This document shows positions 1 through 64,000 of a DNA stretch of 64,000 nt, piece by piece. The stretch is from Gammaproteobacteria bacterium (lineage in GTDB: Bacteria; Pseudomonadota; Gammaproteobacteria; Pseudomonadales; Cellvibrionaceae). The first letter of the stretch is position 1, and each line of letters starts with the position of its first letter. Location of the stretch: assembly GCA_004173475.1 (NCBI GenBank), contig SEBU01000006.1, positions 1 through 64,000 of the forward strand. Reading direction: 5' to 3'. The notes under the pieces were generated by a model. That model was not told where the DNA came from. It made no database searches and saw nothing but the letters and a program-made list of their open reading frames with translations. A program made the translations under genes and the position numbers.

Positions 1-105
1 TATTTTTTATCTTTGTAAACCCTTATTTTCATTCGGATTTTACTTTTCTTGCCGAACCATCATTTTAATCCGGAGATCAAAAAAGCCTGCTCGGCGAGGG
101 CGCGA

Positions 106-134
106 ACTATAGGGACGCATCAACAACCTTGCAA
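106..134 (-). promoter_or_regulatory. rRNA/tRNA-type promoter firing out of the left edge
   Basis: On the minus strand TTGCAA (129-134) and TATAGT (106-111) are separated by exactly 17 bases and followed by a GC-rich discriminator, TCGCGCCC. This is the architecture of stringently controlled stable-RNA promoters, and it resembles the tRNA-fMet promoter elsewhere in the window, which shares the CCCTATA core. Transcription would start near base 99 and leave the window. In Pseudomonas aeruginosa pssA-ilvC lies next to an rRNA operon, so an rRNA operon to the left is the likely target. That target is inference; the promoter elements are seen directly. Confidence 0.6.
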
Positions 135-230
135 GCTTTTTTGCATTTATTTTGGGAGATACTTGCCGCTTCGACGAACAAATAAACAGAAATAACGCAA
201 AGCATCCAGCCTGAAGAATTTATAAGCGGA

Positions 231-1049
231 TCAGGATGCCTTTATCATACCAATTTTTCTAAGCAACCATATTCCTGGCGCAGACAACCCGTAAGCGATA
301 GAGATAGCCAACAAACCTTCTTCTTGAAAAATTATCAGTAGCGCAAACGCCATAACAATTAACAGCATTACACCAAAAGGAACCCGACCGCGGAAATCAA
401 CGCTTTTAAAACTGGTGTAACGGAAATTGGAAACCATTAGCAACCCCGTGCAGATTGTTAAGATTGCCAAACCTGCTTTAGCCCAAATATTTTCTGGCTG
501 ATAACTAGATAAAGTTAATACTGTTGCCGCAATAATCCCTGCCGCCATGGGACTTGCGAGGCCCATAAAATATTTTTTATCGACCACCCCAATTTGCGTA
601 TTGAAGCGCGCTAGACGCAAAGCGGCGCAGGCCGTGTACACAAAAGCCGCGGCCCAACCCCAACGACCCAAATCGTGAAGTACCCAACTGAACATTACCA
701 GCGCCGGAGCAACACCGAAAGAAACCATATCCGCGAGGCTATCGTATTGTTCACCGAATGCTGACTGCGTGTTAGTCATGCGCGCTACGCGACCATCCAT
801 ACCATCGAGCAACATAGCGATAAAAATCGCCACAGCTGCGTGACCGAAATTGCCATGCATGCCTGAGACAATCGCGTAAAACCCGCCGAAAAGTGCAGCC
901 GTGGTAAACAAGTTAGGCAGCAAATAAACGCCGCGATGACGAACCTTTTGCCCGCCTTCGGAAACCTCTTCCTCGTGATCACCAAATAGTAAATCACTGT
1001 CGCGCTTTTTATTTTCGATGGCTTCGTTTTGTTCGCTTTGGCTATTCAT
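231..1049 (-). CDS. pssA: CDP-diacylglycerol--serine O-phosphatidyltransferase
   Basis: Integral membrane enzyme that joins CDP-diacylglycerol and L-serine into phosphatidylserine, the precursor of phosphatidylethanolamine. The CDP-alcohol phosphatidyltransferase signature DGxxAR-x8-G-x3-D-x3-D is complete (DGRVAR ... G ... D ... D), and several hydrophobic segments fill the rest. The open frame extends to 1088. On the coding strand AAGAGG precedes two consecutive ATGs, with the second (1049) at the better spacing of six bases, so I start there; this gives 272 residues with a hydrophilic N-terminus. It lies downstream of ilvC on the same strand, as in Pseudomonas, with the ilvC terminator between them. 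Confidence 0.93.
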   Translation of the reverse strand: MNSQSEQNEAIENKKRDSDLLFGDHEEEVSEGGQKVRHRGVYLLPNLFTTAALFGGFYAIVSGMHGNFGHAAVAIFIAMLLDGMDGRVARMTNTQSAFGEQYDSLADMVSFGVAPALVMFSWVLHDLGRWGWAAAFVYTACAALRLARFNTQIGVVDKKYFMGLASPMAAGIIAATVLTLSSYQPENIWAKAGLAILTICTGLLMVSNFRYTSFKSVDFRGRVPFGVMLLIVMAFALLIIFQEEGLLAISIAYGLSAPGIWLLRKIGMIKAS

Positions 1050-1130
1050 CATCAACCTCTTCTTATCGCGGGGAGCGCCATTGTACACATCAAATTAAAA
1101 CTGCATATGTTCTTGACCTCACCAAAATGC

Positions 1131-1156
1131 AAAAGCCCCGCACAGGGCGGGGCTTT
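1131..1156 (-). terminator. Intrinsic terminator after ilvC
   Basis: GC-rich hairpin with arms AAAGCCCCGC and GGCGGGGCTTT and a very short loop, followed on the minus strand by a T-rich stretch (TTTTGCATTTTGG). It sits 22 bases past the ilvC stop and separates ilvC from pssA. Confidence 0.75.
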
Positions 1157-1177
1157 CGGTAAATACCAATCGTGAGA

Positions 1178-2215
<1,038 letters not shown>

Positions 2216-2250
2216 TTATGTCGAAATCGACAGGATTTGATGAGGCGCGC

Positions 2251-2279
2251 AGTGTAGAAAAAAACCAATATCACGTAAA
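2251..2279 (-). promoter_or_regulatory. ilvC promoter
   Basis: On the minus strand TTTACG (2274-2279) and TACACT (2251-2256) are 17 bases apart, each four of six to consensus. The -35 element lies inside the palindrome at 2268-2286, the arrangement expected of a LysR-activated promoter. No transcript data; prediction by eye. Confidence 0.55.
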
Positions 2280-2286
2280 ATGATAT
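2268..2286. promoter_or_regulatory. Palindrome ATATCA-N7-TGATAT, candidate IlvY operator
   Basis: Perfect six-base inverted repeat with a seven-base spacer overlapping the ilvC -35 box. Its centre is 32 bases (three helical turns) from the centre of the second palindrome at 2301-2317, which suits a LysR tetramer. E. coli ilvY-ilvC likewise has two operators; assignment here is inference. Confidence 0.5.
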
Positions 2287-2300
2287 ATTTGCATGTTAAT

Positions 2301-2317
2301 GTTGCACTTTATGCAAC
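2301..2317. promoter_or_regulatory. Palindrome GTTGC-N7-GCAAC, candidate IlvY operator
   Basis: Perfect five-base inverted repeat with a T-N11-A core (TGCACTTTATGCA), the classic LysR-family recognition pattern. It lies upstream of the chosen GTG start of ilvY; this supports placing the ilvY start after it rather than at the more upstream codon at 2280. Confidence 0.6.
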
Positions 2318-2333
2318 ACCCAAGGTAGTAGCT

Positions 2334-3221
2334 GTGGATATCACTAAACTCAAACTTTTCTGCGCCCTCGCCAATAGTCTGCATTTTGGACGAGCCGCCA
2401 ATGCCTGCCACGTGAGCCCATCGACATTGAGCCGTAACATCAAACAACTTGAGGATGATTTGGGAGTGAGTTTGTTTGAGCGGGACAATCGTTCAGTTGC
2501 TCTTACCCACGAAGGCCGGAGCTATCTAAATTTTGCGCGCGAAGTATTACAGCAATGGGAGACTTATCAGGAATCGCTGATCGCGCAGGCCGATCAACTG
2601 CACGGGCAACTTAGCATTTACTGTTCGGTAACGGCCAGCTACAGCTTCTTATATGACATCCTTACCGAATTCCGAGTTAAGCATCCCGGCATTGCCATTA
2701 AATTGCACACCGGTGATCCAGCGCAATCCATTGAACGTGTACAGGCCGGTTATGAAGATATTGCGATTGCTGCCAAGCCTGACAAAATGCCTGCAGGAAT
2801 TAGTTTTAAACCTATTACTCGCTCGCCGATGATTTTTATCTCACCAAAAAATAATCCTAACTGGCGAGCACCCGGCACCGACACCCCAGATTTTTGGCAA
2901 CAAATTCCGATGATCATTTCCGAGGAAGGTTTAGTCCGCGAGCGTCTGGATAATTGGTTTGAACAACAAAAAATTAAACCGAATATTTATGCCGAAGTAA
3001 AAGGTAACGAAGCCATTGTAAGCATGGTGAGCTTGGGATTCGGTGTAGGCGTACTGCCTAAGATTGTGGTGGACAATAGTCCGCTCGCCGAACGCGTCGA
3101 ACCTTTTGTGCTGCAACCGGACTTAGGCCCCTACTCCATGGGAATTTGTGTGATGGAAAAACGTTTGAAAAGCCCAATACTCAATGCATTTTGGGCACAG
3201 CTGGCTCACGAAAAAAGCTAA
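2334..3221 (+). CDS. ilvY: LysR-family regulator of ilvC, IlvY
   Basis: Transcription factor that senses the IlvC substrate and activates ilvC. The N-terminal winged helix is clear (HFGRAANACHVSPSTLSR, like E. coli IlvY), followed by a substrate-binding domain with the IlvY-like stretches CSVTASYS and MVSLGFGVGVLP. The open frame begins at 2280, but family alignment and the spacing of AAGG (2322-2325) favour the GTG at 2334, giving 295 residues; the operator palindromes would otherwise be coding. Divergent to ilvC with about 140 bases between the starts. Family identity is strong from memory of the E. coli protein. Confidence 0.93.
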   Translation: MDITKLKLFCALANSLHFGRAANACHVSPSTLSRNIKQLEDDLGVSLFERDNRSVALTHEGRSYLNFAREVLQQWETYQESLIAQADQLHGQLSIYCSVTASYSFLYDILTEFRVKHPGIAIKLHTGDPAQSIERVQAGYEDIAIAAKPDKMPAGISFKPITRSPMIFISPKNNPNWRAPGTDTPDFWQQIPMIISEEGLVRERLDNWFEQQKIKPNIYAEVKGNEAIVSMVSLGFGVGVLPKIVVDNSPLAERVEPFVLQPDLGPYSMGICVMEKRLKSPILNAFWAQLAHEKS

Positions 3222-3614
3222 CTCACGAAAAATAATTGCACTTAAATTTTTTGTTCAATAACCCTATTATCCCGTTGGCTTCCATATGCATCAACTTAAT
3301 TTGATCCAGGCGCTTTAAAACAACCTCGCGAATTTGTTATAAACCTCATCGACCACAATGTATTCCTTGCTTAGATTTCGCCTCTGTAATTCTCTATCAC
3401 GAACCAAACAAAATTTACGTAAAGCTAGCAAACGATCAATTTGACAAAAATCTCTGACGGATGCTGATCCTAAATCGCGCCGCAGAATTAATCAGAATAC
3501 CAAAGCATCAGGATCATCTCAAAAAAAATCCCGCCGGAGAAACTATAAAAAAGAATTAGTTGCAACACATCCACATTTAAAGATGTCCGCAACTTTTCCC
3601 CCTTGTGAAATGAT
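3222..3614. other. Intergenic stretch, nothing recognised
   Basis: About 390 bases between the convergent ilvY and glycosylase genes. I see no convincing terminator, RNA gene or known repeat. One minus-strand frame stays open from 3491 to 3315 but has no plausible start codon and no recognisable product. Confidence 0.5.
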
Positions 3615-4181
3615 TTATCGAAATGGTTTGCTTAAAAATGGCGATCCGGATAAACCAAATCGCCACGGTAGATCTACCGCTTTCGAAATGCCGATACGAG
3701 GACCGCAAACAATATCCACCGAATTTTTTGCTGCAGTTAATTCAAAAGGCGGTTTATCCAATGACATACCATTAAACTCATGAACAATCGCTAGTGCTTG
3801 ACCTAATTTCCCCGGGCCAGAGCATAACAAGCGAACATTGTTTGTATTACGTCGCCGCTCCATAATGTCTAAACCAATAATCGGCTCTAATGCGCGAATC
3901 AAAACCCCTGCGCCATGCCCTTCGTTTTCGCATACAAAGTTTAAACACCAGTGAATACCGTATGAACGATATACGTAAGCACATCCAGGCGGCCCGAACA
4001 TAGCAGCATTACGTTTTGTTTCACCCACAAAAGTATGTGAAGCGGGATCAGCTTGATCGTAGGCCTCAGTTTCAACAATGATGCCGCCTACGCCATCAAC
4101 AGTGAAATTTGCTCCTATTAATTGGCGAGCGACTTCATGAGAGGGTAGAGAAAAATCGATATTGTGATGGATCTTTTTCAT
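3615..4181 (-). CDS. DNA-3-methyladenine glycosylase (AAG/MPG family)
   Basis: Monofunctional base-excision glycosylase removing alkylated purines. The family signature with the catalytic glutamate is present near residue 37 (VETEAY, then D and PASH), followed by the conserved [19 protein letters not shown] stretch and the late PGKLGQAL motif. At 188 residues it is a typical bacterial length. It stands alone, convergent with ilvY and divergent from the large exported protein gene. Only a weak ribosome binding site is visible, but the ATG fits the family start. Confidence 0.92.
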
Positions 4182-4380
4182 ATTGAAATTAATCTTTTTC
4201 TAAAAATAGGATTACTTATTTCTGACCGAAATTTATCACAAATAAGTTTACTAAAAATTAAATTTTATACGCCATAATTTTTAACTGTCCAGTGACAAAC
4301 AAGGAAAACGGATCATAAGGTGATTACACTATTTGAGCGTGACCAAAACTTTTCACCGACTTTAACAGTAAGGAGTTTGT

Positions 4381-6408
4381 ATGAACAAGTTCAATACGGA
4401 ATCACACATACGCACTATAAAACTTATAAGCCAAAGATATAGATTGCAATTTATATTAAGCATTCTAATTTCTTTGTTTGTTGCACCAATGAGTTTTTCT
4501 GCGACACCCTATTGCAGCAGCATATTTCAAAATGGTCTACAAACACATGGAACGAATGGATCAATCAACTTTGGGAAAAATTCACGTTTGATTGACTCTT
4601 ACAATGCAAGACTAAACACACCCGTGGTTACGATTGATTCAACATCAGTGCTTAAAACATGTGGGAAACAAGATTGTACAGCTACTGGAATACCTATCGA
4701 CGGGTTACCGGTTGACAAAAAAGAGTCTTGGCCATGGGAGAACGTGTATGTTTATGACAATCAAACAGCATCCATAGGAAGCCCTGAGGCCACGAATTTT
4801 CGTAACATCGAACTCGGCACCAATGCGACCGCGGTTTTTGTACAAAGCCCCACCTATTATTACATCGATAAATTAACTCTGGGATATAAAAGCATATTAC
4901 GATTGTCAGCCGGGGATTATTGGATTAATAACTTTACTGCACTTGCAAACGCAAGAATTGAAATTGTTGGTGAAGGCCCTGTCACCTTTTTTGTGAAAGG
5001 AAATTTTAGCCTTCCATTGAATTTTAAAATAAACGAAAACACCAAAGATCCTTCTCGCATTTCCATCTATACATACGGATATTCGGATTATGCAGCAGGC
5101 AGCAGAATCTGGGCATTTATCCGCAGCCAAACGAGTGCAACATTAAAACACAAAGCACAAATATACGGCGGGCTGCTAGCAAATTCTATTTCGCTTGAAG
5201 GTTCGAGCATCGTCGATTTCGATGCTAAGGCTGTCGATAAAATGAGTTTTAATTATTTTTGTTCAGGCTATGTCCCTTACATCGATGTGACTCCACCACA
5301 GATAGATATTGTGCATCCTGCTGACATTAGCGGCCCTGAAACAACTCTCACAGGGACAATAAGAGATCCGGGCGGAATCAAAAGAGCAATCTTGCGCTAC
5401 GGCAATACGGAATTGCCATTAGCTCTTGTGAACGACCAGTTTTCTATTAAGTTGCCACTGGAGGTGGGAGAAAATATATTTTCTGTTGAGGCCGTAGACG
5501 ATGCAGGAAACCTTACGACTCGCGGAGTTTTTTTAACACGAGAACCTATTCCAGGCTTTAAATTTTTATTTGATAATTACGAGCCATTTCAAATGGCAGA
5601 TCACTTAGACATTTCCGGCACACTCAGCATTCCTGATGGTCACACGATTAAAAGTGCGGTTGTACAAACCGCATCAGGAGAGCTATCACTACCACTTGTT
5701 GATAATAAATTCAGCATCACTTTGCCATTGGTCATGGGCTATAACGAATACAAGTTTGTTGCCTTCGATCAATACGACAATAAAACGATTGAAGTTCTTC
5801 AAGCAGGCGGCCTGGAAGGCGTGGAACTTGTTGACGTGCAAATAAATCCTGATTTTGGAACCAATCCAGTGCGGGAAATTACCGGTGAAGTCCATAGCTT
5901 GTGGCCGGCGGAAAGCTTAGTGGCAACATTCGAAGATGAACCGCTTGAGTTGATTCCGGTTACAAATATTATTTCGCGTTTTAAACGGACCATTGTTATG
6001 ACGGATTATCGCGAGCGCTTTGACATACGGGTTGAAGCACCTAACGGCGAAACTACATATGGGGAATTCGATTCGTGGTATGAGCAAGATAGAACCGTGG
6101 TCTATTTAGATAATGAGTATTTCACTACAACTGAAAACGCAACCATTTTTATAACGGGAACATTACATTTACCAGTGGAGCTCATTGGCGCTGTCACTGG
6201 AATTGTTGTGACCTCTGACCAGATGCCTGGTATCGAGATACCTGTCGATTGGACGGCTGGCGCAGAACAAAACTCAACTTTCTCGGTGGAAGTCCCTTTA
6301 GCAGTAGGAGACAACAAATTGGTTGTTAAAGCTAAAAAAGGCAATGAAGATTTCAACCCGGGGTTGGGATGGTCTCAAGCCGAGCTTTTCGTAACGCGAT
6401 ACGAGTAA
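4381..6408 (+). CDS. Large exported protein with tandem Ig-like domains
   Basis: Function unknown. Residues 20-40 form a signal peptide (basic stretch, then FILSILISLFVAP, cleavage probably after FSA). Residues 42-295 form a beta-rich region with paired cysteines and no family I can name. From about 300 four repeats of roughly 90 residues follow, each with the pattern of bacterial Ig-like modules: TGTI/SGTL-type strands, then a glycine-rich GENIFSVEAVDDAGN or GDNKLVVKA strand. No LPXTG, C-terminal helix, autotransporter barrel or dockerin is visible, so it is probably secreted or loosely attached. AAGGAG precedes the ATG. Its own terminator follows. The N-terminal half may be an adhesive or polymer-like module; that is a guess. 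Confidence 0.75.
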   Translation: MNKFNTESHIRTIKLISQRYRLQFILSILISLFVAPMSFSATPYCSSIFQNGLQTHGTNGSINFGKNSRLIDSYNARLNTPVVTIDSTSVLKTCGKQDCTATGIPIDGLPVDKKESWPWENVYVYDNQTASIGSPEATNFRNIELGTNATAVFVQSPTYYYIDKLTLGYKSILRLSAGDYWINNFTALANARIEIVGEGPVTFFVKGNFSLPLNFKINENTKDPSRISIYTYGYSDYAAGSRIWAFIRSQTSATLKHKAQIYGGLLANSISLEGSSIVDFDAKAVDKMSFNYFCSGYVPYIDVTPPQIDIVHPADISGPETTLTGTIRDPGGIKRAILRYGNTELPLALVNDQFSIKLPLEVGENIFSVEAVDDAGNLTTRGVFLTREPIPGFKFLFDNYEPFQMADHLDISGTLSIPDGHTIKSAVVQTASGELSLPLVDNKFSITLPLVMGYNEYKFVAFDQYDNKTIEVLQAGGLEGVELVDVQINPDFGTNPVREITGEVHSLWPAESLVATFEDEPLELIPVTNIISRFKRTIVMTDYRERFDIRVEAPNGETTYGEFDSWYEQDRTVVYLDNEYFTTTENATIFITGTLHLPVELIGAVTGIVVTSDQMPGIEIPVDWTAGAEQNSTFSVEVPLAVGDNKLVVKAKKGNEDFNPGLGWSQAELFVTRYE

Positions 6409-6414
6409 ATTTAT

Positions 6415-6450
6415 ACGCGCCTCACACACAGTTGTGTATGTGAGGCGCGT
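6415..6450 (+). terminator. Long hairpin terminator after the Ig-like protein gene
   Basis: A 16-base stem with one mismatch (ACGCGCCTCACA core) around a GTTG tetraloop begins six bases after the stop. Only a short ATTTAAA follows instead of a full T run, so termination strength is uncertain. Confidence 0.6.
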
Positions 6451-6651
6451 ATTTAAAGATTGGGCAGAAATAAAATGTCGACTTTATGTTATTAAGTTTT
6501 TTATTCATTTTTACATTTAAGGTTCCAATCGATTAGTGAGCAGATGAAAACCGCAACAAAATGTTTTCCCAAATATTTATTCAGTAGGACTAATGAGAGG
6601 CCTACAAATTCTTTTGATTGTCGCGTAGACCACAAATATTAACGCGCCACA

Positions 6652-6680
6652 TTGATTCTTTATGACTATAAAGCTATATA
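6652..6680 (+). promoter_or_regulatory. Promoter of the biosynthetic operon with an operator in its spacer
   Basis: TTGATT (6652-6657) and TATATA (6675-6680) are 17 bases apart. The spacer contains a perfect inverted repeat CTTTAT-GACT-ATAAAG (6658-6673), well placed for a repressor that blocks RNA polymerase, presumably the ArsR-type product of the first gene. Transcription would start at about 6688, the A of the ATG, so the message may be leaderless. Seen in sequence; the regulation is inference. Confidence 0.5.
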
Positions 6681-6687
6681 TGTAGAC

Positions 6688-6999
6688 ATGAAAACAGACT
6701 ACTTAAATGAAATTCCTCTCGCTTGGGAAGGCGTTGCGCGCATATTTGAAGCGCTTGGCTCACCCATCAGACAGCGTCTTTTACTGATTTTTGAAGTCGA
6801 CGAAGAACTCACCATAAAACAAATTGCTGACCTTTTCTCATTTAGCCGTACCACGACATTGTTCCACCTGAAAGTGTTGGAGAATGCCAATCTCCTGCTG
6901 CGTCGTCGTGAAGGGAGGGAGGTATATTTACGTCTTAACAAGGAGCCGCTGCTGGATGCGCTACAGCGGGTACAGAAATACACCACAGAAGAGGTTTAG
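6688..6999 (+). CDS. ArsR-type winged-helix transcriptional regulator
   Basis: First gene of the 11-gene operon. The 103 residues carry a winged helix typical of ArsR/HTH_20 proteins: LGSPIRQRLLL, then the recognition helix FSFSRTTTLFHLKVLE and a wing GREVYLRLN. I see no clustered cysteines for metal binding, so it probably senses a small molecule or acts by dimer state alone. The open frame reaches back to a TTG at 6652, but that codon is inside the predicted promoter, so the ATG at 6688 is chosen. No Shine-Dalgarno precedes it, consistent with a leaderless start. It is followed two bases later by the ketosynthase gene. Confidence 0.85.
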   Translation: MKTDYLNEIPLAWEGVARIFEALGSPIRQRLLLIFEVDEELTIKQIADLFSFSRTTTLFHLKVLENANLLLRRREGREVYLRLNKEPLLDALQRVQKYTTEEV

Positions 7000-7001
7000 T
7001 T

Positions 7002-8000
7002 GTGATCAGGAACATAAGGATACTAGGGACAGGCCACGTTTTGCCTAAACACTGCGTACTGAGTAGCGAGATTGATGATCGTCAGGGTTTTCCCGCAGGC
7101 AAAACTGAAAAAATAGGGGGCGTGTATAAACGCTACTTCGCCGCGCCCGATGAAACAGCAGCGGGTTTAGCCGCTGCCGCAGCACACCGCGCATTAAGTG
7201 CGGCTGGCCTTACTTTAAATGATATTGATTGCCTGGTTGCGACGAGCGCGACTATGGATCAAGGCATGCCATCTAACGCTGCGCTAGTCCACGCCGAGCT
7301 GGGTTTATCCGAACGCGGAATTCCAGCATTTGATATCAATGCGAGCTGCCTGGGATTTTTAGCCGCACTCGATTCGCTAACCTGGATGCTAACCGCAGGT
7401 GGTTACAAACGGATATTGTTGGTAGCAGCAGATCTCGCATCCTGTGGATTGAACTGGAGCGATATGGAGTCCAGCTCGATATTCGGCGATGGTGCTGCGG
7501 CCGCAATCCTCAGTAAATCCGACGATGCTGCTGGCTCCAAAATTTTTGCGACCTCCCTTAAAACTTATTCCGAAGGAGTTCACTACTGCGAAATTCCAGC
7601 GGGCGGATCTCGTTATCACCCCACCCGTATCACCCAGGACTTCTCACCGCTCACCAAATTTCATATGGATGGGAAAAAAGTCTTTCGTCTCGCGTCTCAA
7701 ATAATGCCGGACTTTATGTCCCAGCTCCTGCAGGCAGCTGGCAAATCCTTAGCTGATATTAATTGGTTTGTACCACATCAGGCGAGCCAGCTTGCCATTC
7801 ATCACCTCACCCGGCGCCTAAATGTTGCGCCGGAAAAAGTAATCGATATTTTTGCTAATCATGGCAATCAAGTTGCTGCATCCTTACCAACAGCACTGGA
7901 TATCGGCATACGCGATGGACGTATCAAACGCGGACAAATCGTCCTGCTCATTGGAACAGGTGCAGGTCTTTCCATGGGCGGTGTGGTGATGGAGTACTAA
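7002..8000 (+). CDS. Ketoacyl synthase III (FabH/OleA-like)
   Basis: Thiolase-fold enzyme that condenses an acyl thioester with a second thioester. The catalytic cysteine is in NASCLGF (Cys116), the histidine in VPHQAS near 250 and the asparagine in NHGNQVAAS near 280, so the Cys-His-Asn triad of KAS III is complete. The glycine-rich C-terminus GTGAGLSMGG is typical. The GTG start follows AGAGG at suitable spacing, two bases after the regulator stop. It is 332 residues long. Its placement in an operon with an SDR and an adenylating enzyme, away from other fab genes, argues for a specialised condensation rather than housekeeping fatty acid initiation. Substrates cannot be read from the sequence. 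Confidence 0.85.
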   Translation: MIRNIRILGTGHVLPKHCVLSSEIDDRQGFPAGKTEKIGGVYKRYFAAPDETAAGLAAAAAHRALSAAGLTLNDIDCLVATSATMDQGMPSNAALVHAELGLSERGIPAFDINASCLGFLAALDSLTWMLTAGGYKRILLVAADLASCGLNWSDMESSSIFGDGAAAAILSKSDDAAGSKIFATSLKTYSEGVHYCEIPAGGSRYHPTRITQDFSPLTKFHMDGKKVFRLASQIMPDFMSQLLQAAGKSLADINWFVPHQASQLAIHHLTRRLNVAPEKVIDIFANHGNQVAASLPTALDIGIRDGRIKRGQIVLLIGTGAGLSMGGVVMEY

Positions 8001-9016
8001 TGAAAATTCTGGTCACGGGTGGCACAGGATTTTTAGGCCGACATATCGTCTGGCGCCTCGCAGAGCTTGGGCACGACATTGTGTTTACCGGACGTGATGC
8101 GCAGGCGGCAGCGCAAGTCAGCGAATTGGCGCGCACGCCGGCATCCTGGTTGGCTCTGAATCATGGGCACGCCGAAAGTGCTCTGGTTCAAGCAGCACGA
8201 GGTATGGATGCGATTGTGCATTCCGCTGCCTTATCGTCTCCCTGGGGCAAATATGCAGATTTTTATGAAGCGAATGTCACCGGCACTGAGGAAGTCTTAT
8301 CAGCTTGCATTGTGAATCAGATACCCCGGCTGATTCACATTTCCACGCCGAGCTTGTATTTCGATTTCAAAGATCGTTTGAACATAAACGAACAAGAACC
8401 TCTGCCCCCTCCGGTTAATGACTACGCATCAACTAAAGGACAGGCTGAACAGCGGGTGTTGAGTTCGAAAGTACCTGAGCGGGTGATACTGCGCCCTCGT
8501 GCCATTTTTGGTCCGTGGGACAACACGCTAATGCCGCGCATTTTACGCGTAATGAAGAATGGCAGTATTCCGCTAATGCGAGGCGGACAGGCGCTACTGG
8601 ATATTACTTATGTAGAAAATGTGGTGGAAGCCGTAGTGCTCGCATTGACCAAACCCATATCTGGGAACGTAAAAACTTACAACGTCACTAATGGTGAGCC
8701 GCAAACTTTGCACAGCCTGCTGCAACAAATGGCGAGTGCATTTGAGCTGCCATTACGCACGCGTCCATTACCCTGGTGGCTGGTCAGCGCGCTCGCACAA
8801 ACGCTCGAATTTACGGCGCGTAAAACGCACGGTCGCGAACCAAAAATTACGCGGTATGGAGCTGGCGTTCTCGCGTTCAGCCAAACTCTCGATATTTCCG
8901 CTATTCAAGAGGACTTGGGTTACCGACCGCAGTTATCTATTGCCGAGGGTATGCGCCGGCATGCGTTGTGGTATGCCAATCAAAACACTATTTCAAACAG
9001 CAGGTCGGCGTCATGA
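8000..9016 (+). CDS. Extended SDR, NAD(P)-dependent epimerase/3-beta-HSD-like reductase
   Basis: The N-terminal nucleotide motif TGGTGFLG lies at residues 7-14 and the catalytic YASTK (YxxxK) near 146; the 338-residue length is that of extended SDRs. The family includes OleD, which reduces 2-alkyl-3-ketoacids next to OleA in olefin and beta-lactone pathways, and 3-beta-hydroxysteroid dehydrogenases. The ATG shares one base with the ketosynthase stop (TAATG), so translation is coupled and a role acting on the ketosynthase product is likely. That role is inference; the fold and cofactor motif are seen. Confidence 0.85.
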   Translation: MKILVTGGTGFLGRHIVWRLAELGHDIVFTGRDAQAAAQVSELARTPASWLALNHGHAESALVQAARGMDAIVHSAALSSPWGKYADFYEANVTGTEEVLSACIVNQIPRLIHISTPSLYFDFKDRLNINEQEPLPPPVNDYASTKGQAEQRVLSSKVPERVILRPRAIFGPWDNTLMPRILRVMKNGSIPLMRGGQALLDITYVENVVEAVVLALTKPISGNVKTYNVTNGEPQTLHSLLQQMASAFELPLRTRPLPWWLVSALAQTLEFTARKTHGREPKITRYGAGVLAFSQTLDISAIQEDLGYRPQLSIAEGMRRHALWYANQNTISNSRSAS

Positions 9017-9855
9017 CTTGCCTGGTAAAATATTTACGCGTTGGCCAATGCCGCCACCTGGAATGCATAGCAGCTCGGAGCGGACGCTTGGCAATGATAG
9101 ATTTCCCGTCATTTTGCGGGTTGATCCAACATCCACACGCGGGATGGATTTTATTTGATACCGGCTACGCAGAACACTTTTTCACCGCTACGGCAAAGCT
9201 GCCACAACGACTCTATCGCACTGCATTGCCTATTAATTTGCCGAAAGAAGAGGTTTTACTCAACCAATTGACGGCGCTGGGATTAACCGCGTGTGATATC
9301 AGCGCGGTAATTGTGTCCCACTATCACGGAGATCACGTTGCGGGCTTGCGAGACTTTCCTCGCGCTACGTTTTTCGCCGGCAAAGTCGCCACTCAAGAAA
9401 TCCAATCCTTCGCAAAAACACCGTGGCAGGCCACTTTAGCCGGTAAGTTACCCGGTCTACTACCCGACGATTTTGAAAAGCGTATTAATTACATCGATGA
9501 CTATCCAACGATAAATTTACCAGAATGGATGCAGCCGTTTAGCCAGGGGTTTGACCTGCTAGGTGACGCGAGTCTGATCGCTATTTCGCTTCCGGGTCAC
9601 AGTGCCGGGCAGATGGGCTTATTAATACCCGACGCAGATGGTCGACCGGTATTTATGGCCGCCGATGCCTGCTGGTCGTTACCGGCATGCAAAGAAGGTC
9701 GCCTGCCTTCTGTATTGACGAATTTCTTTGCTCCGCATGGTAAGGCATACGAAAAAACCTTTATTCAATTGGGACAACTAGCAAAACGCGAACCTGAAAT
9801 TCGCATTTTACCGTCGCATTGTGAGAGCAGCTGGAGACTCTTTAAGGATGAATAA
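9013..9855 (+). CDS. Metallo-beta-lactamase-fold hydrolase
   Basis: The zinc motif HxHxDH is present as HYHGDH near residues 103-108, with the further ligands in LPGHSAGQ, AADACW and LPSHCES, so a dinuclear metal site looks intact. The closest general type is the AHL-lactonase-like branch of the superfamily, with an FDTGYA strand near residue 49. The open frame begins at 8968, but the ATG at 9013 overlaps the SDR stop as ATGA and gives a normal 280-residue protein. In this operon it could act as a thioesterase, lactonase or amidase; the sequence does not decide. No signal peptide. Confidence 0.82.
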   Translation: MTCLVKYLRVGQCRHLECIAARSGRLAMIDFPSFCGLIQHPHAGWILFDTGYAEHFFTATAKLPQRLYRTALPINLPKEEVLLNQLTALGLTACDISAVIVSHYHGDHVAGLRDFPRATFFAGKVATQEIQSFAKTPWQATLAGKLPGLLPDDFEKRINYIDDYPTINLPEWMQPFSQGFDLLGDASLIAISLPGHSAGQMGLLIPDADGRPVFMAADACWSLPACKEGRLPSVLTNFFAPHGKAYEKTFIQLGQLAKREPEIRILPSHCESSWRLFKDE

Positions 9856-11218
9856 GTCACCGCGCATTTCAGCCTTTACAGAAAAATGGTTCATGTTGCG
9901 TCATTTTGTGCAGGCGCGTTGGTGTCTTCGTTTCACACGACGCGATCAGCTTGAAGCTTGGCAAAAGAAAAATCTCGCTGACTATTTCAAACGAATATTG
10001 CCGCGCGCCTCGTATTACGCAAATTTGAAACTGGGCCATCCTGAACAAATTCCATTTATGGATAAGGCAAAAATGATGGCTGAATTTGCCGCGAGGAATA
10101 CGGCAAATATCACCAAAGAAGAAGCGCAAACACTTGCACTCCAGGCGGAGCAATCGCGAGATTTTAGTCCCATTCTTTTACACCCTACGCTGGGCGAATT
10201 AACCGTGGGATTATCAAGCGGTACTTCCGGGCATCGAGGATTATTTCTGGTTAGCCGTGAGGAGCGCTTGCGCTGGGCCGGAATATTGCTGGCCAAAACA
10301 TTACCCACCGCACTACTAAAACAAATAATATTTTTTTGGCGACGCCCTTTATCTATTGCTTTTTTCTTACGTGCAAATAGCAATCTGTACAACACTCTGA
10401 GTAGTCGCCGTATAGATTTTGGTTTTTACGATTTAGTGCAAGGCGTTGATGCCTACACTGAAAAACTCAACCAACAACAACCGCACGCCTTAGTGGCACC
10501 GCCCACTGTATTAAAGCGTTTGGCTGAGCTGCGGATGAAAGGTGTACTCAATATACAGCCCCAGCATATTTTAAGCGTGGCTGAAGTATTGGAACCCGAC
10601 GACAAGCAATTAATTGAAGCAGCTTTCGCACGGACACCACATCAAATTTATCAAGCTACAGAGGGCTTTCTCGCCTATACCTGCGAGCGCGGAAATTTAC
10701 ATTTGAACGAAGCGCAAATTTATTTCGAGAAAGACTGGTTAGACGAAACACGTTTTCAACCCGTCATAACCGATTTCTCGCGTACAACTCAAATCATCGC
10801 GCGTTATAAATTAAATGATATTTTGCAAATCAAAAAAACACCCTGCGCCTGCGGCCGCGCTGAAACCACTATCGCGGCAATCGAAGGTCGCGCTGATCAG
10901 ATCCTGCAGCTGCCTTCACTAGAAACGGGTAATGCCATTCCAATTTTTCCAGATATCCTGCGTCGCGCAATGATGATGGTGAATCCCGCACTGGATGAAT
11001 ACCGCATAGAGCAAAAAAATATGCAGTGGACGATTGATTTACCAAACCATGAAAACCAATCGGAACAGCAACAGTCCGTGCGTGAAGCTCTGACACGATT
11101 GTGCACGCAGTTCCAAGTGCAATTACCGCAACTAAGTTTCGGCAATTGGCAGCCAGTTCCTTTGGGTACAAAACGGCGGCGCATTATTTGTGAGGAAAGC
11201 ATTCAATGCATGCCTTGA
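9848..11218 (+). CDS. F390-synthetase/PaaK-like adenylate-forming enzyme
   Basis: Member of the phenylacetate-CoA ligase/coenzyme F390 synthetase branch of adenylate-forming enzymes. The phosphate-binding loop is SSGTSGHRG near residue 123, the YQATEGFLAY motif lies near 270, and a CACGR ... GRAD segment typical of this branch lies near 335-350. At 456 residues it lacks the large C-terminal domain of classical ligases. The start at 9848 follows AAGG and overlaps the MBL stop by eight bases. It probably activates a carboxylate as an acyl-AMP for thioester, amide or ester formation; the acyl substrate is unknown. Confidence 0.8.
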   Translation: MNKSPRISAFTEKWFMLRHFVQARWCLRFTRRDQLEAWQKKNLADYFKRILPRASYYANLKLGHPEQIPFMDKAKMMAEFAARNTANITKEEAQTLALQAEQSRDFSPILLHPTLGELTVGLSSGTSGHRGLFLVSREERLRWAGILLAKTLPTALLKQIIFFWRRPLSIAFFLRANSNLYNTLSSRRIDFGFYDLVQGVDAYTEKLNQQQPHALVAPPTVLKRLAELRMKGVLNIQPQHILSVAEVLEPDDKQLIEAAFARTPHQIYQATEGFLAYTCERGNLHLNEAQIYFEKDWLDETRFQPVITDFSRTTQIIARYKLNDILQIKKTPCACGRAETTIAAIEGRADQILQLPSLETGNAIPIFPDILRRAMMMVNPALDEYRIEQKNMQWTIDLPNHENQSEQQQSVREALTRLCTQFQVQLPQLSFGNWQPVPLGTKRRRIICEESIQCMP

Positions 11219-12396
11219 TTCTGGGAGCACGAGCACCGGCATGCCTGGAGTGGGCACGCGCTTTAACGGCTGAACATTGGCAAGTCACTGTTGCAGATTC
11301 CTTATGTTGGCCGCTGACGAAATTCAGCGCCGCTGGAAAAAATTACTGGCAACTACCGGAGCCACGCAAAAATCCGGCGGCCTGGATCGCGGCGCTAAAG
11401 GACCTTGTAAAAACTCGGAAAATTGATTGGATAATTCCAACCTGTGAAGAAGTGTTTTATCTCGCTTGGGGCGCCGAAAAGCTCAAACCTCATTGTCATT
11501 TATTTACAAGCAGTTTTAGTTTGCTAGCCACCTTGCACCACAAAGGTTTGTTTGCGGATATGACGCAAAACTGGCCAGTCAAATCACCCAAAACACATAT
11601 CCTTAAAAGTCGTGATGATGTAATGGAAGTTGCTGATCGCAGCGAATCTTACGTATTCAAACCCGCTTTTTCACGTTTCGCAACGCAAACATTATTGCGC
11701 CCTGGTATTGATTCACTGGCGGCTATTAGACCCACGCTCCAATCGCCCTGGGTTGCGCAGGAGTTTATCGCAGGCAAAGAACACTGTAGTTTTAGTTTAA
11801 TTCAGCACGGGAAATTAATTACTCACGCGTGTTATCACCCGCGTTACAGGGTTGGCCGAGGCTCAGGTATTTATTTTGAGGTCACTCATCCAGCGGCTAT
11901 TGAAAACTTCGTGCAAAATTTTGCTCGCGAAACAGGTTATACGGGGCAAGTCGGTTTTGATTTTATCGAGGATGATAGCGGAAAGCTTTTCGTGTTGGAA
12001 TGCAATCCGCGCGCAACCAGTGGCGTACATCTTTTTAACAATAATTCGTCTGCTCTGTTAAAAGGAATAACATTGCAAGATAAAAATGATAACGGACAAC
12101 AATCGACGCAGGTGCTCCGCCCTACCCATCACCCACGCATGTCAGCTATGGGCATGTTGTTATTTGCCGCCACAAAACACGGCTGGAAAAAAACATTTTG
12201 GCAAGATTACAAACGCGCCCAAGACATAATTACTCACAACGGTGAATATAAGCCGCACTATGCACAGTTACTAGGCTTGTTGGAAATGACAGCGCGTGTA
12301 TTGCAAAAGCGTTGCAGTTTACTAGCGGCGGTCACCGCCGATATTGAATGGGATGGACAACCCATGGATGCTAGGAGCGACGTACCATGCAATTAA
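11206..12396 (+). CDS. ATP-grasp ligase
   Basis: A carboxylate-amine/thiol ligase fold of the carbamoyl-phosphate-synthase-like type. The N-terminal preATP-grasp strand MHALILGARAPACLEWARAL resembles a Rossmann motif. The central domain has the lysine-containing strand YVFKPAFSRF near 146 and the Mg-binding C-terminal motif FVLECNPRATSGVH near 262-275. The product overlaps both neighbours (13 and 10 bases), so it belongs to the operon. Such enzymes form amide or peptide-like bonds via acyl phosphates, which suggests that an amino acid or amine is attached to the acyl product; this is inference. Confidence 0.82.
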   Translation: MHALILGARAPACLEWARALTAEHWQVTVADSLCWPLTKFSAAGKNYWQLPEPRKNPAAWIAALKDLVKTRKIDWIIPTCEEVFYLAWGAEKLKPHCHLFTSSFSLLATLHHKGLFADMTQNWPVKSPKTHILKSRDDVMEVADRSESYVFKPAFSRFATQTLLRPGIDSLAAIRPTLQSPWVAQEFIAGKEHCSFSLIQHGKLITHACYHPRYRVGRGSGIYFEVTHPAAIENFVQNFARETGYTGQVGFDFIEDDSGKLFVLECNPRATSGVHLFNNNSSALLKGITLQDKNDNGQQSTQVLRPTHHPRMSAMGMLLFAATKHGWKKTFWQDYKRAQDIITHNGEYKPHYAQLLGLLEMTARVLQKRCSLLAAVTADIEWDGQPMDARSDVPCN

Positions 12397-13544
12397 TTTC
12401 CCCAGAGGAATTAACTGAAACAACGCATTTGTATAAGGCGGCTCAATACGTTCAAGACTTTTTTCAGCATCGGCAACAAAATTATATTGCTAATGTCGTT
12501 ACGCAATTGTTTTTACTAAATACTGGCGATGAATATTTTCCGGTGAGTATTAACACTGGTGAAGAAAAGGCATTTGCTGGGGAAAATTCTTACGTCGTGT
12601 CACCAACCTCAACTTATATAGATTACGCACAATTTGAGGTGTCGGCTTTAAAAAAACCGTTAATCACATGGCCGATAAGTCTATTGATTCTATTAATAGG
12701 CGTAGCACTACGTACCGCTCGAATTAATAAGCTGATAATGATAAATAATTGGCTGTTGTCAACCAATATCTATTCCGAAAATTTTTCTCGTTACGACCAA
12801 AATAAAATTACATCTTTACGAGATTTTTTTACTGCTACTTATCCGGCTTTTGCGCTGGGATTTCGTTCACTTAACGAGGCCAGTAATGCAAAAGAACTTG
12901 AAATATTACGTAAGGCCGGATTTGTTTCCGTTCCGACTAGGCAGCTTTACTTATTTGATGGGCGCGCAGGCTCCGCTGCTACATTCTGGCAAAAACATAA
13001 CACACAGATTGATGCAAAAGCTCTGGCGAAAATGCCCTACGAGTTAAGCCCCGGTAGTGAATTTTCTGTGCAGGATTTTCAGCGATGCGAACAACTTTAT
13101 CGTTCGCTTTATATTGAAAAATATTGTTCGCTCAATCCGCAATATTCTTCACATTGGTTAGCAGCCGGTCAACAACATGGCTGGCTAAATCTTATTGGGT
13201 TACGCAATACCGCAGGCACGCTCGAAGGCATTGTGGGATTTTTTGAAAACGATCAGATCATCACTGCGCCGATTGTTGGCTACAACACCTCACTTCCTGC
13301 AAAAGAAGCGCTATACCGACGATTAACACAGATCTGTTTACAGCGCGCAATAGCTCATAAAAAGTTATTGAATTTCAGCTCCGGTGCGGCTGAATTCAAA
13401 CGCCTGCGAGGCGGCGTTCCAGCCATTGAATACACGATGATGTATGTCAATCATTTACATTTTTATCGTCGCTGGTGCTGGAAGCTTCTAGGATTTTTAT
13501 TGAGAAAAATTGCCGTCCCGTTAATGAAACGGTGGCAGTTATGA
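12387..13544 (+). CDS. Uncharacterised protein, possibly a GNAT/FemAB-like acyltransferase
   Basis: I do not recognise a specific family. The 385-residue protein has a hydrophobic stretch near residues 92-108 (WPISLLILLIGVAL) and a C-terminal half (about 215-350) whose strand-helix pattern, with GLRNTAGTLEGIVGFFE and LLNFSSGAAEFKRLRGG, resembles GNAT-fold or FemAB-type N-acyltransferases. The C-terminus is basic and aromatic (HFYRRWCWK), which may help membrane association. Its start overlaps the ATP-grasp gene and its stop overlaps the Rieske gene (ATGA). An acyl- or aminoacyl-transfer step in the pathway is plausible but unproven. Confidence 0.55.
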   Translation: MQLISPEELTETTHLYKAAQYVQDFFQHRQQNYIANVVTQLFLLNTGDEYFPVSINTGEEKAFAGENSYVVSPTSTYIDYAQFEVSALKKPLITWPISLLILLIGVALRTARINKLIMINNWLLSTNIYSENFSRYDQNKITSLRDFFTATYPAFALGFRSLNEASNAKELEILRKAGFVSVPTRQLYLFDGRAGSAATFWQKHNTQIDAKALAKMPYELSPGSEFSVQDFQRCEQLYRSLYIEKYCSLNPQYSSHWLAAGQQHGWLNLIGLRNTAGTLEGIVGFFENDQIITAPIVGYNTSLPAKEALYRRLTQICLQRAIAHKKLLNFSSGAAEFKRLRGGVPAIEYTMMYVNHLHFYRRWCWKLLGFLLRKIAVPLMKRWQL

Positions 13545-14551
13545 CAGAGAATAAAGAATATTGGTGGCCAGTCGCTTTAGCCTCCGACGTTAATGGAAAT
13601 ATTCCACACGCTATTATATTTAATCAAAAGCCTCTCGTAGCTTTTCGGTCGCTGGATAACCAAGTACATACCCTGAATGATTTTTGCCCGCATAGATTTG
13701 CACCTCTTAGCAGAGGAAAAATAGTTGACGGTGAAGTGCAATGCCCGTACCACGGCTGGCAATTCAATGGGGCGGGCGTTTGCACCAGGGTTCCCGGACT
13801 AAATATTGAATTAGACAAGTCTCCCCTTATTCAAACCTATGCGGTACAAGAAAATTCCGGACTCATTTGGATAAGCGAATCTGATGATGCGCAACCGATA
13901 AGCCTTGCGAAAGCACTGAATGAAACCCTGGATGTATTTTTTATTCAAGACACCGTGCAATGTGACCTAATTGATTTGTTAGAGAACTTTTTAGATGGAT
14001 TCCATACCCATTTCGTTCACGCAGGATGGATTCGTAAAGATAAGCAACGCCAGACGGTTCAAGCCAGAGTAAGCCCTTTACCAGATGGCCTTGAAGTAGA
14101 ATATTCCGGCGAGACATTACAAAATGGATTTGTTTCTCGCTGGTTGGAATCTGATCGCGGTGTAAGTTACGGCCGGTTCCGATTGCCAAACATCGCCGAG
14201 CTGGAATATCGCGATAAGAAAAATCAGCTGTCCCTGCTTGTAACATTATGGGCAACACCTATCGCCGAACATCACCACAAGGTTTTTGTGCGCACCGCTA
14301 CGCCTAAGCGTGTAGCGCCAGCGAAAATAAAGGAATTTTTACTGCGTAAGGTTTTCAATAAAATTTTACAGCAGGATAAGGAAATTCTTGAATTAAGCCA
14401 CTTGCGAAAACGCGAAACAATTAACCTGATACACAGCATGCAAAAGCAGATGCATACCAAAAATGATTTACTTATAAATTTAATACGCCAGTTGATATCC
14501 TCAAAATCCTCCAACAATTTTGCACCGCAGACATATCAGGTGCACTTATGA
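13541..14551 (+). CDS. Rieske non-heme iron oxygenase
   Basis: The N-terminal Rieske [2Fe-2S] motif is complete: CPHR near residue 46, then CPYHGW about 20 residues later. The mononuclear iron site follows as D-x2-H-x4-H within FLDGFHTHFVH near residues 149-157, the pattern of PaO/KshA-type oxygenases. The open frame reaches back to 13475, but the ATG at 13541 forms an ATGA overlap with the preceding stop, giving 336 residues. It likely hydroxylates, desaturates or demethylates the pathway intermediate in the cytoplasm; a reductase partner is not encoded here and must come from elsewhere. Confidence 0.88.
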   Translation: MTENKEYWWPVALASDVNGNIPHAIIFNQKPLVAFRSLDNQVHTLNDFCPHRFAPLSRGKIVDGEVQCPYHGWQFNGAGVCTRVPGLNIELDKSPLIQTYAVQENSGLIWISESDDAQPISLAKALNETLDVFFIQDTVQCDLIDLLENFLDGFHTHFVHAGWIRKDKQRQTVQARVSPLPDGLEVEYSGETLQNGFVSRWLESDRGVSYGRFRLPNIAELEYRDKKNQLSLLVTLWATPIAEHHHKVFVRTATPKRVAPAKIKEFLLRKVFNKILQQDKEILELSHLRKRETINLIHSMQKQMHTKNDLLINLIRQLISSKSSNNFAPQTYQVHL

Positions 14552-15162
14552 GTTTCAAAGATCGCGTCATTCACATGCTCTGGAGCTGGTGTACGGTGGG
14601 ATTTGTTTATGGAACCACACGTTTTACGCCAGGTGCGCGATGGATTATTCCAGAGACTTGGGTTGACGCATTAATTCCTTTCAGCACACAGGGCATCTGG
14701 TTATACCTTTCTTTTTTCCTTTTTGTACCTTGGGCTTTTTTACACGCTCACGAAAATCGCATCTTGATATTGCGTTACGCAATACAAGTCAGTGCAATTG
14801 TTAGCGGTATTGTTTTTATTACTTTCCCCAGCAGCTTAAATTATCCAGCGATCGTAACGGAGGATATAAGCTCGAAGATATTCCAAATATTGCTGATGAT
14901 AGACACCACGCAAAATTGCCTACCCTCATTACACGCGGCTCTCACGCTACTTGCATTAATGAGCCTGTGGAGTTGGCAAAAAAAATTGCAATCCTGCGTG
15001 TATTTAGCAATTGCACTATTAATCGGTTTTTCTATTATCCAGTTACGACGCCACCTATTAATCGATGTAACTGCAGGTTTATGTGTTGGTTTAATCGCAC
15101 AACTAGTTGTAAAAAATTTACGTATCAGGACTATTTTAAAAGGAGTAAGAAACAATGAATGA
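14548..15162 (+). CDS. PAP2-superfamily membrane enzyme
   Basis: A 204-residue polytopic protein with about five hydrophobic helices. Two phosphatase signature motifs are visible: CLPSLHAA near 127-134 and RRHLLIDVTAG near 170-180, giving the histidines of motifs C2 and C3. The SLHAA/RRHxxxDV spelling is closest to the PAP2_3 (inositol phosphorylceramide synthase-like) branch, which transfers or removes phosphate-linked head groups at the membrane. It overlaps the Rieske stop as ATGA. In this operon it may dephosphorylate a lipid precursor or swap its head group; inference only. Confidence 0.78.
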   Translation: MSFKDRVIHMLWSWCTVGFVYGTTRFTPGARWIIPETWVDALIPFSTQGIWLYLSFFLFVPWAFLHAHENRILILRYAIQVSAIVSGIVFITFPSSLNYPAIVTEDISSKIFQILLMIDTTQNCLPSLHAALTLLALMSLWSWQKKLQSCVYLAIALLIGFSIIQLRRHLLIDVTAGLCVGLIAQLVVKNLRIRTILKGVRNNE

Positions 15163-16264
15163 ATTCGCGTGGGCTTACACGTTCATGTTGACCATGATTT
15201 TATTGGAGGTAGGGATTCTTAAATACGTGCAGGGTCGCGATATTCGCTGGAGAGAAGCTATATCCAATCTAAATTCCGGTCATCTAGTCATGCTGATGTT
15301 TCGCGGACTGGAAATTTATGCGTTTGGATTACTGTTTACGTACTGCAGCCTACACTGGGTAGATCAATGGCCTGTTATATGGCAGTGGATCTTTGGGTTT
15401 ATCGCATGGGATTTTTGCTTCTATTGGATGCACCGATTGCACCATAAAATTCCTGTTCTATGGGCAGTTCATTATGTTCACCATCAAGGTGAGGAGTTCA
15501 ATTTAACATTGGGAGTGAGAAACTCCTGGTATTCCTCGCTCACTAATTTCCCGTTCATTGCCTGGTTAGCAATTGTGGGATTGCCACTTGAAATATTTAT
15601 TGTCGTATCCTCCATTCACTACACTGTGCAATTCTATAATCACAATGCGATTGTAAAAAAATCCGGAATTTTGGATCGCCTGCTTATAACACCAGCAAAT
15701 CATCGGGTACATCACGGTTTAGATTCACGCTACGTCAATAAAAATTTTGGTGGTACTTTTCTTTGGTGGGATAAATTATTTGGGAGTTTCCAAGCGCATG
15801 AAGCTCATATCGACGATAGAATCGGCTTAAAAAGCGGCATGCCCAGCTATAACCCACTGTTGTTTAACCACCGACCATTACCCGTGTTCGTAACACGAAT
15901 ATTTCCCGGGATAAAGTCATGGCGAACGACTGACCTCCCTGAAAATTTCATTGGTTTTTGCGGAATATTGTTATTTGTAATTTCTATTTACTACGTCAAC
16001 TTGCAGGGGAGCACGACGTCGTTGATTCAATGGAGTTTTTTTAGCTGGGTTTTGCTAGCGACTTTTTTTATAGGCGGCATGTCCGATAAGAAGCTCTGGG
16101 GCTTAGTTGGATGGATTGCCTTTTGCGTATTATTTCCTACCTACAGTTTGGTATTTCTACATCATAGCCAATGGCAGCTCCTCATTTGCTTTTCCTTATT
16201 AATGGTGTCGGCATTAAAAGGTATCGCCCATCTTCTACAGAATAGGCAGCGCCATGAATGTTAA
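15155..16264 (+). CDS. Membrane fatty acid hydroxylase (sterol desaturase family)
   Basis: Integral membrane di-iron enzyme. The eight-histidine signature is present as HRLHH (near residue 93), HYVHH (near 107) and HRVHH (near 185), with several transmembrane segments before, between and after. At 369 residues it is longer than the core family because of a C-terminal membrane extension of about 120 residues with three or four further helices. Family members hydroxylate or desaturate fatty acyl, sterol or ether lipid chains using O2. The start overlaps the PAP2 gene by eight bases. Confidence 0.85.
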   Translation: MNEFAWAYTFMLTMILLEVGILKYVQGRDIRWREAISNLNSGHLVMLMFRGLEIYAFGLLFTYCSLHWVDQWPVIWQWIFGFIAWDFCFYWMHRLHHKIPVLWAVHYVHHQGEEFNLTLGVRNSWYSSLTNFPFIAWLAIVGLPLEIFIVVSSIHYTVQFYNHNAIVKKSGILDRLLITPANHRVHHGLDSRYVNKNFGGTFLWWDKLFGSFQAHEAHIDDRIGLKSGMPSYNPLLFNHRPLPVFVTRIFPGIKSWRTTDLPENFIGFCGILLFVISIYYVNLQGSTTSLIQWSFFSWVLLATFFIGGMSDKKLWGLVGWIAFCVLFPTYSLVFLHHSQWQLLICFSLLMVSALKGIAHLLQNRQRHEC

Positions 16265-17363
16265 AAAGCCTGCCCTTAAATTCGATACCAGACAAGACGC
16301 GGCTTTTACCGCCGAGCTAAAGCAAGCGGCGAAAAAATACCTGGATGATAACCGCACCCATAAACATGCGGATGCACGCTTTTTTGCAAAATTAATTTTT
16401 TTATTAATACTTGCCATTGTTTTTTATGCAAACGCGCTCCAAGCAAATACTTTGGGTGTTTATATATTGTATTTTGCTGCATTTATGTGGACATCAATGA
16501 TGCTCTCCATGAATTCATTTCACGACGCATCTCACGGCAGCGTTTTTCGCAAACCGAAATACAATCGCTGGTTGATGGCGATAGTTTGCATACCTATGGG
16601 GACAGATCCTAATTATTGGGCGTTGCGACATGTGCATTTTCACCATACCTACCCCAACATTGATGGCTACGATTTGGACACTGAACCCAACCCCGCGTTG
16701 CGGCAGACACCTTTTCAGAATTGGTCACCGCAATATCAATATCAACACTTGTATTGGCCGCTTGTAGCCGCGATCTCTCTAGGATATTTATGCTGGGTTT
16801 CCGATTGGCTTGATCGCTTCGGTAAAACGCCATTGACAATATTTAGCTATCTGAAAAAACCAGGCTACTGGTTTCAGTTTTTTGCTTTAAAGTTTTTCCA
16901 TTTGAGTATTGTATTTTTGATACCGCTGATTGCGTTACAGGATACATTTATTCTTTGGTGGCAAATTCTCGGTGTTTATTTTTTGATACAGGCATTTGTT
17001 TCCTGGTTTTTGGTCACCACAATTTTGGGCACGCATTGGGCAGACGTGGATTTTTTTAATCCTAAAGACGATCATAAAATCCCTCACTCCTGGCAACGTC
17101 ACGCATTCCTTACCGCCTGCGATTGGCAAGCGAATCCACGCTGGTTGAATAATTGGCTAGGGGGGTTGGATCTTCATCTAACCCACCATTTATTACCGGC
17201 CTTTTCAAATCGCCACTACGTGGCACTCGCTGACATTGTCGCTAAGCTTGCCGAAAAGCACGCAATGCCGTACCGACGCATTAGCTACACTGAATTATTT
17301 AAACTGCAGCAGAGATTTTTAAAAAAGATGGGACGGAATCCGAACAAAGGTAATGTGAGTTAG
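16254..17363 (+). CDS. Membrane fatty acid desaturase
   Basis: Last gene of the forward operon, overlapping its predecessor by 11 bases. The three histidine boxes of acyl-lipid/acyl-CoA desaturases are complete: HDASH near residue 90, HVHFHH near 126 and HLTHH near 308. Two pairs of hydrophobic helices separate them. There is no fused cytochrome b5 domain (HPGG absent). The enzyme would introduce a double bond into an acyl chain in the membrane using O2 and an external electron donor. It could act on the operon product or on bulk membrane lipids; context favours the former. Confidence 0.87.
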   Translation: MNVKKPALKFDTRQDAAFTAELKQAAKKYLDDNRTHKHADARFFAKLIFLLILAIVFYANALQANTLGVYILYFAAFMWTSMMLSMNSFHDASHGSVFRKPKYNRWLMAIVCIPMGTDPNYWALRHVHFHHTYPNIDGYDLDTEPNPALRQTPFQNWSPQYQYQHLYWPLVAAISLGYLCWVSDWLDRFGKTPLTIFSYLKKPGYWFQFFALKFFHLSIVFLIPLIALQDTFILWWQILGVYFLIQAFVSWFLVTTILGTHWADVDFFNPKDDHKIPHSWQRHAFLTACDWQANPRWLNNWLGGLDLHLTHHLLPAFSNRHYVALADIVAKLAEKHAMPYRRISYTELFKLQQRFLKKMGRNPNKGNVS

Positions 17364-17378
17364 TTTTATTCGCGAGCC

Positions 17379-18116
17379 TTACCGGGTGACTGATTCGTCC
17401 GAATTTTTTTGCAGCGCAGTACCGCATAATTTATCCATAAATGGCAGCATAAATCCGTAATTCCCATTAAAGAGCGCGTGGTGTAATTGGTGGCGACGCA
17501 TTCCTTGATAGATAAAAAATCGCGATGCGGGATTAATATCGTAATTCGCATGCCCGAGCGTATTAATAAGTAAACTAAATAGGGGTATAAATATTAATGC
17601 GTGGATGCTGAAATCATGCAGCACCATAGGCAACATGAGCACACTACCTAACATTAGAGCTTCAACAGGGTGGAAGCTGTAGGCAGTCCACGGCGTGGTA
17701 ACGATTGAACCATGGTGTGGTAGATGAAAGCGTTGGAGCAATTTGGTGTGTAGCAAGCGGTGATTAATATAAAAGTGCACTTCATTCCAAATAATCAGTA
17801 CCAGCATCTCCATTAAAATTTGACTCAATGAAGGATCTACCGCTAAGGATGCCCAACCCAATTGCAACAAACCCCACGGGAAAATAACCCCTGCACCAAA
17901 AATAAATACAGTCACGGCGGACAGCTGAATTTCACGCCTATATTGACCCGCTGAGAGTGAGCGTAAATCTAATGGTTTACCCATTTGCATTGCAGGTAAA
18001 ATTTTTCGCGTGAATAATGTGTTTACTGCGCCGAACAATAAATAACTCGCTATAAAGAACACCAGACCGACGCCCATTATTTCAAGCGCAGAGCAATTTA
18101 ATACAAATTCGCGCAT
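17379..18116 (-). CDS. Second membrane fatty acid hydroxylase (sterol desaturase family)
   Basis: A 245-residue di-iron membrane protein with histidine motifs HRLLH, HLPHH and HQLHH at about residues 127, 142 and 218, and four hydrophobic segments. It is convergent with the desaturase gene, only 15 bases between stops, with no visible terminator, so antisense interference is possible. It differs from the first hydroxylase in length and sequence and is not a recent duplicate. Its position at the end of the cluster suggests participation in the same pathway, under a separate promoter; unproven. Confidence 0.83.
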   Translation of the reverse strand: MREFVLNCSALEIMGVGLVFFIASYLLFGAVNTLFTRKILPAMQMGKPLDLRSLSAGQYRREIQLSAVTVFIFGAGVIFPWGLLQLGWASLAVDPSLSQILMEMLVLIIWNEVHFYINHRLLHTKLLQRFHLPHHGSIVTTPWTAYSFHPVEALMLGSVLMLPMVLHDFSIHALIFIPLFSLLINTLGHANYDINPASRFFIYQGMRRHQLHHALFNGNYGFMLPFMDKLCGTALQKNSDESVTR

Positions 18117-18259
18117 TTATCTTCCCTTGTTATTCACTGCAAGTAACAGCAAATTCTATAATTACGTGGCGATTATTGGTTGAATCAACCTAGTGTAGAT
18201 ATGAATAAATGAAAGCTTATTTTTTTCTACCTTCACTTTTTTTAAAATATTTGTAGTTT

Positions 18260-19300
18260 TTATGACTGCCGACCTGCCTGATGTTGGCTAATTGTCCTAG
18301 CCAACTCTAAGACGGAGAGAGGGGCTGAGCCTTCAGCTTTGTTGCTAATCGAAACAAAAACATTTTGGCCTGCGTTGGCTGTTCCTGCGATAACCTTTGC
18401 AAGTTTGATCCGCGTCTCTACATCGGGATCAACTATGTTGTTGTAAGGTGAATAAATTTGTCCTGCATCCTCATAACCGTAAGCGCCATGTACCGGGTTT
18501 AGGTTCCAACGACATACGAGCGGGCCAGGCCACAAATCGCGCAGGATAGGAAGCTGGTCATCGATAGATGGCATTTTCGCGTGTAATCCCATGCAATAAG
18601 TTGTGCCTGTGTCCCGCAGCGCCTGAACAAATTGCGGCGTAAGCCATTGCGCGTCGCGCACTTCTACCGCGACAACACCATCTGGTGCTACGCGCTTAAT
18701 ATCCCCTATAGCTTTCAGCAAATTATGCAGACGACCAATCAATTCCGGCATGCGCGCAAACCAGTCGGTTGATAACGGACTGATCTGAAATACGAGCGCA
18801 CCAAGTTTGTGACCTAAACCTTCCAACGCTGGCTCTACAAAAAGCTTCACCGCATCAGTAGCGTTTAGAAAATTCGTATTGATCCGCATGCCTCGACCAG
18901 ACTCATCTCGAATTGAGGCATCGGTTACCAAGCTCGGCGCTTTCACCACGAACCGAAAATCATCGCCAACCTGCGAAGCGTAATCCGCGAATTGCATAAC
19001 ATTCATGGGTCGATAGAAACCGCGATCAACACTTACTGTACGAAACAACGGGTGCTGGTGATAGGCGTTAAGACCATAACGAGACAACGCACTTTCCGAA
19101 TAATCACCATTCCAAACAATTCCTTTCCAACCCGGACAACTCCATGATGAAGTGCCCAACCGCAAATTCGGCGGCAGCTTTTTCGCTAAAGTTATTAATT
19201 CATTAGAAAATGCAACAGGCTCTACGTTCCTGCTTGATGTTTTGCCGGACTTGCTTGTTGCCTGCTCAGACTCGCCGAACAATGAATCTTGCATAACCAT
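18260..19300 (-). CDS. DUF72 (YecE-like) TIM-barrel protein
   Basis: Conserved protein of unknown biochemical role. The family hallmark GTSSWSCPGWKG appears near residue 48, then a conserved RFVVKAP strand and the late VAVEVRDAQWL strand. The 346 residues include about 40 extra, low-complexity N-terminal residues (MVMQDSLFGESEQ...). The start could be either of the first two methionines. It is transcribed alone, between the cluster and the small membrane protein gene. No function is assigned. Confidence 0.85.
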   Translation of the reverse strand: MVMQDSLFGESEQATSKSGKTSSRNVEPVAFSNELITLAKKLPPNLRLGTSSWSCPGWKGIVWNGDYSESALSRYGLNAYHQHPLFRTVSVDRGFYRPMNVMQFADYASQVGDDFRFVVKAPSLVTDASIRDESGRGMRINTNFLNATDAVKLFVEPALEGLGHKLGALVFQISPLSTDWFARMPELIGRLHNLLKAIGDIKRVAPDGVVAVEVRDAQWLTPQFVQALRDTGTTYCMGLHAKMPSIDDQLPILRDLWPGPLVCRWNLNPVHGAYGYEDAGQIYSPYNNIVDPDVETRIKLAKVIAGTANAGQNVFVSISNKAEGSAPLSVLELARTISQHQAGRQS

Positions 19301-19442
19301 ATCTCTTAAATGTGTAGCTACATTTAATTTTACATTGATACCAGTCTCAGCGTAACTTTTAACGGCAGACTCGTAACTCGAATCAAACCAATGTTGCGAA
19401 TAACTGAAAAATATCCCAAGAGTAAAGACTGCCCCTACGAGA

Positions 19443-19470
19443 TTGAGTCTTTGTTAATTTACGCTACACT
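19443..19470 (+). promoter_or_regulatory. Predicted promoter of the small membrane protein gene
   Basis: TTGAGT (19443-19448) and TACACT (19465-19470) are 16 bases apart, about 70 bases before the ATG at 19543. Prediction by eye. Confidence 0.4.
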
Positions 19471-19542
19471 AAGGTGGATTTTACAGCTCGACCAAGCTGT
19501 ATTTTCACTAAAATAACCTCACGGAACTAAAGAGAAAATAAC

Positions 19543-20064
19543 ATGAGCAATGAAAATATTTATTCTGCCCCGCAATCTGATGTTACAGGCGTTGTTGATA
19601 AGACCAACGAGATCGATACTTTTCCGCGAAAATCTGCGTGGCTAGTATTTTTTCTAGGCATTCCCACGCTTGGTATCTATTCTTATTATTGGTTATATAC
19701 TCGCACTAAGCTGGCCAATAGCTTAAACACTCACACTGTATCAATTACAATCCCAACAATGTTACTAATTCTTTCCCTTGTCTCTTTAGCCATTTCTGGT
19801 CTTGGCACTGTGTATAAAGACAATATCGTGCTGTCTGTAATTTCTGCGGTTATTTCTATCGCTGTGTTCGTACTCTATATCATGAGTGCATTTTCCTTGC
19901 GCACTGTGTTACGCAATATTTTAGAATCCTCGGGATCTAGTAAACCTGATTTAAATGGGATTATGGTTTTTTTCTTTAGTTCTATTTATATGCAGTACAA
20001 AATTAATCAATGTATTGATGAGCGTAATAACAACCCGAGCCGCGAAACAATATTTAGAGGTTAA
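19543..20064 (+). CDS. Small polytopic membrane protein, DUF4234-like
   Basis: A 173-residue protein with a hydrophilic N-terminus (NIYSAPQSDV, a motif often found in bacterial membrane proteins of this type) and about four hydrophobic segments: 34-50, 66-85, 95-118 and near the C-terminus. The FFLGIPTLGIYSYYWLY stretch is characteristic of DUF4234-type proteins. Function unknown. Convergent with the DUF58 gene, seven bases apart. Its role, if any, in the neighbouring MoxR cluster is not indicated by the sequence. Confidence 0.65.
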   Translation: MSNENIYSAPQSDVTGVVDKTNEIDTFPRKSAWLVFFLGIPTLGIYSYYWLYTRTKLANSLNTHTVSITIPTMLLILSLVSLAISGLGTVYKDNIVLSVISAVISIAVFVLYIMSAFSLRTVLRNILESSGSSKPDLNGIMVFFFSSIYMQYKINQCIDERNNNPSRETIFRG

Positions 20065-20071
20065 ACCAAGG

Positions 20072-21403
20072 CTAGAATTTTCCAGAGCGCTTTAGCGCAA
20101 GATATTGGTTCACTAAAGCGATAGGCAACTCGCTTGGCAGGCAATCGGAGAGGGTAACGCCCTCTACAGCCAAGCGAGTGATAATTCGGGCACGGCCATT
20201 TAAATGATTGACTGTTCCGGCATATTGCAACGCGTCCATCAAATTATGAATTGGTTGCTCCAGGGTTTCTTCAAAAACAGCTTCCCTCAAAGTTGCCACT
20301 AACACCAAGTGATGCCGCGACAATAACTTAACGGCAATAACCAAGTCCTCTTCATCTTCTTCACGCACATTGCTAACAAGTACAACCAAAGAGCGCTTGT
20401 AACGCTTGCTGATAATAATATTCGCGGCTTCAAGATAATCGGAGTTCGCCAAACTACTTTCAAGCGTGTACAACTGATTAATCAATGTATTAATAGTTTG
20501 ATGCCCTTTAGCAGGCTTCATGCCACGCTCAACACCTGCGAAGGTGTGATATCCCACAGAATCACCTTGGCGCAGTGCAATAAAAGCAGTTAGCAATAAA
20601 GCATTAAGTGCATGATCGAAGTGACTCAGTTCTTGATCCTTGGAGCGCATACGTCGCCCGCAATCCAGTAAAAATATAACTTGCTGATCTCTCTCGTCTT
20701 GAAATTCCCGCGAAATTAATTTGCCAACTTTCGCCGTTGCGCTCCAGTCAACCTGACGTTGCGAATCGCTTTCGCGGTAATCACGCAACTGATGAAAATC
20801 CGTTCCCTGTCCACGCCGCTGTAATAAATGAATACCTAATTGCTTGCTATTTCCACCTTGTAAAAGCAGAGCCAAATTACTAATCGCCATAAAGTTTGGA
20901 AATACTTTGAGGAAGCTCACCGTGGGTAATAGATGTTGCAATTCCCATAAGCCAAATTTCGACGTGACAAAAATCTGGGTTCCTTCAATTTGGAGATCAC
21001 CGCGTTGATCTGGATGCACCCGATACTTGATTGAGTGTGATTGTTGCGGAGGTATATTCAGCGTCGCAGGAAATGCAGTGACATTTAGCGCTTGGGGTAC
21101 GAGTTCACTAACAATTAAAGATAATGGCCTTTGCGTCTCATTGTAAATGTGTAATGTTATTGCACTATTTACACCTAAGGCTAAGGACTTTGGGTGCTCT
21201 CTTCTACAACTGACAACTGCTTGTTTACGGCTTATGACTACGTCAAAAAAAGCGATCGCCAGAACAACTAAAATACTCAACATCCATACGTTTGCGATGA
21301 GCGCTTTCATTGATTCAGACATATAAAAACGCGTAACACCTATTAATAGGCTAGCAATAAAAAGCGCTGCGACTATTTTTATCAATCGTGGTGATGGTTT
21401 CAT
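20072..21403 (-). CDS. DUF58 protein of the MoxR cluster
   Basis: Two N-terminal membrane helices (residues 10-50) are followed by a beta-rich region and the DUF58 signature FHQLRDYRESDSQRQVDW near residue 205, continuing into a von Willebrand A-like segment with LLDCGRRM near 250; the canonical MIDAS DxSxS is not present in that form. DUF58 proteins are partners of MoxR ATPases and are thought to act in metal insertion, envelope stress or protein assembly. The ATG overlaps the MoxR stop (ATGA). Last gene of the six-gene operon. Confidence 0.88.
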   Translation of the reverse strand: MKPSPRLIKIVAALFIASLLIGVTRFYMSESMKALIANVWMLSILVVLAIAFFDVVISRKQAVVSCRREHPKSLALGVNSAITLHIYNETQRPLSLIVSELVPQALNVTAFPATLNIPPQQSHSIKYRVHPDQRGDLQIEGTQIFVTSKFGLWELQHLLPTVSFLKVFPNFMAISNLALLLQGGNSKQLGIHLLQRRGQGTDFHQLRDYRESDSQRQVDWSATAKVGKLISREFQDERDQQVIFLLDCGRRMRSKDQELSHFDHALNALLLTAFIALRQGDSVGYHTFAGVERGMKPAKGHQTINTLINQLYTLESSLANSDYLEAANIIISKRYKRSLVVLVSNVREEDEEDLVIAVKLLSRHHLVLVATLREAVFEETLEQPIHNLMDALQYAGTVNHLNGRARIITRLAVEGVTLSDCLPSELPIALVNQYLALKRSGKF

Positions 21404-22368
21404 AAACGGGGTGCGTCAATAGACTCTATAAGATGCTGCAAAATAAGATCACTGGTTTGACCATCTATTTCTGCTTCCGCTGTTGGCGACACACGATGAC
21501 GTAACACAGGAATCACAATTGCTTTTATGTCTGCAGGAGTTACATAATCGCGTCCATGTAACAGAGCATAAACCCGCGCGGATCGCACCACTCCTATTGA
21601 TGCTCGCGGACCTGCCCCCTGATGAATTAAAACGTGCTCACGCGTGGCACGAACAATATGCACGGCATATTCGAGCACTGTTTTATCCACCGTCACATTC
21701 ATCGCAGTGGACTTTATAAACTCTACATCCTCAACGGAAATACATGTCGTCACGCTTTTCTGCATGGCTTCATCATCGACGTCACCAGTTACCTCGCGCG
21801 TAAAACGCAATTCGTTTTCAAGGCTTGGATAATTGATATAAACCTTCAATAAAAAACGATCCAATTCCGCTTCCGGTAACGGGAATGTTCCTTCCTGCTC
21901 AATGGGATTTTGGGTGGCTAACACCATAAAAGGCTCCGGCACGCGGCGCTGCCCTCCATCAATAGTCACGCTATGTTCCTGCATAACTTCCAGCAGCGCA
22001 GCTTGAGTTTTTGCAGGCGCGCGATTGATTTCATCCGCCAATAACAAATTGGTAAAAATGGGGCCTGGACGCAAGCGGAATTTTCCTTCTTTCGCATCGT
22101 AAATAGAGTGCCCTGTTACATCTGATGGCATTAAGTCAGGGGTAAATTGAATGCGTTTGAAGTGCCCGTCGAAACATCTTGCCAGCGATTTCACCAGCAA
22201 GGTTTTGCCTAACCCAGGCACGCCTTCAATTAGCACATGCCCTCCCGCAAAAAGTGCAATGAGCACCTGATCAATCACCAGTTCCTGGCCAATGACAACT
22301 GCGTTTAATTGGTTTCTGACGGTTTGAATTTTTTCGTAAGCAGTAGAGATTGTTTGTGGGTCTGTCAT
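21400..22368 (-). CDS. MoxR-family AAA+ ATPase
   Basis: A 322-residue cytoplasmic chaperone-like ATPase. Walker A is GVPGLGKT near residue 44 and Walker B LLADEINRAP near 108; sensor and arginine-finger regions (ATQNPIEQEGTFPLPEAELDRF) are typical of the family. It is expected to work with the DUF58 and other vWA-like partners encoded beside it. The start overlaps the DUF4350 stop (ATGA). Confidence 0.94.
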   Translation of the reverse strand: MTDPQTISTAYEKIQTVRNQLNAVVIGQELVIDQVLIALFAGGHVLIEGVPGLGKTLLVKSLARCFDGHFKRIQFTPDLMPSDVTGHSIYDAKEGKFRLRPGPIFTNLLLADEINRAPAKTQAALLEVMQEHSVTIDGGQRRVPEPFMVLATQNPIEQEGTFPLPEAELDRFLLKVYINYPSLENELRFTREVTGDVDDEAMQKSVTTCISVEDVEFIKSTAMNVTVDKTVLEYAVHIVRATREHVLIHQGAGPRASIGVVRSARVYALLHGRDYVTPADIKAIVIPVLRHRVSPTAEAEIDGQTSDLILQHLIESIDAPRL

Positions 22369-23810
22369 AGTGTTTTCCTTATTTCCCGCAGTAACGTCAC
22401 AGCAGCCTGAAATGATTGATCATCCCCAACGGCATGAGGGTTTAATAGTTGATTAATATTTTTTTGACTCATTCCGGTATGGTCACTTAATAACTTTTCT
22501 TTTTTTTCTGTATCAGCAATAGCAAACCCGTGAAGTTGGCGCTTTGCTAAGGTATGAATATCAGCAATAAGCGGCTCCAATAGTTTCGAGTATTTTCGTC
22601 GCCGGTGTTGGTAGGATGCCGCCCCCAAAATACTATTAATAATCGAACGCCGATCTATAGAATTTACGGACTGAACGGGTCCCACACGAGTAGCCACACA
22701 CCACACGCACAGAATCAATAGAAGTAAAAATGAAATGATGAATTCAGGAAAATGAGTCCACGCCAGTGTCGTAATTGGTGGCATGGCAATGCCATATAAG
22801 ATTAAAGACTTTTGATGAAATCCAAGCGCCCTTAGCAATACGCCATGATCCTTGCGAGCCAATTGTTGACTATCCCAAATGCTTGCATCTGATACTACGG
22901 TTATCATTCCCTTTCCATTTAAAAATTGAATGAGATGTGTCCCCTGCGACGACCCGCCCCAAAATACAGGCGTAAATAGTTTATTCTCAACGGGTGATTC
23001 ATTCACAGCCGTGCTGCTCTCATCCTCACCGTTATCTCGCTGGTATATGTCGGGATGACTAATGACCGACCACGGGGAAAATACTGCGTTTATTTCCGGC
23101 TCATCGTCGTTGAACCTTAAATGCGTAAGGCGTCGTTCCGGGATTATTTCTTCAGCAGAGCTATCGTCCGATTTTTCCGTTGATACTTCGTGGTTTCTTT
23201 TATTGGCTTCTTTTAAAGCGTCACTGAGTTTTTTCTTTTGCTCAGTGCCTTTTGAAGGCGCATTTTCATTACAACTTTTACAGGCATTTTGATCTTTCGA
23301 ATCATCACATTGTTTACAAAGGTCGTCATTTTTTTCACGACCATAATCTTCGATAGACTTTTTAATCGTTGAATTAGTATCCCACCCGAGATCGCCATGC
23401 AAAGTTTGCTCGTCCTTTTCATAGCTATAGTTTACGGGTTTATATTCTATTTCTAAAATCTCCAATAGCTTTCCCTGACTTTCATTTGCGCCTATAACAA
23501 GCTTTCCACCTTGTTCCACCCACTGTAATAATTTGCTTGCCATGCGTTGGTTTACAACGAGCCCCGAATTTGCAATCAACACACTATCGTAATCATCCAA
23601 ATGATCGAGAATTACTTTGGTATTACTTGATTCCGTAGCTGCACCGAGACGGAGCAACATCATTTCTGCAGCAAGATAAGGATTTTTTCTTGCCTTTAGT
23701 GACCAACCATTATCAACAGTCTCCTCATAAACTTCGAGCGTGCTGTAGAGTACGTAGCCTAATAAACCACATAGCAAGACAATGGTGAATGTTATTACTC
23801 TGTTAGCCAT
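22365..23810 (-). CDS. DUF4350 membrane protein with a four-cysteine insert
   Basis: A 481-residue protein with one N-terminal helix (residues 5-25) and a second near 350-370 (FIISFLLLLILCVW); the intervening domain is predicted outside the cytoplasm and the C-terminal 110 residues inside. A DUF4350-like Rossmannoid part lies near residues 45-120. Residues about 160-180 carry CxxC-x8-CxxC embedded in a charged, lysine/aspartate-rich linker, a zinc-ribbon-like or disulphide arrangement I would not expect in the family. Overlaps both neighbours. Role unknown beyond membership in the MoxR cluster. Confidence 0.8.
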   Translation of the reverse strand: MANRVITFTIVLLCGLLGYVLYSTLEVYEETVDNGWSLKARKNPYLAAEMMLLRLGAATESSNTKVILDHLDDYDSVLIANSGLVVNQRMASKLLQWVEQGGKLVIGANESQGKLLEILEIEYKPVNYSYEKDEQTLHGDLGWDTNSTIKKSIEDYGREKNDDLCKQCDDSKDQNACKSCNENAPSKGTEQKKKLSDALKEANKRNHEVSTEKSDDSSAEEIIPERRLTHLRFNDDEPEINAVFSPWSVISHPDIYQRDNGEDESSTAVNESPVENKLFTPVFWGGSSQGTHLIQFLNGKGMITVVSDASIWDSQQLARKDHGVLLRALGFHQKSLILYGIAMPPITTLAWTHFPEFIISFLLLLILCVWCVATRVGPVQSVNSIDRRSIINSILGAASYQHRRRKYSKLLEPLIADIHTLAKRQLHGFAIADTEKKEKLLSDHTGMSQKNINQLLNPHAVGDDQSFQAAVTLLREIRKTL

Positions 23811-25395
23811 GTTTAATCATTCCAGTCCATTGGGTTAACAGAAACTCAACCTTTTCAGCCGCTGGAATTCTGTGGGCGTAAGCAATCATTTCCCACACTT
23901 TATTGAGTTCGGAAAAATAGCGAATCAAAGGTGCATCAGGATATTTTTTTGAGACGAGGACTAAACAATCTTCTTCGGTAAAACCTGAGCGAAACGACAG
24001 CCCTCTCTCATTCATCAAATGGATAAGCGTTGTGCGATACAGTAAGCTGATAGCTTCGCGATGTTCTTTGGCTCGCCACAACTTATCTACTAGATCGAGT
24101 GGATTATCCGGCAGGGACGAACTCCTCACGTCCAAACCAAACAAATGCTCCGGCTCATCTAAAGACTGAACATTGGTTTTTGATGGCAGATGGAGGACGC
24201 GTTTAAAAAATTCGCGGTAAACGTACATCACCCAGATGATCAGCGATATCACTACACACCAGATAATCACTTCAATAAACTTGGCTGTAGAACCGAAAAA
24301 TTTCACTATGCCATCATGGAGTTTCCCAAGTGACTTGAAAGAACCTTCATGCTTTTCGAGATATTCTATAAACGATATCAACCACTGTGGAACGTCATCG
24401 TTTTTGATTTTTTCTGTATTTTTGAATCGTATACTCGAACTATGCTGCATTTGATGAAACACATCGTCTTTCAAAACATCCTTAATCGTAGACTCAATGC
24501 GCAATTGTTCATCCGTTTTATATGAACCGACAAAAGAGCTATCGTGACTAATTGAAGCAGATTCAGATTCGTCGGCATACACAGCGGTAGGTGACGAGAG
24601 AAAAATAAAGCCTATCAAACCCAAACCAAACAAAGCAGCTGCGGACAATGATGCCGCTTTACGTCTATTAAGCAACTCTCTAAATTGCAGTTCTATTCCC
24701 CAGCCCTCTAAACCTATTCGCCGATTAATATATTGAGAAAATCCACATACAGCGTAGAAAGGGCCAATGACTGCCATCGAAAAGAAATAGAGCACATTGT
24801 AAATAATTACGCCTAAAGATATGTCGCGCTTCATAAATTGAAAGGCGTCATCCAAAAATTGCTCAGGAATAAAAAGAAAACTTAGCGAAAAAACGGAAAT
24901 TACCAACATGAGTTCGATGTGCAGCAACACCATCATGGCCCAGGTCGATTCGCTCGTACCTTCACGATGTAAAACAGTCAGCCGTGCTGAACGAAGATTT
25001 CCATCTAATCCTTCCAGACAAGTAACTGGCAAATCATAAGACCGCGTTATGCTAAAACGGCGCAAGGTCAGTGACATTAAAATATCTTTTAGATAAATTC
25101 GCTTAAACTCTTTCAGCATAGATTTGAAGCTGATGTTCTCATCAAAAAGCCTACGGCTAGCAATAAATAACGGCCCTCTATCCCATAACGGTTTTAACCA
25201 CCAAACCAAAAGCATTGGTAGCCAACTCGCAAGACCTGGGAACGCGAATGCAACTGCAATCGCCACCACACCGCTAGGTATTACCCAACTTAAAAACATT
25301 GGCCAGAACCATGATCGTGCTAAGGCAACACCCAAATTGATGGCCTGCCAGGGACTTCGTGTGCGCGTGTTAATGACTATGTTATTGATGTTCAT
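23803..25395 (-). CDS. DUF4129 membrane protein
   Basis: A 530-residue multi-pass protein: about five helices in residues 30-275, a large soluble loop, another helix near 375-395 (VIIWCVVISLIIWVMYVY), then a C-terminal cytoplasmic DUF4129-like domain (EAISLLYRTTLIHLMNERG) from about 435. DUF4129 domains occur at the ends of membrane proteins in MoxR clusters and in fusions with transglutaminases. Overlaps SpoIIM by 14 bases and DUF4350 by eight. Function unknown. Confidence 0.8.
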   Translation of the reverse strand: MNINNIVINTRTRSPWQAINLGVALARSWFWPMFLSWVIPSGVVAIAVAFAFPGLASWLPMLLVWWLKPLWDRGPLFIASRRLFDENISFKSMLKEFKRIYLKDILMSLTLRRFSITRSYDLPVTCLEGLDGNLRSARLTVLHREGTSESTWAMMVLLHIELMLVISVFSLSFLFIPEQFLDDAFQFMKRDISLGVIIYNVLYFFSMAVIGPFYAVCGFSQYINRRIGLEGWGIELQFRELLNRRKAASLSAAALFGLGLIGFIFLSSPTAVYADESESASISHDSSFVGSYKTDEQLRIESTIKDVLKDDVFHQMQHSSSIRFKNTEKIKNDDVPQWLISFIEYLEKHEGSFKSLGKLHDGIVKFFGSTAKFIEVIIWCVVISLIIWVMYVYREFFKRVLHLPSKTNVQSLDEPEHLFGLDVRSSSLPDNPLDLVDKLWRAKEHREAISLLYRTTLIHLMNERGLSFRSGFTEEDCLVLVSKKYPDAPLIRYFSELNKVWEMIAYAHRIPAAEKVEFLLTQWTGMIKHG

Positions 25396-26350
25396 TTTGG
25401 CTTAAGCCCCGTCCCATCAAGCAGCTGTAGCTAATAACGATCAGCCAAAATATTGCTCCTACACTATATTTTATCATTGGCGTAAGTGTGGAACTTGAGC
25501 TCCAAAATGCTTCGAGAAATGCAGCAATCACTAACATTAAGATTGCGCCATAGACGATAACTACCGCATCTTTAGTCGCCAACTTTAGCGCATCCATTCG
25601 CCGATATCGCCCCGGAGCAATTAATGCAAAACCGATGCGTAAGCCAGCCGCTCCCGAATAAACAATAGCGGTTAATTCAAATGCGCCGTGCCCAATAACA
25701 AACGGAAAAAAAGTACTTCCGTACTCAATTTGCGCAATATGTCCAGTAACACCCCCAAGCAATAAGCCATTAAACAGCAAATAAAATATTGCACCAATAC
25801 CAAAAATTAGCCCGCCAGCAAAGGTTTGAAACGCAATACTTATATTGTGTTTTATATAAAAACCAAACATGGAAATATCTGTATCGGAATCTCGCTCTCG
25901 ACCAATTTTTTTTGCGTTAGGCTCATACATATTTTCAAAATCAGAAACCTGCGATGGCTCCATGATGGTATAAATCATGTCTGGATTTTTTAGACACAAA
26001 CCAAACATGATTAGAGCGGGCAAAATAAAAATAGCGAGCGATGCGAATACAAAATATTTATTACGGCGGAGCGCGGCAGGAAATTCAATAAAGATAAACC
26101 GCATGAACTGGTAGCGATAAAGTGCGCTGCCTTGATAATAATGGTGATGACACTCGGTAACCAAATAATTGAGATTCGTTATCAGGCTTAACGTGTAGCG
26201 GCGGCTTTTTGCAAGTGATAAGTGATGGCTCACCTGCTTGTAAAGACCCGGCAATTCTATTTCAGCGTCGATAAATGGTTTGCTTTCCAATAGTTTCGCG
26301 AGCTTATCCCATACTTCACTGTATTGATTTTCGAAATCCTGCTGTTTCAT
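25382..26350 (-). CDS. SpoIIM-like (stage II sporulation protein M family) membrane protein
   Basis: The open frame reaches 26368, but the ATG at 26350 overlaps the RDD stop as ATGA and begins MKQQDFENQYSEVW, the usual start of these proteins (322 residues). The N-terminal 100 residues are helical and soluble; then about five membrane segments, including the glycine-rich HGAFELTAIVYSGAAGLRIG stretch that is the conserved core of the family. In non-sporulating bacteria SpoIIM-like proteins sit in MoxR/RDD clusters; a transport or envelope role is guessed. Confidence 0.85.
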   Translation of the reverse strand: MKQQDFENQYSEVWDKLAKLLESKPFIDAEIELPGLYKQVSHHLSLAKSRRYTLSLITNLNYLVTECHHHYYQGSALYRYQFMRFIFIEFPAALRRNKYFVFASLAIFILPALIMFGLCLKNPDMIYTIMEPSQVSDFENMYEPNAKKIGRERDSDTDISMFGFYIKHNISIAFQTFAGGLIFGIGAIFYLLFNGLLLGGVTGHIAQIEYGSTFFPFVIGHGAFELTAIVYSGAAGLRIGFALIAPGRYRRMDALKLATKDAVVIVYGAILMLVIAAFLEAFWSSSSTLTPMIKYSVGAIFWLIVISYSCLMGRGLSQNEHQ

Positions 26351-27078
26351 CGCGCACCTAAAAACCAATTGCCTAACGAACGTAAATAGCGCACGCCTTC
26401 ATCGCCCTCTTTATGGGTAATCGGCGCAAGGATATTGCCGAGCTCTTGTTGTCTAGCCGGACTGAGAGATTTATGGCGCTGGGTGAATTCTATGATCGCG
26501 TCTTGTTCATCGGCCGTAAATGCGATTGCCGGCGGCATTGTGTCCGCATCAGGTAAAGGAGTGTTTCGAGTGTGGGATGCGGCTTGAATGACCAGCGTAC
26601 CCGCCGCCAGATCGCCCAAGCGTTGAAAACGCTGCGTTAACGTCAAGCTAAGAATACCGAACACGTAAAGCGACGGAAGAAAATCTACTGCGCGCAATAA
26701 ATTACGAATAATAGAGCTGCTCCAGGTCACGGGTGTAAGGTCTTCGTTGACCACAACTAATTTAAAGATTTTTTTCCCCGGTGTTTGCCCCTGGCGTAAC
26801 ATCTCAAAAAATACCGGGTACCACCATTCCATTAAAAACGAAAGAATCAGCCAAAAGCCTATACCTGTTTTACCGATAATCGAAGCGAGGATACCTGCAA
26901 TGATCAATACAGCGGTTCGTATACTTAAGTCAGTTACGTAGGCTAGCGCTCTTGGAATAGGACCTGAGAGTTCTGCGAAGAGATCGACTCCTTCCGGAGT
27001 TTCTACTGTGTGGATAGTGTCCAGCAATTGTTTAGAAGTAGCGCGCACTAATAAGAGTCCTTTGAGTGCAATCCGCAC
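26347..27078 (-). CDS. RDD-family membrane protein
   Basis: First gene of the six-gene MoxR cluster. Two to three hydrophobic helices lie between residues 40 and 160. The family is named for an Arg-Asp-Asp motif; here the equivalent positions read RALAYVTD in the first helix, with the conserved QGQTPGKKIFKLVVVN loop and RNLLRAVDFLP following. The C-terminal 80 residues are hydrophilic. RDD proteins have been linked to ion or small-molecule transport in a few cases. ATG start without a strong Shine-Dalgarno. Confidence 0.85.
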   Translation of the reverse strand: MRIALKGLLLVRATSKQLLDTIHTVETPEGVDLFAELSGPIPRALAYVTDLSIRTAVLIIAGILASIIGKTGIGFWLILSFLMEWWYPVFFEMLRQGQTPGKKIFKLVVVNEDLTPVTWSSSIIRNLLRAVDFLPSLYVFGILSLTLTQRFQRLGDLAAGTLVIQAASHTRNTPLPDADTMPPAIAFTADEQDAIIEFTQRHKSLSPARQQELGNILAPITHKEGDEGVRYLRSLGNWFLGAR

Positions 27079-27280
27079 GATTTATAGTAATCGACCGGCC
27101 AAATACTAACGGCAAATCAGTTTATCGTGCGGTTGATTTGTATACGATGATAATACACCAATTGTCCGGGTCCAGAACACCACTAAACTAATGCGAAGAA
27201 ATATTTATGGCTTAAATGTCCTCATTAAATAATTGTTGCTGTGGGCTGTATCAAAATTTTTTTTAGTCCCCGAACGTACT

Positions 27281-27320
27281 AAAAAAGCCGAATCACTTGC
27301 GTGATTCGGCTTTTGTTTTT
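27281..27320. terminator. Bidirectional terminator beyond ilvH
   Basis: A perfect 12-base stem GCCGAATCAC extended by A/T pairs, loop TTGC, is flanked by six As on the left and TTTTGTTTTT on the right, so it can terminate in both directions. On the minus strand it ends the ilvIH transcript 36 bases past the ilvH stop. Confidence 0.88.
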
Positions 27321-27356
27321 CCTCGGATGCAACTATCGGATTGAATTGAAAGTAAG

Positions 27357-27848
27357 TTACAAACTCAGTACTTTTTCACCGCGTGAAATTCCGCTAACAC
27401 CAGAACGTACAACTTCAATGATTGCCGCATCACCTACCGCCAATAAAAAGGCGTCGAGCTTTTCGCTCGCACCCGTAATCTGGATGGTATAGAGCGAGCT
27501 GGTTACGTCGATGATTTGACCACGGAAAATGTCTACACAGCGTTTTACTTCTGCACGTTGAGCGCCGGATGCTTTTACTTTTATTAGCATCAATTCGCGT
27601 TCAATGTGCGCGCCTTCAGTTAGATCCACCAACTTCACCACATCAATTAATTTATTCAGATGTTTGGTGATCTGCTCGATTTTATGATCGTCACCCAGAG
27701 TCGTCAGCGTCAGACGTGAAAGGGTCGGGTCTTCCGTTGGCGCTACTGTCAAACTTTCAATGTTATATCCACGCTGCGAGAATAAACCCACAACGCGAGA
27801 CAATGCACCGGGAGCGTTTTCCATTAAAACTGAAATTATGCGTCTCAT
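27357..27848 (-). CDS. ilvH: Acetolactate synthase, small regulatory subunit
   Basis: Regulatory ACT-domain subunit that confers valine feedback inhibition on the large subunit. The 163 residues begin MRRIISVLMENAPGALSRV, the standard N-terminal ACT domain with the NxPGAL effector-binding turn, followed by the conserved ERELMLIKV of the second domain. It starts one base after the ilvI stop, so the subunits are co-translated. Confidence 0.97.
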   Translation of the reverse strand: MRRIISVLMENAPGALSRVVGLFSQRGYNIESLTVAPTEDPTLSRLTLTTLGDDHKIEQITKHLNKLIDVVKLVDLTEGAHIERELMLIKVKASGAQRAEVKRCVDIFRGQIIDVTSSLYTIQITGASEKLDAFLLAVGDAAIIEVVRSGVSGISRGEKVLSL

Positions 27849-27849
27849 C

Positions 27850-29586
27850 TTATGTACGCTCCGTTTTGCTTAACAACATATCGCGCATTGAGCCATTAGG
27901 AGCAACGTGCATTGGATAAACGTGCTCGCTTTGATCGACCATGATGTCCATAAACACAACGCGATCTTTCAATGCAAAACATTCTTCCAATTTTGCTCTC
28001 AATTCTTCTTTTTTCGTTACGCGAATACCAACGTGGCCATAAGCTTCCGCCAGTTTTACGAAGTCTGGTAAAGAATCCTCATACAGGCTTTCAGCATAGC
28101 GCCCTGCGTATTGCATATCTTGCCATTGACGAACCATGCCGAGCGCTTGGTTGTTAAGACAAATAACTTTTACCGGCAAATGATACTGAGTGCAGCAAGA
28201 TAATTCCTGGATGCACATTTGAATCGAGCCCTCGCCAGTGACACAAACAACTGTCGCATCGCGATATGCCATTTGCACGCCCATGGCCGCGGGCAAACCG
28301 AAGCCCATAGTGCCGAGGCCACCGGAATTGATCCAACGACGCGGTTTATCGAACAAATAATATTGCGCAGTGAACATCTGGTGCTGGCCTACGTCGGACG
28401 TTACATATGCATCGCCTTTAGTAACATCCCAAATCGCCTGGATAACCTCCTGCGGTTTAATTTTATCGCTGGTAGTGTCGAAGCGCGCCTTATGCTGCAA
28501 ACCGTGACGCTCGCGCCATTCGTTGATTTGTTTCCACCATGCGGTAATAGCTTCCGAATCCGGTTTTTCGCTCGAATCTTTGATAAGTGCGAGCATATCC
28601 GTCAGTACACTTTCAACCGAACCAACGATTGGAACATCAGCAGTAACAGTTTTGGAAATAGACGCAGGGTCGATATCCACATGAATAATTTTTGCGTTCG
28701 GGCAGAATTTGCTGACGGTGTTAGTTACACGGTCATCGAAGCGTGCGCCTACAGCGAGAATGACATCGCTGTGATGCATGGCAGTATTTGCTTCAAACGT
28801 CCCGTGCATGCCGAGCATGCCGAGGAAGCGTTTGCCTGTTCCAGGGTAAGCACCCAAACCCATCAAGGTATTGGTTACTGGATAATCCAGCGTATCAACC
28901 AACTGCACCAACAACTCAGATGCATTGCCTTGAACGACGCCGCCACCGGTGTAAATCATCGGACGCTTTGCACCCAACAATAACTGCACGGCTTTCTTAA
29001 TCTGACCGGCATGGCCGCGAGTTGCGGGCGTGTAGGAACGAAGCTTAATTTTGTCCGGATATTCATACGGAAAGGTAAACGCTGGGTGCGTCAAGTCTTT
29101 AGGTACGTCGATAACGACCGGACCAGGACGACCAGTAGCTGCAATGTAATAGGCCTTCTTCACCGTTTCAGCGATCTCGCTTTGGTGCTTGATCATAAAG
29201 CTGTGCTTCACGATCGGGCGGGAAATACCGACCATGTCGGTTTCCTGGAAAGCGTCTTCCCCGATCAAATGACTTTGCACCTGACCTGAGATGACGACCA
29301 TCGGAATAGAATCCATGTAGGCCGTCGCAATGCCAGTAATAGCATTGGTCGCGCCTGGGCCCGAAGTCACGAGTACAGTACCGACCCTACCTGTTGCACG
29401 AGAATAACCATCGGCAGCGTGAGTAGCGCCTTGTTCGTGACGAACTAAAATATGTTTAACGTCGTTTTGACGAAAAATGGCATCGTAAATATGCAGTGCA
29501 GCGCCGCCTGGATAGCCGAAAATGTATTCAACACCTTCGTCTTTCAGTGCGCGTATGAGCATATCTCCGCCTGAGAGCATTTCCAC
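27850..29586 (-). CDS. ilvI: Acetolactate synthase, large catalytic subunit
   Basis: ThDP-dependent enzyme condensing two pyruvates, or pyruvate and 2-ketobutyrate, at the entry to branched-chain amino acid synthesis. The catalytic glutamate region [15 protein letters not shown] lies near residue 45 and the ThDP motif [18 protein letters not shown] near 447. The open frame starts at an ATG at 29592 that is almost touching the AAAGGGG. The GTG at 29586 sits seven bases after that site and yields MEMLSGG, matching E. coli IlvI, so I prefer it (578 residues). Operon with ilvH; the next step, ilvC, is 25 kb away. Confidence 0.96.
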
Positions 29587-29592
29587 AATCAT

Positions 29593-30032
29593 TCCCCTTT
29601 TAGAATGTTATTAAGGTGCAATAGCGTGCAGCAGCATAAATTGCTGCAAATAAATAAACACGTTATAGGCACTAAAAAAATACGCCGAAGACAGGGTCAA
29701 CAACGCAATATGATTGATCCACGATCAAAACCCGGCAAGGTCAGGATCGGACCAGCGAAAACCGTGCAGGTAAACAGCGGCTTTCTTGGCAGCGCCCAAG
29801 GTTTTTGAGCGCCTACCGCAGATGGGTCGCCAAGAGGGTGACTTGGCTGGGTGCAGATGAGATTCCGAGCTTATCGGTCATCTAGCAACCATCTGGAGGA
29901 GCGGCAATTTTCGCAGGTGAGACGGGGATGTCAAGAAAAAAACTCTTTACACTAGTTTTAGTCACTAAATATCACTTCAAAGCGACGCTCCTGATATCAT
30001 TTTGCCTCTAAAACCAACAAGGAGGATAACTT
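29593..30032. other. ilvI leader and intergenic region
   Basis: About 440 bases between the divergent ilvI and an exported-protein gene. On the minus strand a short frame of 22 codons at 29881-29813 has six Leu/Ile/Val codons, and a T run at about 29673-29679 follows some 135 bases later. I do not see a convincing mutually exclusive pair of hairpins, so attenuation is only a possibility. A long leader of over 300 bases is implied by the predicted promoter. Confidence 0.4.
29906..29934 (-). promoter_or_regulatory. Predicted ilvIH promoter
   Basis: A perfect -35 TTGACA (29929-29934 on the minus strand) and a weak -10 AAAATT (29906-29911) are 17 bases apart. It would give a leader of about 310 bases before ilvI. 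Confidence 0.4.
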
Positions 30033-30530
30033 ATGATTACCTACCCCCATCTCAAACGCCTCAGCGCAATGTTTTGTTTGGCGATTGCCATGACAATCCA
30101 AGCAGCTTTCGGCGCTCCTGAAAAAGAACCGGCTCCAGAAACGCTCACAATTTCTTTGTCTAGCGAGGCGGAACTAACATTTACGATGCCTATGAAAGCA
30201 AGATCTCATTTATTCTTGCTTCGTAGCAAAAATAAAAATGCTAGAAACAATTTCGTAGGCAGAATCACTATTACCGACGAGGGGTGCGCTACAGGCCACC
30301 AGGTGTCTATAAGTTACGAAAAAACTCGTGATGAGATTTTGACAGTTTATTTTCCCAAAGAAATTCCATGGGATAAAACATACAACCTACGAGTGCGCCA
30401 TAACGGCGATGAACTAACATTTAGTTTGAATGGCGAGACTATATCTGTATCACCTCTTCAAAAAGCAAAATTTATCCAACTCACCAATGACCCTAAGTCT
30501 ATAAACATTCTAAGCACTGAACAGCACTAA
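30033..30530 (+). CDS. Small exported protein of unknown function
   Basis: A 165-residue protein with a signal peptide (residues 1-27, cleavage after AFGA) and a beta-rich mature part. The segment TYNLRVRHNGDELTFSLNGETISV near residues 115-140 resembles the strands of a concanavalin-like (LamG-type) fold, but I cannot name a family. AAGGAGG lies seven bases before the ATG. The next gene follows after 21 bases, so the two may be co-transcribed. No catalytic motif is evident. Confidence 0.65.
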   Translation: MITYPHLKRLSAMFCLAIAMTIQAAFGAPEKEPAPETLTISLSSEAELTFTMPMKARSHLFLLRSKNKNARNNFVGRITITDEGCATGHQVSISYEKTRDEILTVYFPKEIPWDKTYNLRVRHNGDELTFSLNGETISVSPLQKAKFIQLTNDPKSINILSTEQH

Positions 30531-30551
30531 AAATAAATCATGGAAATTTTT

Positions 30552-31937
30552 ATGAAACACAACATCTATTTATATTTTCTTTCGAGCTTATTTTTCCTAA
30601 GCACAAGAATTTGCTATGCCGACTTTGAGTTGGGGAACACTTATTATGCGGCAGGCAACTTTGAAAAGGCCTACAAGGAATACTTAGAATCCGCGCAATA
30701 TGGCGATAACGATGCGCAACAAAACATTGGCGCCATGTACTACCGTGGTGAATATGTTCCTAAAAATAAAATTACAGCTTATGCGTGGATGACACTAGCA
30801 GCGCAAAATCAAGGTTATAAGGACAAAGGCTTAAACACAAAAATTTACAACAAGTTCAGCGATGAAGAAAAAAAAGCCGCTGACGAGGAATACAAAGTAT
30901 TGTTTGCAAAACTGAACAACGAAGTCATACAAAGTAATTTAACACCGGATTTTGTGGGGCAGACAGGAAATACAAAGACTCAGCGCATCATTAAAACAGT
31001 GAGACCAGAATACCCGCGTGCGGCAATTAGAAACGGATCATATGGCGGTATGACAGATGTAACTTTCACTGTGGATAAATACGGCATCACCAGGGATCAA
31101 ATCACCTATTATTCAAGCGACCCTCGCTTTAGTGTTGCAGCACTAAACGCGGTAAGAAAATTCCAATTCGAGCCTTTGCTAGTCAATGGCAAACCGGTAG
31201 CGATTAATGGAGTTAAAATGCGCTTTAATTTCAGGGTAAATGATCTAGAGTATTCCGATAAGAAAATTGCTAAATATATTGACGAAGCTCGCGCAAAAGC
31301 ATCCTCGGGTAGCAGCCAGGACAAATTGACTTTTGCTTATCTATTAGAAACCGTCCCTTCTTTTACTAAGGATTACAAATTAGTCGACAATCCTAATGAA
31401 TGGTATGTCAATGCGGCCAATGAAGGTAATTATTCGGCGAGTTATTTTCTTGGACGCAATATTCTCTATGGCAACATGTGCACATCTGACTCTGCAAAAA
31501 GTATGGGTTGGCTGCTCAAAGCTGCAAGAGGTGGAATTAGTGACGCGCAGTATTTATTAGCTATTGAAACATTCAGCGGCGCTCGGTTTGAGAAAAATGA
31601 CGAGAAAGGTTTTTACTGGCTCAGCAAAGCTGCAGAGGCGAATAAATTCGCCAAAGTTAAATATGCGTGGATACTCTCTACACACCCTGATGAAAAATAT
31701 CGCAACGGAAAATTAGCGCAAGAATTACTACAGTCTGTTGATGACTCCCATACTGACAAGTTGAGCCTTTATCAATCCCGCGCGGCTTCTGCTGCGGAAA
31801 CAGGTAATTTTGACGATGCAATTAAATGGCAGAAAAAAGCAGTCGAAGATGCAAAGGAATTAGAAATTCCCCTCACCCAGGTTGGGCAACAACTAAATAG
31901 TTATGTAAACAATTCTCCATGGCGAGAAACTATTTAA
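30552..31937 (+). CDS. Exported Sel1-TonB_C-Sel1 protein
   Basis: The open frame begins at 30540, but the ATG at 30552 follows GGAAA and starts the signal peptide (MKHNIYLYFLSSLFFLS, cleavage near CYA). Mature domains in order: Sel1-like/TPR helices at about 25-90, a TonB C-terminal-type domain at about 145-230 (RPEYPRAAIRNG ... FQFEPLLVNGKPV), and further Sel1 repeats at about 285-380. TonB_C domains normally contact outer-membrane receptors after an N-terminal anchor; here the anchor is replaced by a signal peptide and protein-interaction repeats. It is periplasmic by prediction. Function unknown. Confidence 0.75.
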   Translation: MKHNIYLYFLSSLFFLSTRICYADFELGNTYYAAGNFEKAYKEYLESAQYGDNDAQQNIGAMYYRGEYVPKNKITAYAWMTLAAQNQGYKDKGLNTKIYNKFSDEEKKAADEEYKVLFAKLNNEVIQSNLTPDFVGQTGNTKTQRIIKTVRPEYPRAAIRNGSYGGMTDVTFTVDKYGITRDQITYYSSDPRFSVAALNAVRKFQFEPLLVNGKPVAINGVKMRFNFRVNDLEYSDKKIAKYIDEARAKASSGSSQDKLTFAYLLETVPSFTKDYKLVDNPNEWYVNAANEGNYSASYFLGRNILYGNMCTSDSAKSMGWLLKAARGGISDAQYLLAIETFSGARFEKNDEKGFYWLSKAAEANKFAKVKYAWILSTHPDEKYRNGKLAQELLQSVDDSHTDKLSLYQSRAASAAETGNFDDAIKWQKKAVEDAKELEIPLTQVGQQLNSYVNNSPWRETI

Positions 31938-31968
31938 ACGAAAACTTGCCTGAAGCTAGCCAATTTAG

Positions 31969-33099
<1,131 letters not shown>

Positions 33100-33139
33100 A
33101 TAAGTAATAACGAGTAATAGATAAGTTGAGTATTAGAGT

Positions 33140-33985
33140 ATGTCCAACACTGATTTAACGCTTCTGTCCGCCACCAAAAGTTTTGGCGGTTGGATCAAGC
33201 GGTTTCAACATCAATCAAGCGCTCTAGATTGTGCAATGACGTTTTCCATTTACCTTCCACCTCAAGCCGACACTGCTGCGGTTCCATTGCTGTGGTGGCT
33301 TTCAGGGCTAACTTGTACCGACGAAAACTTTATGCAAAAAGCCGGTGCGCAACAATTAGCTTCAAAATTGGGAATTGCAATTATCTGCCCGGATACCAGC
33401 CCACGAAATGTAAAGATTCCTGGCGTAGACGAGAGTTACGATTTCGGTTCCGGCGCTGGCTTTTACGTAAATGCTACTCAAAAGCCATGGAGCAAACATT
33501 ACAACATGTACGATTACATCGCCGAGGAGCTTCCCAAAGTAGCCAGAGCAAATTTTTCATTCACTGGAAAAGAAAGTATCAGCGGGCATTCCATGGGTGG
33601 TCACGGTGCGATGGTTTTGGCATTGCGCCAACCAGGGCGTTATGCATCAGTTTCTGCTTTTGCGCCTATAGTGAATCCAAGCACAAGCCCTTGGGGGCAA
33701 AAAGCATTTACAGGTTATCTTGGGGATGACCAGCAAAAATGGGCTGAGTACGATGCTTATGCCCTGATAAAAAAAGGCGAATCAAAACAGCCTTTGTTTA
33801 TTGATCAAGGTGAAGCCGATAACTATCTTAGCGATCAATTGCGACCCGATCTACTGGAGCAAATTTGCCATCAACGTCAACATCCATTGGTGTTAAGACG
33901 GCAAGAAGGTTACGACCATAGTTATTTTTTTGTCGCAACCTTTATTGACGAACATTTGCGTTATCACGCGCAGCATTTGTCTTGA
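33140..33985 (+). CDS. fghA: S-formylglutathione hydrolase
   Basis: Alpha/beta hydrolase of the esterase D family that releases formate and glutathione from the FrmA product. The nucleophile elbow is GHSMGGHG (Ser near residue 151), the oxyanion strand LLWWLSGLTCTDENF lies near 50, and the C-terminal histidine is in YDHSYFF near 265. At 281 residues it is full length. Operon with frmA; a terminator follows after about 15 bases. Confidence 0.95.
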   Translation: MSNTDLTLLSATKSFGGWIKRFQHQSSALDCAMTFSIYLPPQADTAAVPLLWWLSGLTCTDENFMQKAGAQQLASKLGIAIICPDTSPRNVKIPGVDESYDFGSGAGFYVNATQKPWSKHYNMYDYIAEELPKVARANFSFTGKESISGHSMGGHGAMVLALRQPGRYASVSAFAPIVNPSTSPWGQKAFTGYLGDDQQKWAEYDAYALIKKGESKQPLFIDQGEADNYLSDQLRPDLLEQICHQRQHPLVLRRQEGYDHSYFFVATFIDEHLRYHAQHLS

Positions 33986-33999
33986 TCGATAAAACCAGC

Positions 34000-34033
34000 A
34001 AATAAACCTGGATAAAAAATTCAGGTTTTATTT
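34000..34033 (+). terminator. Terminator after fghA
   Basis: Hairpin AAATAA-ACCTG / CAGGTTTTATTT with one bulge and an A-rich loop, starting 15 bases after the fghA stop. The stem ends in TTTTATTT, acting as the T tract. Confidence 0.55.
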
Positions 34034-34193
34034 CGCCTAAATCAACATCAAATATGCGAAACCGCATAAAAAGCGATAATGTTTATCGCTTGCTTGTAAG
34101 CCGGTGGCTTTTGAAAGATTGTCGGGCCTATACTCTCGCCTCTCTCGCCGAGAGGAAAAATTAAAATCACTGAAATAAACTAAGGAGAAGACA

Positions 34194-34643
34194 ATGTCGG
34201 ATTTAACCGTAAACAATTTAACTGTATTAGAGAACGTGGTTTTTACGCCTGCATCAGGCCATCAAGGAGCCTTAGTCTGCGCGGGAGCGGATCTTGAAAT
34301 CTCGTCAGAAAAACAAGTCAGATTTACACCCCAAAATGGTGTGCGAATTTCCAGCACCACCTCTCCTACCCTCACGGTGGAAGGTAACGTTGTTGCAGGA
34401 AAATATTTAAAATTTGGTGAATTGACACTCACTAGCACAGTGAAAACAGCTTCAAGCTCCACTAATGATGGATACGGCGGCACACCAAGCAGCCCAGGCC
34501 CTTTGGCCCCATCAGTATTATTAGGTGCGGTAGGAAATAACTCTTTAGCAATCGAAATCGACAGCGTTACTCATAACCTGGTGCTAACTTGGCAGACAAA
34601 TGGACAAAAATACAAACATATTTTGACCGGCACCAAAGTTTAA
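34194..34643 (+). CDS. Orphan 149-residue protein, function unknown
   Basis: I recognise no family. The sequence has no signal peptide, membrane segment or catalytic motif. Residues 1-85 are built of short repetitive beta-type strands (SDLTVNNLTVLENVVFT, LTVEGNVVAGKYLKF), like tail-fibre or beta-solenoid repeats. Residues 85-105 are a low-complexity Ser/Thr/Gly/Pro linker, and the rest is again strand-rich. A strong AAGGAG precedes the ATG, and a bidirectional terminator follows, so the gene looks real and monocistronic. A perfect stem-loop (34071-34091) lies in its leader. Confidence 0.7.
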   Translation: MSDLTVNNLTVLENVVFTPASGHQGALVCAGADLEISSEKQVRFTPQNGVRISSTTSPTLTVEGNVVAGKYLKFGELTLTSTVKTASSSTNDGYGGTPSSPGPLAPSVLLGAVGNNSLAIEIDSVTHNLVLTWQTNGQKYKHILTGTKV

Positions 34644-34673
34644 GCTTCATTTAATTATTGAATTAAATTAAAT

Positions 34674-34710
34674 AAAAAAAGCCCCGATATTTAAAATACG
34701 GGGCTTTTTT
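34674..34710. terminator. Bidirectional terminator between convergent genes
   Basis: GCCCCG/CGGGGC stem extended by TATTT/AAATA after a one-base bulge, flanked by seven As and six Ts, 30 bases after the orphan gene and 18 bases after the MFS stop on the other strand. Confidence 0.9.
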
Positions 34711-34727
34711 ATTGCAGACGAAATCAA

Positions 34728-35933
34728 TTATTTATGTGCGAATTTTTTGCGGAAAATAAATAAGCCGGCAAAAATAACAATTAACACCGCAGGAAACAAT
34801 GCAAGGTTTTGCAAGGTTGCCTGTCCCGCAGCAAGCTCAACGGATTCAGGAGGGATTCCCTTGGCAATCGCGTCGGCTTTGGCGTCATCGATCCACCCGC
34901 CGATCACAGGGTTCCACATACTCATCGAAAACATTCCCGCGCCGCCCAGCAATGACATTCCTAATGCACCCGTCTTAGGTTGATACTCGCTGATAAAACC
35001 AATCATGGTTGGCCAGAAATAAGTGACTCCTAATGCAAACACCATTGCAGAAATATAAACCATGGTGCCCGACGCGCCGCTTAATAAATAAATACCAATG
35101 GTGGTAACAATCGCTGACAAAAGCAAAACACCAACAGGATTTAACGCCTCAACAATTGGCCCTGCAAAGAAACGCCCCAATGCCATCAAACCTGTTACCA
35201 AGGCTAAAACCAACATAGGATGTGCGCCTGACGCACCGAATATGCGATCTACCCATTGCTGCGTACCAAATTCCGAAGCCGCCGTAAGAGTCATGCAGAA
35301 CAGCATAAAAATAAAGAGCGGCGAGAAAAGCGCGCGAATATTATTTTTAGTTGATGTTTCAGTGTTGACCGGTACAGGGAAGCTTTGACCAAAAATCATG
35401 TAACCGTAAATTGCAGTTGGAACAAGCATGACAGCAATTTGCGCTTGCCAACCTAAATTTAATTTCGTCATCAATGCAGAGATCAATGACCCAATAACTA
35501 TGCCACCGGGAAACCACATGTGAAATTTATTAAGCTTAGTAGTTTTCTGCGTGTGATAAATATCCACAATTAGTGGATTGCATGCTGCTTCGACCGAACC
35601 ATTAGCAAAGCCGATAAAAAACGTCGAAATTAATAATCCCCAAAAACCACCTGCAGTGATTGTAAGCACTAAACCTAGCAAGTGCGATAAAAACGCGAGA
35701 TACATTAAGGTGCGCGCACCGACAATGTTGTACAACAAGCCGCCCACCATCATAGCGACTGGGAAACCCAAAAACGCCATACTATTAATCCAGCCCAATT
35801 CCCTATCAGTAAACGCAAACGTCACGCTAAGTTGATTGAGAATTCCAGCACGAATAGCAAAAGTCATCGCAGTAGTTATTAACGCGATGCAACAGGCTGC
35901 GAATAAACGGTTTGGATTAATGGTATTAGACAT
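34728..35933 (-). CDS. MFS transporter, sugar-type
   Basis: A 401-residue protein with 12 predicted helices, the size and pattern of the major facilitator superfamily. The best-conserved loops are LGWINSMAFLGFPVAMMVGGLLY in helix 2 and GSVEAACNPLIVDIY after helix 4, which resemble the fucose/hexose FHS-type branch (N-P pair in the EAxxNP motif). Substrate unknown; the two following genes on the strand upstream (Gfo/Idh oxidoreductase and TIM-barrel isomerase) suggest a sugar or polyol. 69 bases after the oxidoreductase. Confidence 0.82.
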   Translation of the reverse strand: MSNTINPNRLFAACCIALITTAMTFAIRAGILNQLSVTFAFTDRELGWINSMAFLGFPVAMMVGGLLYNIVGARTLMYLAFLSHLLGLVLTITAGGFWGLLISTFFIGFANGSVEAACNPLIVDIYHTQKTTKLNKFHMWFPGGIVIGSLISALMTKLNLGWQAQIAVMLVPTAIYGYMIFGQSFPVPVNTETSTKNNIRALFSPLFIFMLFCMTLTAASEFGTQQWVDRIFGASGAHPMLVLALVTGLMALGRFFAGPIVEALNPVGVLLLSAIVTTIGIYLLSGASGTMVYISAMVFALGVTYFWPTMIGFISEYQPKTGALGMSLLGGAGMFSMSMWNPVIGGWIDDAKADAIAKGIPPESVELAAGQATLQNLALFPAVLIVIFAGLFIFRKKFAHK

Positions 35934-36002
35934 AGCGCTTGTACCTTTTTATTGTTAAATAATTTAATTATGGATTTTATTGAGAGCCCAAGCCCTCATT
36001 TA

Positions 36003-37148
36003 TTATTGCAGCGATGTCCAACTACCATTCGCTTTTGAAGAATCGAGCACAGCTTGAATAAACTTCATTCCTTCTACGCCGGTATCGATACCTGGAACCC
36101 AATCCTGCAGATAATGACGTTCGCCAGCTTGATGTGCAATTAAAATATCCGCGATGTCGTGATACAAATTTGCAAAAGCTTCCAGATAACCCTCGGGATG
36201 ACCGCCAGGTGTGCGCATTCCGCGCGCCGCTATGTCGCTACCAATATCGCCGCGACGAGTGACACGCTGACGCGGTTTATTTAATTCGCAATACCACAAC
36301 TCATTGGGATTTTCCTGCGCCCATTCAATACCAGCTTTTTCTCCGTAAACGCGAATACGCAAACCATTTTCACAACCCGGTGCTACCTGGCTACTCCACA
36401 ACATGCCTTTGGCGCCGCCATCAAAACGCAAAAGCGCATGAACGTTATCATCGACTAACCGCCCATCAACAAAACTGGTGAGATCGGAGCTGACCGAATT
36501 AACTTTTTGTTGCGTAATAAATTGTGCGAGCTGAAATGCGTGAGTGCCAATATCACCCAAACAACCTGCTGCGCCTGAGCGCGCGGGGTCGGTACGCCAT
36601 GACGCTTGCTTATTATCATCGGCGGCAGCTTCAGTTAGCCATTCCTGAGGATATTCCACTTGCACAACGCGCAACTTTCCAAGCTTACCTTGCGCAACTA
36701 TTTCGCGAGCATAACGCACCAAGGGATAAGCACTGTAGTTATGTGTTAATGCAAAATAAGCTTTGCTTCGCGAGGCAATTTTTTGCAGCTCAAGCGCTTC
36801 TTCTAAAGTACGCGTAACTGGCTTGTCACAAATAACATCGATACCTGCTTCCAGCGCCGCTTTCGCAACGGGGAAGTGCATATGATTTGGAGTAACAATC
36901 ACAACGGCTTGAATCCCATCTGCACGCGTTTTTTCCACACGCAGCATTTCTTCAAAGGATGTATATGCGCGATCAGCTGCGATATGTAAATCAGCAGCAG
37001 AAGCTTTTGCATTTTCTGAATTTGATGACAGCGCACCGGCAACCAATTCAAAACGATCATCTATACGCGCGGCGATACGATGCACAGCGCCAATAAAAGC
37101 ACCGCGGCCACCACCGACCATTGCATAACGAATTCTTGGAGTTGTCAT
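36003..37148 (-). CDS. Gfo/Idh/MocA-family oxidoreductase
   Basis: NAD(P)-dependent sugar or polyol dehydrogenase of 381 residues. The N-terminal Rossmann motif is VGGGRGAFIG near residue 10, the strand-end motif VTPNHMHFPVA near 85 and the family lysine in CDKPVT near 108 (the EKP-equivalent). The C-terminal alpha/beta domain includes GDIGTHAFQLA near 197, with the catalytic histidine. Substrate is unknown; family members oxidise sugars at C1 or C3. Lies in a trio with a TIM-barrel isomerase and an MFS carrier. Confidence 0.88.
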   Translation of the reverse strand: MTTPRIRYAMVGGGRGAFIGAVHRIAARIDDRFELVAGALSSNSENAKASAADLHIAADRAYTSFEEMLRVEKTRADGIQAVVIVTPNHMHFPVAKAALEAGIDVICDKPVTRTLEEALELQKIASRSKAYFALTHNYSAYPLVRYAREIVAQGKLGKLRVVQVEYPQEWLTEAAADDNKQASWRTDPARSGAAGCLGDIGTHAFQLAQFITQQKVNSVSSDLTSFVDGRLVDDNVHALLRFDGGAKGMLWSSQVAPGCENGLRIRVYGEKAGIEWAQENPNELWYCELNKPRQRVTRRGDIGSDIAARGMRTPGGHPEGYLEAFANLYHDIADILIAHQAGERHYLQDWVPGIDTGVEGMKFIQAVLDSSKANGSWTSLQ

Positions 37149-37200
37149 AATAAAATCTCTCTCATTTTTATAACTTTAAAATAATATTTTTGTGGCACCA

Positions 37201-37412
37201 AACGGGAGCCCCATGCGAATTCGCCGAGCATCGGAAGGTGCAGAGCAAAATAGGCAGGAGGCCTATTTTAGTTTTGATAATACAGGGATGTATTGTCAAA
37301 ACGTCTCGCCAGCACCTGAGAAGCGCAGGATTACAGATGAGACGGGGTCGCCTTTCTTTTGGTTACTTTTATTTGGCGAAGCAAATAAAAGTGACTCGCC
37401 AGCAGGCGAAAA
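37201..37412. repeat. Structured intergenic repeat element with five hairpins
   Basis: About 210 bases packed with inverted repeats: GCGAATTCGC (37215-37224); a nine-base stem AAAATAGGC (37247-37269); a 14-base stem with one wobble (37271-37302); a nested stem CGTCTC/GAGACG enclosing CCTG/CAGG (37302-37344); an 11-base perfect stem ACTTTTATTTG (37365-37392); and TCGCC/GGCGA (37396-37409). The stretch around 37350-37400 resembles a widely dispersed proteobacterial extragenic repeat whose accidental translation reads SPFFWLLLFGEANKS. It is not a gene. Confidence 0.65.
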
Positions 37413-37434
37413 AATCTACCTGACAAAAAATAAT

Positions 37435-38490
37435 TTACTTCAATCCTAAAATTCGACGATTCGCCGGATGGTCCGTACCACCACTTGCAAAATCATCAAA
37501 TGCGCGTTCAGTAACTTTAATAATATGTTGCGCAATAAATGGCGCGCCTTCTGCCGCACCAACCTCTGGATGTTTCAAACAACATTCCCATTCCAAAACA
37601 GCCCAGCCTTCATAATTATATGCTGCGAATTTTGAGAAAATTTGTTTGAAATCTACTTGGCCATCACCCAACGAGCGGAAGCGGCCTGCGCGGTCTACCC
37701 AGTTTTCGTAGCCGCCGTAAACACCTTGCTGAGCCGTTGGATTAAATTCCGCGTCTTTAACATGGAACATTTTGATGCGGTCATGGTAACGATCAATAAA
37801 CGCTAAATAATCGAGCTGCTGTAAAACAAAATGGGATGGGTCAAACAAAATATTAGCGCGTGGATGATTATCAACGGCTTTCAAAAAGCGTTCAAAGGTT
37901 GCGCCATCGTGCAAGTCTTCTCCTGGGTGAATTTCATAACAGAGATCTACACCGGCCTCATCAAATGCATCAAGAATAGGTTTCCAGCGTTTCGCTAATT
38001 CGCCAAAACCAGCGTCAACTAAACCAGCGGGGCGCTGCGGCCAGGGATACAAATACGGCCACAATAAAGCTCCGGAAAAAGTTGCATGAGCTTTTAAACC
38101 TAAATTTTTACTGGCCTTCGCCGCCAACAATAATTGCTCAACAGCCCACTCCTGGCGAGCAGTTGGATTTTTACGAACCGATTCAGATGCAAAGCCGTCA
38201 AACATTTCATCGTACGCAGGATGAACCGCAACCAATTGTCCCTGCAAATGCGTCGACAACTCCGTGGGCACCAAACCATGGTACGCGAGTGTGTGCAAAA
38301 AATTGTCGCAATATTCCTGGCTGTTAGCCGCAGCCTCTAAATCAAAGACACGCTTGTCCCATGTTGGAATTTGCACGCCCTTAAAACCAAGGCTTGCAAC
38401 CCAACCGGCAATGCTATCGAGGGAATTGAAAGGGGCCGTATCGCTTAGAAACTGAGCAAGGAAAATCGCAGGGCCTTTAAGGGTTTTCAT
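37435..38490 (-). CDS. Sugar phosphate isomerase/epimerase-like TIM-barrel protein
   Basis: A 351-residue xylose-isomerase-like TIM barrel (AP endonuclease family 2 fold). Metal-ligand strands are visible: CYEIHPGEDLHDG near 185, NILFDPSHFVLQQ near 215, and MFHVKDAEF near 240, with a final VLEWECCL near 295. Such enzymes isomerise, epimerise or dehydrate keto-sugars and often accompany Gfo/Idh oxidoreductases. First gene of the sugar trio; the Gfo gene follows after a 286-base gap occupied by the repeat element. Substrate unknown. Confidence 0.83.
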   Translation of the reverse strand: MKTLKGPAIFLAQFLSDTAPFNSLDSIAGWVASLGFKGVQIPTWDKRVFDLEAAANSQEYCDNFLHTLAYHGLVPTELSTHLQGQLVAVHPAYDEMFDGFASESVRKNPTARQEWAVEQLLLAAKASKNLGLKAHATFSGALLWPYLYPWPQRPAGLVDAGFGELAKRWKPILDAFDEAGVDLCYEIHPGEDLHDGATFERFLKAVDNHPRANILFDPSHFVLQQLDYLAFIDRYHDRIKMFHVKDAEFNPTAQQGVYGGYENWVDRAGRFRSLGDGQVDFKQIFSKFAAYNYEGWAVLEWECCLKHPEVGAAEGAPFIAQHIIKVTERAFDDFASGGTDHPANRRILGLK

Positions 38491-38878
38491 GGTTTCACCT
38501 TTTAATTATTTACGTCACGCATTTATTAACTGCAAAAAGTACTGTGCTAGTGCAGCAGCCACGCACCTTCAAAGATACAACGGTCTGATGTGATAATAGA
38601 TACTAGAGGATTCTTACAGAAAATTGTAACCCCATCGACTCAAGATGCACTTTATTCGAACTTGTAGCCCTAGGCGATACCAAAAAACAGTTATTTACAC
38701 TTACTGACACGCCAATAATTCTTAGGCCAGATGTGCTTTTTTATATTTATGCGAGGAAAAACGCGACAGGAATCCATTGCCAACTGTTTCCATCTTTTAT
38801 TACCCGGCAGCCTAATGCTTTTTAAAGACGATTTATAAACGCATTCCTAAGGCTTTAGATTCACGATCGGTTTTTTAC
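38491..38878. other. Intergenic stretch, nothing recognised
   Basis: About 390 bases between the isomerase start and the terminator of the outer-membrane protein gene. No gene, RNA or recognisable repeat is seen. Confidence 0.5.
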
Positions 38879-38917
38879 CAAAAAAAATCCCCGCTGTCTC
38901 TCAACAGCAGGGATTTT
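38879..38917 (-). terminator. Terminator of the outer-membrane protein gene
   Basis: Stem AAAATCCC-CGCTGT / ACAGCAGGGATTTT with a six-base loop; on the minus strand a run of eight Ts follows. It ends 17 bases past the stop. Confidence 0.82.
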
Positions 38918-38933
38918 AGTCAGTAACAATTAA

Positions 38934-39494
38934 TTAAAAATGATAAGTTGCACCAACAGTCAATGCGGATAATTTAAGATCATCCCATTTTGCGTATTGG
39001 CTATATTCGGCATTCAAAGCAAATTCGGGCGTTAAATTGTAACTCGCACCTATACCGAAAAGACCTCTTGTTTTCGAATCCGATTCTTGTTCGTCCGGAA
39101 GACCTGTGTTGTCACTAATATCGAGTTCAGCGTCAATGTTAGCAAAACCTAAACGACCGTAAACGTTAAATACGTCATTCACCGGCAGCCTACCCACGAT
39201 AGACGCTTGCAGCGCAGTGACTGATAAAGTATCAGACCAGCTGTCGAAACCGTCATTACCTCTATCATTGAACGAACCCAAATCGCGGTACGTAACCTCG
39301 ATAGATGCAAACTGATTCAAATCAAAACCTGCACCAATTGAATAAGTCGTATCGTCTTTCTCCAATGAGTAACCATCCAAAGCTTCATAATCAGCGTTGC
39401 TTTGTCCAATGTCACCCAAAATATAAAAACCATCTGCCATCGCAGGGAATGATAATGCACTTAATAGGCTAGCCAATAGAATTTGCTTTTTCAT
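38934..39494 (-). CDS. Outer-membrane beta-barrel protein (OmpA/OmpW-like)
   Basis: The frame is open to 39560, but GGAA eight bases before the ATG at 39494 and a textbook signal peptide (MKKQILLASLLSALSFPAMA) fix the start, giving 186 residues. The mature part alternates hydrophobic and polar residues in eight strand pairs, with IGAGFDLNQFASIEVTYRDLG near 70, and ends in phenylalanine (TVGATYHF), the Bam recognition signature. An eight-stranded porin-like barrel without a peptidoglycan-binding domain is predicted. Function unknown. Confidence 0.82.
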   Translation of the reverse strand: MKKQILLASLLSALSFPAMADGFYILGDIGQSNADYEALDGYSLEKDDTTYSIGAGFDLNQFASIEVTYRDLGSFNDRGNDGFDSWSDTLSVTALQASIVGRLPVNDVFNVYGRLGFANIDAELDISDNTGLPDEQESDSKTRGLFGIGASYNLTPEFALNAEYSQYAKWDDLKLSALTVGATYHF

Positions 39495-39727
39495 GATTTT
39501 TCCTTTAATGGTAAAGACTGAATATTTTAAGATGCACCTTTGCAAGATGTCTTGGAGCAAACTTTACCAATCACGAATGAATTTAACCTGAACATTCAAA
39601 AAGCTTATTTAGATGCGCCATAAGATTTACTGCTGCTTCGCTAGTTGAAGCTTGAAAATGCAAACCATTAGGAATTTATTGTCATTCGTTTTCTACGCGC
39701 ATTACGGTGGCAACTTTATTTAAATTT

Positions 39728-40147
39728 TTATTTAACCGCAATCAATTCAATTTCAATTAAATGTTCGGGACTGTAAAGGCGCGATACCTGCACCCAAGTT
39801 GCGGCCGGAAAATTACCATCGCTGTAAAAATTTTTACGCACAGGAATTTGTTGTTTTAGCGACTCTATGTCCAAAGCATAAATATTTTCTTTCACAATAT
39901 TATTTGGTTTGAGATCGTAGCGAGCTAGAAGTTTTTCCAGTTCCTTGTAGCAAACTGTCACAGCCTCCTGATAATTTTGGCCGCCGCAAGTTACACCTGA
40001 AATGTGGTAAGTATTTCCGGTTTGTACAACAGCGGAGTAACCAATATCTGGCTCCCATGAATTAATTATATGGCGCGCAATGGTCGTGGGCTTGTGAGCG
40101 CAACTCACTAATATTAAGGTCATGCAACCTAGCAAGACTAATCGCAT
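39728..40147 (-). CDS. RidA-like protein exported as a lipoprotein
   Basis: A 139-residue protein. Residues 1-16 are a lipoprotein signal with lipobox LVSC, followed by a Rid-family chorismate-mutase-like fold (YSAVVQTGNTYHISGVTCGG, then the late QVSRLYSPEHLIEIELIAV). Cytosolic RidA hydrolyses reactive enamines using an arginine in the PARS motif; here the aligned motif reads PAAT, so the arginine is missing. Deaminase activity is therefore unlikely and a binding role in the envelope is more plausible. Both deviations are seen directly; alignment is from memory of E. coli RidA. Confidence 0.78.
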   Translation of the reverse strand: MRLVLLGCMTLILVSCAHKPTTIARHIINSWEPDIGYSAVVQTGNTYHISGVTCGGQNYQEAVTVCYKELEKLLARYDLKPNNIVKENIYALDIESLKQQIPVRKNFYSDGNFPAATWVQVSRLYSPEHLIEIELIAVK

Positions 40148-40184
40148 AATATTTTCTCATTGGCTGAAATAGTTTCGAGTAAAT

Positions 40185-40215
40185 AAAAAAGCCCCGATAA
40201 AATCGAGGCTTTTTC
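40185..40215 (-). terminator. Terminator after pnp
   Basis: AAAAAGCCCCGAT / ATCGAGGCTTTTT hairpin with one mismatch and a short A loop, 19 bases past the pnp stop; T-rich on the minus strand. Confidence 0.82.
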
Positions 40216-40234
40216 GGAGGAAATTCTTTAAGAA

Positions 40235-42385
40235 TTAATCCAAGGTCGCGTCATCAGTAGCAATTGATGATGTAGCTGCAGGCTTTGAACCGCCCGCTTC
40301 ATCAGCCAAAGCTTCTTTGATAGAAAGTTTGATGCGGCCGCGTTGGTCTACGTCCAAACATTTTACCTTCACAACTTGGCCTTCTTTCAAATAATCACTC
40401 ACGTTAGCAACGCGCTCGTCAGCGATTTGTGAAATATGTACCAAGCCGTCTTTACCCGGCAAGAAGTTTACGAATGCGCCGAAATCTACGATGCGCACAA
40501 CAGTACCTTCGTAAATTGCGCCGATTTCAGCTTCAGCAACTATGCCTTGAACGCGATAGATTGCCGCTTGCAAAGCTTCGTTATTGTCGGCGTAAATTTT
40601 AACGGTGCCGTCATCATCGATATCGATAGAAGAACCGGTTTCTTCAGTAATTGAACGGATAGTTGCGCCGCCTTTACCGATGATGTCGCGAATCTTATCT
40701 GGATGAATCTTGATAGTTTCAAAACGTGGTGCGTTCTCGCTAACAACTTTGCGAGAGGTCGCCAATATCTTGTTCATCTCGCCGAGAATATGTAAACGTG
40801 CAGCAAGAGCTTGCTCAAGTGCAATTTCCATAATCTCTTCGGTGATACCTTCAATTTTGATGTCCATTTGCAGTGCAGTTACACCGCTAGTGGTACCAGC
40901 TACTTTGAAGTCCATGTCGCCGAGGTGATCTTCATCACCAAGGATGTCGGTAAGAACTGCGAAGCCGTCAGCTTCTTTAACAAGGCCCATTGCGATACCC
41001 GCAACTGGAGCTTTCAGCGGAACGCCCGCATCCATCAAAGCCAAGCTCGCGCCACATACAGAAGCCATTGAGCTTGAACCGTTAGATTCAGTAATTTCGC
41101 TTACTACACGCAATGTGTACGGGAAATCTGCTTCAGCAGGAAGAACGGCTGCAACACCGCGACGCGCCAAACGGCCGTGACCAATTTCACGACGACCAGT
41201 TGCGCCCATACGACCACACTCGCCTACCGAGAACGGAGGGAAGTTGTAGTGCAACATGAATGCGTCTTTTTTAGAGCCTTCAAGGAAGTCGATGATTTGT
41301 GCATCACGTGCGTTACCAAGAGTTGCTACAACGAGCGCTTGGGTTTCACCGCGTGTGAACAAGGCAGAGCCGTGAGCTTTGCCCAACACGCCAACCTCAA
41401 CTTGAATAGGACGTACGGTTTTGTTGTCGCGACCATCGATACGTGGTTGGCCAGCAACGATGTTTGCACGTACCAAGCGGTACTCTAAAGTGCCGAATGC
41501 CGCTTTAACATCGTCTTCGCTAAAACCGGTGGCTTCGACCGCTAGTTCAGCAATTGCTTGGTTGCGAAGTTCACCCAAACGATCATAGCGCTTGGCTTTG
41601 TCGGTGATGCGGTAAGCCATACTGATAGAGTCAGCAAAACCTTTTACCAAAGCATCTTTCAGAGCAGCATTTTCTACTGGAGCAGCCCATTCCCAACGCG
41701 GCTTGCCAGCGTCGCGCGCCAACTCGGCACATGCCTGGATAACAGCTTGCATTTCCTGGTGAGCATAGAGAACCGCGCCCAACATAGTGTCTTCTGGCAA
41801 TTCTTTTGCTTCAGATTCCACCATCAACACCGCATCTTTAGTACCGGCAACCACCATGTCCAACTCTGACGTTGCGAGCTGAGCAAAACTTGGGTTGAGT
41901 ATGTAGCCTTCAGCTTGCGTGTAAGCAACGCGCGCAGCACCCACTGGACCATTGAATGGGATACCAGAAATGGCGAGAGCCGCTGAAGTGCCGATTAACG
42001 CCGCGATATCAGGATCGTGTTGTTTATTGGTCGATACAACCGTACATACCACTTGTACTTCGTTCAGAAAACCTTCTGGAAACAGTGGGCGAATAGGACG
42101 ATCGATCAAACGTGATGTTAATGTTTCTTTTTCGGAAGGACGACCTTCACGCTTCAAATAACCACCGGGAATACGGCCGGCAGCGTAGCTTTTTTCTTGA
42201 TAATGTACAGACAGTGGGAAGAAGTCTTGCCCTGGTGATGCTTTTTTAGCACCTACGACAGTACAAAGCACAGATACTTCATCAATTGTCACCAGCACTG
42301 CACCGGTTGCTTGACGGGCGATACGGCCAGTTTCTAGCGTTACGGTTTGATTGCCGTATTGGAACTTTTTAATAATCGGATTCAC
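40235..42385 (-). CDS. pnp: Polynucleotide phosphorylase
   Basis: Phosphorolytic 3'-5' exoribonuclease of the RNA degradosome. Domains in order: two RNase PH domains (about 1-215 and 310-540), a KH domain ([16 protein letters not shown] near 558) and an S1 domain from about 620. The long frame starts at an ATG at 42412 without a ribosome binding site. The GTG at 42385 is preceded by AAGGA at seven bases and begins [18 protein letters not shown], matching E. coli Pnp, so I take it (716 residues). Usual partner rpsO upstream is broken here. Confidence 0.96.
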
Positions 42386-42446
42386 TCTTTTATCCTTTGG
42401 TTGCGTAGACATTTTCTCACGAATTGGTGCTAGGCATTGCGGCGTT

Positions 42447-42504
42447 AAAATTTTTCAATAATTGCTCATTTACCTCAGTAAACTCCGCTTTCTTGAAAAA
42501 TTTT
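42447..42504. promoter_or_regulatory. Perfect 12-base inverted repeat in the pnp leader
   Basis: AAAATTTTTCAA (42447-42458) and its exact complement TTGAAAAATTTT (42493-42504) enclose 34 bases, about 60 bases before the pnp start. E. coli pnp is autoregulated through an RNase III-cleaved leader stem; this may be the equivalent. The element is seen; the function is inference. Confidence 0.45.
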
Positions 42505-42692
42505 GCCTTGCACTGCCGTCACTGTGCCATATTCAAATTCAGCTAATTTTTCGTGTAAAAAATCTTTAGATTGTTTTTACGCGCTATAAATTTTTTCGTT
42601 CAAGTTTTAAATAAAATCGCCTCCTGCCATTGCGCCATTTCTGCTCTATTTGACGCACAACTCCGTAATTTTTCAGCTCATCAAAAACAAGA

Positions 42693-42712
42693 ATGCCCGC
42701 CGAAGCGGGCAT
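42693..42712 (-). terminator. rpsO terminator
   Basis: Perfect eight-base stem ATGCCCGC around CGAA, followed on the minus strand by TCTTGTTTTTG. It lies nine bases beyond the rpsO stop and remains intact although the gene is broken. Confidence 0.88.
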
Positions 42713-42720
42713 GGATCAAA

Positions 42721-42791
42721 TTAACGGCGCAGACCCAATTTTTGAATCAGTGCAGTGTAACGTGATGAGTCTCAGAAGCACTCAGTGCCAT
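42721..42791 (-). pseudogene. rpsO: rpsO (ribosomal protein S15) with an internal deletion
   Basis: On the minus strand GAGGAAA lies six bases before an ATG whose frame reads MALSASET, the N-terminus of S15. After roughly eight codons the sequence jumps, in a different frame, to codons for SRYTALIQKLGLRR and a TAA, which is the C-terminus of S15. The canonical gene is about 270 bases; 71 remain, so around 199 bases are missing, not a multiple of three. As it stands the frame yields only a 14-residue peptide. Position between truB and pnp and the intact terminator identify the locus beyond doubt. Either a genuine deletion or an assembly error; no other rpsO exists in the window. Confidence 0.85.
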
Positions 42792-42943
42792 GATATTTCC
42801 TCATTTAATATGCGATTAAATTACAGCCCGCCCGTGCATATTTACAGGTGGGTTGTCGCGGTGATTATCTCTTTCTAAAAAAGGATTTCACCGCAGGCTT
42901 TTTATCGATTGGCAATGCCGTATCGATAAATTCTTTTCTTCCA

Positions 42944-43000
42944 TTCACCCTAAGCTTGTCGAAGGACCTATTGAACGCCCTTCGACAAGCTCAGGGTGAA
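42944..43000. repeat. Dispersed palindromic repeat
   Basis: Arms TTCACCCT-AGCTTGTCGAAGG and its complement (22 bases each, one mismatch) flank a 13-base loop. The core CCTTCGACAAGCTCAGG is a palindromic element I know to recur between genes in many proteobacterial genomes; it is therefore probably a mobile or REP-like unit here. It lies just beyond the truB stop on the minus strand and may act as a transcript end. Confidence 0.7.
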
Positions 43001-43017
43001 CGGATACTTAAAACTAG

Positions 43018-43983
43018 CTACTGCTCGTTCGCCGAGCGGTTAGCAATAATTCGTTTGGGCGCTACGCGACCGTCTTCTGTTACTTCGCCCAAACCTAGAA
43101 ATTGTTGGGCAAGCTGATCGGTTTGTGCGCAAAAGACGCGCACCATATCACCTTGCCTGCCAACGCGATAGACCTGCGGATCCATCACTGGATTTCCCAA
43201 GCGAAAGTAATGCGCACTGGTATCCGGTAAGATGATCGCAGGCAAGCTTGCGACTGGCGCATCAGCGCTCAAAAGCCGCTGATCCAAAGCCTCATAGCCG
43301 CCTTGCTCAAAATCTCTCTCAAGATCCTCAAGCGTCAAACATTGGCTTTCTAGAAAAGCACCAGCCGCGGAGCGATGCAGGCTTTTAACGTGAGCACCGC
43401 AGCCCAAAGCAAACCCCAAATCTTCCGCAATGGAACGGATGTAAGTGCCTTTGCTGCAACGAACATCCACATCAACTTCAGCCCGTTCACCAGGGCGAAA
43501 ACCTAAAATATCTATCGCAAAAACCGTGACCGGGCGTGGTTGACGCTCAATTTCAATACCATCCCGGGCCAACTTATAGAGAGGCTGGCCTTGATGTTTC
43601 AATGCCGAAAACATAGACGGTACTTGCAAAATATCGCCGGTCAGCGGGATTAATGCTTTTTTAATGGCATCCAGCGTAACGCCCGCTGCGGAGGATTCTG
43701 CTATGACTTCACCATCAGCATCGCTGGTATTGGTACGCTGGCCGATTAGAAAAGTACTTCGATAGCGTTTATCAGCGTCTAGCAAAAACTGCGAAAATTT
43801 AGTCGCCTCGCCAAAACATAGCGGCAAAACACCTGTGGCTAATGGGTCTAGCGCGCCAGTATGCCCGGCTTTTTCTACAAAAAATAATCGCTTCGCGCGC
43901 TGCAATGCATGATTGGATGTCATACCTGCAGGCTTCATCAACAACAAAACACCATCAACCGGACGGCCTTTTCTACGCGCCAT
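43018..43983 (-). CDS. truB: tRNA pseudouridine(55) synthase
   Basis: Makes pseudouridine 55 in the T-loop of tRNAs. The catalytic aspartate motif is GHTGALDPLATGVLPLC near residue 40, with the conserved KRYRSTFLIGQRTNTSDADG stretch near 75 and a C-terminal PUA-type domain. At 321 residues it is full length. The ATG shares its first base with the rbfA stop (TAATG), so translation is coupled. Confidence 0.97.
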   Translation of the reverse strand: MARRKGRPVDGVLLLMKPAGMTSNHALQRAKRLFFVEKAGHTGALDPLATGVLPLCFGEATKFSQFLLDADKRYRSTFLIGQRTNTSDADGEVIAESSAAGVTLDAIKKALIPLTGDILQVPSMFSALKHQGQPLYKLARDGIEIERQPRPVTVFAIDILGFRPGERAEVDVDVRCSKGTYIRSIAEDLGFALGCGAHVKSLHRSAAGAFLESQCLTLEDLERDFEQGGYEALDQRLLSADAPVASLPAIILPDTSAHYFRLGNPVMDPQVYRVGRQGDMVRVFCAQTDQLAQQFLGLGEVTEDGRVAPKRIIANRSANEQ

Positions 43984-44417
43984 TAAGACTTCTCACCGTC
44001 CGAATCACTATCATTTGCCGCATCAAGGTTTTCATTAGGCTCGTCATCATGAACATGCTGACTGTCTTCTTTCAACGCGCGATCAATCAGGAAAGAAATT
44101 TCCTGGCCACGAATTGCCGTTTTATCGTAGATAAATTGCAACTTTGGAACGCTGCGCATAATTAATTCTTTGGCGATAAAGCCCCGCAAAAAGCCGCTAG
44201 CTTTGTTTAACACAGACGCTGCTGCAATACTTTCTGCTTCATCCGAGCCTACGAAAGTTACATAAACTTTCGCGTATGCCATATCGCGCGTGACTGTCAC
44301 CGCGTTGATATTGACCATACCTATGCGCGGGTCGCGAATTTCCTGGGCAATTACTTGGCCCAAAATACGCTGGATGGCATCTGACACGCGGTCTGATCTT
44401 GTAAATTCTCTTGGCAT
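43983..44417 (-). CDS. rbfA: Ribosome-binding factor A
   Basis: KH-like cold-shock protein that matures the 30S subunit by acting on 16S rRNA. The open frame extends to 44492, but family alignment starts at MPREFTRSDRVSDAIQR (44417), with GAGG about ten bases upstream. The signature EIRDPRIGMVNINAVTVTRD lies near residue 26. The C-terminal tail of about 25 residues is acidic and asparagine-rich. 144 residues. Confidence 0.95.
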   Translation of the reverse strand: MPREFTRSDRVSDAIQRILGQVIAQEIRDPRIGMVNINAVTVTRDMAYAKVYVTFVGSDEAESIAAASVLNKASGFLRGFIAKELIMRSVPKLQFIYDKTAIRGQEISFLIDRALKEDSQHVHDDEPNENLDAANDSDSDGEKS

Positions 44418-44507
44418 TAGCCGTAAACCTCTAAATCCGACCACATCAAAGCTATTCCGCTCACTACGCTTTGAAGCGGTCTGAACATACATAACAAAAA
44501 TAATAAA

Positions 44508-44534
44508 GCCCCGAACGCGGTTAAACGTCGGGGC
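44508..44534 (-). terminator. Intrinsic terminator between infB and rbfA
   Basis: GCCCCGA/TCGGGGC seven-base stem with an additional CG pair, followed on the minus strand by CTTTATTATTTTT. It would stop or reduce transcription from infB into rbfA-truB-pnp, splitting the usual nusA operon. Confidence 0.7.
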
Positions 44535-44555
44535 ACTAGAGTTTTACGCAAGCAA

Positions 44556-47297
44556 TTAAAGCTTACGTGCTACCTCTTTGACTTCATATACTTCGATCTG
44601 ATCACCGACTTTTACGTCGTAATTCTTCACGCCGATACCACACTCGGTACCGTTACGAACTTCATTCACATCATCTTTGAAACGACGCAGAGATTCCAAT
44701 TCACCTTGGAAAATCACCACGTTGTCACGCAATACACGGATTGGTTTGCTGCGGTACACGGTACCTTCGATAACCATACAACCGGCAACCTGACCAAACT
44801 TAGGCGATGTAAAGACTTCGCGCACGTTTGCAATACCAACGATGGTTTCAATGCGCTCGGGCGACAACATACCGCTCAGTGCTGCTTTGATCTCATCCAG
44901 CAATTGGTAGATGATGCTGTAGTAACGAATATCAACGCCTTCAGCTTCTGCCATACGGCGGGTGTCACCGTCAGCACGAACGTTGAAGCCGAGGATAATT
45001 GCACCCGTTGTCAAAGCGAGGTTCACGTCATTTTCAGTAATTCCACCGATGCCGGAAGAAATTACATTAACCTGAACTTCCTCGTTACCTATCTCAGCCA
45101 ATGAAGACTGGATGGCTTCGAGAGAACCACGTACGTCGGTTTTAACAACAACAGACAGTGTTTTCTTCTGACCTGCGTCCATACCGGCAAACATATTTTC
45201 TAGTTTGGCAGCAGTGTGACGCGCAAGTTTCTCCTGACGCTCTTTCTCAGCACGGAATTGCGCAACTTCACGGGCTTTACGCTCGTCAGTCAGAACCACG
45301 AAGTCATCACCAGCGCTTGGCGCAGTATCTAAACCAAGGATTTCAACCGGAGTAGACGGGCCAGCATCTTTTACTTGTTCGCCACGCTCGTTGCTCATGG
45401 CGCGTACGCGTCCGTAACTTTGACCTGCAAGAATCAAATCGCCTTGTTTCAAGGTGCCTTGCTGAACCAGCACGGTTGCCACCGTACCGCGGCCTTTTTC
45501 GACACGAGATTCAATCACCACACCTTTAGCCGCAGCATTTACTACCGCGTTCAACTCAAGAACTTCAGCTTGCAATGAGATCGCCTCAAGCAATTCGTCG
45601 ATGCCTTGTCCGGTGTGGGCAGATACTTCGATAAATTGTGTGTCGCCACCGTAATTTTCCGGGATAACGCCTTTAACTACCAATTCGCTTTTTACACGCT
45701 CTGGATCAGCACTGGCTTTATCAATTTTATTGATCGCAACAACAATCGGAACACCGGCGGCACGAGCATGGAGAATCGCTTCTTCAGTTTGCGGCATAAC
45801 ACCGTCGTCCGCAGCAACTACCAAGATAACCACGTCAGTCGCTTTCGCACCGCGAGCACGCATTGCGGTAAACGCGGCGTGACCGGGAGTATCAAGGAAC
45901 GTGATTTCGCCACGGCTGGTTGGAACACGATAAGCACCGATATGCTGAGTAATACCACCGGCTTCGCCAGCAGCAACCTTCGCTTCACGAATGTAGTCGA
46001 GCAATGATGTTTTACCGTGGTCAACGTGACCCATAACGGTAACAACCGGAGCGCGGTGAACCGTTTCGCCTTCAGTTTCCAAAGACTTTTCCAGCGCATG
46101 TTCGATAGCGTCTGAGCTAACCAGGTTTGGCTGGTGACCCATTTCTTCGACAAGTAACGCGGCAGTATCCTGATCAATGGATTCGTTCATGGATGCCATA
46201 ACGCCCATCTTCATCAAGCGCTTAATCACCTCGCCAACCTTAACGGTTAGACGCTGAGCCAGCTCGGAAACAACGATGAATTCTGGAACATCAACTTCGT
46301 GAACAATTTTGGAAGTCGGCTTTTTAAACGCATGTTTGTTGTGTTTTTTATGGCTCGCACGAAGGTGCGTACGACGCGCTAATACATCGCTATCTTCGCT
46401 CTCGTCAGCGACAATATCCAACAACTCAACCTTGCTGGTTTTCTTGCCAGCGCCGCCTTTTTTGGCAGCTTTGCCGCCTGGACCGCGCTTGCGAGACTCA
46501 CCGCCATCATCGGCATCGTCATCGTGTTTGTGATTCTTTTTGTGGCCGTGACCATGGCCAACTCTTGCATCTTCAATCGACACTGGCGCAGCCGGCGGCT
46601 TTGGCTTATTGGCATTGCGCGGTGATGCAGCAGCCTCTTTTACAGCAGGCTTTTGCTCAGTACGCGGAGCATCAGCTGGACGCTTTGGAGCTTGCGGCTG
46701 TAACGCTTGACGTTTGGCTTCTTCGCGCGCCTTGATATCCGCAAGTCGCTGAGCTTCTTCTGACTGGCGACGCTCAATAGCAGCTCTACGCTTCTCTTCC
46801 ACACCATCGGTGAAAGAAATGCGATGTGAAGGTGCAGGAACAGCCTCGGTAGGTGGTGTTTCTGGAGCAGAAGGCTCCACTGCCTCTTCGACCACAACGG
46901 GCTCGGGTGCAACCTCAACAACAGGTGCTTTTACAACTTCTGCAACCGGCTCAGCAACCAGCTCGATTTCCGACTCTTGCTCTGGCTGCACGTCTTCATC
47001 GTCACGCTTAACGTAAGTTCTTTTTTTACGAACTTCGACGTTAACAGTTTTGCGCGCGGATCCACTACCCGTCTTGATAGTAGTGGTAGTTTTGCGCTGC
47101 AAAGTAATTTTCTTAGGCTCGCCTGTTAACTCGCCGTGACTGGTTTTCAAAAAAGCCAGCAACCTCTGCTTTTCATCATCAGATACGCGCGCTTCAGGCG
47201 ATTTTTGGCTCAAGCCAGCCTCTTGCATTTGTTTTAGCAATCGATCTACCGGTGCACCGACCGATTTGGCGAGTTCGCTAACTGTTACTTCTGCCAT
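44556..47297 (-). CDS. infB: Translation initiation factor IF-2
   Basis: GTPase that brings initiator fMet-tRNA to the 30S subunit. An IF2_N domain occupies about 1-55, then a low-complexity Lys/Glu/Ala/Pro linker to about residue 330, a second IF2_N-like part near 335, and the G domain with G1 GHVDHGKT near 423, then [11 protein letters not shown] and NKIDKA. Domains II, III and IV follow to the end. 913 residues, long like other gammaproteobacterial IF2; internal initiations (IF2-beta/gamma) are possible but not evident. Confidence 0.98.
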
Positions 47298-47356
47298 TGT
47301 TTTTCCTCAGGGATAGTTCTTGGCTCAAATTCAAATTGGTCGTTTCATAGCTGGCA

Positions 47357-48838
47357 TTATGCAAACCATGGTTCACGAGCCTTCATAATCAGCGCTGCTG
47401 CACGCGTAGCGTCAACACCTTCAATACCGGATAAGTCATCAACTGATTGTTCAGCTAGATCTTCCATTGTGATAATGCCGCGACTTGCTAGGCTAATCGC
47501 GAGGGATTGATCCATGCCTTCCATATTGAGCAAATCTTCTGCCGGCGCCACGCCTTCAAGGCGTTCTTCCGAAGCCAATGCCTGGGTCAACAAGGCATCT
47601 TTAGCGCGAGCACGTAATTCTTCGGCGATATCTTCATCAAAGCCTTCAATAGCCAACATTTCTTCCAGCGGAACATAGGCAACTTCTTCAAGAGTCGTGA
47701 AACCCTCTTCAACCAATACTGCTGCCACATCCTCATCCACATCCAGCGCATTCATGAAGATCTGAATGAAGCTACCAGACTCCGCTTGCTGTTTGGCTTG
47801 CCAATCGGCAACGCTCATGACGTTAATGTTCCAGCCAGTTAAATCACAGGCCAAACGTACGTTTTGACCACCACGACCAATCGCCATAGCCAAATTATCT
47901 TCGTTAACCGCCAAGTCCATTGAACCTGCGTCTTCATCTACCACGATGGATTCGATTTCAGCCGGAGACATAGCGTTGATAACAAATTGCGCCGGGTTAT
48001 CGTCCCACAGCACTATATCAACACGCTCGTTTCCAAGTTCGTTCGATACCGCCTGTACACGTGAACCACGCATACCAACACATGCACCAACTGGATCAAT
48101 ACGGCCATCGTTGGTTTTTACTGCAATTTTCGCGCGCAAACCTGGGTCGCGGGCAGCACCTTTGATTTCGATAATGTCTTCAGCGATCTCTGGCACTTCA
48201 ATTTTGAATAGCTCTACCAGCATTTGCGGATGGGAACGACTCAAAAATAATTGCGGACCACGATTTTCGTTGCGTACTTCCAATAACAAAGCGCGAATAC
48301 GATCACCCATGCGGAAAATTTCACGGCCAATTAATTGATCGCGCGGGAGCAAACCTTCCGCGTTATTTCCGAGATCAACGATAATGCTATCGCGTGTCAC
48401 TTTCTTAACAGTACCGCTAATTAATTCACCCATACGGTCGCGATATTCATCGACCATTTGAGCACGCTCAGCTTCACGAACTTTTTGTACGATAACTTGT
48501 TTTGCAGTTTGTGCAGCAATGCGACCAAAATCAGCGTTTTCAATTTTCTCGCGGTAGGTATCACCAACACTAACCTTGGAATCTTTTTCACGTGCTTCAT
48601 CTAAATAAAGTTGCGTGCCCAACTCTGCCATCACATCATCGGCTACAACATCCCAAATGCGGAAAGTTTCGTAATCGCCCGATTGACGATTGATATGCAC
48701 TTCTACGGTTGAATCTTCGTCAAAACGTTTTTTGGTGGCCATCGCCAAAGCGCTTTCAATCGCCTGGAAAATTAACTCTTTATCAACACCTTTTTCGTTA
48801 GACACCGCATCAGCGACCAATAAAATCTCTTTTGCCAT
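47357..48838 (-). CDS. nusA: Transcription termination/antitermination protein NusA
   Basis: Binds RNA polymerase and nascent RNA to control pausing, termination and antitermination. An N-terminal domain (1-130), S1 domain (about 135-200), two KH domains ([24 protein letters not shown] near 253 and [12 protein letters not shown] near 322) and two C-terminal acidic repeats follow in order. 493 residues, like E. coli. In the operon with rimP and infB. Confidence 0.98.
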
Positions 48839-48982
48839 TATTTAACCTCTGTTAACTCCTGAAACTAATCGCACCGCAATTAGCTAACGGGTGGCTGAAA
48901 ATACGTGCAATTTTTATTTGTATCGCACATGACTAAAAATAATTTGTTACCAAGTGAATCTTTTTCTCGTGAAAATTGTTTT

Positions 48983-49480
48983 TTATTTTTTTTCTTTTAG
49001 CTCATCAATTTTCGAAATAATCTCATCGTAGCGCGGAACTATATTGGCCTTATCTATGGCATCAATGGGAAGTAAAAGATCTTTACCTTCAACATTAATA
49101 ACAACATCCCCATTTTCAACTTTTACAATTTCGCCCTTAAAACGACGACGGCCATCGCGTGCCATACGCAAACGGACATTGACTGTTTCACCTACATAAC
49201 GCGCGTAATGGGACGGTGCGTATAGAGGACGATCCATTCCAGGTGAGGAAACTTCAAGCGTATATTCGCCATCAATTGGATCTTCAACATCCATCACTGC
49301 GCTAATTTGGCGACTCACTTTTTCGCAATCTTCCAGCGACACGCCGGACGGCCCATCAATAAAAATACGCAGTGTTGTGTAGCGACCCTGGGTTAAATAT
49401 TCCAACCCCCAAAGTTCACAACCCAATGAAGCCACCACAGGCTCAATCAGGTTGTGCAATATTTCTTGCTTTGATGCCAT
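48983..49480 (-). CDS. rimP: Ribosome maturation factor RimP
   Basis: Helps assemble the 30S subunit. The family pattern is LGCELWGLEY near residue 18, TLRIFIDGPSGVSLEDCEKVSRQ near 36 and the conserved YTLEVSSPGMDRPL near 73. At 165 residues it is slightly longer than in E. coli. First protein gene of the rimP-nusA-infB operon, about 330 bases downstream of tRNA-fMet as in other gammaproteobacteria. Confidence 0.97.
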   Translation of the reverse strand: MASKQEILHNLIEPVVASLGCELWGLEYLTQGRYTTLRIFIDGPSGVSLEDCEKVSRQISAVMDVEDPIDGEYTLEVSSPGMDRPLYAPSHYARYVGETVNVRLRMARDGRRRFKGEIVKVENGDVVINVEGKDLLLPIDAIDKANIVPRYDEIISKIDELKEKK

Positions 49481-49677
49481 GCCTCACAAACCTTCTCGCG
49501 GGAGATATAAAATCGTCGAAACCAGAAAAACAAAACCCCAGAAAACACAAATGGGCACAAGGCCCATTCGATCAATACTGCATATGTGGTTGCGAATTCT
49601 TTTAACAAGCTGTCAAAAGACATCAACCCGTCGATGGGGCCAACCCGGCTGAAAATACCAGCACAACCGACACATAC
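49481..49677 (-). other. rimP leader with an attenuator-like hairpin
   Basis: The leader holds a hairpin ATGGGC-ACAAG-GCCCAT (49551-49566) followed on the minus strand by TTTGTGTTTTC, resembling the weak terminator usually found ahead of rimP-nusA and on which NusA autoregulation may act. A minus-strand frame across this region (49728-49447) overlaps the terminator and rimP start and is judged spurious. Confidence 0.5.
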
Positions 49678-49706
49678 AAAAAAACCCCATAAAGGGGCTT
49701 TTTTAA
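49678..49706 (-). terminator. Terminator of tRNA-fMet
   Basis: AAAAAAGCCCCTTTATGGGGTTTTTTT on the minus strand: a short GC-rich stem with loop and seven Ts, about 100 bases after the tRNA. Confidence 0.82.
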
Positions 49707-49808
49707 GCTGAGTAGCTACGTTGGCCAACTCAGAAAATCTGTTAGTGGAAATTCAGTGGAATCTCACACTTGTCTGAAAAATTCGCTCGGAATCTCTACA
49801 GAAAAATT

Positions 49809-49885
<77 letters not shown>

Positions 49886-49924
49886 TCCGTATTCAATTTG
49901 GCTTATGCCTAACTGAGGTCGCGC

Positions 49925-49953
49925 AGTATAGGGACCTACCCGGAAGCGGTCAA
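49925..49953 (-). promoter_or_regulatory. tRNA-fMet promoter
   Basis: TTGACC (49948-49953) and TATACT (49925-49930) are separated by 17 bases on the minus strand, followed by a GC-rich discriminator GCGCGACC typical of stringent control. It lies 40 bases before the tRNA. Confidence 0.78.
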
Positions 49954-50029
49954 GTAAAACTTTACAGCTCAATCACTTAGTATTCGAGAAATTAACAGGA
50001 ATTAATGACATGCGGGTTACAACTTAATA

Positions 50030-50914
50030 TCAAATGCTGATATCGAATAAATTTCCCAAGCTTGGCGTGCTTTTTACGGCACCTATTTCGACAAGCCGCC
50101 TTGAGATATCAAATGTTGTTCGTGCGGATTTTGCAAGAATTTCACTTCGCTCTTGATTGCTGCGATCCAACTCTACCTGCTGTTTTTCTGCTTCGCGCTT
50201 AATCTCGCTACGCAAGCTTTCCTCATTACTAGCCTGCTGTTCAACTTCAGCCTTTTGTGCACCGACTTTGCCGTCAGATTGTTGCTGCGCCTGCTGAATT
50301 TCGGAAGTTTTTTGAGTTGCCAACTGTGCGCGAGCTTCATTCTCTAAACTTGCAGCTTGAGACGCAACTCGACGATCCTGAGACGATGGATCTGCAGGCG
50401 CGTTGGCCGCCATTCGTATTTGTTGCGCCTTACGAATGCTTGCCTCAGGATCATTGGGGATTGGCGATGTGTCGATTGAAACCTCGCCACCCACTGCGTA
50501 GCTTATTCCATCAGGGCCACGTACAAATGAATAAGTCGTAGAGCCGGCATACCGGCCTGCGACTGACGAATGTGCGTGCTCATGAGCACGGATAGAACGA
50601 TCTATAGCGGCCAGCTCATCAATTTGTTTTTGCTCTTTCGCCAAACGCTCTTTTTCGTTGGGATCCGACTTCCCTTTTGATGATCGATCCCGAACCGCAG
50701 CTTGGTCGGCATTTAATCGGATTTTTTCACCTTGCTCATTAGGACGATCTTCAGGTGTACGACGATTTTGAGCCGCTCCAGATCCAGCGGATTCTTCAAG
50801 CGCCTTAAAACTGGAACTCTTCAATTCTGTCGATTCCAAACCAACCGGCTGACGCCCAGGCGGCGTATATGGCGCGGCTGTGTTAGCACTGACTGATGGA
50901 ATTGAACTAATCAC
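50030..50914 (-). CDS. SprA-like putative metalloprotease
   Basis: Conserved protein of uncertain function. The core near residues 105-160 has an HExxH-like motif HEHAH (RAHEHAHSSVAGRYAG), then YSFVRGPDGISYAVGGEVSID, the signature of the SprA-related/CJM1_0395 family. The N-terminal third is polar and low complexity; the C-terminal 110 residues are a long Glu/Gln/Lys-rich helix, probably coiled coil. No signal peptide. Whether it is proteolytic is not known. Follows the 80-residue gene after 35 bases. Confidence 0.8.
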   Translation of the reverse strand: MISSIPSVSANTAAPYTPPGRQPVGLESTELKSSSFKALEESAGSGAAQNRRTPEDRPNEQGEKIRLNADQAAVRDRSSKGKSDPNEKERLAKEQKQIDELAAIDRSIRAHEHAHSSVAGRYAGSTTYSFVRGPDGISYAVGGEVSIDTSPIPNDPEASIRKAQQIRMAANAPADPSSQDRRVASQAASLENEARAQLATQKTSEIQQAQQQSDGKVGAQKAEVEQQASNEESLRSEIKREAEKQQVELDRSNQERSEILAKSARTTFDISRRLVEIGAVKSTPSLGNLFDISI

Positions 50915-50949
50915 CTAGAGTCACCCTACTAAAAGGAGTTTTTAAACAA

Positions 50950-51192
50950 TCAAGCTCGTGTCTTAAGGAGCGTGCCTATGGTTTCATCTGCCGCCTTTAC
51001 AATCTTTGCGGACGCATCAAATATTTGAGTCTGCGCTTTAATATTGACTAGCGACTCGACAATGTCATTTTGCGCAGGATTATCTCGCTCAGTGGTGCCA
51101 GCCTTAACAATCTGCTGCGCTGAACGCGAAATTTCAGTTTGGCTGCGCTGCATGCCAATCAGGCCCTGATTTACTGCTGAACCTACGTCCAT
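50950..51192 (-). CDS. Small flagellar-rod-C-terminal-like protein
   Basis: An 80-residue protein whose second half, NDIVESLVNIKAQTQIFDASAKIVKA, matches the C-terminal helical motif of flagellar rod/hook proteins (FlgC/FlgE/FlgK), including the late DETIGTLL. It lacks the rest of such proteins, and no flagellar genes surround it. It may be a stand-alone copy of the rod helix. It precedes the SprA-like gene on the same strand, so they may form one transcript. Confidence 0.65.
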   Translation of the reverse strand: MDVGSAVNQGLIGMQRSQTEISRSAQQIVKAGTTERDNPAQNDIVESLVNIKAQTQIFDASAKIVKAADETIGTLLKTRA

Positions 51193-51342
51193 CGCTTGTG
51201 CCCTCGCAAAAATTATTAAGAGACCGACTACAAGTTAATTTTACGCGCAGAAGTGTTTAAAAAACAGGCGAAGCTTGCCGTATTGAAGCTTCTTTTAAGA
51301 CAAGTTTGGATTAAGAATTCAAAAAATATAACCAAGCACCAT

Positions 51343-52005
51343 TTACGGGAGCTTTTTGATTAAACCATGCCCGGATTGGAATTGAGAAATAAAGCTGGCT
51401 TGCTTGAAAACACCTTGTGCGGTTAAGCGATTTGCGATGGGGAGACCTGCGACACGCAAAGCGTGTGCGCTCCAAGTATTGCAGTTACTAAATGCACCAT
51501 AGCTACTATTGGCCTGAAAAAATAGACCCGTCGCGTCGCCAAAAGTTGGAAGGCGTAGCATTCTCCCCTCTTCTAATTTTATGGATTGCCCAATATAGAG
51601 CGTTAAATCGCGCAAACCTTGTTCGGTAATGGCAATAGGAACTCTGGTGTCGCTAGGGATTTCATCGAAAGGCTCGTAATCATAAGGCAATAACTGCACC
51701 GCAGAATAGCCTGACGCAACCAAGGCTTTTGTCGCAGAGGTAAAAGATTTATTTTTCCCGGTAAAGTAATCACCATCACCCCAACCAACTCGCACGTATT
51801 TTTGATTTCCCAGATCTGCTTCCAACTGAGGGACGTTTGCAGCAAGGGATTTCGCGTCTAATAAAATACTGGTGTGCCAACCGCGATAAATAAAATAAAT
51901 GGTATGTTTGGTATTGGTTAAAGGAATATTTTTCATTGGCGGTGCACTTGCGCAACCGCTCAACAAAATACTTAAGAAAAAGCCGCAGCATAATAAATAT
52001 TTCAT
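51343..52005 (-). CDS. DUF2459 lipoprotein
   Basis: A 220-residue protein with a lipoprotein signal (lipobox LLSGC near residue 18). The family strands TIYFIYRGWHTSILLD and VRVGWGDGDYFTG are typical of DUF2459. GAFSNCNTWSAHALRVAGLP carries a conserved cysteine near residue 178, reminiscent of NlpC/permuted papain-like folds. Biochemical function is not known. It lies at the end of the biotin gene run, four bases from bioD, but I see no link to biotin. Confidence 0.85.
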   Translation of the reverse strand: MKYLLCCGFFLSILLSGCASAPPMKNIPLTNTKHTIYFIYRGWHTSILLDAKSLAANVPQLEADLGNQKYVRVGWGDGDYFTGKNKSFTSATKALVASGYSAVQLLPYDYEPFDEIPSDTRVPIAITEQGLRDLTLYIGQSIKLEEGRMLRLPTFGDATGLFFQANSSYGAFSNCNTWSAHALRVAGLPIANRLTAQGVFKQASFISQFQSGHGLIKKLP

Positions 52006-52008
52006 AGC

Positions 52009-52701
52009 TTACCGAAATAATTTATTTATTTCGGCGCCATCGAAATATTGCGCAACAGAATCCGGAGTGCAGTCACTTAAAAATGGCACCACGCCCAAAC
52101 AGGGAGTCAATAAACGGACACGCAGGCTTTCAATATTTTCCTGAAGCACCGGCATATCTGCGTCAATACAATTTGCCACCCAACCCGCGATGGGTAAGCC
52201 ATCTCGAATTACAGCTTCAAAACTTAACAGCGCGTGATTTATACAACCGAGCCGAATACCAACAACTAAGATTACGGGAAGTTGTAAATTTTTTGCAAGG
52301 TCAGCCAAGGTTTCACGAGAATTAATGGGTACTCGCCATCCACCAGCACCTTCTACGAGAGTGAAATCAGCCGACGATAAAACACCGCGACAAAAGCCAG
52401 ATAATCGATCCACTGACAAACTGCGTTTTTCCTGTTGAGCGGCGATGTGAGGCGCAATTGCAGCCTGTAATGCGTAGGGGTTTATTTGATCGTATTCTAA
52501 TTTTTGAGTGATAACTGATTGAAGCAGTAGCGCATCTGCATTTCGCAAACCCGTCTCGGTCGTTTCGCAACCCGCAGCTACGGGCTTTAACGCAGCGGTC
52601 GTTAATCCATTTTTTTTTGCAGCAATCAACAGACCGGCAGCGATGACAGTTTTGCCGACATTAGTATCGGTGCCAGTTACAAAAAAAGCTCTTCTAGCCA
52701 T
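52009..52701 (-). CDS. bioD: Dethiobiotin synthetase
   Basis: Closes the ureido ring of dethiobiotin from DAPA and CO2 using ATP. The P-loop is GTDTNVGKTVIA near residue 7, followed by the substrate lysine in LKPVAAG near 39 and the EGAGGWRVPIN motif near 114. 230 residues, full length. Its start shares one base with the bioHC stop, in the order bioF-bioHC-bioD. Confidence 0.95.
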   Translation of the reverse strand: MARRAFFVTGTDTNVGKTVIAAGLLIAAKKNGLTTAALKPVAAGCETTETGLRNADALLLQSVITQKLEYDQINPYALQAAIAPHIAAQQEKRSLSVDRLSGFCRGVLSSADFTLVEGAGGWRVPINSRETLADLAKNLQLPVILVVGIRLGCINHALLSFEAVIRDGLPIAGWVANCIDADMPVLQENIESLRVRLLTPCLGVVPFLSDCTPDSVAQYFDGAEINKLFR

Positions 52702-54329
52702 TATTTTTTCACTTTCAAATATAAAATATCGTAGGTCGCAGGCAGCAATTCATGATTGCGAAATTCTTCGTAGGCTTGCTTAAACGCCTGAATTCTTTTG
52801 CGCCCAGTCAGCCCTGTGCCGCGACCGGCATTAATGTTGTGTGCCCCCAGGTATTTTAAACTGCGGGTTAAATCAGACAGGTTTTCAAATTTCATAACCT
52901 CTATCTTATTCTCGAAATGAATAATCTGAAAACCAGCTTGTTCGAGATAACCCAGAAGCTGTTGGGATTCGTGAAATTGATTTACATGGACATGCGAGTC
53001 TACTTTTGACCAAGCCGTTTTGAGCTCATGAAGCGTAGCTGGACCGAGCGATGTAAACACACATTTTCCACCGGGTTTTAGGATGCGTTTTATTTCTTTA
53101 AATAAATGCGGTAAGTCTGTACACCATTGCAATGCAAAATTTGAAAAAATAATATCGACTAAGTCGCTCGCTAGCGGCAAAAAATCTGCATCGGCACACA
53201 ACCAATTTTGTTGATTGCGATGATTTTCACCCGCAACGCGTAACATGCCCTCAGCAATGTCAACACCAACAATGAATGACTCGGGATACATTTCCTGCAA
53301 TTTAGGCGTGAAATATCCTGTTCCGCATCCCAGGTCTAACACAATTTCCGCGTTCGCATTTTTGTCTGCGATCCCGAGCAATAAGTTTCCAACATAGCGT
53401 TGTAAATTCGCCACTGAATCATAAGTTTTAGCCGCACGGCTAAATGAATATGCCACCTGCTTCTTATCAAGCGATGTAGGTAAATCCAATAAAAAATCGA
53501 CTATCAAATTGGATACCAATTCAGGATTGCTCCAATGTATTGCGTGACCAGCGTCAGCGATAATCTTTAGGTTCTGCTTTGGATTTAGTGCAAGCATGGG
53601 TTCATACGCGCTCGCAGGAACCAAAGCATCTTGCGCTGCTAACAAGTGCAACCCTTCTTGTTTGAGCTGCGCAAGCGCATGTCGATTATCAGTTTCTGTA
53701 AGCAGATGTAATGCTTGCAGCCAATTTTTATTTACGGCTCCAGGCGTTATCAATGAGCGAACTTTTTTAAGTAGGACTCGCTCGTTAAGATCTCCTTGTG
53801 CTAATAAACCGCTGAATAACTTTAAAGTTGCTGCAGTGTCACGCTCAAAGCCTTGGTTAAACTGCGCATTGACCGAAGGCAACATAGCAGTTTGGTAATC
53901 ACCCGTGGCTACAAATTTTGCGTTAGTAGCCAAAGTGACAAGTCGTGATATTTTTTCCGGATAGCGAGCCGCAAGCTGCACAGCCAAAACTCCACCGAGA
54001 GACCAACCTATAAGCACGCATTTTTCCGGTAATTGTTGCGCAATTAAATGCAGAACTTCGTCAAGATTAAAATCGGGAATGCAATCGCTTTTACCAAAAC
54101 CAGGTAAGTCCAGGGCAATAACCTTGGCGATTTTTTCTAACGCAGGAATTAACGTAGACCACGAATCGCTATTAGTGCCCCAACCATGCAGCAGTGCAAT
54201 ATTTTCTACCAAAGGTGTTTTGGATTTGCACGGGTAGTGGTATTCAGAAAGTTTATAATTACCCTGCCCTACTACGAACTTATCGACGACACTTTCGTTT
54301 GATGACAATTCATTCTTGACTTCACGCAT
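52701..54329 (-). CDS. bioHC: Bifunctional BioH-BioC: pimeloyl-ACP methyl ester esterase fused to malonyl-ACP O-methyltransferase
   Basis: A single frame encodes an N-terminal alpha/beta hydrolase (BioH-like, residues about 40-275: LLHGWG, then the nucleophile elbow GWSLGG) and a C-terminal SAM methyltransferase (BioC-like: [10 protein letters not shown] near 340, later [10 protein letters not shown]). BioC methylates malonyl-ACP to start pimelate synthesis; BioH removes the methyl at the end, so the first and last steps are on one chain. The ATG at 54329 overlaps the bioF stop by eight bases, favoured over 54362. Such fusions are known in Cellvibrionaceae relatives. Confidence 0.92.
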
Positions 54330-55506
54330 GAGCGGCATCACCAAGAATGTCACCAAGCGCATTTAGTAACTGGTCTACCTGAGCAATGGAGTGCTCTGCA
54401 GAAAATGTAACACGTAACCGCGACGAACCGACAGGAACAGTAGGTGGGCGAATGGCAATAATTAATAATCCGCGTTGCGCTAATTGCTCTGCAACTGCCA
54501 AGGTGCGAGCTTCATCGCCTATCATTATGGGTTGAATGGGCGAAACAGAATTTGATAGTTGTATTCCGAGTTGTTTCGTTCCGGCGCGAAAATGCGAAAT
54601 TAATAAATTCAGATGGTCGCGTCGCCAATTCTCCGATTGCAATAACTGCAAACTTTTTCGTGTTGCAGCAGCAATAGCCGGGGGCATGGCTGTAGTGTAA
54701 ATATAAGATCTTGAAAATTGAATAAGTGTTTCGATTAAGGTTTCGCTGCCAGCGATAAAGGCTCCAAATGTCCCAAAGGATTTACCCAGTGTACCCATCA
54801 AAATCGGCAAGCTCTCCTGAGTCAATTTGAAATACTCAGCGCTACCACCGCCACTGCTTCCTAAACAGCCAAAACCATGGGCGTCATCAACCATCAGCCA
54901 TGCATTATTTTTTTGCGCAAGCACAGCGAGCTCATCAAGCGGTGCGCAATCGCCATCCATACTGAATACACCGTCAACGACAATTAATTTTCTTTCTGCT
55001 TCGGTTTTATCGAGACGATTTTGCAAATTTTTTAAATCATTGTGTAAAAAACGCTGGAATCGTGCTCCGCTTAGCAACCCACCGTCCAGTAAGCTTGCAT
55101 GATTTAAACGATCTTCAAAAATGGCGTCACCTTGGCCTACTAAAGCTGTGATTGCGCCTATGTTTGCCATATATCCCGTGGAAAATAATAATGCGCGGTC
55201 ACGGCCTGTGAACTCTGCCAATTCTTCTTCAAGCGCGTGATGCTCGCTTGAGTGCCCTGCAACCAAATGCGATGCACCGCTGCCTACGCCAAAATAGTTG
55301 GCGGCATTCTGAAATGCAGAAATAACTTCCGGGTGATTTGCCAACCCTAAATAATCATTACTACAAAACGAAGTATATTTTTTCCCATCAACTATAACTT
55401 GCGCGGCCTGCGGCGATTCAGAAGTTCGGCGCGAACGATATAAGTTCGCTGAACGTCGTTCGATGAGCGCAGGGGATAATATATTATCGATTGATTTATG
55501 ATTCAC
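54322..55506 (-). CDS. bioF: 8-amino-7-oxononanoate synthase
   Basis: PLP enzyme condensing pimeloyl-ACP and alanine. The PLP lysine is in [12 protein letters not shown] near residue 243, the ring-stacking histidine in NHASLLDGG near 137 and the aspartate in [19 protein letters not shown] near 210. 394 residues. Overlaps bioHC downstream; a separate outer-membrane protein gene lies 16 bases upstream, so the bioF promoter is unclear. Confidence 0.95.
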
Positions 55507-55522
55507 AAAAAATACTTAAGAT

Positions 55523-56164
55523 TTAAAAATAAGAAATCATGCTCAGCGTTAGTGTGTTGCTACTAAACTCTTTATTCTCAGCAACATCAGCATCAAGCGA
55601 CCGCCAATTTTGCCATTGCAATCGAAGTGCACCACTATCGCTGTCATTAATGTTTATACCGGCTGTCCAACCATAATTTAGACCGAACTCCGTTGAAGAT
55701 GTAGATGAATTTAAAGAATTATTACCAAAATATTTTACGTCATAATCAAAAACAACCATTGAACCGCCGAAACTTGGGCCTGCAAATAAGCCAAATGAAT
55801 TTGTCAGTGGCAAGTGAAATAATGGATGAACTCCCATGGTCAAAATAGACCAGCGATTGGTTGTAATATTTGAATCATTCGAATAATAGTTATCTTCATC
55901 ATCGCCACCCAAAACTATATCGATAATGTTACCGGCATCAAATGCGAAATCTACGGTGCCTTCAATCGAAAAATAGTCATTGAGCTGGTTACCGATAAGC
56001 CCGTGTATATCCAAGTTTGCAGAAATACAATCGCCGCCAGAAAAACTCGGTTGATATTTAGTGCGGCAAGCTTCAGACAGACCCACCCCCACACCGTCAT
56101 AACCTTCTGCAAATACACACTGCGTAAAAAAAACGAAAAACAAACTTGCAAATTTTTTTAACAT
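55523..56164 (-). CDS. Predicted outer-membrane beta-barrel protein
   Basis: The frame is open to 56182; the ATG at 56164 starts a clear signal peptide (MLKKFASLFFVFFTQCVFA). The mature 194 residues alternate in beta strands and end in phenylalanine (NTLTLSMISYF), as outer-membrane proteins do. No family name is evident. It precedes bioF by 16 bases on the same strand, so it may be read through into the biotin genes, but no role in biotin synthesis is indicated. Confidence 0.68.
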   Translation of the reverse strand: MLKKFASLFFVFFTQCVFAEGYDGVGVGLSEACRTKYQPSFSGGDCISANLDIHGLIGNQLNDYFSIEGTVDFAFDAGNIIDIVLGGDDEDNYYSNDSNITTNRWSILTMGVHPLFHLPLTNSFGLFAGPSFGGSMVVFDYDVKYFGNNSLNSSTSSTEFGLNYGWTAGININDSDSGALRLQWQNWRSLDADVAENKEFSSNTLTLSMISYF

Positions 56165-56299
56165 GGGGCACTTCCTAGTCATAAATTACGGTAGATATTC
56201 AGTCCTCGCTATTCACACAGCGAGGATTGAACTTTAATCGCCACCAAATTAATGACGACTGAATACCTTTATGACTTGCCTCTTTAACTAAGTGATCCT

Positions 56300-56737
56300 C
56301 TAAGATGTAAGGCCATAACCACGTGCCATGAATGTTGCGAACAGGGGTACACATAAAAGAAGTGCCAATTCTGCGCGGATGATCATGACGATAGATTTCG
56401 GGACAATGACCTCTTCACTTATAGCATTGCGATGACGAATAAAAAAAATTGTTGGGTAAACGGATAAGCACCCGATCACTGCAAATAAACTGAGTTTGAT
56501 ATGAAAAACCCAGTTGTGTGTATAAAACTCCGAAGGCTTACCCACAACAAACCAGAGCAACAATCCAGCAACTAATACGGTCAACGCACTCATACCGAAC
56601 AGACCATCGATTGCAGCAAGGCGTTTGAATTTTTTCGCACTGCTATCAATGCTTAGCAATAAATGCTCGGAGACCAAACTGGCACTTAATACAATAATGC
56701 CTAGAAAATGCAGATAGCGAACTAAAACTTCAGCCAT
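56300..56737 (-). CDS. DUF2214-type four-helix membrane protein
   Basis: A 145-residue membrane protein with four hydrophobic segments (about 8-28, 45-65, 80-100, 120-140), including the DUF2214-like opening LVRYLHFLGIIVLSASLVSEHLLL and a conserved HNWVFHIKLSLFAVIG. Histidines in helices 1 and 3 may bind haem; not proven. It sits between bioB and the outer-membrane protein gene. Function unknown. Confidence 0.75.
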   Translation of the reverse strand: MAEVLVRYLHFLGIIVLSASLVSEHLLLSIDSSAKKFKRLAAIDGLFGMSALTVLVAGLLLWFVVGKPSEFYTHNWVFHIKLSLFAVIGCLSVYPTIFFIRHRNAISEEVIVPKSIVMIIRAELALLLCVPLFATFMARGYGLTS

Positions 56738-56763
56738 ATCATCCTCCCACGTGACGTTACAAT

Positions 56764-57846
56764 TTATTTTGCAGCGTTATAAAACATTGAATCGTTTTTT
56801 TGCTCTTGCAATTGTTGAAAGATGGCGGCTTCTTGCTCGCTTTCATTTTGATGCACTTCATAAGACTCAGGTTTAATACCCAAGCGCTTGAATAACTGCA
56901 TGTCTTTATTAGCTTCGGGATTTGGCGTGGTCAGTAATTTTTCGCCGTAAAAAATAGAGTTCGCACCAGCCAAAAATGCCATGGCCTGAGTTTGTTCATT
57001 CATTTGTTCGCGCCCTGCAGACAAACGCACGTGAGACTGAGGCATTAAAATTCTGGCAACTGCAATGGTGCGAATAAAATCAAAAGGATCAAGATCAGCT
57101 TCATTAGCCAATGGCGTGCCCTCAACTTTTACCAGCATATTGATCGGTACGGATTCAGGATGCTCAGGCATGTTCGCCAACTGCTGCAATAAGCCTGCGC
57201 GATCTGACTCTTCCTCACCCATACCAACAATACCGCCACAACATACTTTCATGCCGGCCTTACGCACATTAGCGAGCGTAGTTAAGCGATCTTGATATGT
57301 GCGTGTTGTGATAATTTCACCGTAGTATTCCGGCGATGTATCAAGGTTGTGGTTGTAGTAATCCAGACCAGCATCTGCCAATTCCTGCGCTTGCACCTCA
57401 TCTAACATCCCTAGGGTCATGCAAGTTTCCAGCCCTAACGCTTTCACGCCTTGAACCATGGTAGTCACATAAGGCATATCCCTGTTTTTAGGCGAGCGCC
57501 ACGCGGCACCCATGCAAAAACGGGTGGCACCACTGGCTTTGGCAGCTTTGGCTTCTTCAATTACCTTTTCCACTGCCATGAGCTTTTCACGTTCAAGGCC
57601 GGTGTCATAACGGGCGGACTGAGGACAATAAGCGCAGTCTTCAGGGCAGGCACCGGTTTTGATGGAGCAAAGCGTACTCACCTGAACTTCATTAGGATTG
57701 AAATAGGCGCGGTGAACAGTCTGTGCCTGGAACATCAAGTCACTAAAGGGCAAATCAAACAGAGTCTGGATTTCAGAACGACTCCAATCGTGACGGATAA
57801 TCGTGGTAATAAAGGACGGACTGGAAGGAAAGGTAGGTGCGTTCAT
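56764..57846 (-). CDS. bioB: Biotin synthase
   Basis: Radical SAM enzyme inserting sulphur into dethiobiotin. The [4Fe-4S] motif CxxxCxxC is in [16 protein letters not shown] near residue 66, with the second-cluster cysteines in later strands ([26 protein letters not shown]). At 360 residues it is full length, with a C-terminal extension rich in Glu and Gln. Regulated by the BirA-type operator upstream. Confidence 0.97.
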
Positions 57847-57878
57847 GGCTTGATTCCGGAATCACAAAGAATAAAGCC

Positions 57879-57906
57879 ATCTTAACGAGCGGAACATGTC
57901 TGTCAA
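57879..57906 (-). promoter_or_regulatory. bioB promoter
   Basis: Perfect -35 TTGACA (57901-57906) and -10 TAAGAT (57879-57884) with a 16-base spacer, on the minus strand. The -35 lies inside the right arm of the BirA-type palindrome, so repression would act by occlusion. Confidence 0.6.
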
Positions 57907-57931
57907 CCTGAAAAATTTTTTAGGTTGACAG
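57900..57931. promoter_or_regulatory. BirA-type biotin operator
   Basis: Perfect ten-base inverted repeat CTGTCAACCT / AGGTTGACAG with a 12-base spacer (14 bases between AACC and GGTT), matching the known proteobacterial BirA site pattern TTGTNAACC-N14-16-GGTTNACAA. It lies between the bioB start and the HDOD gene stop and overlaps the bioB -35. The family match is from memory; the palindrome is seen. Confidence 0.78.
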
Positions 57932-57934
57932 GAT

Positions 57935-58978
57935 TTAATACAAACTATCGGCTATCGCCCTGATTTCATCGCGATTCATCACTACCAACTCAAGTTCATT
58001 GGTATCAGTGACGGCGTTGTACCTCTCCGACAACTTTTGATAGGCAGCAAGGTGACTAATAGGCGGAAGTCGATTTGCAGTCATTCGCAGCTTCAAGGAG
58101 TGATACAGGCCGAGATTGACTATGTCGATCAGACCAAGAGGTTCCTCTTCTCCCGCTTGCCAATTCCCCACCTGACGCACGAGCTGAATATAGTCCCCGT
58201 CCATCTCCCATTTTTCCAACAATGCGATTCCCAAGCTTTTGGCAAACTCACGACAAAGACTGACGAAGGTATCGCGATTGGGCACAGGAAGCTCACTAGA
58301 TTTAAATATCGATAAGACCGCCAAGCTGCCAACTTCACTAAGCAAGCTTCCTAAAAGTGCGTGATCAGGCGCTACCTGCCTAACTTTTTTTGCGATAAGG
58401 GCGCTCATACTGGCTTTGTTAATCAGCCTGTCCCAAGAGGCAGCAAAGACTCGCGTGTAGGCTTGAGTATGACCAGCGAAAAGAGCTTTAACAGCATGCA
58501 GCATGGTAATGCGTTCTACTTGCGTCATACCCAAAATTCGCACCACATCAAATACAGATTGTGGCGGCATATGGCTATGCATCATAACGCTGGACGCGTA
58601 CCGCAGTAGCAACTGACTCAAATCAGGATCGCGAGCAATAACTCGGCTTAATGAATTGATACTGCTATCAGGACGAGCAAGTACCTGACGTATTTCCTGG
58701 TTAATAGCAGGAAGTTGCGGCAATTTTTCATGGGATTCGAGCAGCTCGGATACCGCATTTTTATAATTTATGTAATCGGAATTAACAACATCCACAGCGG
58801 GTTTCCTTAATAAACTCTTGACCATTGCAATAAGCCTAGAAGATGCAAGCGACTCTGACAAATAGGCCTGCACCGAAGATTTAGAAACTAATTTATTCGT
58901 GAAAAAAACGAGAGACGACAAAGCTGTGAACAGCGTCTGCAAAACAAAGTTGCCCACCCGATTTATACCGAATAGCAT
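57935..58978 (-). CDS. HDOD-domain protein
   Basis: A 347-residue signalling-type protein. The HDOD domain lies at about residues 85-290 (LPQLPAINQEIRQVL, then SLSRVIARDPDLSQLLLRYASS and the later LLGSLLSEVGSLAVL). HD-type metal residues are degenerate as is usual in HDOD. The first 50 residues are hydrophobic and have no family match; an alternative start is the ATG at 58825 (MVKSLLRKP), preceded by AGG. Its stop is three bases from the BirA operator, so its transcript may run through the bioB region. Divergent to comF. Confidence 0.8.
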   Translation of the reverse strand: MLFGINRVGNFVLQTLFTALSSLVFFTNKLVSKSSVQAYLSESLASSRLIAMVKSLLRKPAVDVVNSDYINYKNAVSELLESHEKLPQLPAINQEIRQVLARPDSSINSLSRVIARDPDLSQLLLRYASSVMMHSHMPPQSVFDVVRILGMTQVERITMLHAVKALFAGHTQAYTRVFAASWDRLINKASMSALIAKKVRQVAPDHALLGSLLSEVGSLAVLSIFKSSELPVPNRDTFVSLCREFAKSLGIALLEKWEMDGDYIQLVRQVGNWQAGEEEPLGLIDIVNLGLYHSLKLRMTANRLPPISHLAAYQKLSERYNAVTDTNELELVVMNRDEIRAIADSLY

Positions 58979-59038
58979 GTGCGTCTTGTCATTAGAAATC
59001 GGTTACATAACCGAAACCCGCAAGGACTTTGCAAAACA

Positions 59039-59839
59039 ATGGTTTTATCCCGACTACTACCCGCCCGCCTACTGTCGCCTCGCTTGATAGCGCCCCGGCT
59101 GGAACAATTTTCCGCACGATTGCGTGGTGCGTCAGGGAAGTTACTGCCGAGCCAGTGCATTTTGTGCGCCTGCACGTTGGAAGGTGGATTGCTATGCACG
59201 GGTTGCCAATTAGACTTGCCTCATGTGTATGACCAGGTTGTGTGCCGCCAATGCGGAATTCGTAACCATAGCCCCGGAGACTTTTGCGGTCACTGCCTGC
59301 ACCATCCACCGGCCTATAGCCGTAGCATCATTCCCTTTGCTTACGACTATCCACTGGATAACCTGATCCATAAATTTAAATATCGTCGCCACCTCGCAAG
59401 CGGCAAATTATTGAGCCAATTATTGGCAGATTATCTAAAGCACCATGCGCAAAACCAGGACGACTGGGTAATGCCGGAGCTACTCATACCCGCCCCCATG
59501 CACTGGCTACGACGCTGGCAACGCGGATTTAACCAAGCTGAAATCGTCGGGCAATATCTAGCACATGCGCTGGAGGTTCCGCTCGAGACCCGTCTCATCC
59601 AACGCATCCATAAAACCCCCGCACAAAAGGAGCTCACCCGCAGCGAGCGCCAGCGGAACTTACGTAAAGCGTTTAAAATTTCCGAAAAAAAACGCGGTAC
59701 TCTCGTTGGCAAACGAGTCGCGATTATTGACGATGTAGTTACCACAACCGCCACTGTGCGCGAATTGAGCAAACTATTGATAAGCGCTGGCGCAAAAGAT
59801 GTACAGGTGTGGGCGCTGGCGCGAACAATGGAAAAATAG
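59039..59839 (+). CDS. comF: ComF-family amidophosphoribosyltransferase-like protein
   Basis: The N-terminal zinc-finger-like region has paired cysteines CILCACTLEG, CTGCQL and CRQCG/CGHCLHHP near residues 40-85, followed by a phosphoribosyltransferase domain with the PRPP-binding VAIIDDVVTTTATVREL near 228-245. ComF proteins aid natural transformation; the exact reaction is unknown. The open frame begins at 58979; I favour the ATG at 59039 (266 residues) with AAGGA upstream at an unusually long spacing. Beside bioB in Pseudomonas too. Confidence 0.85.
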   Translation: MVLSRLLPARLLSPRLIAPRLEQFSARLRGASGKLLPSQCILCACTLEGGLLCTGCQLDLPHVYDQVVCRQCGIRNHSPGDFCGHCLHHPPAYSRSIIPFAYDYPLDNLIHKFKYRRHLASGKLLSQLLADYLKHHAQNQDDWVMPELLIPAPMHWLRRWQRGFNQAEIVGQYLAHALEVPLETRLIQRIHKTPAQKELTRSERQRNLRKAFKISEKKRGTLVGKRVAIIDDVVTTTATVRELSKLLISAGAKDVQVWALARTMEK

Positions 59840-60151
59840 CTGGTATTTAAGCCAGCTACCGGCCCAGAAAGACCTTAGCAACTAAGACGCAAAAATACGT
59901 TGTCGCCTTTAAAAACAAAACCTTACCCTAGCCAAACTGTCATCTACACTGGCTTAAATGAACACCGACTTATAGCCATTACCAACAATCGATAAATAAT
60001 TTCTAAAAAAAGGGTTTTGCAGGCCTTGCGGACTGAATTTTTTCCCCACGGCTAATCTAATTCTGCGAGAATCCGCATCCAGCTTTTCGGCGCGCAAGCG
60101 GTGGCCTCAACCTTGCCCAGGCGTCTTTTTCCGCTCTATTTGGAGGTTTCC
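59840..60151. other. Intergenic stretch before the decarboxylase gene
   Basis: About 310 bases. A small stem AGCTGG/CCAGCT (59837-59856) follows comF without a T run. I see no gene or RNA; a promoter for the decarboxylase must lie here but no strong -35/-10 pair stands out. Confidence 0.4.
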
Positions 60152-62404
60152 ATGAAGTTTCGCTTTCCTATCGTCATCATCGATGAAGATTTCCGCTCCG
60201 AAAACACCTCAGGCCTTGGTATTCGCGCACTTGCCGATGCTATGGAAAAAGAAGGCATGGAGGTGCTGGGTGTAACCAGCTACGGGGATTTGTCGCAATT
60301 TGCGCAACAGCAATCGCGAGCATCCGCGTTTATTCTGTCGATTGACGATGAAGAGTTTGGCGAAGGTTCGCTGGAAGAAACAGATCACGCGCTTAAATCA
60401 TTGCGCGCGTTCGTAGAAGAAATTCGCTACAAAAATGCGGATATTCCGATTTATCTCTACGGCGAAACCCGTACCTCTCGCCACATTCCAAACGACATTC
60501 TGCGTGAACTGCACGGCTTCATTCACATGTTTGAAGACACACCGGAATTCGTGGCGCGCCATATTATTCGCGAAGCAAAATCTTATCTTGATGGCCTTGC
60601 ACCGCCGTTCTTCCGCGCCCTTGTTCATTACGCGAACGATGGTTCTTATTCCTGGCACTGCCCCGGCCACTCCGGCGGTGTAGCTTTTTTGAAATCACCT
60701 ATTGGTCAAATGTTTCACCAATTTTTTGGTGAAAATATGCTGCGCGCAGATGTGTGTAATGCGGTAGAAGAGTTAGGCCAATTGCTTGATCACACCGGCC
60801 CTATCGCCGCGTCTGAGCGCAACGCTGCGCGCATTTTTAATGCTGACCACTGCTACTTCGTTACCAACGGCACGTCCACATCAAACAAGATGGTGTGGCA
60901 CTCAACCGTTGCACCAGGCGATATCGTTGTCGTGGACCGTAACTGTCATAAATCAATTCTTCACTCAATTATTATGACCGGCGCGATTCCTGTGTTCCTA
61001 ATGCCGACGCGCAACCACCTCGGTATTATCGGCCCAATTCCGTTGGAAGAATTTACACCTGAAAGCATCGCACGCAAAATTGAAGCGAATCCTTTTGCGC
61101 GGGCTGCGGTAAATAAAAAGCCACGTATTTTGACCATCACACAATCTACTTATGACGGCGTTATCTACAACGTAGAAACTCTGAAAAATATGCTGGATGG
61201 AAAAATCGATACGCTTCATTTCGATGAAGCCTGGTTGCCGCATGCGACTTTCCACGACTTTTACAAAAACATGCACGCTATAGGTAAAGATCGTCCGCGC
61301 GCCAAAGAGTCGATGATTTTCTCAACGCAATCCACACATAAATTACTGGCCGGCTTATCGCAAGCATCGCAAGTTCTGGTACGTGAATCTGAAAGCGTGA
61401 AGCTGGATCAAGATGCTTTTAACGAAGCTTATTTGATGCACACTTCTACTTCGCCACAATATTCAATTATTGCATCATGCGATGTCGCCGCTGCCATGAT
61501 GGAAGCGCCCGGCGGAACTGCGTTGGTAGAAGAAAGTATTTTGGAAGCGCTCGACTTCCGCCGCTCCATGAAAAAAGTAGACACCGAATGGGGCCAGGAT
61601 TGGTGGTTCCATGTATGGGGCCCGGATGAATTTGCAGAAAATGGAATTGGTGAACGCGATGATTGGATTCTACGCAGCGACGACAACTGGCACGGCTTTG
61701 GAAAATTGGCGACCGGCTTCAACATGCTTGACCCAATCAAAGCCACCATCGTTAACCCGGGCTTGTCGGTAAATGGAGACTTCAGCGAGACAGGTATTCC
61801 TGCATCCATCGTCACCAAATACTTGGCGGAAAACGGCGTAATTATCGAGAAGTGCGGCCTCTATTCGTTCTTCATCATGTTCACCATTGGCATCACCAAG
61901 GGCCGCTGGAACACGCTGCTCACTGCGCTGCAACAATTCAAAGATGACTACGATAAAAATCAACCTATGTGGCGAATCATGCCGGAATTTGCGCAAGCTA
62001 ATCCGCGCTATGAACGTATGGGCCTGCGTGATCTTTGCCAGCAAATTCATGACTTCTACAAAGCTTACGACGTTGCGCGTTTGACTACTGAAATGTATTT
62101 GAGCGATATGCAACCAGCGATGAAACCATCAGATGCCTTTGCAAAAATGGCACATCGCGAAATTGAACGGGTGCCGATTGATGAGTTGGAAGGTCGTATT
62201 ACATCCATCCTGCTCACACCTTACCCACCAGGAATTCCATTGCTAATTCCGGGCGAAAGATTCAACAAAACTATTGTTGATTACTTGCGCTTCGCACGCG
62301 ATTTCAATGAAAAATTCCCAGGCTTTGAAACTGACGTTCACGGTTTAGTGAAACGCGAAGTGAATGGCAAACGTGGTTATTTCGTGGATTGTGTTAAGCA
62401 GTAG
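60152..62404 (+). CDS. Orn/Lys/Arg decarboxylase, basic amino acid decarboxylase family
   Basis: PLP-dependent, fold type I. A receiver-like wing domain occupies about 1-125, the PLP domain has the lysine in STHKLLAGLSQAS near residue 403 and HFDEAW near 360, and the small C-terminal domain ends in LTPYPPGIPLLIPGERF near 705. Overall it resembles the Pseudomonas lysine/arginine decarboxylase branch (PA1818-like); the substrate (arginine, lysine or ornithine) cannot be told. GGAGG lies five bases before the ATG at 60152, chosen over 60101, giving 750 residues. Confidence 0.92.
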   Translation: MKFRFPIVIIDEDFRSENTSGLGIRALADAMEKEGMEVLGVTSYGDLSQFAQQQSRASAFILSIDDEEFGEGSLEETDHALKSLRAFVEEIRYKNADIPIYLYGETRTSRHIPNDILRELHGFIHMFEDTPEFVARHIIREAKSYLDGLAPPFFRALVHYANDGSYSWHCPGHSGGVAFLKSPIGQMFHQFFGENMLRADVCNAVEELGQLLDHTGPIAASERNAARIFNADHCYFVTNGTSTSNKMVWHSTVAPGDIVVVDRNCHKSILHSIIMTGAIPVFLMPTRNHLGIIGPIPLEEFTPESIARKIEANPFARAAVNKKPRILTITQSTYDGVIYNVETLKNMLDGKIDTLHFDEAWLPHATFHDFYKNMHAIGKDRPRAKESMIFSTQSTHKLLAGLSQASQVLVRESESVKLDQDAFNEAYLMHTSTSPQYSIIASCDVAAAMMEAPGGTALVEESILEALDFRRSMKKVDTEWGQDWWFHVWGPDEFAENGIGERDDWILRSDDNWHGFGKLATGFNMLDPIKATIVNPGLSVNGDFSETGIPASIVTKYLAENGVIIEKCGLYSFFIMFTIGITKGRWNTLLTALQQFKDDYDKNQPMWRIMPEFAQANPRYERMGLRDLCQQIHDFYKAYDVARLTTEMYLSDMQPAMKPSDAFAKMAHREIERVPIDELEGRITSILLTPYPPGIPLLIPGERFNKTIVDYLRFARDFNEKFPGFETDVHGLVKREVNGKRGYFVDCVKQ

Positions 62405-62437
62405 AAAAAATTTTAACAATAAAGATGCATTCTTCGG

Positions 62438-62463
62438 CCGAGAGTTTCATACGAAGTTCTCGG
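62438..62463 (+). terminator. Probable terminator after the decarboxylase gene
   Basis: CCGAGA/TCTCGG stem with an inner TTC-ATAC-GAA stem, followed by TTTCTCC, about 35 bases past the stop. The T tract is short. Confidence 0.45.
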
Positions 62464-62838
62464 TTTCTCCTCCGCTAGATTTCACTCCCTGCGCACTAAT
62501 TTAAAAAATTTTTATCGACACTTTCTTAGCCTGACTTTAAAAAGTGCAACTTAAATTGATCACGCACTCAAGATGCGCATTTTCACCTATGAATGTGCCA
62601 TAGGCGTTCATCAACTAAACACAACCAATCAAAAAATGATTTTGCCGACAACACAATTAAATTTTTTATTTTTCGTAAAAAACTAGCGCTTAAACAAAAA
62701 ATGTATCTTGCATACCAAAAGTTACACTGTTAGATTTCGACGAGCTTCATAATTATAAATTTTATTTTTTCACTCACGTCCTTTCCTGCACGTTTATTTC
62801 GTACTCATTTCGCATTTGTGTAATCCAGGAGGATTTTC
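62464..62838. other. Intergenic stretch before the protease gene
   Basis: About 375 A/T-rich bases without recognisable gene or RNA. It must contain the protease promoter. GGAGG before the ATG is the only clear element. Confidence 0.4.
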
Positions 62839-64000
62839 ATGCCTAAGTTTAATTATAAATTTCTGCCCATGCTGACCACAGCAATTATTCTGGGCACCTG
62901 CAACACTGTTTATAGTGAAGATTCTCCCAACACAGTTACACAGGTGAGTAAAGAAAATCACCAAACTCAGCTTGAAAGTTCTCCGACAATTAAAAGCGCC
63001 AAGAAAAACGATAAAGATAAATCAGCACCCACGCAATTAAAGATTCAGCAACATTATGAAGTATCACTGAAAGGCGGAAGCACAGCGTCGGGAAATGTTC
63101 CGCCCAAAGCCGCCGCATTTAAACGTGAACCCGGTGTTGCAGGTGTGCATAATTATATTATCCGCTTCAAAGAAAAACCGGTCGCGCAATACGGTGGAGG
63201 TGTAAGTGGAATTCCTCCAACTTCACTTCAATCATCAAATCGTAGTCTGCAACCCAATGTGAACAGACGCGGTGTACTCAATGCGAAAAGCTCAATTAGT
63301 CGTGCTTATGCTGATCATCTCGTGAAACAGCAAACCAGTTTTCAAACTCAAGCTGAACAAAAACTGGGAAGAAAATTAAAACCAAATCATAGTTTCCAAC
63401 ACGCTTTTAACGGCATTAGCACAAAGATGACGCAGGATGAAGCTGCACGCATTGCAGTCATGCCGGAGGTCGCCGCTGTAGAGCGCGATGTAGCCCATGC
63501 CATGGACACGTCTGATACGCCACGATTCATGGGTGCAACTCAAGTATGGAATGGAACAAATGGCTTGGCCGGTGTAAAAGGCGAAGGCATGTTGGTGGGC
63601 GTGATCGATTCAGGTATTGATCACAAGAGTAAATCCTTCGCGGCCAAAGGTGATGATGGTTACGCGCCGGTGAATCCATTCGGCGACGGAAATTTTTTAG
63701 GTGAATGTTTGCAATATTCTGATTTGTGTAACAACAAATTAGTGGGATCTTACGTATTCCTTGCAGGGCAATTGAGCGGTTCTGATTCACTTACACAACC
63801 GGGCGATCCCGTCTCTAAAGATACCGACGGCCACGGCTCCCATACCGCAAGTATCTCTGCTGGTAATGTCGTAAATTCAGCCACCATTTCTGACGCTACC
63901 GGAAAAGACAGCGGTTTTAGTCTCGGCCCCATATCGGGAATTGCACCTCACGCAAATATTATCGCTTATAAAGTTTGTGCGCCCAGCTGCTATACATCGG
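62839..64000 (+). CDS. Secreted subtilisin-like (S8) serine protease, N-terminal part
   Basis: Runs off the right edge after 387 codons without a stop. Residues 1-33 are a signal peptide (cleavage near VYS). A low-complexity, lysine- and threonine-rich segment follows; an inhibitor I9-type propeptide ends near residue 225 (HAFNGISTKM, then MPEVAAVERD). The catalytic aspartate is Asp257 in VIDSGID and the catalytic histidine His332 in GHGSHT; the serine motif lies beyond the window. Strong AGGAGG seven bases before the ATG. Such secreted proteases are common in polymer-degrading Cellvibrionaceae. Confidence 0.9.
   Translation, partial: MPKFNYKFLPMLTTAIILGTCNTVYSEDSPNTVTQVSKENHQTQLESSPTIKSAKKNDKDKSAPTQLKIQQHYEVSLKGGSTASGNVPPKAAAFKREPGVAGVHNYIIRFKEKPVAQYGGGVSGIPPTSLQSSNRSLQPNVNRRGVLNAKSSISRAYADHLVKQQTSFQTQAEQKLGRKLKPNHSFQHAFNGISTKMTQDEAARIAVMPEVAAVERDVAHAMDTSDTPRFMGATQVWNGTNGLAGVKGEGMLVGVIDSGIDHKSKSFAAKGDDGYAPVNPFGDGNFLGECLQYSDLCNNKLVGSYVFLAGQLSGSDSLTQPGDPVSKDTDGHGSHTASISAGNVVNSATISDATGKDSGFSLGPISGIAPHANIIAYKVCAPSCYTS

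Follow-up and report, generated by a model that had tools for sequence, protein, structure and literature searches.

The gene for ribosomal protein S15, rpsO, is reduced to its two ends in the window (the whole stretch of 64,000 nucleotides analysed here, from a Cellvibrio genome referred to as G000), and we consider it highly probable that this apparent deletion is an assembly artefact and not a real feature of the organism; rpsO is very probably intact in the living strain. What favours this explanation is the position of the right edge of the deletion, which is exactly that of a 119-base end of a contig in G003, a congener that shares contig ends with G000.

The remnant, which is encoded on the minus strand and has truB and pnp as its neighbours, retains 71 of about 270 bases (Table 1). 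Read on this strand, TGAGGAAATATC precedes an ATG with its A at 42791 and codons for MALSASE, after which there is an abrupt switch to the sequence of SRYTALIQKLGLRR in another frame, closing with the stop TAA at 42723-42721. The missing length of 199 bases was measured against the congener G017, in which S15 is intact, and the flanks meet at window base 42772. As 199 is not a multiple of three, the frame is broken, and thus no S15 can be read here; an open frame of approximately 89 codons matching PF00312 above the cut-off was not found at this locus. The preliminary description, which reported a gene cut to its two ends with about 199 of 270 bases gone and the frame lost, was confirmed in this respect by the sequence and the G017 alignment. 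No point decay is visible in the remnant, the flanks are also undecayed, and the window contains no N, the junction included. In the intact genes of relatives, the two breakpoints have one base (A) in common, with no direct repeat present at both; a deletion mediated by recombination between repeats was rejected, the overlap of the ends being that single base. An Rfam scan of 38000-50000 at the gathering score returned one tRNA and no match at rpsO.

Table 1. Coordinates of the truncated rpsO gene, its junction and its surroundings in the window.
Feature	Position	Strand	Description
pnp	40235..42412	-	intact; open frame with family model match
119-mer on the right flank	42654..42772	-	same sequence as the 119 bases at the end of G003 contig C91
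hairpin and T-run	42683..42712 (about)	-	GC-rich hairpin, 3' of the rpsO stop; terminator-like, by eye
rpsO remnant	42721..42791	-	19-20 bases from the start and 51-52 from the end of the S15 gene; intervening 199 missing
junction base A	42772	-	fits either flank; hinge of the alignments with G003 and G017; right-flank alignment with G008 ends here
119 bases left of the junction	42772..42890	-	bounded by a G/A difference from G003 at 42891; 119-mer absent from G003; suggestive only
truB	43018..43983	-	intact; open frame with family model match

The genes infB, rbfA, truB and pnp near the remnant are open frames that match their NCBIfam models. General decay of the window was considered and rejected by a comparison of frames with G003, G008 and G017, in which 392 frames of at least 60 aa from stretches of these genomes were searched against the window and 117 matched at 1e-8 or below. 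Eleven rows with an identity of at least 55% had coverage below 90%; these may be antisense frames or variable ends. As the filter of this comparison excludes a frame as short as that of the rpsO remnant, it could also overlook another break of this type. Between truB and rpsO, an inverted repeat was observed at 42940-43002 (TTCACCCTGAGCTTGTCGAAGG, with one mismatch in the other arm). It gave seven matches (E<=0.01) at five places in G000, its own place counted, and a different palindrome was recognized by eye at the same spot in G017; the spot is perhaps a hotspot for REP-like elements. Within the spacer between rpsO and pnp, about 72 bases of the stretch at 42440-42540 are missing in G003, and a 69-base copy with 76% identity is located on G000 contig C1, which may point to a small dispersed element.

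Regarding S15 elsewhere in the genome, G000 comprises 4,729,660 bases in 60 contigs and is not closed. The preliminary description had raised the possibility of a second rpsO and proposed a search of the whole genome, the result of which was negative by both profile and DNA. The PF00312 profile found no S15 in G000 (0 of 1) and matched all 14 control genomes, and a DNA search of the whole assembly with an intact 272-base rpsO query at E values of up to 10 returned 18 matches, consisting of the two remnants described above and 16 of at most 28 bases. When relatives were searched at E<=0.001, 55 of 57 genomes (G000 counted) matched PF00312; the genomes without a match were G000 and G020, the latter of which is 77% complete.

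The comparison of close relatives at truB-pnp, also proposed at the outset, did not lend support to a true deletion. A full-length S15 match was obtained in 16 of the 21 Cellvibrio genomes, and the other five consist of the genome of the window, the incomplete G020, and three in which contig ends or NN interrupt the gene: rpsO of G002 is in two pieces around NN, a contig of G009 ends inside the gene, and in G003 truB is carried by a contig (C212) with its first bases within rpsO and pnp by another (C91) with its last bases within rpsO. The middle of the gene was absent from G003 too in a DNA search with rpsO. The same deletion was found neither in an independent assembly nor in a close relative among the 21 genomes. 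Full-length matches were present, one each, in all nine congeners listed with 10 contigs or fewer, and also in seven congeners of 20 to 670 contigs (G001, G005, G007, G010, G014, G017 and G019). Problems with rpsO are therefore limited to fragmented assemblies, since the 16 full-length genes include all nine of the former group. G010 has a second, partial S15 match, which is probably foreign because it lies on a short contig and adjoins a PNPase that is only 61% identical. TruB was detected in 19 of the 21 genomes of the genus, the window's own counted, and that of G003 is 90% identical to the TruB of the window. Among the TruB matches listed for named genomes, from which nearer records may be omitted, two Cellvibrio records were on top with identities of 72 and 71%.

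The ends of the contigs provide information on the origin of the assembly. Eighty ends of G000 contigs were fetched, and the 48 without N were examined; exact terminal relations numbered seven, of which six measured exactly 119 bases and the remaining one 115. The 40 ends examined in G003 gave three overlaps, all of exactly 119 bases. G000 looks like a metagenome bin, with a terminal overlap fixed at 119 bases in 6/7 relations of G000 and 3/3 of G003; this would be expected of a de Bruijn assembler, MEGAHIT with k 119 and IDBA_UD with maxk 120 being two candidates. Five relations of 119, 119, 119, 115 and 71 bases were found between 51 ends of G000 and the 40 of G003; for two of the three of 119 bases, which lie next to rpmA and rpsD, G000 and G003 end in the identical 119-mer. 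The lengths of 115 and 71 may be accounted for by the formula 2x119-S, in which S is the length of the shared stretch that the contigs flank. Due to the same overlap length and the terminal 119-mers in common, G000 and G003 appear to be two bins of one assembly graph.

The genes at contig ends (fusA, rpmA, rpsD, atpH, metK and ahcY) were named from the translated ends, with rpsD being confirmed by PF00163; a truncation of S4 at the end of contig C2 was considered and rejected, S4 being complete. At the fusA break of G000 the sequence of G003 runs on, and near the atpH break G003 also breaks. The idea that G003 shares every break of G000 was therefore rejected, fusA being continuous in G003. 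Several of these ends deserve mention, and the first two cases below are among the seven terminal relations of G000. Window positions 1-119, the start of contig C5, are identical in reverse complement to the final 119 bases of G000 contig C18, beyond which the sequences diverge, and this is a repeat branch point. The two ends of G000 contig C60 (194,195 bases) overlap each other by exactly 119 bases; this contig is probably a circular replicon or is bounded by one repeat. The translated ends of G000 contigs C4 and C11 and of G003 contig C220 resemble Bacteroidota proteins, as read from the translations, and G000 contig C31 joins G003 contig C220 by 119 bases, as would be seen if a single foreign genome were divided over the two bins.

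The same length recurs at the rpsO junction. The pnp contig of G003 terminates exactly at the base where the right flank of the window begins, and identity between G000 and G003 continues from this base for exactly 119 bases, after which G000 has T (window base 42653) and G003 has C. Among the 21 Cellvibrio genomes, these two alone carry the 119-mer in identical form. Throughout the 20,791 columns aligned between them (matches over 200 bits around rpsO), there is one run of identity of at least 119 bases; it is exactly 119 bases long and lies at the junction. The right edge thus precedes a strain difference by one k-mer and coincides with a contig end of a relative that appears to come from the same graph. 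If the edge is a contig end, the distance of 119 bases is forced, whereas a real deletion needs a chance match. On the left side, no genome sharing the 119-mer next to the junction was seen in a comparison by eye with G003 and ten congeners.

An artefact of this type may arise in a metagenome that holds several Cellvibrio strains and is assembled as a de Bruijn graph with end overlaps of 119 bases. Where strains are identical over at least 119 bases, the common stretch would become a separate piece, with strain-specific contigs ending on either side; ends common to G000 and G003 were demonstrated at loci other than rpsO. In the source assembly of G000, the middle of rpsO, common to the co-occurring strains, would have been lost as a short piece, which we infer from the absence of the same part in G003. 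A subsequent step of joining, scaffolding or curation may then have placed the contigs on its two sides end to end without it. A de Bruijn step alone does not join ends that no reads connect, and because the graph makes no join without k-mers across the ends, an additional joining step has to be assumed.

Several observations are at odds with an artefact. The joining step that it requires is an assumption. A G000 that was intact and, on the left, identical to G003 should have a left contig extending approximately 92 bases further into rpsO; the left flanks of the two genomes have 27 bases in common, and the left edge would need a third strain branching at 42891, of which none was found. A positive gap of approximately 200 bases would be expected from a scaffolder, and there is no N at the junction. 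Not every break in G000 is common to G003, as described for fusA, and fragmentation alone does not break rpsO because the gene is full-length in the seven congeners of 20 to 670 contigs.

A true, recent deletion of 199 bases, leaving the strain, or a part of its population, to live without S15, would take the sequence as given, with its join free of N, and would be consistent with flanks that show no decay, as expected of a recent event, and with the absence of any other S15 from G000. A junction backed by reads would also account for the point at which the left flank stops. Such a loss is not impossible because E. coli strains with rpsO deleted are viable and cold-sensitive, as stated in a review (PMC10931766, citing Bubunenko 2006), in agreement with what the preliminary description had reported of E. 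coli. The right break would, however, have to lie, by coincidence, at a distance of exactly 119 bases from the next difference between G000 and G003 and precisely at a contig end of G003, in assemblies with a usual overlap of 119; moreover, rpsO of G003 is broken up as well, and S15 is missing in 0/9 of the congeners listed with 10 contigs or fewer. Deleted and intact alleles coexisting would explain the left edge, yet would still require the distance of 119 on the right to be a coincidence. We accordingly regard a true deletion as improbable, and consider it just as doubtful that a free-living Cellvibrio population lost S15 recently in a community with congeners that keep it.

It is very improbable that a second rpsO elsewhere supplies S15, with the copy in the window being a remnant. 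The assembly of 60 contigs is not closed and some contig starts read N, which leaves room for such a gene; on the other hand, no S15 was found in G000 by profile or DNA, the nine congeners with 10 contigs or fewer have one match each, the extra partial match in G010 is probably foreign, and the remnant is free of point decay. Therefore, among the possibilities named in the preliminary description, assembly error is favoured by the right edge at the 119-base contig end of G003, a true deletion, on which the title of that description rests, is probably wrong, and a second rpsO is unsupported.

If the deletion were true, this would be a natural bacterium without S15, in which the 30S subunit is assembled without a primary binding protein. 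The case also serves as a warning and a test. When a universal gene seems to be lost, reads are not needed for a check: it can be asked whether the edges of the loss are one assembler k-mer away from strain differences and whether they coincide with contig ends in relatives of the same assembly. In multi-strain metagenomes, short conserved genes such as rpsO are likely to be vulnerable. A limited search of the literature on missing S15 in bacterial genomes found no report to the point, and absence from print is not claimed.

The effects of repeats, of regions common to different genomes and of strain variation were simulated in the COBRA paper, according to which contigs fragmented because of repeats have, in the vast majority of cases, end sequences with a length of maxK (metaSPAdes and MEGAHIT) or maxK-1 (IDBA_UD); its MEGAHIT k lists include k 119 (PMC10914622). 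The ends described in the present study resemble the de Bruijn metagenome contig ends of that paper in having a fixed overlap, here 119, at a sequence common to several places or genomes, but differ in that the flanks in the window are joined and the common piece is missing, instead of being left apart. If the deletion were real, the organism would resemble the E. coli rpsO deletion strains of the review cited above (PMC10931766), which assemble the 30S subunit without S15 and are cold-sensitive; these deletions were made in the laboratory, whereas the loss in the window is doubtful.
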